In this document: positions 1 through 36,741 of the stretch, one piece after another | Numbering within the stretch: the first letter of the stretch is position 1 | Layout of the letters: the number at the start of each line of letters is the position of its first letter | Source of the DNA: a virus | DNA length: 36,741 nucleotides | Virus record (IMG/VR): IMGVR_UViG_3300021495_000012 | Coordinates: 1 to 36,741 of that record | Reading direction: 5' to 3' (one strand) | Program-made: the position numbers and the translations under genes | The notes under the pieces: model-generated | Seen by the model: the letters and a program-made list of their open reading frames with translations, nothing else | Database searches by the model: none | Told to the model about the DNA's origin: nothing

Positions 1-62
1 GCCGATTTTTGGCAATTTATTGGTAGGGTCGGCTCAGTTTTGCTATCGAAACAACCCCGCCA

Positions 63-80
63 ATTGGTAATATTGCCAAT
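63..80. repeat. Near-perfect 18-base palindrome
   Basis: ATTGGTAATATTGCCAAT is an inverted repeat with a single imperfect pair. It lies just upstream of the LacI-like palindrome at 85-100 and the promoter at 111-139. It could be a second regulator site; nothing shows which protein binds it. Confidence 0.35.
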
Positions 81-84
81 AATA

Positions 85-100
85 GTGCAAACATTTGCAC
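85..100. promoter_or_regulatory. LacI-type operator copy 1
   Basis: GTGCAAACATTTGCAC matches the recurring palindrome GTGCAAACGTTTGCAC at 15 of 16 bases. It ends 10 bases before the -35 box of the promoter at 111-139, the same arrangement as at 3661-3716. Palindromes of this type with a central CG are typical of LacI/GalR-family repressors; the binding protein is not encoded in the window. Confidence 0.65.
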
Positions 101-110
101 TTGAAAGAGT

Positions 111-139
111 TTGACAATTTGCGGGGATTTTGCTATAAT
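111..139 (+). promoter_or_regulatory. Sigma-70-type promoter for the first gene
   Basis: TTGACA (111-116) and TATAAT (134-139) are both perfect consensus hexamers separated by 17 bases. Transcription should start near 146, giving a leader of about 40 bases before the gene at 189. The operator at 85-100 sits immediately upstream of the -35 box. Confidence 0.85.
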
Positions 140-188
140 CCGCCATACGAAATAGGCTGAAGGCTTTAACTAGAAAAAGGAGGAAATT

Positions 189-719
189 ATGAAGATTTTT
201 GAATGTTCCGCGAAGTCTTTACTGGAGTCAGGGATTGATGGGTTGTGTAAGTTTGCTGCCGGTTTCGGCTGTCGAAAATTCCAAAAAGCATCTGCTACAA
301 AAATGATGGAATTATGCAGGTATTATCCAGATGTTTGTGCTTTCAAATTTCTGGAGGAATTTGGTGGTTATCTCGTTATTATTAACGAGCAGCATTCACT
401 CTTACCCACACAGATAGCACTTTTGAAAGACAAGCCTATTTTTCTGATTAAAATCTCCGCAAGCGGGGTTGTTCTAGATGATCAGGCTTGCTTAGCTAAA
501 ACATTATCACGAATCTTATATCATTATCCTTTGACAACGTTAGTTTTTGCTTCCCCAATTCCGTTTTTGTTAAGAGAGGTGATGATAGAAGTAATGTTTC
601 AGGATAGTGCCGACTGCGCCAGAGTTAGAATTTTCCACAACGACAGGCGGGAAAAGAAAGAATTGCCTGACGGAAAGATAAATTACACAATTCCCGCTGA
701 AGGTTGGAAATTGGTTTAA
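189..719 (+). CDS. Hypothetical phage protein, 176 aa
   Basis: I do not recognise a family. The start is supported by AAAAGGAGG placed 6-7 bases before ATG, and by the consensus promoter at 111-139. The 176-residue product looks soluble and mixed alpha/beta, with no clear signal peptide or membrane segment. It is a single-gene transcription unit: a strong intrinsic terminator follows 25 bases after the stop. A small perfect inverted repeat (372-378 with 383-389) lies inside the gene. The isolated, operator-linked promoter suggests an early or lysogeny-controlled gene, but this is inference from position only. Confidence 0.75.
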   Translation: MKIFECSAKSLLESGIDGLCKFAAGFGCRKFQKASATKMMELCRYYPDVCAFKFLEEFGGYLVIINEQHSLLPTQIALLKDKPIFLIKISASGVVLDDQACLAKTLSRILYHYPLTTLVFASPIPFLLREVMIEVMFQDSADCARVRIFHNDRREKKELPDGKINYTIPAEGWKLV

Positions 720-743
720 TCAGTCTGAAAAATTTCACCATCG

Positions 744-777
744 AAAAAGCCCGCCTTTTCAGAAGGCGGGCTTTTTT
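744..777 (+). terminator. Intrinsic terminator
   Basis: A 9-base perfect stem (GCCCGCCTT at 749-757 with AAGGCGGGC at 763-771, five-base loop) is flanked by an A-run and followed by six T. It closes the first gene's transcription unit. Confidence 0.9.
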
Positions 778-832
778 AGTTTCCTCAATCAGTCTTGTAG
801 TTCCGAAGCCGTTTTATGCGAATCGATTTTTA

Positions 833-1049
833 TTGTCTTGTCTTCGTTGCGTTGCAGGATTTGTCTTAACCCTGCTATTTGGGCTGGTAGTTTTGTAGTT
901 ATGCAATGGTTATGCCAATTTTGTTGTCTTGTCGTATTTTTCCCAGTTTGGTTGTCTTGTCGAATTATGCAATAACTATGCCGATATTTCCCAAGATTTT
1001 GACGTCAGCACACCTATATAATAAGGATATAGATTGCAAAAACTATGCC
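833..1049 (+). repeat. Two interleaved families of short direct repeats
   Basis: Family 1 is TTGTCTTGTCG at 924-934 and 952-962, with TTGTCTTGTCT at 833-843. Family 2 is 16 bases long: ATGCAATGGTTATGCC (901-916), ATGCAATAACTATGCC (967-982) and TTGCAAAAACTATGCC (1034-1049); a fourth copy is at 2969-2984. Spacing in family 2 is about 66-67 bases. Iteron-like arrays of this sort can bind replication or regulatory proteins; the function here is unknown. Confidence 0.6.
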
Positions 1050-1078
1050 AATTATTCCTGCGAAATTGCGATTTTTTA

Positions 1079-1094
1079 GTGCAAACGTTTGCAC
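1079..1094. promoter_or_regulatory. LacI-type operator copy 2
   Basis: Exact GTGCAAACGTTTGCAC, a perfect 16-base palindrome. It lies 41 bases upstream of the -35 box of the promoter at 1136-1164, further away than in the other two promoter-linked copies, with a very AT-rich stretch between. Confidence 0.7.
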
Positions 1095-1135
1095 AAAATT
1101 TTTTACAATTTTTTTCAAAAAATTGATTTTTTTAC

Positions 1136-1164
1136 TTGACAACGCAACTACGGCTTGATATAAC
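1136..1164 (+). promoter_or_regulatory. Sigma-70-type promoter for the hairpin-rich cassette
   Basis: TTGACA (1136-1141) and TATAAC (1159-1164) are separated by 17 bases. It would drive the gene at 1204 and, past two terminators, possibly the genes to 2605. Confidence 0.8.
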
Positions 1165-1203
1165 GCAAGCAACAATAACAACAAAAACAAGAGGAGGTTA
1201 AAA

Positions 1204-1452
1204 ATGAGAAAGAAGACCAAAATTTTCGATTTCAACTACCCGTATAGTGGTCGCTACGACGCGGCTGAGACAGCGTACCACCTACGTCGGAAATACCCAA
1301 CTCTCCCTGAAGGTTGGGTATTTAACTTATACCCCGCTACGGGGATAGTTTATTGGGAATTGGTAACCTCTAGCGGACAGATCGTCCGTGAAGGAGTATA
1401 TGACCTCTACACCGCCAAGGTTAAACATTGGGTGGTGAATAGTTACAAGTAG
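1204..1452 (+). CDS. Hypothetical small protein, 82 aa
   Basis: No family recognised. The start follows GAGGAGGTTAAAAATG, a 16-base leader repeated exactly at the next gene's start (1551-1566). The product is basic and aromatic-rich with no membrane segment. The coding sequence contains an 11-base perfect inverted repeat (1291-1301 with 1313-1323) and a short CCCCG/CGGGG hairpin at 1332-1344. Two terminators follow immediately, so this may be the main product of the promoter at 1136-1164, with the genes beyond expressed at a lower level. Confidence 0.75.
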   Translation: MRKKTKIFDFNYPYSGRYDAAETAYHLRRKYPTLPEGWVFNLYPATGIVYWELVTSSGQIVREGVYDLYTAKVKHWVVNSYK

Positions 1453-1460
1453 TTAAATCT

Positions 1461-1500
1461 CCCGGCTGGCGGGCACAAAAGCCTGCTAGTCGGGGTTTTT
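1461..1500 (+). terminator. Intrinsic terminator with G-U-rich stem
   Basis: Arms 1461-1474 and 1481-1494 form a 14-pair RNA stem with a six-base loop and a T-rich tail. Three of the pairs are G-U wobbles in the + strand RNA, so on the opposite strand the same positions would be A-C mismatches: the fold favours + strand transcripts. Confidence 0.85.
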
Positions 1501-1512
1501 ATTTATTAACAA

Positions 1513-1539
1513 ACTAGGCTCATGCCTAGTCGGTTTTTT
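1513..1539 (+). terminator. Second tandem intrinsic terminator
   Basis: ACTAGGC (1513-1519) pairs with GCCTAGT (1524-1530) around a TCAT loop, followed by CGG and six T. It is 20 bases after the previous terminator and just before the ribosome binding site of the next gene, with no obvious promoter between. Confidence 0.75.
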
Positions 1540-1563
1540 ATTCTCAAAAAGAGGAGGTTAAAA

Positions 1564-1962
1564 ATGAAAGTAAAAGTGCACGTTTTCCGTCACAGAATCG
1601 TAGGCGGAGGTACCGCCTACGAAGTATTGGTCCCAAAATACCAGAAAAAATATTTCCCTATCACGGGCACAATTCACGCTATGATTTACGTGCGTGAATA
1701 CCGTGGCAAAGAAATAGAATATTTCACCGTATTCGATTTTTTGAGAACGTCAGAAATTGATGAATTGCCTCCCCATTCCAAAGAGAGGTGGGAGGCTTTT
1801 CGAGAATTGGATAAAAAAGCGAGGGAGTTAGAGTATAAAGCCGGTTCCCTCACTTTTCCAGAGCTAAAGAAATTGGGCAAAATGCCTCTTCTTTGGGCAA
1901 CGTGGAATTTACCGAACGCTGAAAAGGAAGTAATTCTCGAAATAGAGGAGGCGATAGAATGA
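1564..1962 (+). CDS. Hypothetical protein, 132 aa
   Basis: The start is set at 1564 rather than the upstream ATG at 1522: the latter lies inside a terminator hairpin and lacks a ribosome binding site, while 1564 follows GAGGAGGTTAAAA. No family recognised; the product is charged, with a Lys/Glu-rich helical C-terminal half. The reading frame carries a 10-base perfect inverted repeat (1598-1607 with 1613-1622), a 7-base one (1767-1773 with 1790-1796) and a 6-base one (1821-1826 with 1846-1851). It overlaps the next gene by ATGA, indicating translational coupling. Confidence 0.75.
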   Translation: MKVKVHVFRHRIVGGGTAYEVLVPKYQKKYFPITGTIHAMIYVREYRGKEIEYFTVFDFLRTSEIDELPPHSKERWEAFRELDKKARELEYKAGSLTFPELKKLGKMPLLWATWNLPNAEKEVILEIEEAIE

Positions 1963-2240
1963 AAAAAGAACAGATAATAAAAAAGTTACTAGACGAAATT
2001 ATTTTCGTGCCAGGTGCAGAAATCCGGCACGTTTATTGCGGTAGCGATTACATTACCGCAATTTTCACAATCGATAACTTAGAGATTACCGCTGTAATCC
2101 CTTTGGATAATCCCAAGGATTACAGCGTTTTTTATCCTTATGCTCCAGAGGTATTTGAGCATTGGGGGGGAGAACATTCATTCTGGTGCCTCGTTGAGGG
2201 AATGCTTGACGAAGTAGCTTATCAAGAACAGGAGGGTTAA
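1959..2240 (+). CDS. Hypothetical acidic protein, 93 aa
   Basis: No family recognised. ATGA overlap with the gene before, and the next gene starts two bases after its stop, so the three are one operon. The product is acidic and aromatic (many Tyr, Phe and Trp in the C-terminal half). Inverted repeats inside the frame: CGTGCC/GGCACG (2006-2031), ATTGCGGTA/TACCGCAAT (2035-2062) and CGCTGTAATCC/GGATTACAGCG (2090-2127). Confidence 0.75.
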   Translation: MKKEQIIKKLLDEIIFVPGAEIRHVYCGSDYITAIFTIDNLEITAVIPLDNPKDYSVFYPYAPEVFEHWGGEHSFWCLVEGMLDEVAYQEQEG

Positions 2241-2242
2241 AA

Positions 2243-2605
2243 ATGAAACAAACAATGTTACTAGAAAAAAACACCATATTGGAGGGAACAAAGCCCTCCA
2301 ATATGGGTTTGAAAATTCGGGTAACCAAAACTGGTTTGGTTACCCAGGGTCAGCTAAGCCTACCGTTTAAAATCGAAGCGGTAGGCAATGGTTATTATAG
2401 TCATCTTTTGGAGGCAATACTCCAAGAAATCGGCAAGAAAGAATTCAAGGAAGCTAAGGAATTGCTTTCCTTAGCTTCCGACAAAAAATGGGAATATCTA
2501 TGGCCACCCGCGGGAAGATTGAAAAGAAGGGTACCACCAAAACATATCTTAAACCTGAACATGCTGGAAATTAAAAAACTTCCAACAAAAAAGAAAAAGA
2601 AGTAA
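2243..2605 (+). CDS. Hypothetical basic protein encoded by hairpin-rich DNA
   Basis: A 120-residue basic protein ending in a Lys-rich tail; no family recognised. The start has GGAGGG seven bases upstream. The gene is remarkable for five consecutive inverted repeats: 13 bases (2274-2286 with 2294-2306), 11 bases (2319-2329 with 2335-2345), 8 bases (2358-2365 with 2379-2386), 6 bases (2408-2413 with 2420-2425) and 13 bases (2449-2461 with 2467-2479). None has a T-tract, so they are not terminators. The frame is intact through all of them. A real terminator follows at 2631. Confidence 0.7.
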   Translation: MKQTMLLEKNTILEGTKPSNMGLKIRVTKTGLVTQGQLSLPFKIEAVGNGYYSHLLEAILQEIGKKEFKEAKELLSLASDKKWEYLWPPAGRLKRRVPPKHILNLNMLEIKKLPTKKKKK

Positions 2606-2630
2606 TTAGCTAATCTTATCCATATCCATA

Positions 2631-2664
2631 CCCGCTGACCGGCATGGTCAGCGGGTTTTCTTTT
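2631..2664 (+). terminator. Intrinsic terminator of the hairpin-rich operon
   Basis: CCCGCTGACC (2631-2640) pairs perfectly with GGTCAGCGGG (2646-2655) around a five-base loop, followed by TTTTCTTTT. Confidence 0.9.
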
Positions 2665-2807
2665 GCTTATCTTTCTTTCACTTCATTATCATCAAACTTC
2701 AATCCTTTACACACATACATCATGCATAGCATTATACACTATATCACAACACACACACAACAAGCAGCAAGCTACAATCCACTTTAATCTGAATTCAAGA
2801 CAATCAC

Positions 2808-2821
2808 GTTTCACGTGAAAC
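2808..2821. promoter_or_regulatory. parS-like ParB binding site
   Basis: GTTTCACGTGAAAC is a perfect 14-base palindrome; with its flanks it reads CGTTTCACGTGAAACA, 15 of 16 bases identical to the widely conserved bacterial chromosomal parS form TGTTTCACGTGAAACA. It lies in the non-coding gap. No parA or parB gene is in the window, so binding by the host ParB (Spo0J) is the natural inference. Other CACGTG sites in the window lack the flanking bases. Confidence 0.75.
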
Positions 2822-2968
2822 ATTTACATTGCTTGCGTATGAATCTGACTAGCCAGATTGATAATTATTATCAGAATTATTTTCGATTACTTTGGCTACG
2901 GTTTTGGGTAGTCTAGTTGATAATGGTTATTAAATTCATTCTCAAATGAATTGGTAAGATTATTGCTA

Positions 2969-2984
2969 ATGCAATAGGTATGCC
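2969..2984 (+). repeat. Fourth copy of the 16-base iteron-like motif
   Basis: ATGCAATAGGTATGCC, same orientation as the copies at 901-916, 967-982 and 1034-1049 but almost 2 kb away, also in non-coding DNA. Confidence 0.55.
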
Positions 2985-3030
2985 CTTGCACGGAACACTA
3001 GGAGGGAAGGTTTGGCAGGGGCACTACTGC

Positions 3031-3210
3031 CCAAAAATTGCCAGTAAAATTCTGAGTACCTTAATAAATTTAATTTTTTTAAAAGACAAAATTTGCTAAC
3101 AAAATTTTGAATGCTCTAAAAAATTTAAATTTTTTAACCAATGACAATATCGCCCAAAAATTGCTAATAAAATTTTGAATGCCTTAAAAATTTAATTCTT
3201 AGAAGACAGA
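3031..3210 (+). repeat. Three degenerate AT-rich direct repeats
   Basis: Three copies share the order AAAATTGC, TAAAATTTTGAATGCC-like, then AAATTTAATTTTTT-like and GACA-like blocks. Aligned on TTGC they begin near 3039, 3093 and 3161, so spacing is 54 and 68 bases. They precede the promoter at 3237 and could be an unwinding element or an AT-rich regulatory region. Confidence 0.55.
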
Positions 3211-3236
3211 AAAGAAAAAATTCCAACTCTTTTGGA

Positions 3237-3265
3237 TTGCTTTTCTTTTGATTTAGTAGTATAAT
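3237..3265 (+). promoter_or_regulatory. Promoter for the gene at 3298
   Basis: TTGCTT (3237-3242), 17-base spacer, perfect TATAAT (3260-3265). The leader to ATG would be about 26 bases. No LacI-type palindrome sits next to this one. Confidence 0.65.
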
Positions 3266-3297
3266 TCCGCTTTAATTTAAAGACGGAGGGAAGAATT

Positions 3298-3708
3298 ATG
3301 GAAGTTAGACTGTTATCAGAAATCCCCGATTTTGATGAGTTTTTGTGTGAAGTGGAGTTAAGTGGCGGAAGTGTGTTTATTTGCCCCGCTGAGGAATTGG
3401 AAGTTTATTTTAGGGGTGAGAATGGAGAAGTTAGAAGCTCCCTTGATTCGGGATTCCCCGCCAGGGTGGGGGCTGTTAGGCTTTTACAGGATTTAGTTGT
3501 GGTTGATTATAGTGTTGTTAATATGGTTAAGTTGATGTTAGATTCCCCGCCTGAGATTAGGGAGACGATTTTGGTTGGGGATGTTACGGTGTATGTAAAC
3601 AACTCCATCCCCGCCACATGGAAAGTACTGGGTATCCGGATTAAAGATGTTCTTTTTCAAGTGCAAACGTTTGCACTTGAAAAAAATTTGACTTTTTTGG
3701 CGGATTAG
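3298..3708 (+). CDS. Hypothetical protein, 136 aa, overlapping a promoter
   Basis: Family not recognised. The start follows GACGGAGGGAAGAATT. The product is acidic and Val-rich with alternating hydrophobic residues suggesting beta structure. Its 3' end is unusual: the last codons contain the exact operator palindrome 3661-3676 and the -35 box 3688-3693, and its stop falls in the spacer of the promoter that drives the next operon. The C-terminal residues (VQTFALEKNLTFLAD) are therefore constrained by regulatory DNA. The start of transcription of the next unit lies just past the stop codon. Confidence 0.75.
   Translation: MEVRLLSEIPDFDEFLCEVELSGGSVFICPAEELEVYFRGENGEVRSSLDSGFPARVGAVRLLQDLVVVDYSVVNMVKLMLDSPPEIRETILVGDVTVYVNNSIPATWKVLGIRIKDVLFQVQTFALEKNLTFLAD
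3661..3676. promoter_or_regulatory. LacI-type operator copy 3
   Basis: Exact GTGCAAACGTTTGCAC inside the 3' end of the gene at 3298, ending 11 bases before the -35 box at 3688. The arrangement matches the one at 85-139, which argues that both promoters share a regulator. Confidence 0.75.
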
Positions 3709-3716
3709 GGTATAAT
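3688..3716 (+). promoter_or_regulatory. Promoter of the large accessory operon
   Basis: TTGACT (3688-3693), 17-base spacer, TATAAT (3711-3716). It is the only strong promoter seen before the long run of genes 3759-10424. Confidence 0.85.
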
Positions 3717-3758
3717 TCTCCCGCAAACAATGAGAAACAATCTTAGAGGGAGGCTCTC

Positions 3759-3917
3759 ATGAAACACTTCGAAATTCACCCAATTGAAGGTGAGTTTGAT
3801 TGGGGCACTATGTCAATAATCGAACTTGGAGAATCAGGCAGAAACCGCCGATTGGTGTATGTTCCTTACCACGCACCTGATGACGCAGAGTTTCTTGAAA
3901 AAGGAGTCCGCGTATGA
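3759..3917 (+). CDS. Small hypothetical protein, 52 aa
   Basis: First gene after the promoter at 3688-3716. GGGAGG lies six bases before ATG, partly inside a small AGAG/CTCT inverted repeat that could modulate initiation. The protein is short, acidic and ends by ATGA overlap with the next gene, which supports it as a real coupled gene despite its size. No family recognised. Confidence 0.6.
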   Translation: MKHFEIHPIEGEFDWGTMSIIELGESGRNRRLVYVPYHAPDDAEFLEKGVRV

Positions 3918-4093
3918 AAAAAGAACAACAAGCACTAAGAGAATTGTTCATTGAGATCGAAAAAGTGGCAAAAGAAATCGGACAAAAATATGGAGTTACC
4001 GTAGGCATAAGGATTTGTCCCTGTGGGTTGGGTGAAGTCTATTACTGTGAACCTTGCTCTCAGAAGGAGGATATTGATGCTACTCAAAGTTAA
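3914..4093 (+). CDS. Small four-cysteine, zinc-ribbon-like protein, 59 aa
   Basis: Coupled to the previous gene by ATGA, with AAAAAGGAG upstream of the start. Residues 1-25 form a charged helix (KKEQQALRELFIEIEKVAKE); the C-terminal half holds CPCG followed nine residues later by CEPC, a CxC...CxxC arrangement likely to bind one zinc ion. It overlaps the dUTPase gene by 17 bases. Target unknown; phage mini zinc-ribbon proteins often contact host enzymes or nucleic acid, but nothing here shows which. Confidence 0.6.
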   Translation: MKKEQQALRELFIEIEKVAKEIGQKYGVTVGIRICPCGLGEVYYCEPCSQKEDIDATQS

Positions 4094-4547
4094 ACAACAT
4101 GATCCAAACATGCCACCTTTAAAACAGTATGGGAATTGGATTGATCTTTATTTTTGCGGGATTCATCCCGCATCCCCCACCAATCCTAGAGAATGGGATA
4201 TGGGAGATAATTCCTACTGCTTCTTTCCTGATGATTTTTACATTCTATCGCTAGGTATTTCTGTTGAAATCCCTAGTGGCTATGAAGCGCACATAATACC
4301 CCGCTCGTCGCTTTTCAAACGGCACGGCATTCTGTTAGTCAATTCAATGGGTATCATCGACAATTCATATTGCGGTGATGACGATATATGGGGCTTCCCT
4401 GCTTATTTCACTCGTTATACAATTCTTCGTCTATATGAGCGTATCGCTCAGTTTCGTCTCGTGCAAGCAATGCCGCCTATCGAAATTGAGTATGTTCAAA
4501 AACTAAACAACAAGAACCGTGGGGGATTTGGTCAAAGTGGAAACTAG
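4077..4547 (+). CDS. dut: dUTP diphosphatase (dUTPase)
   Basis: Hydrolyses dUTP to dUMP and pyrophosphate, lowering uracil incorporation and feeding dTMP synthesis in the cytoplasm. All five motifs of trimeric dUTPases can be placed in the 156-residue product: IDLY (22-25), PRSSL (75-79), GIIDNSYCGD with the catalytic Asp (92-101), ERIAQFRLV (121-129) and the P-loop-like Gly-rich tail NRGGFGQSG (147-155). The start at 4077 follows AAGGAGG at good spacing; an in-frame ATG at 4023 would add 18 residues but lies inside the preceding gene and has no ribosome binding site. An insert between motifs I and II (residues 28-50) makes it slightly long for the family. Confidence 0.93.
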   Translation: MLLKVKQHDPNMPPLKQYGNWIDLYFCGIHPASPTNPREWDMGDNSYCFFPDDFYILSLGISVEIPSGYEAHIIPRSSLFKRHGILLVNSMGIIDNSYCGDDDIWGFPAYFTRYTILRLYERIAQFRLVQAMPPIEIEYVQKLNNKNRGGFGQSGN

Positions 4548-4565
4548 ACACAAAGGAGGTAACAA

Positions 4566-5096
4566 ATGGTGGTTAACCTTCTTGAAGAAACGTTAGAGGT
4601 TTTGAAAAAGTACGGTAAATCTCCTAAAGATGTTAAGTGGGTTGGCTCAAAAGATGGGAAGTATGCTATCACGTGGAGTGAATTCAAAAAAATAGCAGAT
4701 GTTATATACGACAACGGTTGTGGCAGTCAAGAAGTAGCGAAAGACTTAGTTGTTGTTGGAGAAGACTGGTGGCTTGAACGCTGTGAATGTGATGGATCTG
4801 AATGGTGGGAATTTAAGACTCTTCCAGTAAGACAGCCAGAAGCTATAAAGTTTACAAAGGTCTTAATTATTTCATTTGCTCGGAATCTCGATGAGATCAA
4901 TCAATTAACAATGACAACTCTAGAAAAAATCGACAAAGTTGAAAAAGAACTGAAAAGATTTATCAGACGAATGAAAGCTTGTAAACAACGTTTAAAGGAA
5001 GATCCCAATTTAGTCGGGTGTAAAGAAACCGCCGCCTTAAAGAAGGCAAGTATGGATCTTTCGAGGGTATTGGTAGAATTACGTAAACCTTTTTGA
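4566..5096 (+). CDS. Hypothetical phage protein, 176 aa, with C-terminal coiled coil
   Basis: AAAGGAGG precedes the ATG. The N-terminal half has a compact pattern with paired tryptophans (GEDWWLERCECDGSEWWEF, about residues 67-85) that I have seen in phage hypothetical proteins but cannot name. From about residue 105 to the end it is a charged heptad-like helix, probably a coiled coil. It lies between dut and the beta-helix paralogues in the same transcription unit. Confidence 0.75.
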   Translation: MVVNLLEETLEVLKKYGKSPKDVKWVGSKDGKYAITWSEFKKIADVIYDNGCGSQEVAKDLVVVGEDWWLERCECDGSEWWEFKTLPVRQPEAIKFTKVLIISFARNLDEINQLTMTTLEKIDKVEKELKRFIRRMKACKQRLKEDPNLVGCKETAALKKASMDLSRVLVELRKPF

Positions 5097-5123
5097 CCGG
5101 ATTCTTGTTACGGAGGTACAAGA

Positions 5124-6137
5124 ATGAAAGAAAAAACAAGAAAATATGAATTGCTAAAAGACACTTTCATCAGATGGTCTGGTGTAAAGCTCTATCGAAT
5201 TAGAGCTTGTAGAGATTTTGGAGATGTAAAAAAAGGTGATTTAGGCGGGTATATCGAGAAAGAAGAAAATCTTTCCCACGAAGGAACATGCTGGCTCTAC
5301 GATAATGCTAAAGCATTCGGTAACGCTAGAGTAGCTGGTGATGCCAAGATTTATAATATTGCTAGGATTTCCGGAAATTCCGAAATATATGGTAACGCAA
5401 AAATTTGGGATAATGCCCGCGTCATGGACGACGCCTTTGTATTTGATAAAGCTGAGATTCGAGAAAACGCAGTAATCAAAGATAGGGCTATGGTGCATGG
5501 AAAGGCTAAAGTAAGTGGAAGGGCTTTGATTTGTGGTAATACAGAAGTCAGAGGTAATGCCAAGGTTCGTGACCATGCTATAGTTCAAGACTTTGCTAAA
5601 GTTGACGAAAACGCTGAAGTGTTTGAGTTCGCTTGTATTTGTGAATTTGCTAGAGCCGACGGTAATTCAAAGATTTTTGGCTCAGCCAGGTTGGGAGGAA
5701 AAGCTAAAGCGAGCGGAAATGCGGTAATTTACGGTGATGCAAATATCTGGTGCGGCCAAATAACCAAAGATATTAGGGAAGATCTAATTCAGTACATTGC
5801 ATGCTCACTAAATGTTTACCCAATCAATGGAAAATACGTCCTATATAAGCGAGTAAATAAAAAGGCTCCGGGAATGTATGTGTCCCTTTTTGACCCTCAT
5901 TTCGTGTATCGTGATGGCGAATACGCTGAAGTTGAGATTCCAAACTTGGATTTTCTGAAAAGTTGTGGCGCTGGCATACATGTTTCAACACCTTTTTACT
6001 GGCAAGACGGCGATACACTAATTGCTGTGGAGGTAAGTATTGATGATATTATCACGTGCATGGAAGGAAAGCTAAGGTGTAAAAAAGTAAGAGTAATAGG
6101 AGAGGTGGACAATGAAAGAAAAAACAAAAAAGTATGA
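5124..6137 (+). CDS. Left-handed beta-helix repeat protein, paralogue A
   Basis: A 337-residue protein in three parts. Residues 1-55 form an N-terminal cap (YRIRACRDFGDVKKGDLGGY). Residues about 57-210 are back-to-back short repeats of the type GNAxVxGDAxI, characteristic of hexapeptide/left-handed beta-helix folds. A conserved C-terminal domain of about 110 residues follows, ending in EGKLRCKKVRVIGEV. It has no transferase active-site His that I can identify, so a binding or structural role is more likely than acyl transfer. The start has GGAGGTACAAG. It overlaps the second paralogue by 26 bases, and its last residues are an out-of-frame reading of that gene's start. Confidence 0.8.
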   Translation: MKEKTRKYELLKDTFIRWSGVKLYRIRACRDFGDVKKGDLGGYIEKEENLSHEGTCWLYDNAKAFGNARVAGDAKIYNIARISGNSEIYGNAKIWDNARVMDDAFVFDKAEIRENAVIKDRAMVHGKAKVSGRALICGNTEVRGNAKVRDHAIVQDFAKVDENAEVFEFACICEFARADGNSKIFGSARLGGKAKASGNAVIYGDANIWCGQITKDIREDLIQYIACSLNVYPINGKYVLYKRVNKKAPGMYVSLFDPHFVYRDGEYAEVEIPNLDFLKSCGAGIHVSTPFYWQDGDTLIAVEVSIDDIITCMEGKLRCKKVRVIGEVDNERKNKKV

Positions 6138-7095
6138 GTTGTTAAAAGATGACTTTATTGAATGGTTTGGAATACGGCTTTATCGAATCAAAGCATGCAG
6201 AAGCTTTGAAGATATAGCAAAAGGAACTCTTGGTGGATACATTGAAAAAGAATCAAACCTTTCTCATGACGGTAATTGTTGGGTTTATAAAGGAGCTAAA
6301 GTTTGGGGAAACGCTAAAATTTGTGATAATGCAAAGATTTTTGCTGGTTCTGAAGTATATGATAATGCAGTGGTTCGGGATAATGCTTGTGTTGATGGCG
6401 CTAAGATATTTGAAAACGCTTTGGTTCATGGTGAAGCGTATGCCAAAGATAATGTTTTAATTTACGGTAACGCTGAAATATTCGGAAATGCATTGGTCCG
6501 TGATGATGCGTCAGTCAGGGGCAATGCTCAAATCCATGGAAGTGCTATAATTCAAAATTTCGCCAAGGTTGGTGATAATGCCGAAGTATTCGGCTCTGCT
6601 CAAATTTGTGATTTTGCTGAAATCTCTGGCAGAGCGAGAATTTATGATAGAGCGATAGTGGGAGGAGACGCCGTAGTTGGTGGAAATGCAGAAGTCTACG
6701 GAAAAGCCCAGCTTAGATACGGCTTGCTGACCCAAGATATCAAAAAAGATCTAATTCAATACATTGCATGTTCGCTAAACGTTTATCCAGTCAATGGGAA
6801 ATATATCTTGTATAAGCGAGTGAATAAAGTGGTTCCTGGTGTATATGCGTCTCTCTTTGATCCTCAGTTCAAATATCGTGATGGCGAATATGCCGAAGCT
6901 GAAAACCCAGACCCAGATTTTATGAAAAGTTGCGGTGGAGGTATTCATGTTTCAACTCCATTTTATTGGGATGAAGGTAGCACATTAATTGCTGTGGAGG
7001 TAGATGTTAATGATGTTATTACATGTATGGAGGGAAAGCTAAGATGTAAAAAAGTAAAAGTGTTAGGGGAAGTTCAAACATCGAAAGATATGTGA
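6112..7095 (+). CDS. Left-handed beta-helix repeat protein, paralogue B
   Basis: A tandem duplicate of the preceding gene (327 aa). The N-terminal cap and the C-terminal domain (from LIQYIACSLNVYP to EGKLRCKKVKVLGEV) are highly similar, while the central GNAxVxGDAxI repeats have diverged and differ in number. Weak site GAGAGGTGG before ATG, so translation is probably coupled to paralogue A. Retention of two co-transcribed copies with conserved ends and varied centres suggests paired or hetero-oligomeric function, or different binding specificity in the helix. Confidence 0.8.
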   Translation: MKEKTKKYELLKDDFIEWFGIRLYRIKACRSFEDIAKGTLGGYIEKESNLSHDGNCWVYKGAKVWGNAKICDNAKIFAGSEVYDNAVVRDNACVDGAKIFENALVHGEAYAKDNVLIYGNAEIFGNALVRDDASVRGNAQIHGSAIIQNFAKVGDNAEVFGSAQICDFAEISGRARIYDRAIVGGDAVVGGNAEVYGKAQLRYGLLTQDIKKDLIQYIACSLNVYPVNGKYILYKRVNKVVPGVYASLFDPQFKYRDGEYAEAENPDPDFMKSCGGGIHVSTPFYWDEGSTLIAVEVDVNDVITCMEGKLRCKKVKVLGEVQTSKDM

Positions 7096-7142
7096 GAAGG
7101 TTAGGCATAACTACACAAAAGGAGGTCAAAAGGAGGTTGGGA

Positions 7143-7367
7143 ATGGAAGACTTGATTATTAGGAATTTTGTGTTGGCCAGGAAATTCTTGGAGAAGCCGC
7201 AAGTCATATTGGAAACTGTTAAGGCTTTAGAAGGATTGTTAAACTACGCATTGTACAACGAATATGGCGAGCTAGACATGCTCTTGAATGACTTACGAAG
7301 GGTGGATGGGAGGCTAAAGCATTGGATTGATAGCTACAACAGTTACGCTGAAGAAGAGGGAGAATGA
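7143..7367 (+). CDS. Small hypothetical helical protein, 74 aa
   Basis: The start at 7143 is chosen because AGGAGG lies six bases upstream; an in-frame ATG at 7092 would add 17 residues, overlaps paralogue B's stop and lacks a good site. The product is predicted all-helical and acidic at the C terminus. No family recognised. A second AAAGGAGG sits 15 bases further upstream without a start codon at proper spacing. Confidence 0.65.
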   Translation: MEDLIIRNFVLARKFLEKPQVILETVKALEGLLNYALYNEYGELDMLLNDLRRVDGRLKHWIDSYNSYAEEEGE

Positions 7368-7394
7368 CAGCATTTTGAAGAGAAGGAGGGTAAA

Positions 7395-7745
7395 ATGATT
7401 TCAGGTTGGGAACTTTATTGGATTACGAGATTGAGTGCATTAAAAGGTGTTTTGGGGGTTGCCCTATGTATAGGGGGCTTTGTATGGGTTATTTTTACAA
7501 GTCTTGTAATGTTGGATGACGACATCAATTTGAATGAGTGGGGTAAAAAGTGGTATAAGTTGTGGACATTGTCGTTGGTTCTGGTGTTAATGACTCTATG
7601 GCTAGTGCCCACCACTGAAGAGATGTTTGCTATTAAAGTACTTCCTGAGATAGTTAATAATGAGAAAGTCCAGCATATCCCGCAAAAAGCTTTAGATTAT
7701 GTTGACAAATGGTTGGAATCACAGCTTGAAGAATTACGGAAATAA
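7395..7745 (+). CDS. Small inner-membrane protein with two helices
   Basis: The 116-residue product has two hydrophobic segments (about residues 17-40 and 55-71) joined by a short acidic/charged loop, and an amphipathic C-terminal tail of about 40 residues (LESQLEELRK end). The site GAAGGAGGG lies just before ATG. No holin family can be assigned: the tail is long and there is no endolysin nearby. Membrane location is well supported; the role is unknown. Confidence 0.7.
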   Translation: MISGWELYWITRLSALKGVLGVALCIGGFVWVIFTSLVMLDDDINLNEWGKKWYKLWTLSLVLVLMTLWLVPTTEEMFAIKVLPEIVNNEKVQHIPQKALDYVDKWLESQLEELRK

Positions 7746-7751
7746 AAAAGA

Positions 7752-7774
7752 GAAGGCGGGTGTTGCCCGCCTTC
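7752..7774 (+). terminator. GC-rich hairpin without T-tract
   Basis: GAAGGCGGG (7752-7760) and CCCGCCTTC (7766-7774) form a perfect 9-base stem with a five-base loop. The stem shares AAGGCGGG with the terminator at 744-777 but has no T-run after it, so it may act as an mRNA-stability or partial attenuation element rather than a terminator. Confidence 0.4.
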
Positions 7775-7800
7775 ATAGACGCCCATATAAAGGAGAAATC

Positions 7801-7944
7801 ATGATAAGAAAATTGCAGGCACTACGTGAATGTATAAGAAAACTGCCAGCAATCGCAAAAGATGAAATCGAGGTAAAAGAAGAAGCATTAAGGCTTATTG
7901 CTGAATTGCAAAAGGATTTAAGTATAAGGAGAAACATGAAATGA
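7801..7944 (+). CDS. Small hypothetical helical protein, 47 aa
   Basis: AAAGGAGAAATC precedes the ATG at 7801; an upstream in-frame ATG at 7699 lies in the previous gene and lacks a site. The product is a single charged helical stretch, basic overall. It ends by ATGA overlap with the macro-domain gene, so it may serve chiefly to couple that gene's translation. No family recognised. Confidence 0.6.
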   Translation: MIRKLQALRECIRKLPAIAKDEIEVKEEALRLIAELQKDLSIRRNMK

Positions 7945-8393
7945 CTAAATTTACCAGAGGTAACTTGTTAGAAGCCGATGTAGAAGCCTTAGTTAATGCG
8001 GTAAACACAGTAGGAGTAATGGGCAAGGGTATTGCTCTGCAATTTCGTCAGGCTTTTCCAGAGAACTACGAAGCGTATAGAAGAGCTTGTAAATCTGGGG
8101 AGGTGAGAATAGGTAAGATGTTTGTTGTATCGACTGGTTATCTTACTAATCCTCGTTATATTATCAACTTCCCAACGAAACGTCATTGGCGTGATAAATC
8201 CAAATTAGAATATATCAGAGATGGCTTAAAAGATTTGATATATATTGTTAAGAAGAAAAACATTTCTTCGATTGCTATCCCGCCCTTAGGTTGTGGACTT
8301 GGAGGTCTACGTTGGGAGGATGTTCGTCCTCTTATCATTGAAGTCTTTAAATCTGTTCCAAATATGGAGGTATTAGTTTATGAACCTTACTAG
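7941..8393 (+). CDS. Stand-alone DarG-type macro domain
   Basis: A 150-residue protein that is a single macro domain. Macro domains bind ADP-ribose and many hydrolyse it from targets. The sequence is closest in pattern to the N-terminal domain of DarG, the antitoxin that removes ADP-ribose from DNA: VNAVNTVGVMGKGIA (18-32), NFPTKRHWR (76-84) with the Lys at the position implicated in DarG catalysis (Lys80), and PPLGCGLGGL (114-123). DarG's C-terminal DarT-binding domain is absent and no DarT toxin is next to it. In a phage this suggests protection against host DarT-like DNA ADP-ribosylation, though ADP-ribose metabolite processing is possible. Coupled by ATGA to the preceding 47-aa gene. Confidence 0.88.
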   Translation: MTKFTRGNLLEADVEALVNAVNTVGVMGKGIALQFRQAFPENYEAYRRACKSGEVRIGKMFVVSTGYLTNPRYIINFPTKRHWRDKSKLEYIRDGLKDLIYIVKKKNISSIAIPPLGCGLGGLRWEDVRPLIIEVFKSVPNMEVLVYEPY

Positions 8394-8410
8394 ATAAAAG
8401 GAGGTTAACC

Positions 8411-8671
8411 ATGCAAATTACGATTTGTGATATCTGCGGTACGAGTAAGAATGTCAGAAAGGTTTGGTTACCATATGATAGACAAGCAACCCCCGCCGGT
8501 TCTTGTGAAGATGTAGGAGAGACCTATGATCTGTGTTGTGAGTGTTATCTCAAGGCTTTAAAAAGTGTGATCAAAAAAGAGATAAAAGCTAGAAGACTAA
8601 ACGAGCATGTTTTTAATTCAAGTTTAATTGATGTTATTGAAGAGATGAAGAAAAGGAGAAATGATGTATAA
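8411..8671 (+). CDS. Small zinc-finger-like protein, 86 aa
   Basis: AAAGGAGGTT precedes the ATG. N-terminal CDIC (residues 6-9) and CCEC (about 42-45) give two CxxC pairs consistent with a single zinc site, followed by a basic helical tail (KKEIKARR and KKRR). The fold resembles short zinc ribbons in phage and bacterial hypothetical proteins; nucleic-acid or protein binding is plausible. It overlaps the next gene by 11 bases. Confidence 0.7.
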   Translation: MQITICDICGTSKNVRKVWLPYDRQATPAGSCEDVGETYDLCCECYLKALKSVIKKEIKARRLNEHVFNSSLIDVIEEMKKRRNDV

Positions 8672-8849
8672 AGGATGGATCACTGGAAGGGAAGAAGATA
8701 GAGAGTTTTTGGAACAATTAGGAGTTAAAGTGGGAATGTACTCGAAAGAGTCGAATTGTTTCGAAGATTGTTATGTTTCATCAGAAGTGCTTGAACGTTT
8801 AAATAAACATTGGGGACGTTTCTTCTGGGAATTAGAGAAATCAAAGTGA
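8661..8849 (+). CDS. Small hypothetical protein, 62 aa
   Basis: AAAAGGAGAA lies before two consecutive ATG codons (8661 and 8664); either could be used. The product is acidic with scattered aromatics and two Cys around residue 33-37. No family recognised. The stop codon lies inside the small hairpin at 8846-8862. Confidence 0.55.
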   Translation: MMYKGWITGREEDREFLEQLGVKVGMYSKESNCFEDCYVSSEVLERLNKHWGRFFWELEKSK

Positions 8850-8862
8850 AGCTACGCTTCAC
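8846..8862 (+). repeat. Perfect inverted repeat at a gene junction
   Basis: GTGAAGC TAC GCTTCAC, a 7-base stem with a three-base loop covering the stop codon at 8847-8849 and ending 20 bases before the next ATG. No T-tract, so probably an mRNA structural element between the two genes. Confidence 0.5.
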
Positions 8863-8883
8863 ATCGTGTAAGGAGGTTGACCA

Positions 8884-9264
8884 ATGCAAGCTTCATTTGC
8901 ATCGCCTCTCATAGTCAGACCATTGCCTGATGGGCGCAATTGGCAATTGGTCGAAGGCTTTGAGTTTCGTTACAATGGCAAAACTCTCAAAGTGCCAGCA
9001 GGCTTTGTAACCGACTTTGCTTCGGTGCCTCGTATCTTTTGGAACATTTTGCCACCTTGGGGACGTTATGGCAAAGCAGCGGTCATTCATGACTATTGTT
9101 ATCGCACTGCCTGCTTGAGCAGGCGCATGTGTGATCGCCTTTTCTTAGAAGCAATGCGGGCACTCTCAGTGCCTGCTTGGAAGCGCTACATCATGTGGTT
9201 AGCTGTCAGATGTTTCGGGCAATATGCATACAGAGCGAGCCAAGGGCTCGCAAAAAGGAGCTAA
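8884..9264 (+). CDS. DUF1353 family phage protein
   Basis: The 126-residue product carries the DUF1353 signature GFVTDFASVP (40-49) and IHDYCY (68-73), with the conserved PPWGRYGKAAV between. The family is common in tailed phages and its biochemical role is not established. AAGGAGGTTGACCA precedes the ATG. The gene contains several short perfect inverted repeats, for example GCCTGCT/AGCAGGC near 9109-9124 and GCGAGCC/GGCTCGC near its end, echoing the hairpin-rich cassette at 1204-2605. Confidence 0.85.
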   Translation: MQASFASPLIVRPLPDGRNWQLVEGFEFRYNGKTLKVPAGFVTDFASVPRIFWNILPPWGRYGKAAVIHDYCYRTACLSRRMCDRLFLEAMRALSVPAWKRYIMWLAVRCFGQYAYRASQGLAKRS

Positions 9265-9267
9265 AAA

Positions 9268-9618
9268 ATGTCAATAGGAGGCAAAATGGATTGGCAAGAA
9301 CTACAAGGAGGGCTAATTAGATCAAAATATTGTTATTTTTATATAGACAGAGGTGTTTTGCTTTGCAGGGATTGTTCTGATGTGATGAAGGAAATACCAG
9401 ATGACAATCTTCGCTACTACTCCGCCAAAAGTGAAAAGGAGTTGGAAGATGTATGGAATTTTGAGAAGTTTAAAAGAGTGGCTAGGGAATTGTGTAGAAC
9501 TACAAAAAAGGGTGGTGTGGTAGTTTTGATAGTGGCAAATGCTACTATCATCGAAGAAGATTTTGGGAAAGGAGGAATAAATGCTTGTGCCCGTCAAAAG
9601 ACAAAGACTAATAGTTGA
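9268..9618 (+). CDS. Degenerate DNA-methyltransferase-like protein
   Basis: The 116-residue product looks like a shrunken amino-DNA methyltransferase. LLCRDCSDVMKEIPDDN (about residues 31-47) resembles the GDCLxVMxxIPDxS segment that normally precedes the catalytic DPPY/SPPY motif, and FKRVARELCRTTKKGGVVVL (about 70-89) resembles the ELxRVLKxGGVVV segment that normally follows it. The catalytic motif itself and the target-recognition region are missing, so it cannot be an active methyltransferase of the usual kind. Two start codons have good sites (9268 and 9286). It overlaps the next gene by 38 bases. It may be a decayed gene or a repurposed SAM- or DNA-binding remnant. Confidence 0.55.
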   Translation: MSIGGKMDWQELQGGLIRSKYCYFYIDRGVLLCRDCSDVMKEIPDDNLRYYSAKSEKELEDVWNFEKFKRVARELCRTTKKGGVVVLIVANATIIEEDFGKGGINACARQKTKTNS

Positions 9619-10189
9619 AGCCTTTGGGTGCAAAACACCTACGCTTAATTCGGTTGAATTTGCTTACAATTTGTTGGAAGAATTGAGCCAGATTATTGAC
9701 ATGCGCATTGTTACCCCGCCTCAGGTGATTAGAATTCCAGTAGCAAATGCCGTAGAACAAATAGCTACAAATGCTGATTACGGAATAAGTGGTACTGTTT
9801 TATGGCTGGAAAGTGGAGCACAGCTACACACATGGCCAGAATACCGTTTTCTGACTCTGGATATTTTTTCCTGCAAATCATTTGATAGTAACCTTGTTCA
9901 CGACTTCGTTACAGACAAGGTTAAACCAGACCATGTGGTAGCATATAACCCCGCAGGGATGATGAAATCTGTTGCAAAAAGCCTTCAGTATCAGGTTGGA
10001 GGTTCTCATTATAAGAATTTTGCAATCCAACCGGTTGAATTCATTAAAGCCAACGAATTAGGCTTTATCGAAGGTAACATCATAAAATATATCTGCCGTT
10101 ACAGGAATACGAAACAAAAAAGGGATTTGGAAAAGATTAAACACTATGTAGATTTGCTTATGGACTTAGAGGAGAAAAACAATGCTTGA
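9581..10189 (+). CDS. SpeD-like pyruvoyl decarboxylase fused to DUF3310
   Basis: A 202-residue two-domain protein. Residues about 10-118 match S-adenosylmethionine decarboxylase (SpeD/SpeH): GISGTVLWLES (68-78), LHTWPEY (82-88) and DIFSC (94-98). The Ser expected to become the pyruvoyl group (Ser78), the processing His (83) and the catalytic Cys (98) are kept, but the normal ESH triplet is ESG. Residues 136-198 are a DUF3310 domain (YQVGGSHYK, EGNIIKYICRY, KIKHYVDLL), the family of phage T7 gp1.7 nucleotide kinase. SpeD enzymes start spermidine synthesis; relatives have shifted to ornithine or arginine. AAAGGAGG supports the start. Polyamine supply for DNA packaging or a nucleotide-linked role are both possible. 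Confidence 0.8.
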   Translation: MLVPVKRQRLIVEAFGCKTPTLNSVEFAYNLLEELSQIIDMRIVTPPQVIRIPVANAVEQIATNADYGISGTVLWLESGAQLHTWPEYRFLTLDIFSCKSFDSNLVHDFVTDKVKPDHVVAYNPAGMMKSVAKSLQYQVGGSHYKNFAIQPVEFIKANELGFIEGNIIKYICRYRNTKQKRDLEKIKHYVDLLMDLEEKNNA

Positions 10190-10424
10190 AAAAACTCTAC
10201 AAAGAATCAAAGAGAAGCTTTCCGAAAAGCAAGAATTAACTGAAGACAGCATCAGTGAAGCGGTAGACACCGCTACGGATGAAGTTCTAAACGAATTTCT
10301 TTCCGATTGCATCCCCGGATTTGATCTAAGTGATGAAACCCCCGAAGAATGGGACGAAGATTGGCTGAAATTCATTGAAGAGTTAAAAAATTACAAAAAA
10401 TCGAAGTGCAAACGTTTGCACTAG
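10182..10424 (+). CDS. Small acidic protein, 80 aa, with operator in its 3' end
   Basis: Overlaps the preceding gene by eight bases; AGAGGAG supports the start. The product is strongly acidic (residues 15-70) with a short basic tail, KSKCKRLH, that is encoded by the LacI-type palindrome at 10406-10421. No family recognised. It is the last gene before the head module and is followed by a hairpin at 10442-10467. Confidence 0.65.
   Translation: MLEKTLQRIKEKLSEKQELTEDSISEAVDTATDEVLNEFLSDCIPGFDLSDETPEEWDEDWLKFIEELKNYKKSKCKRLH
10406..10421. promoter_or_regulatory. LacI-type operator copy 4
   Basis: Exact GTGCAAACGTTTGCAC ending three bases before the end of the 80-aa gene, at the boundary between accessory and head modules. 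No promoter with the 10-11 base spacing follows it, so it may act as a roadblock or control readthrough rather than initiation. Confidence 0.65.
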
Positions 10425-10619
10425 AAAATCCTGCTTTTGCAATACCCTCGCCAATTGGCGGGGGTATCCTGCCTTTAAAGTAAATTACTTTTACACAGAA
10501 TTTACATAAAATTATCCCGCCACCGACAAATCCCCAATTTTTGTGTTATATTTATGGCGAAATTTCTGTAAAAATTCCAAAATATACCAGCCACTTATTT
10601 TTCGGCAGGTAGGAATTTC
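10425..10619. other. Gap between accessory and head modules
   Basis: Contains a hairpin (10442-10452 with 10457-10467: 11 pairs with one G-T, AATT loop) without a T-tract, so termination would be weak. A poor promoter candidate (CCGACA at 10523-10528, TATATT at 10547-10552, 18-base spacer) could start head-gene transcription. No gene seen. Confidence 0.4.
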
Positions 10620-11180
10620 ATGGCATCGGACTATATTTATGTATATGGGGAAACGTATATCCCGCTGGAGGTAGATTCCGACGGGGAATCTATTACGCCC
10701 GCAGACATAGAACAAATGGCTCATGACTTTTTGGCTAAAGGTTGGACTAAAAATGTAGATATAATGCACAATAACATCCCCTGCGGAGCTGAAATAGTAG
10801 AATCCTTTATAGCCAAAGAAGGTGATCCTGAATTTACTCCAGGTGCTTGGGTTGTAAAAGTTAGAATCCCCCGAAATAGTGAAATAGCCAAAGCCATTAT
10901 AAAAGGTGAGTTGAACGGTTTTTCCTTACAAATGCGGGCGTTCAAAGTCCCAGTAAAAGTAGCAGTCTCCATTGCTAAAATAGTAGTAGGAACGACCGAA
11001 GTAAATACAGACGAAGAAACCCCAGCGCATAGGCATGACTATTATATTGAACTAGACGACAATGGAAACGTTTTATTTGGAATCACAGACGAAGTTTTAG
11101 GACATAAACATACAATTTCGGGAACAGTAGTTACAGATGTTTCCGAAAATCACAATCATAGATTTTTCGTGGAGATATAG
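10620..11180 (+). CDS. XkdF-type prohead protease
   Basis: Likely the serine protease that trims scaffold and capsid proteins during prohead maturation. The 186-residue product matches the XkdF-like family: ITPADIEQMAHDFL (25-38), VDIMHNN with candidate catalytic His50, IVESFIA (59-65), PGAWVVKVRI and NGFSLQ with candidate Ser102. The C terminus (residues 135-186) adds a histidine-rich beta segment (HRHDYY, HKH, NHNH) that could bind metal and is not part of the protease core. The ribosome binding site is modest (AGGTAGGAA). Position directly before the scaffold-like and capsid genes agrees with the role. Confidence 0.8.
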   Translation: MASDYIYVYGETYIPLEVDSDGESITPADIEQMAHDFLAKGWTKNVDIMHNNIPCGAEIVESFIAKEGDPEFTPGAWVVKVRIPRNSEIAKAIIKGELNGFSLQMRAFKVPVKVAVSIAKIVVGTTEVNTDEETPAHRHDYYIELDDNGNVLFGITDEVLGHKHTISGTVVTDVSENHNHRFFVEI

Positions 11181-11182
11181 AT

Positions 11183-12538
11183 ATGGTAAAGCTTAATAAA
11201 ACTGGATACAGTCACGCAAGAAGCCTTATAGAACAAGGCAAAGTAAACAAAACGTCTTCATGGTCTTTTAGTGCAGATGATGGAAACAAAATACTAGGAA
11301 AAGACAAAGACTGGAGCGAATACAAGAAGTGGTTTTTGGGTATCGACCCCGACGCTCCAGATGACACGAAAGAACATTACAAATTTCCCTACGGAAAGAA
11401 TGGTAAAGTCTATAGATCTGGTGTTATAGCAGCGAAACAGAGGGCTGCTCAGTATGGTTACACTGATATTGAAAACGCTGCAGATAAACTGTTGCAGATG
11501 ATCGATAAAGACGAAACAAAGAAAGAAGCAGTTGAAGTAGAACAAAAGGAAAAGGAAGTCGTATTTTTAGTCGAGCCTGAGGCGCAGTTTGTTTCGCTGG
11601 TAACTAGAGGAGCTAATAGAGTTCCTTTCAAAGTTATTAAATCCGACAACAAGGAGAAACCTATGCGTGTGGTACAGTCTATTATAGCCCCCGCAGATCT
11701 TTCCAGAGAAGATCTGCTGAAGATCTTCGGGGAAGATCTCAAAGAAGTCGTAAAATTTGATAAAGCAACTGGAACAAAATTCAAAAATTACGAACAGATT
11801 CCAAGAAACGCTTTCGATGAAAATTCATTCGAGCTGGTAAAGCTGACAGACGACATCATGGCTGTATGCGGTTCTCTTAAAGATGACAGCGGGTTTATTT
11901 CCAAAATCTTTAAGAAAACCAAACAGGAAAAAGGAATCGAAGTTCCCGAAGAAGTTGAAAAGCTGGACGACAAAGAGATAGCGCTGAAGATTTCCGAAAT
12001 AGCGTACACAGAACTTTGCAGTCTATATGCTGCCGTAGAAGGCGTTCTCACTACCCCAGGTATAGATTCCAACGACAGAATAGAAATGCTCAAGAAAACT
12101 TTTGATGGATTTTCAAGCTATATAGAAGGCTTGCTTTCCGCATCACCTGTTTCTAAGCTGGACTTTGAAGAAGTGAAGCGTCTTCGAGAAAAAGCCGAAA
12201 GCACTACCGAAAAGGATCAAGAAACCCCCGACGGAAAAGAGCCTGTTGCAGACTCTACCAAAGAAGATTCCACTAAAGAACAGACTAAAGACGATTCTGT
12301 TAAAGAAGAAACTGAAAAAGAATATGAAACCTTGAAGTCGAATTTGGAAAATATTGCCGAAAAGGTTTCGGAACTCACGGAATCGTTCAAGAACGAAATC
12401 AAAAAGCTAGAAGAAAAAGTTGAAAATCTGGAAGCATCTATCCCAGTAACAGTAAGCGTGAACACAGATTCCGATCCGTCTGTTTCTAATAAGTCGGAAT
12501 CTGTGGTGTTTAAGGGTGTTCTCTTTGGAAGAGAATAA
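11183..12538 (+). CDS. Head assembly / scaffold-like protein, 451 aa
   Basis: Lies between the protease and capsid genes where a scaffold is expected. Residues 20-110 form a module (SWSFSADDGNKILG, WFLGID, YKFPYGKNGKVYRSG, RAAQYG) often attached to phage head proteases. Residues 130-155 (FVSLVTRGANRVPFKVIKSD) resemble the post-protease segment of XkdF proteins, so protease-associated parts are spread over two genes here. Residues 340-425 are Lys/Glu/Thr-rich, low in complexity and then coiled coil, typical of scaffolds. The start, ATG at 11183, follows two bases after the protease stop. Function as scaffold is inferred from order and composition. Confidence 0.6.
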   Translation: MVKLNKTGYSHARSLIEQGKVNKTSSWSFSADDGNKILGKDKDWSEYKKWFLGIDPDAPDDTKEHYKFPYGKNGKVYRSGVIAAKQRAAQYGYTDIENAADKLLQMIDKDETKKEAVEVEQKEKEVVFLVEPEAQFVSLVTRGANRVPFKVIKSDNKEKPMRVVQSIIAPADLSREDLLKIFGEDLKEVVKFDKATGTKFKNYEQIPRNAFDENSFELVKLTDDIMAVCGSLKDDSGFISKIFKKTKQEKGIEVPEEVEKLDDKEIALKISEIAYTELCSLYAAVEGVLTTPGIDSNDRIEMLKKTFDGFSSYIEGLLSASPVSKLDFEEVKRLREKAESTTEKDQETPDGKEPVADSTKEDSTKEQTKDDSVKEETEKEYETLKSNLENIAEKVSELTESFKNEIKKLEEKVENLEASIPVTVSVNTDSDPSVSNKSESVVFKGVLFGRE

Positions 12539-12597
12539 TACAAAGCCAACCAATGTCAAAAACGCAATAAAATTTAGTAGATGAAAGGAGAGTACAG

Positions 12598-13509
12598 ATG
12601 GGTATGTCCACGAAAGAAATACTCAAAAAGGCAGATATTGCCGTAGCAGATCTTCAATCAGGCGGTGGGTATCTTAACCCCGAACAGGCGGACAGATTTA
12701 TTGATATGGTTATTGATCAGCCTACCATTCTTAAAGAAGTTCGTACGGTTAAGATGAACGCTCCCCAGCGCAAGATTGAAAAAATCGGATTCGATAGTCG
12801 AATCCTCCATGTAGCACCTGCTTCTGGTACTGCTTTGGACGAAACAAAGCGATCCAAACCTACCACAGACAAGATTGAACTGAACACAACGGAATACATT
12901 GCAGAAGTTAGAATTCCTTATGATGTGCTTGAAGACAACATCGAGCGTGAAAATCTTGAAGATACCATTATGAGGAATATGGCAAAGCGGGTATCGCTTG
13001 ATCTTGAGGAAATCCTTATAAAGAGCGATACCGCCTCGGGTGACCCCGACCTTGCTGCAAAAGACGGTCTTCTGAAGCTGGCCACTTCTCACGTTGTTGA
13101 TATGTCCGGTGATCCTATAAGCAAGGCTGTCTTTAAAGCTGGCGTTAAGTCTATGCCTAACAAATATCTCCGAGCAAGAGATCAATTCCGATTCTGGGTA
13201 TCTCCTGATCAAGAGACCGAGTATAGAGATCAGCTTTCTGATAGAGAATCTGCTCTGGGCGATGCTGTTCTCGAAGGATACAGACCGGTCTATGCCTACG
13301 GCGTTCCCGTAGTTCCTGCATCGCTCATGCCCGCAGATACTGTTCTGTTTACTCATCCGCAAAACATCGTGTTCGGTGTACAAAGGCAAATTTCCGTAGA
13401 AACGGACAAAGATATTTCTGCTAGGATGTATATCATAGTTTTGACCCTCAGGATAGATTTCAAATACGAAACAGAAGACGCTGTGGTTAAAATCATCAAC
13501 GTTGGTTAA
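12598..13509 (+). CDS. Major capsid protein (HK97-like fold)
   Basis: Forms the icosahedral shell. The 303-residue product shows the order expected of HK97-type capsid proteins: helical N-terminal arm (NPEQADRFIDMVIDQPTIL), an extended E-loop-like beta region (IEKIGFDSRILHVAP), the spine-helix region (IERENLEDTIMRNMAKRVSLDLEEILIKSD), and a C-terminal A-domain region (FWVSPDQETEYRDQL, YGVPVVPASLMP). AAAGGAGAG precedes two close ATG codons (12598, 12604). A terminator directly follows, as is frequent after highly expressed capsid genes. A 303-codon antisense open frame exists across the gene but is an artefact. Confidence 0.85.
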   Translation: MGMSTKEILKKADIAVADLQSGGGYLNPEQADRFIDMVIDQPTILKEVRTVKMNAPQRKIEKIGFDSRILHVAPASGTALDETKRSKPTTDKIELNTTEYIAEVRIPYDVLEDNIERENLEDTIMRNMAKRVSLDLEEILIKSDTASGDPDLAAKDGLLKLATSHVVDMSGDPISKAVFKAGVKSMPNKYLRARDQFRFWVSPDQETEYRDQLSDRESALGDAVLEGYRPVYAYGVPVVPASLMPADTVLFTHPQNIVFGVQRQISVETDKDISARMYIIVLTLRIDFKYETEDAVVKIINVG

Positions 13510-13513
13510 TTCT

Positions 13514-13540
13514 GAAAAGCCCCTTTGTGAGGGGCTTTTC
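13514..13540 (+). terminator. Terminator after the capsid gene
   Basis: GAAAAGCCCCT (13514-13524) and AGGGGCTTTTC (13530-13540) form a perfect 11-base stem with a five-base loop; the 3' arm itself supplies TTTT. The tail is short, so partial termination giving excess capsid mRNA is likely. Confidence 0.7.
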
Positions 13541-13582
13541 AAACTGTGATTACATCTAAAGACCTTCAAAAAGGAGACTGAA

Positions 13583-13861
13583 ATGTATCAAGGACCTGGT
13601 GTAAATACCGCCAATAAAAACCTTTGCACCAACGTAGCCCTAGTGAGCGGGACTACGGCGGATACTGATATAACGGTAAACGGTATTAAACATAACAAAG
13701 ATGCTCTTTTAGCTGTAATAGGATTTGATCCCGACAACGCCACCGCAGATGATCAAGTAAAAGATTTTACAGCATCTGCTAGTGTTACTGCTGATAATAC
13801 GATACAAGTTTCCGCAGACACCTCTGATTACAAACTGCTAGTTTTTTGGCAAAAGGTTTGA
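13583..13861 (+). CDS. Small virion protein, 92 aa (possible head decoration)
   Basis: AAAGGAGACTGAA precedes the ATG. The product is beta-rich (alternating Val/Thr/Asp) and ends FWQKV. Its position directly after the capsid gene suggests a head decoration or minor capsid protein. No family recognised. Confidence 0.55.
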   Translation: MYQGPGVNTANKNLCTNVALVSGTTADTDITVNGIKHNKDALLAVIGFDPDNATADDQVKDFTASASVTADNTIQVSADTSDYKLLVFWQKV

Positions 13862-13878
13862 TAAAGGAATAAAATAGC

Positions 13879-14490
13879 ATGCTTCTTGTAACTGATATAG
13901 CATCTTCAGAAGCTAATAGCTATGTAACTATAACTGAAGCTGATGACTATTTGAGCACCCGCCCAGGTATTGATACCACCGAGTGGTATAATTTAGATGA
14001 CGATAACAAAGCATTTCGCCTTGCTATGGCTACAAAGCTGATGAATTCATTGATGTATCGGGGAATCAAAGCAACAAGAGATCAATCACTGTCATTCCCC
14101 CGACTGTTTCAAGCATCAGATCTATGGCCAAAAGATTCTTTGGGCAAACCGATTTCGATGTGTTTTTATGGCTATGAAACCTGGGATGACTTGCTTCAGG
14201 TAGCTAACTACTTAGGTATTGACCCCCCGACTATTCCGACTGATATAAAACATGCTCAAATAGAAATAGCATTTAATGTAGTTCATAACAAAATCTTGAA
14301 AAAAGAAGACGATTCCCCGTTTTTTGTAAATTGGTTGCAGATGGGAGCAGTAGCCTTTACAGTAAAGAATGTAGCGGATATTCGCAAACCTGCTTATACC
14401 ATCTTCAATAACGAAGCATTGAATGCTTCGTCTCCAATATACTTTCTGCTAAAACCGTATCTCTGCGTAGTAAAAGGTGGCATAGTATGA
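13879..14490 (+). CDS. Head-tail adaptor (DnaT-like fold family)
   Basis: The 203-residue product begins ANSYVTITEADDYLSTRP and continues with AFRLAMATKLMNSLMYRG, LSFPR and IPTDIKHAQIEIAF, the pattern of the phage protein family annotated as DnaT-like, which corresponds to HK97 gp6-type adaptors that sit under the portal and link head to neck. Weak site AAAGGAATAAAATAGC before ATG. ATGA-type overlap with the next gene. Confidence 0.75.
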   Translation: MLLVTDIASSEANSYVTITEADDYLSTRPGIDTTEWYNLDDDNKAFRLAMATKLMNSLMYRGIKATRDQSLSFPRLFQASDLWPKDSLGKPISMCFYGYETWDDLLQVANYLGIDPPTIPTDIKHAQIEIAFNVVHNKILKKEDDSPFFVNWLQMGAVAFTVKNVADIRKPAYTIFNNEALNASSPIYFLLKPYLCVVKGGIV

Positions 14491-14888
14491 GTTCGTTTGA
14501 TATTGCTCTTGAGGCTCTAGCTAGAACGTTTGATAACGTAGTCAAATCTTCCCCAATGGCAATAGATATAACATATCGGAAATGGACAGGTAAAGGAAAC
14601 TACGACCCAAGTATAGGCTACGCTCCAGATACTTATGAAGATATAACCACGAAAGCTGCTCTTTCAGGAAAGATATATAATGAATACGAAAAAGTCAAAT
14701 CTTTTGAAAAATCAACACGACTTTCAAACTATGGAATCCGAATAATAGTCAAGCAGTCCGATTTGCCAGGGGTTGATGACCTATCTGCTAGAGGTAAAGA
14801 TAAAATCCTAATAGGGAACGAACTCTATTCGGTTTCGGAAATAACCAAAATACAGGATATTTTATATATTATTGAGGCAGAACGATGA
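14487..14888 (+). CDS. Head closure / stopper-like protein
   Basis: A 133-residue protein between the adaptor and the gp10-like neck protein, the position of the head-tail stopper. The beta-rich C-terminal half (IRIIVKQSDLPG, DKILIGNELYSVSEITKIQD) fits a stopper-type beta barrel. Overlaps both neighbours by four bases. Assignment rests mostly on order. Confidence 0.6.
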   Translation: MSSFDIALEALARTFDNVVKSSPMAIDITYRKWTGKGNYDPSIGYAPDTYEDITTKAALSGKIYNEYEKVKSFEKSTRLSNYGIRIIVKQSDLPGVDDLSARGKDKILIGNELYSVSEITKIQDILYIIEAER

Positions 14889-15322
14889 TAACTTTGAGAC
14901 TGAATGTTTCCAAAGAACTAGCCGAAGCAGCAAAAGCGCTGAATTACAAAACATTCCTCAGGGCTGTTCATGATGCTGCCTCAAAAACAAGCAAGCAGTT
15001 TTCCAAAGTTTTAAAAGAAGCTACTCCTGTGGATACTGGGCACGCTAGAAATTCTTGGTATTCTCGAACGGCTTCTCAGGAAAATTCGACATTGATTCTA
15101 TTCACGCTGGACGTGCCTTACGGATTCCCACTCGAAAAAGGGTCTGTTGTTGGAAGAAAACCCTGGCCTTCTGTGGGACCTCGAACAGTTTTACATGAAG
15201 GTAGAATTTATTCATCGCAAGCCCCTGGCGGGATAACAGAAAAAGCTTTTAAAATTATGAGTAAAGAAGAATTGAAAAGGAAATTCTTAGAGAGCTTTCG
15301 ATGGTACGGCGGGAAGAGATAA
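14885..15322 (+). CDS. HK97 gp10-like neck/tail component
   Basis: A 145-residue product with the family hallmark TPVDTGHARNSW (about residues 47-58), followed by beta strands (DVPYGFPLEKG) and a basic C terminus. HK97 gp10 homologues act at the head-tail junction, completing the tail top. It overlaps the next gene by 22 bases. Confidence 0.8.
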   Translation: MITLRLNVSKELAEAAKALNYKTFLRAVHDAASKTSKQFSKVLKEATPVDTGHARNSWYSRTASQENSTLILFTLDVPYGFPLEKGSVVGRKPWPSVGPRTVLHEGRIYSSQAPGGITEKAFKIMSKEELKRKFLESFRWYGGKR

Positions 15323-15747
15323 TTAGAGAATTGGAAAGCAGATTGTGGGAAATAACCGAAAGTAATGGATTCGCTTACACTGTGGCTTCAGTTGCTAGAA
15401 ATCCAATAGACGTTTCCACAGAATTTCCCTGCTGCAACATTTATGAAATGGATGACCGAGTATTAAGTGATGACGGTAAGAAAACAGTATTCCCTGTGTA
15501 TAAACGGGAATTGGAAATTATTTTGGAATTGATAATAGAACCAACGATGGAAGCTTCCGCTTCTGTGGAGTTGATGAATTTTTACGAAAATGTAAGAAAG
15601 GCTATATTCAAAGACGGAGACGCTTCTCTCAACGGGAAGTGTAGATTTTACGAAAAAGCTGTATCAAGACCCATAGCAATTCCGTCAAATAAGACATTTG
15701 CTCTATGGGTGCTTTATGGAGCAGAGTATGTAGATAAAATTGCTTAG
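15301..15747 (+). CDS. Tail terminator-like protein
   Basis: A 148-residue protein directly before the tail-tube gene, the usual slot for the protein that caps the tail tube and fixes its length. The N-terminal helix (REEIIRELESRLWEITES), then FPCCNIYEMDDR and the central strand KRELEIILELIIEP, match the alpha-beta arrangement of tail terminators. The start overlaps the preceding gene, so it is translationally coupled. Confidence 0.65.
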   Translation: MVRREEIIRELESRLWEITESNGFAYTVASVARNPIDVSTEFPCCNIYEMDDRVLSDDGKKTVFPVYKRELEIILELIIEPTMEASASVELMNFYENVRKAIFKDGDASLNGKCRFYEKAVSRPIAIPSNKTFALWVLYGAEYVDKIA

Positions 15748-15798
15748 AATTTCTTTGCAAATACGCCAAAAATTTGAAAAGAAGGAGGATATTTATCA

Positions 15799-16551
15799 AT
15801 GGCTGTACAACAAATAAGCTACATCGGAAGAGGAACAGTGTATCTTGAACCTCGTGGAGAAGCCGAGGCAAAACTCACTCCGATAGGGAATATCTCGGAA
15901 TTTAGTATATCGATTGAAGAAGATGTGAAAACGATGATAGACTACATGAACCCCGGTGGTGGTGAGCTTGATCGAGTAACCCGAATCACTGGTGTTTCTG
16001 CTTCCATGACATGTTACAATTTAAGCCCGGAAAACATTGCAGTAGCTGTATTTGGTTCTATTGATGCTCTTGAAGGTGGTGCTGTAACCGATGAAGAACA
16101 TACTGCGTATAAAGGTAGCCTAATAGTTTTAGACAAACTCTTTGATAAATCTCAAAGTATTACAGTAACAGACGAAACTAGCACAACTACTTACGAACCA
16201 AATGTTGATTATGAAGTTACCAATGCTGGAATTTATATCTTAGAAAGTGGCTCTATCACTGATGGTTCTACCGTTTTGGTATCATATACAGCATACGCTA
16301 CGGATGTAATTCAAGCTTTGACTGAACTTGGCAAAGAATATAAACTAGTTTTCGATGGACTCAACGAAGCCCGAAGTGGAGAACCTGTGGTCGGAATTTT
16401 CCATCGTGTAAAGTTCTCCCCAACCAAGGGTCTCGGCTTCATTACAGACGATTTCGGCACTCTGGAATTTGATTTAGCTGTTCTAGCTGATACTTCTATA
16501 AGCGGAACTGGTATATCTAAATACTTCGTAATCAGAAGAAAAGATGTATAA
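15799..16551 (+). CDS. Major tail tube protein
   Basis: Polymerises as the tail tube. The 250-residue beta-rich protein begins IGRGTVYLEPRGEAEAKLTPIGNISEFSIS and contains a central inserted strand region (residues 100-165) rich in Thr/Ser. AAGAAGGAGGATATTTATCA precedes the ATG. Followed by the chaperone gene pair and the tape measure, which is the classic siphovirus order. Confidence 0.78.
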   Translation: MAVQQISYIGRGTVYLEPRGEAEAKLTPIGNISEFSISIEEDVKTMIDYMNPGGGELDRVTRITGVSASMTCYNLSPENIAVAVFGSIDALEGGAVTDEEHTAYKGSLIVLDKLFDKSQSITVTDETSTTTYEPNVDYEVTNAGIYILESGSITDGSTVLVSYTAYATDVIQALTELGKEYKLVFDGLNEARSGEPVVGIFHRVKFSPTKGLGFITDDFGTLEFDLAVLADTSISGTGISKYFVIRRKDV

Positions 16552-16569
16552 AGTGAGGTGGTAATCCGT

Positions 16570-17028
16570 ATGGAAAAAAATAAAGTCGAAAAGCCTGTGC
16601 AAACGTCTGCACAGGCTTCAAAAGAACAAAAAAATGCATCTTTAGCAGATGTTCTCCCCAAAGAAGCCACTGTGGAATTAGGTAACAAGAAGATAACCTT
16701 CAAAGAATTTACTGTGGCTAATTTAAACAAGGTTTATTCTGTTCTCGCTAATGCGGATCTTACAAAGTTATTGGTGGGGGGCGGGATTACCCCCATGTCT
16801 ATTATGGCTGCCATAGAATGGAATGACCTTGTGAAGTTGCTAGCTATATCTAGTGGAGAACCCGAAGAAACATTCTTAGCGTTATCTTCTGTAGAAGACG
16901 TGCTAGAAGTCGTTGGAGCATTTTGCCGAGCAAATTTTGGTTTTTTCGTCTTCAATTTCAAGAGCATCGCCTCGACAGCAGACTTAGTAGAAAAAGCTAT
17001 ACCAATTCTGAACAAAGCCCTTCCGTAG
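16570..17028 (+). CDS. Tail assembly chaperone (G-type product)
   Basis: Lies between tail tube and tape measure, where lambda G sits; chaperones of this class coat the tape measure during tail assembly. The ATG at 16570 follows GAGGTGG; a GTG at 16558 has no site. The 152-residue product has a disordered Gln/Lys-rich start, then a helical domain. The start of the gene carries the extended palindrome at 16591-16618. A canonical T TTT TTC slippery heptamer in frame at 16941-16947 leads to the extension at 16947-17174. Confidence 0.8.
   Translation: MEKNKVEKPVQTSAQASKEQKNASLADVLPKEATVELGNKKITFKEFTVANLNKVYSVLANADLTKLLVGGGITPMSIMAAIEWNDLVKLLAISSGEPEETFLALSSVEDVLEVVGAFCRANFGFFVFNFKSIASTADLVEKAIPILNKALP
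16591..16618. promoter_or_regulatory. Extended LacI-type palindrome, copy 5, with 11-base arms
   Basis: AAGCCTGTGCA (16591-16601) and TGCACAGGCTT (16608-16618) are perfect arms around AACGTC. The centre GTGCAAACGTCTGCAC (16597-16612) is the recurring operator with one mismatch. It lies 21 bases after the chaperone start codon, so it could act as DNA operator or as an mRNA hairpin. Confidence 0.6.
16941..16947 (+). other. Predicted -1 ribosomal frameshift site
   Basis: T TTT TTC in the zero frame of the chaperone gene (codons TTT and TTC preceded by T), a classical slippery heptamer. A -1 slip joins the frame ending at 17174. A second, weaker possibility is the A AAA G at 16992-16996. Confidence 0.7.
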
Positions 17029-17174
17029 AATTAGATTGGGCGGACTATTTTACCGTCCTCTTAATGACAGGACATTCCTATCAGGATATCCTTTCCTACA
17101 CCATCACCCAATTTGTAACCTTCGTATCATCCGCTTTAAAATTCATATACTTGAGGAGTCCAGATGGAAGATAG
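16947..17174 (+). CDS. Frameshift extension of the tail chaperone (T-type domain)
   Basis: This frame has no ribosome binding site or good start and is open across the chaperone's 3' end, so it is read only by -1 frameshifting, as in lambda G-GT. The conserved part begins at about 17028 (VELDWADYFTVLLMTG), which resembles the DWADY-type segments of T domains. The segment before it (16947-17025) is Arg/Ser-rich and probably a linker. Its last 11 bases overlap the tape measure start. Confidence 0.7.
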   Translation, partial: RLQFQEHRLDSRLSRKSYTNSEQSPSVELDWADYFTVLLMTGHSYQDILSYTITQFVTFVSSALKFIYLRSPDGR

Positions 17175-20100
17175 ACTCCAACTAGCGATAGAAATAATAA
17201 CGAAAAATGCCGATGCTATAAATAAAGTATCAAGGCAACTAAATCAGCTCAATACTAATGCTGAATCTCTCAATAAAAATTTACGAAGTCTTGATCGTAC
17301 TTCAACTAAAGTTTATTCGGCATTTAACCAGCTTCATTCTTCTGTTCGTGGGTCTAATTCTGCTTTCGCTACGCTTCAACGAACTGTCGGATCTACACAG
17401 CGACATCTAGTAGAATTAAGGAATACGACAAGAGAAACATCAAAGTCTTTATCTTCACTGAATCGTTCTGCTATTAGTCTTAATGCAAGGTTCTCTCAAT
17501 TAGTTAAAGATTCTGAAAAAGCAAGTAGAGCTTTGGTAGAATTTGAACGAACTACTAGATCTACCAAAGCCTTTGTAGAAAGACTAGCTCGTGCTATTGA
17601 AAAGATATTTAAATCTGTACTGGAGTTTCACAATCAAATAGTCAAAGCAACAAGAGCCGTCGCACAATTTACCCGCCAAGTGCAAGTGGGGGCTACTGTC
17701 CTAGAAAGACAGAAAAAGCTCACTGACGAAGCTGCTACATCTTTACGGGAATTCCATGCGGGAATGAATCAAACTGATTCTTCTACAAGAAAAGCGTCGA
17801 GAAGTCTATTAGGCTTCATAGGAAGATGCGTAAAATTCACTCTTGTTTTCACAACAGTTTATGAAACAATCCAACTAGTTGGGCAGGCTTTAAAAGAGTC
17901 CATTTTAAGTGGAGCAAGATTCAATGAAACCATAGATGCTGCTAAAATAGGTATAGCAGCATTAGTTGCTACAAATACAGAACTAGTAGATGCTTTCGGA
18001 AGAGTTGTACCTGAAACTGAACAATTTCAAATCGCTTTGAAAGGTGTTGATTCTCAAATAGCTATTCTGAGAAGAGGTGCAATACAAACTTCCGCTACAC
18101 TGGGAGAATTAGTTACTGCTTATCAGATGGCAGTCGGTTACGGTCTTAGTGCTGGGTTATCTCTTGAACAAATAGCTGACCTCACTGTGAGAATTACCCA
18201 GGCAGCGGAAGCGCTCCGTATGCCTTTCCATGGTGTATATGAAGAAATCCGTTCTATCTTAGCAGGAACTATTACCCAGCATTCTTTAATCGCCAAAATG
18301 CTGGGGCTTTCTAATGCATTGGTTAATCAGTGGAAACAACAGGGAATCCTTTATGAAAAACTTTCAGAAAAGCTAAGAGCCTTCGTCGCAGCGGGTAAAG
18401 AGTATCAGAACACCTGGTCTGGAATATTTTCCAGAGTACAGGATGTTTCTGCCCTTTTCATGGGGCTAGCTACATCAAGTATATGGAATGAGCTGAAAGC
18501 CAAAATCAAAGATGCATTGTCCAGTCTATACGACTTTAATACAGATACTTTCAATGAAAAACTTCGTGGATTGGCAATGCTTATCCACGATACCCTCAGC
18601 GTTTTAAGTGTATGGGTAACTAGAATTTTTTCTATCGCAGGAAAATCCATCATAGAACTTTCTAAAGCATACGAACACCATCGAGATCTAGTTTTGACAA
18701 TAATAAATGCATTAGGCAAAGCCTGGACATGGCTTGCTAATAATATAACTGTTACTACCAATGCTGTCCGCATTATTAACGATGTCTTTACTCAATTTGG
18801 CGACGCTTTATCGATAACAGTTATAGCTCCATTATCCACTTTTTTGAAACTAGCATCTGACCTAATAGGAAAAATTCCCGGCTTGGGAAAAGTATCTGAA
18901 GCTTTACGGAACGTGGCAGAAAGAGGACTTAATTATGTAAATTTCTATGCAAATCAATTCATCGCCGCCGCAGACGATATGAAAAAAAGATGGAACGCAA
19001 TAAAAGAAGGCGCTTTGGATTATGATTCAGCTATATCAGGATTGCCTGAAGATACTTTACGGCTTCGAGGGGAACTTGCCGCTCTTTCTGTTCAATTAGG
19101 TGTAAACATAGATTCTGTAGATAAATTGAATTTCCTTCTTCAGAATGGTATAGTCGTATGGAATGAAACCACCCGCCATTATCAGCTTGCAGAAATTAAC
19201 CTACAAGCACTGTCTGAAAGATTAGGAGTTTCCGTAGACAGTTATGGAACTTTAATCGAACTGTTGAAATCAGGTGTTGTAGTTTGGGATTCTACTATTA
19301 ACCAATATGTAACCGCAGAAGAATTCCTGAACAAAATCGCTGTCCAAACAGGACTTGCAATAGAGAAATACAGCACATTCAAACAACTGTTGGAAAGTGG
19401 TGTCATAGTATGGGATGCCCAAGCCAAACAATATTCATTAAATGCGGATGCTCTTGATGCTATAAATGTTGAAATCGGACAAACATATTCCACCTACAGC
19501 GAACTGCTTAACGCCATAGAAAACGGCAGGGTGGTTTGGGATGCCAATAGACAACAATGGGTAGATGCTGGAAACATTTTAACGAGTTTAGAAGGTGGTG
19601 TTTTATCAACAGCAGACGCTTTTTCTAGGTTGGGCACACAAACTACCCAAGCAACAGATGTACTGAAAAAAGCCACACAGGAATTTTCGGAAGTTCATAA
19701 AGAACTAAAAGCCGTATTAGACCTCCAAATTTCTACAATTGAAGATACATTTGAACAACTGAAAGCTGCTGGGCAAGACCCCGACGTTAAAGCTATGCTG
19801 GACTTAGCAGAAAAACAAGCAGAAGCAATTACAACCTATTTTGCTAAAGCTACCGCAGCAGCAAATCACTATTTCAGCACCGCAAAAGGTGGCGAAGCTA
19901 AACTTTTAGAAGCAAGAAAAGAAATTTATACAAACACTTATAATTCCTACAAAGCTCTAATAGACAAACTCATTGCAGAAGAAAAGAAACGCAGAGATAA
20001 AGCAAAAGAAATAGAAAATTACATAAAAGATCTCCGCAAAAGCACCTCTGAGTGGATCAGAGAACTCAAACGCAAAGAAATGGATGCGGAGGACGAATAT

Positions 20101-21831
20101 TACGATAGAGTCGAAGAAATAGAAGAAAATATAAAGAAAGCTAGAAAAGCAGAAGCAGAAGGTTCACTCGAAGTCGCACAGAAATATTTTGAAACTGCTT
20201 TAGAAAAAAGTAAAGAATTAGCTACCAGCATCACCAAAGATGAAAAGGTAGCAAAAGAAGCTCGTGAAGCGGCGATAGGCTACGCAATAAGACTAACAGA
20301 AGATTTAGCTAGAGTTGCAGGAGAAGCAGCCAAAAAAGAAAAAGAAGAAGCTGATCTACTGAAAAAACGTTATACAGAATTACAAGGGACTCTTGGTAAT
20401 GTTAAAAAAGAACTCGACCAAATATCGCAACAGAAGCTTTCTATATCCCTTGACCAAGAAAAAATAACAAGAGAAGTAGAAAAAGCTAAAGCAAAAATAC
20501 GTGAACTAGACGGTATAGTAACACATTCAACCCACATAATTCATGTTAAAAAAGTAGAAGAAAAAGCTTATGGCGGACTCATAGATAGTATTAAGAAATT
20601 TGCATCGGGTGGAGTAGTATTTAGACGGCTACTTTCCCGCTACATCCCCGGCTGGGGCACTAAAGACGACGTTCCCGCTCTACTCCAGCGAGGCGAATAC
20701 GTCATACGCAAGGAAGCTGTTAAAAAATATGGTCTTGCCTTTATTGAAGCTATCAACAAGATGCGATTACCTGTTCCAAAGTTCCAAGCAGGCGGTGCGG
20801 TAGATGAAGAGGCATACCGAATAGTTACAAAACAGCTCGAAAAAATAATAAAAACAATTCGCATGGGTACATATTTTTACCCACATATGTGGCTTAAAGA
20901 TCCAGAACCTCTTTCAGCCCACACTAGGTTTCGTTCTTATCTCGAAAAACTGAGAAAACTAATACTCGCTGGTTTCCATATAGAAAAAGATGATTTGATA
21001 GATCTGATTAACGCTTTTAGGGGAATTTCTTACGCTGGAGCGGGGATTCCTGGTATTGGTGCATTAACAGTAAGCTGGGCTGGCGATGTAATAAAACATA
21101 TAGAAGACATGTACAATGTTTCTTTCAGTAGATGGACTTTCAAAAAACCCGCCGGAAAAGGAAAACCGGAAAAAATAGCAACAGTAACTTCCACAGACAA
21201 CTTCGTAGATACAATAAACGAAAAGCTACGCTTGGTAGAAAAGGCAATTCTTGTTGCAGAAGCTAATCAACGTCGCTGGCTAGGTTTTCCTTCTAAGACA
21301 CATACAACCTTCGTAGCTGTAAAAAAAGCCCTCGAAAAACTAAAGGATTTTATAGAAAGAGGACGGCTTTCCATAAGAGAAAAAGACCTGAAAGATTTAG
21401 TTGACTCTCTGTGGAAATACGCATTTTATACTTACAAAGGTAGAGGGACAGATACCAAAGCTGCTAAAGCAATAATAGATGAAATAGTAAAAAAATACAA
21501 TCTTCCTGTAATCTTCCGTTTTGCGAAAGGTGGTTTGGTAGATACTATCCCAGCCCTGTTATCTCGTGGCGAATATGTGCTAAAACGTGATGCAGTAAAA
21601 TACTATGGATTAAGTTTTATAGAATCGCTCAACAGGATGCAAATACCGAAGTTTGCAACTGGCGGGTTTGTTGGAACATCCCCCGCAACATCCAGCACTC
21701 ACAATAGTATAACACTAAATATAAATATAAACGCTACCCAATCTACAAATCTGAACGACAGAACTTTCTGGGAAAGAATTTTAAAAGAACAAATAATACC
21801 CCAATTAGAAGAAGCAATGGGGATGGCATAA
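17164..21831 (+). CDS. Tape measure protein, 1555 aa
   Basis: Sets tail length. At about 0.15 nm per residue, 1555 residues predict a tail near 230 nm. The N-terminal 180 residues are coiled coil (NQLNTNAESLNKNL). A hydrophobic segment lies near residues 217-245, followed by the helical tape-measure core. Residues 663-800 contain three 42-residue repeats plus a partial (IVVWN, VVVWD, VIVWD, RVVWD). Residues 820-1135 are Lys/Glu-rich helix. Two copies of the typical C-terminal motif GGxVxxxPALLxRGEYVxxxxAVxxYG occur (about residues 1150-1215 and 1455-1505). GAGG is the only weak site, so it is probably coupled to the frameshifted chaperone. Confidence 0.92.
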   Translation: MEDRLQLAIEIITKNADAINKVSRQLNQLNTNAESLNKNLRSLDRTSTKVYSAFNQLHSSVRGSNSAFATLQRTVGSTQRHLVELRNTTRETSKSLSSLNRSAISLNARFSQLVKDSEKASRALVEFERTTRSTKAFVERLARAIEKIFKSVLEFHNQIVKATRAVAQFTRQVQVGATVLERQKKLTDEAATSLREFHAGMNQTDSSTRKASRSLLGFIGRCVKFTLVFTTVYETIQLVGQALKESILSGARFNETIDAAKIGIAALVATNTELVDAFGRVVPETEQFQIALKGVDSQIAILRRGAIQTSATLGELVTAYQMAVGYGLSAGLSLEQIADLTVRITQAAEALRMPFHGVYEEIRSILAGTITQHSLIAKMLGLSNALVNQWKQQGILYEKLSEKLRAFVAAGKEYQNTWSGIFSRVQDVSALFMGLATSSIWNELKAKIKDALSSLYDFNTDTFNEKLRGLAMLIHDTLSVLSVWVTRIFSIAGKSIIELSKAYEHHRDLVLTIINALGKAWTWLANNITVTTNAVRIINDVFTQFGDALSITVIAPLSTFLKLASDLIGKIPGLGKVSEALRNVAERGLNYVNFYANQFIAAADDMKKRWNAIKEGALDYDSAISGLPEDTLRLRGELAALSVQLGVNIDSVDKLNFLLQNGIVVWNETTRHYQLAEINLQALSERLGVSVDSYGTLIELLKSGVVVWDSTINQYVTAEEFLNKIAVQTGLAIEKYSTFKQLLESGVIVWDAQAKQYSLNADALDAINVEIGQTYSTYSELLNAIENGRVVWDANRQQWVDAGNILTSLEGGVLSTADAFSRLGTQTTQATDVLKKATQEFSEVHKELKAVLDLQISTIEDTFEQLKAAGQDPDVKAMLDLAEKQAEAITTYFAKATAAANHYFSTAKGGEAKLLEARKEIYTNTYNSYKALIDKLIAEEKKRRDKAKEIENYIKDLRKSTSEWIRELKRKEMDAEDEYYDRVEEIEENIKKARKAEAEGSLEVAQKYFETALEKSKELATSITKDEKVAKEAREAAIGYAIRLTEDLARVAGEAAKKEKEEADLLKKRYTELQGTLGNVKKELDQISQQKLSISLDQEKITREVEKAKAKIRELDGIVTHSTHIIHVKKVEEKAYGGLIDSIKKFASGGVVFRRLLSRYIPGWGTKDDVPALLQRGEYVIRKEAVKKYGLAFIEAINKMRLPVPKFQAGGAVDEEAYRIVTKQLEKIIKTIRMGTYFYPHMWLKDPEPLSAHTRFRSYLEKLRKLILAGFHIEKDDLIDLINAFRGISYAGAGIPGIGALTVSWAGDVIKHIEDMYNVSFSRWTFKKPAGKGKPEKIATVTSTDNFVDTINEKLRLVEKAILVAEANQRRWLGFPSKTHTTFVAVKKALEKLKDFIERGRLSIREKDLKDLVDSLWKYAFYTYKGRGTDTKAAKAIIDEIVKKYNLPVIFRFAKGGLVDTIPALLSRGEYVLKRDAVKYYGLSFIESLNRMQIPKFATGGFVGTSPATSSTHNSITLNININATQSTNLNDRTFWERILKEQIIPQLEEAMGMA
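19150..19560 (+). repeat. 42-residue tandem repeats in the tape measure
   Basis: Exact 126-base period: units at 19150-19275, 19276-19401, 19402-19527 and a partial from 19528. Each starts with a hydrophobic residue followed by VW(N/D) and ends LLxSG or AIENG. DNA identity is moderate, so the duplication is old. Confidence 0.85.
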
Positions 21832-21832
21832 C

Positions 21833-22213
21833 ATGACAATACAGTTGAGCAATTCACAACGATCAATAGAATTACCTAGCGATTTAGAATGGGTAGACGA
21901 ATTTGAATGGACTACTGTCCGAGATGATGTGAAATATACACTCACAGGAGCACTTGTTATTGAAACATCTACTGCTCAGGCTGGAAGACCTATCACATTA
22001 AAAGGCGGGTCAAACTATGCCTGGTTGACCCGTGATCAAATGAATACTCTCAGACAAATGATGGATGATGGCGAAAATATGACTCTCACTTTAGAAGATG
22101 ATCGGACATTTACTGTCAGGTTTGCTTACGACAACAACCCAGTTTCGGGGACTCCCATATTTCCAAAGCACGACTATTTCAGTGATGTCGTGATAAAATT
22201 AATAGAGGTGTAG
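21833..22213 (+). CDS. Small tail protein after the tape measure, 126 aa
   Basis: Starts two bases after the tape measure stop. Beta-rich, with ALVIETSTAQAGRPITLKGG (about residues 40-59) and LTLEDDRTFTVRF (about 84-96), a pattern I know from unnamed phage tail proteins just downstream of tape measures. Likely part of the distal tail. It lacks a strong site and is probably coupled. Confidence 0.65.
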   Translation: MTIQLSNSQRSIELPSDLEWVDEFEWTTVRDDVKYTLTGALVIETSTAQAGRPITLKGGSNYAWLTRDQMNTLRQMMDDGENMTLTLEDDRTFTVRFAYDNNPVSGTPIFPKHDYFSDVVIKLIEV

Positions 22214-22217
22214 CAAT

Positions 22218-25200
22218 ATGGCTATCAAACTCCCAGATGATATAAAATTGATGGCATCGGAAAGAATGGATGACACCGACGAAGGTGGCGGCCGCATGAC
22301 CGGCAACGAAATAGTTGGTGGTCAGACCAATAACATCTTCCCTGACATATCTCGATTGGATAGAACATACGGCAGAGTATCCCTACGAAAAGTATATGCA
22401 GCATGCCTATCAGATAATCAAGATACATATTATGGAGCGCATGTTATTATTACTGATCCTCCAGACGATCCTAATGTAAAATGCACAATCTTTACGACAG
22501 ATTCCAGTACAGATAGACGATTTGATGCTCAAGATAAAGTGGAATCTTTTATAATAGAAGGCGGTAAATACATCGGATATTTGTGGGGGACACATTTAGA
22601 AGGTATGCGAACACTGTCTATTGTGCAACCAATAGACCAGCCACCGCCTGAAGTAGGAGACGTACTATGTTTAAAAGAAAGCGATTACAGACAATTCGTA
22701 AGAATATTGGAGCAATCTTATGACGATAAAACATTTCAAATTGCTTGGGGTAATCAAACAGTTAGTGTGCGACGGAGAATAGTTACCGTCAAAATATCCC
22801 CTCAGCTGAAATACGACTTCCATGGTGCAGATATTTCTCCTTTGACATTCCCTTCATGTCCATCTGAAATAAAACGCACTGTGCCCACAGATCGAACAGA
22901 TTTTTATGGCGTAGCTACATTGATAGAAGCAGCAAACGAAGGGGATTTAACCGTACATGTTGATAGTATATTTAACGAAATCGTTCCTGCAGGGCGAGCG
23001 GAAACAGCACTACCCGACGCTACATTAACTAGTGAAATCGGTACAGGATTTGAAGATGCCCTCGGTAATGTTTACATAAGTGTTAGCGGGAATATTCAAT
23101 CTGGTTATAGAGTTGAGCTAGGCAGACCTATTAAGCCATCATCGTTATCTGTACGTTTAGGCAGCCATACGCCCTGGCAAGACGATGGCCATGGCAACTT
23201 GTTGATGGGTGATAACATAGAAGGATATGTAGAATACAAAGAAGGTATCATTGAACTAAACAATCCATCAATTACTGGGTCTGGTACTATAGCAATTACG
23301 TTTACACAAGCAACATTGCGGACAAAAGTGGCGTATTCTGATAGCGTACTTGTTACAATAAACAACCAGTCATTTACTTGGATCTTTAGTTTATATCCCT
23401 TGCCAGAAAAAGGTTCCGTGATTGTAGATTTTCGTTCCCAGCAGCGTTGGTACAGAATGATTGATGACGGGAATGGTTCTTTAAAACCGCTTATAGAAGG
23501 TACTGGAGCTGGTACTATTGACTATACTACTGGGACTGTTACTTTATCAACTCAGGCACTCCCTGACATAGATTCTGAAATTCTCATTTATTGGAATCAT
23601 CCCGCTGAACAATATGAGGAAACAATAGGAGGAGATGATCTTCTCTATTTCGAAATAGAAACACAAAATAAAGGAATAGCAAGAAATTCTCTAACAATTA
23701 CATGGGAAGTCGATGGTCAACAGAAAACAGCCACTGATGATGGTTCAGGTAATCTTACAGGAGATGCTACGGGAAAAGTAAGCTATTCGGATGGACTTAT
23801 ATGGCTAACGCCTTTGGTATTGCCAGACCCTGGGGTTGAATTTACTGTTGAATACAATTATGGAGACCCGATTGTCGAAACATTTTCCGCCCCTGCCCGT
23901 GACGGAAACGGGTGGTTAAATCTACAGCTTTCCAATACCCCAATTGCAGAACATACTGTGAAAGTAGAATTCCAAGCCTGCACTGATTATATGAAATCCA
24001 GAACATCTTCTTACACACACGACTACTTTTACAAATATGCATGGCACAGACCTGAAACCACTTCAGAGAAACGGGGCTTTTCGTACACTGCTGACCTAAA
24101 AGCGTGTGTAACAGCTTTCTGGTACGATGATGGTTCTGGTAAGTTAGTATCTCCCGATGGCACTGTTACAAATTCTAACATTGACTACACTAGTGGAACA
24201 GTTTCTTTCCTTCCAGATTTTAATGCCAGATTTCGCTTTTTTGCGGGAGTTTCTTCGGAAAGCAATTATAGTGAGGCTTATAAAAAATATAGAAGTGGTG
24301 GAACCACTTACTACCAAGACCAATATGGATGGACTAATTCTTGGAAATACAACACTTTAACTACTGCAAATTTAACCTGCGTATTCCCACCAGAAGGAAT
24401 TGTTAAAGTATCGTACTATTCCACAGATGGTGCTAATTTTGCTTCTGAAACAGTTACCCCAAACTTGATGATAGATGTTTCTTCAGGATATAGGCGTAGA
24501 ATAGTTGATGGCGGATTAATATTTTTCTTAGACGATTCTATGTATTGGTTAAGTAAAGGGCAAATTTATAGATATATAGAAGGAACTATAGACATTGAGG
24601 GAGTTGGTACATGTGATACAATGACAGGCGATGTATGCCTGCAAAGTTGGGGAATAAAAAACAGAGATACAAACATAATAGGTGCTGTAAAATCAACGAT
24701 AGATGTTTATCCTGTTACAGAGCTAACATTCAGAGTTCCTGGCGTCGTAAAACCTACTTCGTTGATTTTGAACATAACCTATATAGACGGTCAAAATGAA
24801 ATAGTTACAGCCGATGCCACTGGAGAAATAAACGGATCACGGGTAGTCGGCTATATTAACTACAATACAGGCGTTGTAAAATTGTGGTTTGGAGAATGGT
24901 TATCCCCCGCTTCTGATTATGTGAATGAAGAATGGTACGACCCTGAAAACGTAAACGAAAACGATGAAGTCTGGGCACCATTTGCCATAGATGTAGAAGC
25001 CTTCCGTTATTCTGCTGTTTTATATTCTTATATTCCTTTTGACCCTGAAATAATAGGACTGGATCCAACCAGACTTCCGCCAGACGGTAGAGTTCCAATA
25101 TTCAGAGACGGTTTCGTTGCCGTCGTGCATAATACTAAGTCTGAGCAGTTGCCAAATGATCTCCAACCAGGGCAACAAATACAGCTATCACGGGGAAATC

Positions 25201-25913
25201 TGACTTATTGTGATCTATACGATTACAATGGCGTATATGTTGATCCAAATTTATACACCGTAGATCTGGTAAACGGAATTATCACAATGGCAGATCCGCT
25301 TGATCTAAGCGAATATACACAACCGCTTACAGCGATACACCGCATTGAAGATATGAAACGTATATCCAGAGTTGATATTTCAGGTAGAATTACATTTTCG
25401 TCTCCTTTGGAAAATTCCTACACAGCAAATGACACTTACGTATCTTCTGCGCTTATTTGTGGAAACGGGGATTTGCAAGGACGTGTAATAAATGTATTTG
25501 ATCAAAAAACATGGACAGGAGAATGGTCTGATTCCCGCATAGGAGATCCTTGCACAGCAAATTACAATACTGTTGATTATCCCATTACGACTACAAACAA
25601 AGGCGCAATAAAAGAGCGCTGGGCGATTATCTTTACATCAAGCACAGATTTTAAAGTTGTAGGCGAAACTGTAGGCGAAATAGCGTATGGAAATACCGCA
25701 ACTGACTGCGCTCCTATAAACCCCGCAACGGGTGTACCTTATTTTTACATTCGACATGAAGGTTGGGGATCCGGCTGGGCATCTGGAAACGTACTAAGGT
25801 TCAATACGGAAGCAGCACATTATCCTATCTGGTGTGTTAGAACGATCCTTCCCGGCAAGGCTACATATGAAGAAGATTCCTTTACATTACAAATTCGAGG
25901 AGACGCCCACTGA
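22218..25913 (+). CDS. Large distal tail / baseplate protein, 1231 aa
   Basis: Begins with a segment conserved among phage tail-tip proteins: GGGRMTGNEIV, FPDISRLDRTYGRVSLRKVYAA (written here in two parts) and YYGAHVIITDPPDDP. From about residue 340 to 910 it has at least five degenerate beta modules of the form DDGxGxL...GxIDYxTGxVxL (for example DDGSGNLTGDATGKVSY and DATGEINGSRVVGYINYNTG). Such modules commonly form beta sandwiches in tail tips. The stop overlaps the next start by TGATG. Exact role is not established. Confidence 0.75.
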   Translation: MAIKLPDDIKLMASERMDDTDEGGGRMTGNEIVGGQTNNIFPDISRLDRTYGRVSLRKVYAACLSDNQDTYYGAHVIITDPPDDPNVKCTIFTTDSSTDRRFDAQDKVESFIIEGGKYIGYLWGTHLEGMRTLSIVQPIDQPPPEVGDVLCLKESDYRQFVRILEQSYDDKTFQIAWGNQTVSVRRRIVTVKISPQLKYDFHGADISPLTFPSCPSEIKRTVPTDRTDFYGVATLIEAANEGDLTVHVDSIFNEIVPAGRAETALPDATLTSEIGTGFEDALGNVYISVSGNIQSGYRVELGRPIKPSSLSVRLGSHTPWQDDGHGNLLMGDNIEGYVEYKEGIIELNNPSITGSGTIAITFTQATLRTKVAYSDSVLVTINNQSFTWIFSLYPLPEKGSVIVDFRSQQRWYRMIDDGNGSLKPLIEGTGAGTIDYTTGTVTLSTQALPDIDSEILIYWNHPAEQYEETIGGDDLLYFEIETQNKGIARNSLTITWEVDGQQKTATDDGSGNLTGDATGKVSYSDGLIWLTPLVLPDPGVEFTVEYNYGDPIVETFSAPARDGNGWLNLQLSNTPIAEHTVKVEFQACTDYMKSRTSSYTHDYFYKYAWHRPETTSEKRGFSYTADLKACVTAFWYDDGSGKLVSPDGTVTNSNIDYTSGTVSFLPDFNARFRFFAGVSSESNYSEAYKKYRSGGTTYYQDQYGWTNSWKYNTLTTANLTCVFPPEGIVKVSYYSTDGANFASETVTPNLMIDVSSGYRRRIVDGGLIFFLDDSMYWLSKGQIYRYIEGTIDIEGVGTCDTMTGDVCLQSWGIKNRDTNIIGAVKSTIDVYPVTELTFRVPGVVKPTSLILNITYIDGQNEIVTADATGEINGSRVVGYINYNTGVVKLWFGEWLSPASDYVNEEWYDPENVNENDEVWAPFAIDVEAFRYSAVLYSYIPFDPEIIGLDPTRLPPDGRVPIFRDGFVAVVHNTKSEQLPNDLQPGQQIQLSRGNLTYCDLYDYNGVYVDPNLYTVDLVNGIITMADPLDLSEYTQPLTAIHRIEDMKRISRVDISGRITFSSPLENSYTANDTYVSSALICGNGDLQGRVINVFDQKTWTGEWSDSRIGDPCTANYNTVDYPITTTNKGAIKERWAIIFTSSTDFKVVGETVGEIAYGNTATDCAPINPATGVPYFYIRHEGWGSGWASGNVLRFNTEAAHYPIWCVRTILPGKATYEEDSFTLQIRGDAH

Positions 25914-26857
25914 TGACAGTCGCTAATTTTTACTGCAACAGTGATCCATACGCACCAGCTTTAGGCAATTCGTGGTATGATATAGCGTCTTTACTGCGTA
26001 AATGTTTGTGTGATGGTTACGGTGGCTCCGCCCCCGCTGGGTGGACATGTGAATGGTGGGACGAAACTAATGAAGTAGCAGTTTTCAGAATACCTGTGTC
26101 ATCTCAGTTCTTTCTACGAATAGCTGGCTATGCAGAAAATTCCTACATGAGAGTTGTTTATACATCAATTTACCAGGCAATGGGAGATCAGAACACAGGA
26201 TCTGGGCGCAGACCCGCAGATGAGACGAAATCGATTCTGTTGGGTGTAGATCCTAATACACCTTATTGGTTTGTCGTAGCTGATTCTCGATCTTTTTGGC
26301 TTGGTTGCGGTGGTGAATACAGCGGATGTACTTTCTTTGGGGAATTGGATTCAATAGTGCCAGACGATCTATACAGTTTTTCGTTTCCCGGCAGATATGC
26401 CATTACAACAACAGGAAATACACCAGACGACACTCCGTTGCTGGATTTCCGCTATCCATCTACTCATTACTATCCGTTATATGCATACGATTCCGCTTTT
26501 TCCGTAACTGGTGATTCTATTGACCTAACATACAGACGTCCTGGAGGGGCTGTAAACAGTAACAGAAACCTAGTAGGAGAGACAGACGGGTCTCCCCCCT
26601 ACCCATATCTGGGTGGAGCGTTACTTTACAGTAGAGTTCCTATAATAGAAACAGGTCATATAGACAGATTTAGAGGTTTCATGCCAGGGTTGTTGGAATT
26701 ACAACATGAACGTATTGACCTTCTATCTCTTATTCCATCTAATCGAGGATATGCTTTGCAAACTTTAGGCAATAAACAATTAGTTCTCGTTAAAAGTTTT
26801 TGGGGTTCTGTTATCGCAATAGACCTCAGCAAATACAGAATTTTGGAAGGTTCGTAA
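25913..26857 (+). CDS. Virion/tail-tip protein, 314 aa
   Basis: TGATG overlap before and TAATG overlap after, so it is translated as part of the tail-tip cluster. Aromatic- and Cys-rich (Trp in WYDI, WTCEWWDE, YWFVV, SFWLGCGG). Residues 260-290 read FRGFMPGLLELQHERIDLLSLI, a helical stretch I have seen in phage tail-tip proteins. No named family. Confidence 0.6.
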   Translation: MTVANFYCNSDPYAPALGNSWYDIASLLRKCLCDGYGGSAPAGWTCEWWDETNEVAVFRIPVSSQFFLRIAGYAENSYMRVVYTSIYQAMGDQNTGSGRRPADETKSILLGVDPNTPYWFVVADSRSFWLGCGGEYSGCTFFGELDSIVPDDLYSFSFPGRYAITTTGNTPDDTPLLDFRYPSTHYYPLYAYDSAFSVTGDSIDLTYRRPGGAVNSNRNLVGETDGSPPYPYLGGALLYSRVPIIETGHIDRFRGFMPGLLELQHERIDLLSLIPSNRGYALQTLGNKQLVLVKSFWGSVIAIDLSKYRILEGS

Positions 26858-27186
26858 TGGACGTTGACTTCACACTACAATTTTCAGGGTTTGTAAAAAA
26901 CACATATTACAAAGTAGATGCTAAAGTGCAGGTTGTGGGGCAAACGAACGTGCGCCACAAAAGAGTATGTGTAATGGATAGAAGGAATTTTACTGTATTA
27001 GGATACACAACCCCCGCTCATGACGGATCTGCTACACTAAGATTTCCCGCCAATGCACAGGAAATATCAGGAGATTACGTACTGCTCGTTGCAGTAGATG
27101 ACAGCGGGAAATACAACGCTGAAGTTGCCGATTACGTAACACCTTCAGAAATAGAAGTAATAAACCAGTTTCAGGAGAATCAGTAA
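26857..27186 (+). CDS. Small beta-rich tail protein, 109 aa
   Basis: The start at 26857 is chosen from the TAATG overlap; an in-frame ATG at 26800 would read through the preceding gene. The product has a fibronectin- or Big-type strand pattern (RRNFTVLGYTTPAHDGSATLRFP, split here) resembling carboxypeptidase-regulatory-like domains that carry receptor-binding or linker modules. Followed by another TAATG overlap. Confidence 0.6.
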   Translation: MDVDFTLQFSGFVKNTYYKVDAKVQVVGQTNVRHKRVCVMDRRNFTVLGYTTPAHDGSATLRFPANAQEISGDYVLLVAVDDSGKYNAEVADYVTPSEIEVINQFQENQ

Positions 27187-28136
27187 TGGCTAAAACAGCT
27201 ACTGCACATACTTTAGACCAGACTCTTAGCTATATAAAACAGGCGGATACGTTAGTGTTATTGTCAAAACCGCCACGTAAATATCAACATGCCTGTTTCC
27301 CGCCACTCTGGCAAAGCGATACGACATATAACATTGGCGATATTGTAAGACCGTCAACGTGGAACGGTTTTGTTTACGAATGCACGGGAGCAGGTACTTC
27401 TGGAAGCCAAGAACCCGGCTGGGCTACGAACGATGGGGATGTAACCACAGATAACACTGTCACCTGGGTAGCTCACGAAAATTATACACTGGCTGCGGAT
27501 TCTGTTTCTGAAACAGAATTTTCTTTCGCTAACAATCCCCCGCTATGGCAACCAAACACGTCCTATCAAATAGGAAATAGAGTAACAGGCAGTTTTGTGT
27601 ATGACGGGTTGGTATATGAATGCACCGCAGAAGGAACTTCAGGCGATACTGAACCCGTATGGCCATTGGAAGCGCATTCCCAAACCATCGAAACCTGGCA
27701 GGCTGACACAAATTATACCCAAGATACTCTGGTAAGACCAACAACGCCAAACGGCTTTGCCTATAAATGTATTACTGCTGGGATATCTGGTAGTAGCGAA
27801 CCCGATTGGAATACAGAAATCGGCGGGACAACCAACGATGGTACAGTAGTGTGGGAAACCCATTATGATGATACTATTACAGATGGCACAGTAACATGGA
27901 AAACGATTGATCCCGCAGATTTATCGGAGCGTCCCCGCCGGGTAGTTACGATGTCGAAACATCAAAACATCTTAATTCACAACACGGGAAAAGCAACCCA
28001 TATAGCATTGCTCGACGACACAAATAAAAAAATCGTACTGGTTTTAGAATCTTTAACTGCTCAAAATCTGTATCAAGGCTACGTAGCAGATTTAGAATCG
28101 TGGGAATATTATATCTGGTATCCATTTGGAGAATAA
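27186..28136 (+). CDS. Tail protein with three carbohydrate-binding-like repeats
   Basis: A 316-residue protein with three copies of a module of the CBM5/12-like type: PLWQSDTTYNIGDIVRP...YECTGAGTSGSQEPGW (about 40-78), PLWQPNTSYQIGNRVTG...YECTAEGTSGDTEPVW (about 118-159) and TWQADTNYTQDTLVRP...YKCITAGISGSSEPDW (about 169-207), each with conserved Trp, Tyr, Gly and Cys. These modules are frequent in phage fibres and chitin-active enzymes and likely contact surface glycans. The C-terminal 70 residues differ and may anchor it to the tail. Confidence 0.7.
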   Translation: MAKTATAHTLDQTLSYIKQADTLVLLSKPPRKYQHACFPPLWQSDTTYNIGDIVRPSTWNGFVYECTGAGTSGSQEPGWATNDGDVTTDNTVTWVAHENYTLAADSVSETEFSFANNPPLWQPNTSYQIGNRVTGSFVYDGLVYECTAEGTSGDTEPVWPLEAHSQTIETWQADTNYTQDTLVRPTTPNGFAYKCITAGISGSSEPDWNTEIGGTTNDGTVVWETHYDDTITDGTVTWKTIDPADLSERPRRVVTMSKHQNILIHNTGKATHIALLDDTNKKIVLVLESLTAQNLYQGYVADLESWEYYIWYPFGE

Positions 28137-28227
28137 GTTTAAGACCCACCTAAACTGTAACGAAAGCTAATTGAAGCTTACAATTTAAGGAAGTCCATGT
28201 TATATAGGTCTTTCCTAGGAGGTTAAA
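28137..28227 (+). other. Leader before the GTG-start fibre gene
   Basis: The only clear gap in the tail cluster before the IscB insertion. It can fold with outer arms AAGACC (28141-28146) and GGTCTT (28207-28212) and an inner AAGCT/AGCTT hairpin; ribosome binding site AGGAGG lies just after the 3' arm. No promoter hexamers stand out. Confidence 0.3.
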
Positions 28228-29097
28228 GTGAGTTTTCCAGATGATTGGTCATATAGAAGAAAAATAACAATATCAGGATCTCCTGGAGCAGGTACAGATC
28301 GTCTAATCCTTTTTAAGATAGGAGAAAACGCTGCCACTCTTGACTATGATTTTCATCTGGACGGAAAAAGCTCTAAATTTCCCTCTCAACAGAATGATAG
28401 TGGAGACTTGAGATTTAGTCTCGATGATGGAATTACATTACTATCGTTCTGGGTAGAAAAGGTAGAAGGCTTTTCTCCCAGGAGAACTGCTTATGTTTGG
28501 GTTAAAATAAATGCAAATTTAGATATCAATCAAAGTATTTTTTGCTTTTTCGGCAATCCCGACGCAGAAAATGTTAGTACTAATGTTGAAGGATCTAGTA
28601 TTGAAATAAACTTTTCTGTAGGAGAAATAGAAATTCAGACATCAGGTGTTCGTTTTCAAGGTACTGTCTGCAATAAAAATGGCGATCCAATAGTGGGAGA
28701 TGGAAATGAAGTCAGAATATATCTTCTTGATAAAGATTCAGGAAAATTATTAAGAACTGCTACTAGCCATACGGATGACGGTAATTGGAGTGCCGACTGT
28801 CCGATAGACGATTCCACTAAAATTTTGGCGGTTTTTGCTCTCGAAGGAACTTACGGAGAAGATACAGACATTGCAGGAGCTGAATTTCTATCTGAAGCTC
28901 AATCTTCCACAAGTTACAAAACCCTTGGTATCGTTCCAAAATTTAACATTGTGGAACAGAGTTCGCTCACTTCAGCAACAAGTGGCATTTTAGCTGATAT
29001 AGAAAGAAACCAAAGTTCCATTTCCTTGGCAACAAGCGGTATTTTAGCTGATATAATAGAAACCGTAAATTCAGAAGTAGCGACTTCCACAGAATAA
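28228..29097 (+). CDS. DUF2341-like fibre protein, 289 aa
   Basis: GTG start with strong AGGAGGTTAAA site. The N terminus (DDWSYRRKITISGSPGAGTD) matches DUF2341, a concanavalin-like beta sandwich in surface and phage proteins. Residues 140-215 look like a second Ig-like module (GVRFQGTVCNKNGDPIVG). The C terminus has two copies of SLxTSGILADI-type sequence (SATSGILADI, LATSGILADI), an interval repeated in short trimerising tails. Probably part of the tail fibre or tip. Confidence 0.65.
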   Translation: MSFPDDWSYRRKITISGSPGAGTDRLILFKIGENAATLDYDFHLDGKSSKFPSQQNDSGDLRFSLDDGITLLSFWVEKVEGFSPRRTAYVWVKINANLDINQSIFCFFGNPDAENVSTNVEGSSIEINFSVGEIEIQTSGVRFQGTVCNKNGDPIVGDGNEVRIYLLDKDSGKLLRTATSHTDDGNWSADCPIDDSTKILAVFALEGTYGEDTDIAGAEFLSEAQSSTSYKTLGIVPKFNIVEQSSLTSATSGILADIERNQSSISLATSGILADIIETVNSEVATSTE

Positions 29098-29112
29098 GAA
29101 GGAGACTTAATT

Positions 29113-30210
29113 ATGATTCAGATAACTACAAAAGTCTATAGAGATAACGAATACGAACCTTGTATAACCAATATTAGAACAGCTTATAGCAAACTCACAT
29201 TGAAACATAAAGGAAGGATCGAATATGAACAGATTATGAAATCGTTTCTGAAGAATTTTACAGTTCTCATAAGGAATCATTGTACTGAGGGAACTTTACC
29301 TCGAAATAGTCTTGTTCAGTTGAACGGTGCAAGTGATAATAGCGACTACACTGGTAAAGCGTATTTTCAATGTAATTCTCAAAACGCAGGACTGCTTGTA
29401 GGAAGTGGAAATAATAGTGTGACTGTCGGAGACTATGTATTGCAAAATCAAATACCAAATGGAACTGATTCGGGAAGTCTTGTTTATTCTCAGTACACTT
29501 CATTCCTACCTCCTTTTGTAGAATCTAATAAATCAACATTTTATGTTATACGTTCTTTTTACAATCCAAGTGATACAGATTCTGTTGAAATAAATGAAAT
29601 AGGCTTGACTGTGAATTACCAGAGTAGTTACTCTGATTGTGTGACTCTCATAACTAGAGATGTATTAGAAACTCTTTACACTGTCTCCCCCACGAAAAAT
29701 GTCAATATTGCATATAAATTTGTTTTCCCCCCGCCTCTGACTCTCCAATTCGCAAGATTGGTATATAATCACATGGCTAATAATTTTCGTAGAGTAGATG
29801 TACAAACGGTAGATGGAAGCTATACAGATCATGATGATATAGGAGATTCGCACTTCCGAGTTTTTGTAGGGGAAGGATTGATAGCAGGGACAGATACAAC
29901 TCCTACTTCTGTTACAGACTATTATTTGAAAAATAAGATTGAAAATGGAGATGGAGATAATCTTCTATCTTATGGAGAATTAAGTGTTACAGATGTAACT
30001 ACCTACGAAGACGGTACAGGATTTTCTATTTCAAGACCTTTTGTAAATAACGGTAGCGTATCTGTATCCATTGGAGAATGCGGGTTGGTTGTTAACATTG
30101 GGAGTACAGGCTATTATACTTTAATCGCTAGAGATACTTTTAGTTCCCCAATTACAGTAGATCCTGGAAATTCAATTATAATTACGTTAGATATAAAATT
30201 TCTACTTTAG
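29113..30210 (+). CDS. Virion protein with internal duplication, 365 aa
   Basis: AGAAGGAGACTTAATT precedes ATG. Two homologous halves of about 170 residues can be seen: each starts with a helix ending in a positively charged stretch, then a beta region with VGSGNNSVTVGDYVLQNQI or VGEGLIAGTDTTPTSVTDYYLKNKI and ends INEIGLTVN...TLITRD or IGECGLVVN...TLIARD. Likely structural. No family name. Confidence 0.6.
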   Translation: MIQITTKVYRDNEYEPCITNIRTAYSKLTLKHKGRIEYEQIMKSFLKNFTVLIRNHCTEGTLPRNSLVQLNGASDNSDYTGKAYFQCNSQNAGLLVGSGNNSVTVGDYVLQNQIPNGTDSGSLVYSQYTSFLPPFVESNKSTFYVIRSFYNPSDTDSVEINEIGLTVNYQSSYSDCVTLITRDVLETLYTVSPTKNVNIAYKFVFPPPLTLQFARLVYNHMANNFRRVDVQTVDGSYTDHDDIGDSHFRVFVGEGLIAGTDTTPTSVTDYYLKNKIENGDGDNLLSYGELSVTDVTTYEDGTGFSISRPFVNNGSVSVSIGECGLVVNIGSTGYYTLIARDTFSSPITVDPGNSIIITLDIKFLL

Positions 30211-30214
30211 AAAA

Positions 30215-31258
30215 ATGAACATTCTACGACCTCGATATCCATATTGCGATAGACTATACCCCGCTGGGTATATTCCGGCAGCCTATACATTAAACTGCAC
30301 ATCAGCAGGCAGTTTAACAGATGCGCAAGGTATTGCTGTCTCCATAAAAGCTTATGTTATTGGCGGGGATTTAAGCTCCCGCTCTGATTTATCTATTGCT
30401 TTGTTAATATCAATATTACCAGTAACCCCCAAAAGTTCAGGCGTAAGATTTGGAACAGAAAGTGCTACTATCGAACGAATTGCAGTAACAATAACGAACG
30501 GAAACATAGAAAACCTGACCTGGCTAGAACGTGCAAACGTTTGCACAGATAGAGCACTCATTGAAACGGTTGCGTTACAAATTTACGACGAGCTAAAGCA
30601 GTTTGTTGTAGATACAGACACAGAGCGACTCCCCGCCAAAAAGAGTTCTGGCATTGTGTCTGCTTTTTTGCAAGCAATACATCAGATCAAACCTGATAAA
30701 AACGTATGGATAGATGCAATCAGATGTGAAAAAATATATTCTTATGAAATTAAACCATTATCTCTTACCAAACCTTCCATACGAATTCGAGCGCCTTTTG
30801 ATGAAATTCCAAATAAAGATTTAAGCAGGCAGATGCTTTTGAAACTGCTGAGTGAATTAGAGTTATATACATTGCTGGGATATATAAACCCCACCCCGCA
30901 CGATGTATATAATCTCAGTCTCTTCGAAGCTCTCACTCCTGATGATATATATGATCTCGCTCGATATACATATCCTCCAGAAAAAGATATTTACACTGAA
31001 TACCTATTTGAGTTACTAGACTTTTACCATAGAGATTCAACAGATCAATACATTCGTCCAGACGAAAAGGACGAATATTTAGAGGTAAAATGGGGCGGGG
31101 AAATATACTTCCCGCAGTGCGAGCATAGATATATCTACCCAGACCCAGAAAAACCTGTGGAATTGACCTTCGGAAAGGAGCGTGAATATTACCAGGACAT
31201 TCCCCCAGAACCAGAACTACACGCAGTGCAAATACAACTAATTGTAAAATGGGGCTAA
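30215..31258 (+). CDS. Tail-associated protein, 347 aa, with internal operator
   Basis: Family not recognised. The N-terminal 110 residues are beta-rich; the rest is helical with repeated PPEKDIY / TPHDVY / TPDDIYD-like acidic motifs, a hint of an internal 20- to 25-residue repeat at about residues 225-275. The exact palindrome at 30531-30546 encodes residues RANVCT. No strong site before the ATG, so it may be read by coupling from the preceding gene. Confidence 0.55.
   Translation: MNILRPRYPYCDRLYPAGYIPAAYTLNCTSAGSLTDAQGIAVSIKAYVIGGDLSSRSDLSIALLISILPVTPKSSGVRFGTESATIERIAVTITNGNIENLTWLERANVCTDRALIETVALQIYDELKQFVVDTDTERLPAKKSSGIVSAFLQAIHQIKPDKNVWIDAIRCEKIYSYEIKPLSLTKPSIRIRAPFDEIPNKDLSRQMLLKLLSELELYTLLGYINPTPHDVYNLSLFEALTPDDIYDLARYTYPPEKDIYTEYLFELLDFYHRDSTDQYIRPDEKDEYLEVKWGGEIYFPQCEHRYIYPDPEKPVELTFGKEREYYQDIPPEPELHAVQIQLIVKWG
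30531..30546. promoter_or_regulatory. LacI-type operator copy 6
   Basis: Exact GTGCAAACGTTTGCAC in the middle of a tail gene and far from any promoter. Such a position resembles mycobacteriophage stoperators, sites at which a repressor blocks elongation. Confidence 0.55.
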
Positions 31259-31262
31259 GAGT

Positions 31263-32597
31263 GTGCTGCTACGAAAAAACATACTCAGACCTAAAGAACG
31301 ACCGTGCAATGTTCTATATGAACCTGCTATATTGGTGGGGGCGAGGTATGCTGGTTCTTATTCGTTCGAAATTTCCCCTGAAATTGGTATTCGAGAAACT
31401 ACACTCCCCGCAAATCTGGCAACAAGGTTTTGCATATCACATTGCATCCATATCGGTCGGGTTTTTATTCAATTTGATCCACATAATTATCCGGTTGTTT
31501 GTGATTGGTGGCCACCGTCAGGGCACAGACACAAATACATTTACGTTATTAGAGACATTCCAGGGATTCCCAGCCTCAGGTCGTATATTATCGGAGCAAA
31601 TGTTATGCTGAAACGAGTTTCAGACGGGAAAATACTCAATACAGATAGCATTTCAATACGCACCGATTGGGACAGCTGGTGCTGGGCTATTGATGCTTCT
31701 CTACTTGATAAAGATTCATTAAATGCTATAATCCCATCAGGAGATGACTACGTTGAAGTAGAAGCAGAAATAAATTCACACAAATGGAGATTTCTCATAG
31801 AAAAATGGAGAAGACAAAGAACATTTGGGACAACTGTGTATAGAATCACAGGCAGAAGTCCAAGCATGATTCTGGCTGATCCTGTAGCCCCAAGACGCAA
31901 CTATTTGAATGAACAAGACATTCTAGCCAGACAACTTGCAGATGAAATACTGGAAAATACAGGCTGGGCAATTGGTGTATGGGATACAGTAGATTGGTTA
32001 ATAAAAGCAAAATCATTTTCACTAACAAATGTTACCCCAATGAAAGCGATTACAACTATTGCAAATGCCGTTGGGGCGTTTGTTAACACTGATATGATAA
32101 ATAAAGAACTACACGTCCGAAAACGCTATCGACATTCCCCCTGGCTGTGGAATAACGAAACCCCAGATTATGAAATACCAGATAGCATAATACACGAACT
32201 TTCAAATGAATATGAACGAAGATACCCATATAACGCTGTATATGTGGCGGGTAGCGATGAAAATGGGGTCTTGGCAAAGATTTACAGAAGCGGAACGGCG
32301 GGGGATGTGTACCCAGAAAATTTGATTCAGGATTCTCTAATTACCGATTCCACCGCAGCCCAGGAGCGGGGGCGAATCGAATTAAGCTCAGCGGGAACGT
32401 GGGAAAAAATATCTCTGGCTATTCCACTTATGGAAAGCTCCCCCGGAGTCTGCCTGCCTGGGGATTTTATACAAATCGCAGAAGAAGGAACTCGCATGAA
32501 AAGTATTGTTACAGGCGTACAAATATCAGCAACTGTTGATAACACAGGAAAGCTTTCCGTAATACAGGTAGTAGATACGGAGAGGTATTATGAGTAA
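31263..32597 (+). CDS. Tail tip / baseplate hub protein, 444 aa
   Basis: GTG start four bases after the previous stop. Residues 170-300 (VEAEINSHKWRFLIEKWRRQRTFG, ITGRSPSMILADPV, ARQLADEILENTGW, VTPMKAITTIANAVGAFV) match the organisation of phage tail-hub/gp44-like proteins that contact the tape measure tip. The C-terminal part (QERGRIELSSAG, PGDFIQIAEEGTRMKSIVTG) is typical of the domain that finishes such hubs. It overlaps the next gene by eight bases. Confidence 0.75.
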   Translation: MLLRKNILRPKERPCNVLYEPAILVGARYAGSYSFEISPEIGIRETTLPANLATRFCISHCIHIGRVFIQFDPHNYPVVCDWWPPSGHRHKYIYVIRDIPGIPSLRSYIIGANVMLKRVSDGKILNTDSISIRTDWDSWCWAIDASLLDKDSLNAIIPSGDDYVEVEAEINSHKWRFLIEKWRRQRTFGTTVYRITGRSPSMILADPVAPRRNYLNEQDILARQLADEILENTGWAIGVWDTVDWLIKAKSFSLTNVTPMKAITTIANAVGAFVNTDMINKELHVRKRYRHSPWLWNNETPDYEIPDSIIHELSNEYERRYPYNAVYVAGSDENGVLAKIYRSGTAGDVYPENLIQDSLITDSTAAQERGRIELSSAGTWEKISLAIPLMESSPGVCLPGDFIQIAEEGTRMKSIVTGVQISATVDNTGKLSVIQVVDTERYYE

Positions 32598-32823
32598 TAT
32601 CTGGAAACATTTCAGATCACTAATAGAACCCACAGCAGCTAAAATATATGGACAAATCACAGCAGTAGATCCAAGTGGTACAATATATACAATCACAACC
32701 CACACGGGAAGTTCTATGCGGGCGAAAGGAAGCGGTTATAGCATAGGAGATAGAGTTTTTGTTATAGGTAGCGAAATAAAAAGCAAAGCTCCCGTGATGC
32801 CTTATTATGAATTTGAAGTATGA
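32590..32823 (+). CDS. Small baseplate-associated protein, 77 aa
   Basis: Overlaps the hub gene by eight bases (ATGAGTAA). The product is an OB-like beta barrel by pattern (AKIYGQITAVDPSGTIYTI, GYSIGDRVFVIGSEI), similar to small proteins following hub genes. The IscB element is inserted just past its stop codon. Confidence 0.6.
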   Translation: MSNIWKHFRSLIEPTAAKIYGQITAVDPSGTIYTITTHTGSSMRAKGSGYSIGDRVFVIGSEIKSKAPVMPYYEFEV

Positions 32824-32839
32824 AATGTGATTCCAGTTG

Positions 32840-33143
32840 AGGACCCAGGTTAGGTCTAGTTTAGACTTAATGAACCTGATCTGGGTTCAAGCCCAAGGTG
32901 GTCTTTGATAAATGGATAAGCTCCCATCGGGAAATGAACCGATGGTGTAAAAGAGCCAAGAGGCTTGCCACCTACGTTCTATGGTTGTCCGTAAGGACAG
33001 ATACCCTGGGATGTTGCTCCAGTCCCAGGCTCTATCGGTCATCGGGAACGAAACAAGCCTGAGATGGTGGTGAACATCTCGACGACTATCAGAGACCATA
33101 GGACATGGGCGAGGAGCACCATAACCCTATATGGAGGTGGTTC
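32840..33143 (+). ncRNA. HEARO / omega-RNA of the IscB system
   Basis: A structured, gene-free region directly upstream of iscB, as found for HEARO RNAs (IscB guide RNAs). Stems visible: GGACCCAG/CTGGGTTC (32841-32848, 32881-32888), AGGTT/AACCT and GTCTA/TAGAC inside it, AGGTGG/CCACCT (32896-32901, 32968-32973), CCATCGG/CCGATGG (32924-32945), CTATGG/CCATAG (32979-32984, 33096-33101), TGTCC-GTAA-GGACA (32986-32999, GNRA loop), CCTGGGA/TCCCAGG (33005-33029), GAGATG/CATCTC (33061-33080) and CCATA/TATGG (33119-33134). In IscB systems the guide is at the 5' end of the RNA, so it would come from the sequence just before about 32840, next to the tail gene's stop. Ends are approximate. Confidence 0.8.
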
Positions 33144-33147
33144 TTAA

Positions 33148-34353
33148 ATGAACATTCCTAAACATCCTATGGTTTTTGTAATTGATGCAAAAGGTAGACC
33201 TTTGCTACCAACACATCCAGCAAGAGCTAGAAAGCTCTTAAAACAAGGTAAAGCAAAAGTGTATAAAATGGTGCCTTTTACAATTCAGTTGAACTATGAG
33301 ATTAAAAATCCTAAGGGAGAATTTACTATTGGTATTGATGATGGAGCAAAATTTTTAGGTATAGCGATTAGATCTAATTCGGATAAGAATAAAATAGTAT
33401 TTGCCGCAAATGTTCGTTTGCGACAAGATGTGAAGCGTAAAATAAATGAGCGTCGCATGTATAGAAGAAATAGACGTAGTAGAAAATTACGATATAGATC
33501 TGCTAGATTCTCAAATAGAAAGCGTCCTGATGGTTGGATTCCACCAAGTATAAAATATCGTAAAGATGTTATATTGAGGGTGATAGATAATTTGCGGCAA
33601 TATCTAAATATTACAAAGGCAGTGGTAGAAATGGGACGTTTTGATATATCTAGCATGGCTAGAAATAGGAAACTGAAAAGTGTTGAGTATCAACAATCTG
33701 ACTTTGAAGGGAAAAATCTTCGGGAAAAAGTTCTGTGGAGGGATAATTATAAATGTCAGCAATGTGATGTAACATCAAATCTACAGATACATCACATAAT
33801 CCCGAAAAGTAAAGGTGGAACAAACACATTGAATAATCTTATAACTTTATGTGCCAAGTGCCATAAAGAATTACATGAAGGTAAATGGAAATTAAATAAA
33901 AAGCCAAAACAGTTTAAATATCCTGCAGTTGCACAACAAGGTAAATGGTATTTGTATAATGAATTAGTTAAACGCTTTGGAAAAGAGAATGTGAAAGCAA
34001 CATTTGGTTGGATAACATCGATGAAACGCAAGGAACTCAAATTAGAGAAAGATCATTGGTTAGATGCGTGTGCAATGTTAGATACTAACAAAATAATGGT
34101 AAAACCTTTCTTAATTATACCAAGACGCCGTAGGAAAGAAGTAAATAACCCATCAAAGAAACATACTGAGTACAAAGGGTTCAGGCATTGGGATTTAGTA
34201 GTTGCAGTACGTGCAAGCAAGAAAATAATAGGTACGGTACGAAGTCTAAAGAAGCGTGTAGTGGCGTTGCGAACAAACTTTAGTGATAATTTTGATGTAT
34301 CATATTCTAAAGCAAAATTGCTTTGGAGGCCAGCGGGTTTAGTGTTTGTTTAA
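33148..34353 (+). CDS. iscB: IscB RNA-guided endonuclease
   Basis: A 401-residue nuclease, ancestral relative of Cas9, that uses omega-RNA to cut double-stranded DNA. Domains in order: PLMP-like N terminus (GRPLLPTHPARARKLLKQGKAKVY, shown in the first 39 residues), RuvC-I GIDDGAKFLG (Asp64), Arg-rich bridge helix (about 92-120), RuvC-II VVEMGRFD (Glu161), HNH domain CQQC (203-206), IHHI (214-217), LCAKCH (234-239), RuvC-III KDHWLDACA (His303, Asp306), then a basic C-terminal domain. All catalytic residues for both nucleases are present, so it looks active. GGAGGTGG lies seven bases before the ATG. Confidence 0.95.
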   Translation: MNIPKHPMVFVIDAKGRPLLPTHPARARKLLKQGKAKVYKMVPFTIQLNYEIKNPKGEFTIGIDDGAKFLGIAIRSNSDKNKIVFAANVRLRQDVKRKINERRMYRRNRRSRKLRYRSARFSNRKRPDGWIPPSIKYRKDVILRVIDNLRQYLNITKAVVEMGRFDISSMARNRKLKSVEYQQSDFEGKNLREKVLWRDNYKCQQCDVTSNLQIHHIIPKSKGGTNTLNNLITLCAKCHKELHEGKWKLNKKPKQFKYPAVAQQGKWYLYNELVKRFGKENVKATFGWITSMKRKELKLEKDHWLDACAMLDTNKIMVKPFLIIPRRRRKEVNNPSKKHTEYKGFRHWDLVVAVRASKKIIGTVRSLKKRVVALRTNFSDNFDVSYSKAKLLWRPAGLVFV

Positions 34354-34411
34354 TGTTTTAGATAATGAGAAAAATTGTTATGATATCGAGTGTAAATGAA
34401 GGAGGTTTACA

Positions 34412-34822
34412 ATGCCAACATATAAAAACATATCAGATCAGATACAATATGTAGACGGAAAATTCATCCGACCAAACGAAACTATTGAAACAGAACAAAT
34501 AATAACAGATCCTGATTTTCAAAAAATTAGCGACGATCCAATCTGGTCGCCACTTAAATTTTCGCAAACATATAATCTAACAGCAGGCGCTACTCAAGAA
34601 GTGTCTATACCCACCCCAGATTTCGATATGTATGTTGTAATATTACAGAATACCGGCGGGGTGAATATTTATAACGGTACATCGGATACGTTGGCAGTAC
34701 TTCTTCCTAATCAACTTGCTTCTTTTAATACCTACGGGAAGATTGAAACTTTGACATTAGAAGCAATCAATGATTGTACTGTTACAATAGCAATTTTTTC
34801 CGAAGAAGTAAACATAGATTAA
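34412..34822 (+). CDS. Hypothetical tail/fibre protein, 136 aa
   Basis: First gene after the IscB element; AAGGAGGTTTACA precedes ATG. It has a short N-terminal arm (MPTYKNISDQIQYVDGKFI), then a beta-sandwich region (YNLTAGATQEVSIPTPDFDMYVVILQN, split here) resembling phage fibre-associated proteins. No named family. Confidence 0.6.
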   Translation: MPTYKNISDQIQYVDGKFIRPNETIETEQIITDPDFQKISDDPIWSPLKFSQTYNLTAGATQEVSIPTPDFDMYVVILQNTGGVNIYNGTSDTLAVLLPNQLASFNTYGKIETLTLEAINDCTVTIAIFSEEVNID

Positions 34823-34834
34823 GAGGTGGTGACA

Positions 34835-36741
34835 ATGATTAAGATAAAGCAAAAATCAGATTCTGGAATTTTTACTTCCCCTACTTCAGATGTTGATTGG
34901 GGAGGACACCGAATTTTTAATCTCGGTGATCCTATTGATCTAAAAGACGCTGTAAACGAGCAATATTTAGCAAAAGCTGTATCTGCTATCGGCTCTAGGT
35001 ATTACATGCTGAACACCGATTCGGGAATAGGAAGTTATAAACTATGCTCTTCTACTCCATCAACAGGAGACGAACAAAGCTTATCAGTGACTGATTTGAC
35101 CGACGGGCAAGAGATTGGTGGCTGGATTGCTCCTAATGCAGGCGAGCCTCCAAAGTTGATCGTCGGGGTTTACAATTGGCGAATTTACGCAGAAAAAACA
35201 GCAGGCACGCAAACCTTGCGGCTTTATTGGAAACTAATAGAACGAAAAAGTGATACTTCTGAAGTTGAGATTGCGACTTCAATTGTCAGTAATGAAATAG
35301 TAACAGGTAAAAATTCATACATAATCCCGCTTACACTGAATGCGGATTATGAAGTAGCTCCTGACAGTTATGTGGCTTGTAAAGTGTTCGCTGAAGTAAG
35401 CGGTGGCGGTTCTGCTCCAGCGGTATCGTTATATTTTGAAGGAAATTCGGCTTCGCATTTTCAAATACCTGCTAATACAGAAGTGTTAGACAGTCATTAT
35501 GCACATATTGATCTTGGCAATGTCAGTGATTCTAGTGTTTTGGATAAAATTAAAAATGTTGATGGCGAAGGGTCGGGGTTGGATGCCGACACAGTAAGAA
35601 CCTTCCCTGCCTCCCAATCACCACAGGCAAACACTATTGTAGTTTCAAATTCGGATGGAAAGATAGATAGTGCTTGGTTACCTAATGTAGGTTCGCCCGC
35701 TGGGGTTACGGTTACAACGATTCCAGCAGGACAAAGCTATTATCTAGACAATAACTTTTTACAGATAATTTCTGCCGAAGATAATGATTGTAAAGTTATT
35801 CTACCAGATGCAACAACCCAAACAGCAGGAAAACTAACGTATATAATCAGATGCAATGGGAATTATAAAATATTTCTTTACAACAAAGAAGAATCTGCTA
35901 TAGTTTCTGTTTTATATCCAAATAAAGTTTATTTAATAACTCCTAAAAATACTACAACGAGTGCTGGGTATTGGGAAAGCGCTGAATTAGATGCCGCTTC
36001 TTTTGCTGCTATAGTTGGGAAATTTAAATATATATTTGAGAATGCTACTACAGACTACATCTCAACTACTACTCTGTCTAACGATAACGTACTTATAGCT
36101 TATCGAGATGTTGGGAACTCTGACTATGGAACATTCTGCATCTACGATAAAAATGGTAATCAAGTAGTAGCTCCTACTGTATTTAATAGTGCTAATACAA
36201 TCTACATCTCAACTACTACTCTATCTAACGATAATGTACTTATAGCTTATCGAGATGTTGGGAACTCTAATTATGGTACATTCTGCATCTACAATGAAAA
36301 TGGTAATCAAGTAGTAGCTCCTACTGTATTTAATAGTGCTGCTACAGCCTACATCTCAGCTACTACTCTGTCTAACGATAATGTACTTATAGCTTACCAA
36401 GATGTTGGAAACTCTGACTATGGTACATTCTGCATCTACAATGAAAATGGTAATCAAGTAGTAGCTCCTACTGTATTTAATAGTGCTGTTACACGCGACA
36501 TCTCAGCTACTACTCTGTCTAACGATAATGTACTTATAGCTTATCGAGATGTTGGGAACTCTAATTATGGTACATTCTGCATCTACAATGAAAATGGTAA
36601 TCAAGTAGTAGCTCCTACTGTATTTAATAGTGCCTTTACAACCTACATCTCAACTACTACTCTGTCTAACGATAACGTACTTATAGCTTATCGAGATGTT
36701 GGGAACTCTGACTATGGAACATTCTGCATCTACGATAAAAA
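34835..36741 (+). CDS. Receptor-binding-like fibre protein, partial at window end
   Basis: GAGGTGGTGACA precedes the ATG; the frame is open to the last base, at least 635 codons. N-terminal residues 15-60 (TSPTSDVDWGGHRIFNLGDP, DAVNEQYLAKAV) are a tail-fibre attachment-like segment. The middle (about 60-390) is beta-rich. From 36038 the protein consists of 49-residue repeats, e.g. ISTTTLSNDNVLIAYRDVG and GTFCIYDKNGNQVVAPTVF, the strand order of beta-propeller blades. The first two variable codons in each unit follow an NNT/NNC pattern. The gene's end is outside the window. Confidence 0.75.
   Translation, partial: MIKIKQKSDSGIFTSPTSDVDWGGHRIFNLGDPIDLKDAVNEQYLAKAVSAIGSRYYMLNTDSGIGSYKLCSSTPSTGDEQSLSVTDLTDGQEIGGWIAPNAGEPPKLIVGVYNWRIYAEKTAGTQTLRLYWKLIERKSDTSEVEIATSIVSNEIVTGKNSYIIPLTLNADYEVAPDSYVACKVFAEVSGGGSAPAVSLYFEGNSASHFQIPANTEVLDSHYAHIDLGNVSDSSVLDKIKNVDGEGSGLDADTVRTFPASQSPQANTIVVSNSDGKIDSAWLPNVGSPAGVTVTTIPAGQSYYLDNNFLQIISAEDNDCKVILPDATTQTAGKLTYIIRCNGNYKIFLYNKEESAIVSVLYPNKVYLITPKNTTTSAGYWESAELDAASFAAIVGKFKYIFENATTDYISTTTLSNDNVLIAYRDVGNSDYGTFCIYDKNGNQVVAPTVFNSANTIYISTTTLSNDNVLIAYRDVGNSNYGTFCIYNENGNQVVAPTVFNSAATAYISATTLSNDNVLIAYQDVGNSDYGTFCIYNENGNQVVAPTVFNSAVTRDISATTLSNDNVLIAYRDVGNSNYGTFCIYNENGNQVVAPTVFNSAFTTYISTTTLSNDNVLIAYRDVGNSDYGTFCIYDK
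36038..36741 (+). repeat. Near-identical 147-base (49-residue) coding repeats
   Basis: Units start at 36038, 36185, 36332, 36479 and 36626; the last is cut by the window end. Period is exactly 147 bases. Unit 5 agrees with unit 1 at several positions where units 2-4 differ (GAC TAT GGA, GAT AAA), suggesting exchange between units. Differences cluster in codons 4 and 6 of each unit. Confidence 0.95.

What the first reader, a model, noticed from the sequence alone, without database searches (positions are those of the whole stretch)
32824..34411. IscB and its omega-RNA inserted as a putative homing unit in a phage tail operon
Seen: an intact iscB (RuvC and HNH residues complete) preceded by a multi-stem HEARO-like RNA, between two tail genes, with no transposase. 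Known: IscB uses an omega-RNA guide that lies at the RNA's 5' end; in transposon-borne cases the guide comes from flanking DNA. Inference: the guide here is read from the 3' end of the small baseplate gene (ending 32823), so the nuclease would cut related phages that lack the element, and repair would copy it in, like homing endonucleases between tail genes.
Basis: partly seen in the sequence, partly recalled or inferred. Interest (0 to 1): 0.85.

Follow-up and report, generated by a model that had tools for sequence, protein, structure and literature searches.

The report
Phage RNA-guided nuclease, probable homing element
A virus of bacteria carries, between two of its genes, a complete RNA-guided DNA cutter (IscB) with its guide RNA and no transposase; in cultured relatives of the element the guide is simply the DNA next to the insertion and matches the uninterrupted site in sister phages, so the unit probably spreads by cutting rivals that lack it.

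Summary
Window 33148-34353 is an intact 401-aa IscB, preceded by a HEARO-type omegaRNA (E 2.6e-11, below Rfam's gathering score), with no Y1 transposase in the 36.7-kb record. The scaffold starts with a 14-bp guide-adaptor hairpin (32841-32854: 32875-32888), so the guide is 32824-32840 (17 nt) or 32821-32840 (20 nt). It lies just after the upstream gene and shares only the stop codon with it. No relative of this phage with an empty site exists in the collections, so homing cannot be tested in this phage. I tested it in cultured phages carrying more distant IscB units (31-36% protein identity). At four insertion sites (three in Staphylococcus Herelleviridae phages, one in a Nodularia phage) the insert begins at the hairpin start, the guide is therefore flanking DNA, and close relatives hold the uninterrupted target (20/20 bases). 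In the Silviavirus case the element's right end carries a synonymously recoded copy of the next gene's start, which restores the protein and leaves five mismatches to the guide. Best reading: an RNA-guided homing element. Shown: anatomy and, in relatives, occupied versus empty sites. Inferred: cleavage, repair copying, transfer of the model to this phage.

The parts
32590..32823 (+). upstream tail-operon gene, 77 aa, phrog_5076, function unknown; C-terminus complete relative to the family
   Evidence: PHROGs E 2.1e-17 over 1-77 / 1-75 of 75; homologues of the preceding tail protein are followed by a similarly sized gene in Stenotrophomonas S1, Marinobacter AS1, Pseudomonas Lodos
32824..32840 (+). 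predicted omegaRNA guide (17 nt AATGTGATTCCAGTTGA; the 20-nt version is 32821-32840 TGAAATGTGATTCCAGTTGA)
   Evidence: bases directly 5' of the guide-adaptor hairpin; guide architecture from PMC9640706; occurs only once in the window at up to 3 mismatches
32841..32888 (+). guide-adaptor hairpin, arms 32841-32854 and 32875-32888, 14 consecutive pairs; scaffold nt 1 = 32841 = predicted left boundary of the element
   Evidence: 0 of 300 shuffles reach the stem score; OgeuIscB has a 14-bp guide-adaptor duplex; insert starts at this hairpin in four phages with empty sites
32889..33124 (+). rest of omegaRNA scaffold (nexus GCCC pairing with GGGC near 33106, central stem, pseudoknot hairpin)
   Evidence: HEARO RF02033 match 32872-33124, 57.9 bits, E 2.6e-11; covariation across 13 relatives
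33148..34353 (+). iscB, 401 aa, RuvC and HNH motifs complete
34345..34400 (+). interval in which the right end of the element must lie (close to the iscB stop codon, or at the latest at the Shine-Dalgarno AGGAGG 34401-34406)
   Evidence: in relatives the sequence stays alike only to about the last codons of iscB; in two Staphylococcus phages the right end reaches the next gene's Shine-Dalgarno
34412..34822 (+). downstream gene, 136 aa, no family match

Best explanation
A transposase-free IscB-omegaRNA unit that behaves as an RNA-guided homing element of phages. The unit starts at the guide-adaptor hairpin (32841) and ends at or shortly after iscB. Its guide is the host DNA just left of it (32821/32824-32840), read through from upstream. 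IscB with this guide should cut a related phage genome in which that sequence is still continuous with its right-hand flank, which supplies the TAM. Repair from the element-bearing genome then copies the unit in. The occupied allele is immune because the TAM side of the target has been moved about 1.5 kb away. Shown: anatomy, intact nuclease motifs, absence of a transposase in the record; and, in four other phage IscB insertions, boundary at the hairpin, guide in the flank, intact target in empty relatives. Inferred: cleavage, TAM identity, repair copying, and that the window's unit does the same.
For: Window anatomy. Left boundary at the hairpin in the window's own clade: L015, L017 and L019 are alike from the hairpin on, with unrelated DNA before it. 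Occupied versus empty: JDF86 against phiSA_BS1 (flanks 99.6%), Golestan101 against RSM-J51Sa, BS1 and PSU4, VL10 against Romulus and LSA2308, Nodularia kac68v162 against kac68v161 and kac65v151. The 20 nt before the hairpin match the continuous empty site 20/20 (one sub-lineage, MRSA21, 19/20), followed by GGAGAA, GGGGAT, AGGTGA and CAGAGA. The Silviavirus right end carries a recoded gene start (ACA AAT TCG AAG AAA AAA against ACA AAT AGT AAA AAA AAA, both TNSKKK), five mismatches to the guide next to an intact TAM-side sequence. Presence is patchy: 7 Silviavirus records carry it, over 40 close relatives have the empty site.
Against: No empty-site relative of the window phage, and no viral contig with the guide in a matching context. 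The IscBs with empty sites are only 31-36% identical to the window's. The guide match to empty sites follows in part from the flank being homologous; the informative part is where the boundary lies. Homing keeps a unit at one site and does not explain how the same unit reached different sites (JDF86 against Golestan101). No expression or cleavage data.
Confidence: 0.68

Rival explanations
1. Orphan ISC (IS200/IS605-like) transposon: the unit was placed by a TnpA-type transposase acting in trans and IscB only protects it from loss at excision; there is no spread between phages.
For: IscB is ancestrally linked to such transposons; the guide-from-flank arrangement is the same. The same unit sits at different sites in related phages and three copies sit in one phage contig, so some relocation beyond homing must happen.
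Against: No Y1 transposase in the record; most IscB loci lack TnpA (PMC9755519). The right junctions differ between sites (restored Shine-Dalgarno, recoded gene start), which does not look like one fixed transposon end.
Confidence: 0.2
2. A phage-phage competition weapon kept for its own sake: cutting competitor genomes (marker exclusion) is the selected function, and copying of the unit is incidental.
For: Same cleavage step as the main model; location in a tail gene operon; in the analogous phages empty relatives carry the exact target.
Against: Patchy distribution and varying sites fit a mobile unit better than a fixed weapon; not separable by sequence alone.
Confidence: 0.1
3. Inactive relic or a regulator (DNA binding without cutting).
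For: HEARO score is below Rfam's gathering score.
Against: All RuvC and HNH motif residues are kept and are invariant among relatives; ORF intact; the RNA structure covaries.
Confidence: 0.02

Closest known systems
IscB-omegaRNA (OMEGA) systems, e.g. OgeuIscB, HfmIscB
   Same: RRXRR/RuvC/HNH protein, HEARO-type RNA immediately upstream, guide 5' of a guide-adaptor hairpin
   Different: compact (401 aa), in a phage gene operon, no transposase in the record, divergent RNA (57.9 bits against Rfam cut-off 83)
TnpB gene drive of IS200/IS605 elements (PMC11870625)
   Same: RNA-guided nuclease takes its guide from the flank of the element and attacks copies lacking the element
   Different: there a TnpA transposase moves the element and the guide is at the other end; here HNH/RuvC IscB, guide at the 5' end, no transposase
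Free-standing phage homing endonucleases (T4 Seg/Mob, HNH types; PMC2988022)
   Same: intergenic nuclease unit between phage genes, present/absent polymorphism, occupied site immune (met in the Staphylococcus and Nodularia analogues)
   Different: protein-read site versus RNA-read site that is reset by each insertion
HEARO effectors found in viral contigs (PMC9755519)
   Same: IscB/HEARO with viral context: over 16% of fragments encoding them were classed as viral or prophage-derived
   Different: in the passages I read, no analysis of empty sites or homing

Membership tests
IscB (RNA-guided endonuclease) | RRXRR and HNH domains, IscB equivalog model | tested here: met
   (336 bits, cut-off 175)
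IscB (RNA-guided endonuclease) | complete RuvC (D, E, H/D) and HNH motif residues | tested here: met
IscB (RNA-guided endonuclease) | omegaRNA upstream with guide-adaptor hairpin and nexus | tested here: met
   below Rfam gathering score but E 2.6e-11
IscB (RNA-guided endonuclease) | RNA-guided double-strand cleavage with a TAM | not testable with these tools
   no biochemical data
ISC / IS200-IS605-type autonomous transposon | Y1 (TnpA/IscA) transposase in the element | tested here: not met
   ORFs adjoining iscB
Homing endonuclease element | occupied and empty alleles at the same site in related genomes | tested here: inconclusive
   window: no relatives; met at four sites in analogous phages
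Homing endonuclease element | insertion destroys the recognition site | tested here: inconclusive
   window: follows from anatomy; in analogues target and TAM side are separated, and the Silviavirus right end is recoded with five mismatches
Homing endonuclease element | super-Mendelian transfer in co-infection | not testable with these tools
   needs phage crosses

The most novel reading that the evidence does not exclude
Phages harbour a class of transposase-free, self-reprogramming homing elements: IscB-omegaRNA units whose specificity is reset at every insertion because the guide is the flank, and which rebuild the interrupted downstream gene start with a new Shine-Dalgarno or synonymous codons that escape their own guide.
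Probability: 0.5. Interest if true: 0.75.

Novelty: new variant of a known kind. Interest (0 to 1): 0.58.

Why it matters
IscB is the ancestor of Cas9, and what it does for its carrier without a transposase is unclear. If phage IscB units home, they are RNA-programmed counterparts of classical homing endonucleases, with specificity that follows the insertion site instead of having to evolve. The Staphylococcus phage pairs found here make this directly testable with existing isolates.

Tried and rejected
Empty site of the window phage: DNA search of cultured phages gave none; strict and profile searches of IMG/VR with the tail protein gave nothing close, best 38%; exact 17-nt guide search gave 10 stretches in seven or so unrelated contexts, none encoding the window proteins tested, about what chance would give. 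Empty sites for the window's own IscB clade: none for L011, L019, L021; the contig sharing DNA with L016 ends inside that element. My first guess that the guide lay directly before the nexus (32869-32888) was dropped: that stretch is the 3' arm of the guide-adaptor hairpin. Search for a repeat of the target at the right end of the window element: none (p 0.67). Clostridioides phage-plasmid as a further empty-site test gave no clean pair. Literature: no paper on IscB homing in phages found in the held library, which lacks most subscription papers and bioRxiv at large.

Full report
What is there. The 36,741-base window is a whole IMG/VR virus record with a head-to-tail gene order. The ORF at 33148-34353 is an intact IscB: RRXRR and HNH domains, NCBIfam 'RNA-guided endonuclease IscB' at 336 bits, HfmIscB as best solved relative, all RuvC and HNH motif residues invariant across 14 relatives. 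An AlphaFold model of moderate quality (pLDDT 69) finds IscB and IsrB structures as its ten best matches. The sequence in front of it is a HEARO-type RNA. The default Rfam scan misses it, but a targeted search gives 57.9 bits, E 2.6e-11, over the whole model. The fold is far more stable than shuffles, and in an alignment of 13 related upstream regions 17 of 26 consensus pairs show two-sided compensatory change. No Y1 transposase is present.

Where the guide is. In OgeuIscB the RNA runs guide, 14-bp guide-adaptor hairpin, one base, nexus stem (PMC9640706). The window has a 14-pair hairpin directly before the nexus: 32841-32854 with 32875-32888; none of 300 shuffles reaches its score. Scaffold position 1 is therefore 32841 and the guide is 32824-32840 (17 nt) or 32821-32840 (20 nt). 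That is the spacer after the stop codon of the 77-aa gene, not its coding end.

Is the guide part of the element or of the flank? In the window's own clade (IscBs about 47-59% identical from other viral contigs and two genomes), L015, L017 and L019 are alike from the first base of this hairpin onward and unrelated before it. L016, 86% identical to L015 from the nexus on, has a different hairpin, which I cannot explain. So in this clade the guide is flanking DNA.

Test of the homing prediction. The window phage has no close relative in the collections. I therefore used cultured phages that carry IscB (31-36% identity to the window protein). Staphylococcus phages JDF86, Golestan101 and VL10 carry an IscB unit at three different places, and Nodularia phage kac68v162 at a fourth, inside a tnpB-type transposase gene. 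Close relatives have the empty site. In all four the insert begins at the guide-adaptor hairpin. The 20 nt before it are found uninterrupted in the empty relatives with 0 mismatches (VL10's sister MRSA21: 1), followed by GGAGAA, GGGGAT, AGGTGA and CAGAGA. The first three include the next gene's Shine-Dalgarno region or start and suggest a purine-rich TAM; this is a suggestion from three sites of one IscB lineage. Because left flanks are homologous, a guide match as such is expected; the informative facts are that the insert edge coincides with scaffold position 1 and that the target is continuous only in the empty allele.

Junction repair. In VL10 and its sisters the insertion separates the resolvase gene from its start. 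The element's right end supplies a new ATG and the codons CTG ACA AAT TCG AAG AAA AAA, against ATG ACA AAT AGT AAA AAA AAA in empty phages. The protein TNSKKK is unchanged, while the sequence differs from the guide at five of 20 positions beside an intact TAM-side sequence. Other Twort-like phages encode similar residues with other codons, but none of those checked has TCG here. This looks like selection to keep the gene while escaping self-cutting, although co-conversion from an unsampled donor could also give it. In JDF86 and Golestan101 the right end instead rebuilds the Shine-Dalgarno.

Interpretation. Steps shown: intact nuclease and RNA; no transposase in the record; guide in the flank; in analogues, occupied and empty alleles with the expected geometry. 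Steps inferred: cleavage, TAM, repair copying, application to the window phage. What homing does not explain is how the same unit comes to lie at different sites (JDF86 against Golestan101, about 92% identical elements; three copies in one contig). Rare ectopic insertion, perhaps through the AAGG microhomology seen at the junctions, is needed; this is conjecture.

Novelty. IscB/HEARO genes in viral contigs are known (PMC9755519), and a TnpB-based gene drive akin to homing has been shown for plasmids (PMC11870625). I found no report of transposase-free IscB homing in phages in the held library, which is incomplete. I class it as a new variant of a known kind. The strongest evidence lies in the Staphylococcus phages rather than in the window itself.

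Noticed in passing
L015, L016 and L147 (G003:C1:85443-86633, 117970-119160, 124469-125656): One phage contig carries three iscB copies on the same strand (72-86% identical DNA to each other); two other contigs break inside such copies.
   Followed up: partly
L113 around 1000: Golestan101 has a 7-bp tandem duplication (CCTATAA) exactly at the target of the JDF86 element; it could be a scar of cutting and misrepair.
   Followed up: no
L108 1807-4655: Nodularia phage kac68v162 has its IscB unit inserted into a tnpB-type transposase gene of an IS607 element, one RNA-guided nuclease unit inside another.
   Followed up: partly
L016 3703-3750: Guide-adaptor hairpin unlike that of L015 and L019 although the rest of the element is 86% identical to L015; hairpin exchange during movement is possible.
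   Followed up: no
window 36043-36741: 147-bp tandem repeat (4.8 copies, 92% alike) in the last ORF, which runs off the record; fibre-like repetitive protein.
   Followed up: no
window 7941-8393: Macro-domain protein (PF01661, E 3e-28), a possible counter-defence gene.
   Followed up: no
window 9581-10189: S-adenosylmethionine decarboxylase domain fused to DUF3310.
   Followed up: no
window 5124-7095: Two tandem paralogous genes with hexapeptide (beta-solenoid) repeats.
   Followed up: no
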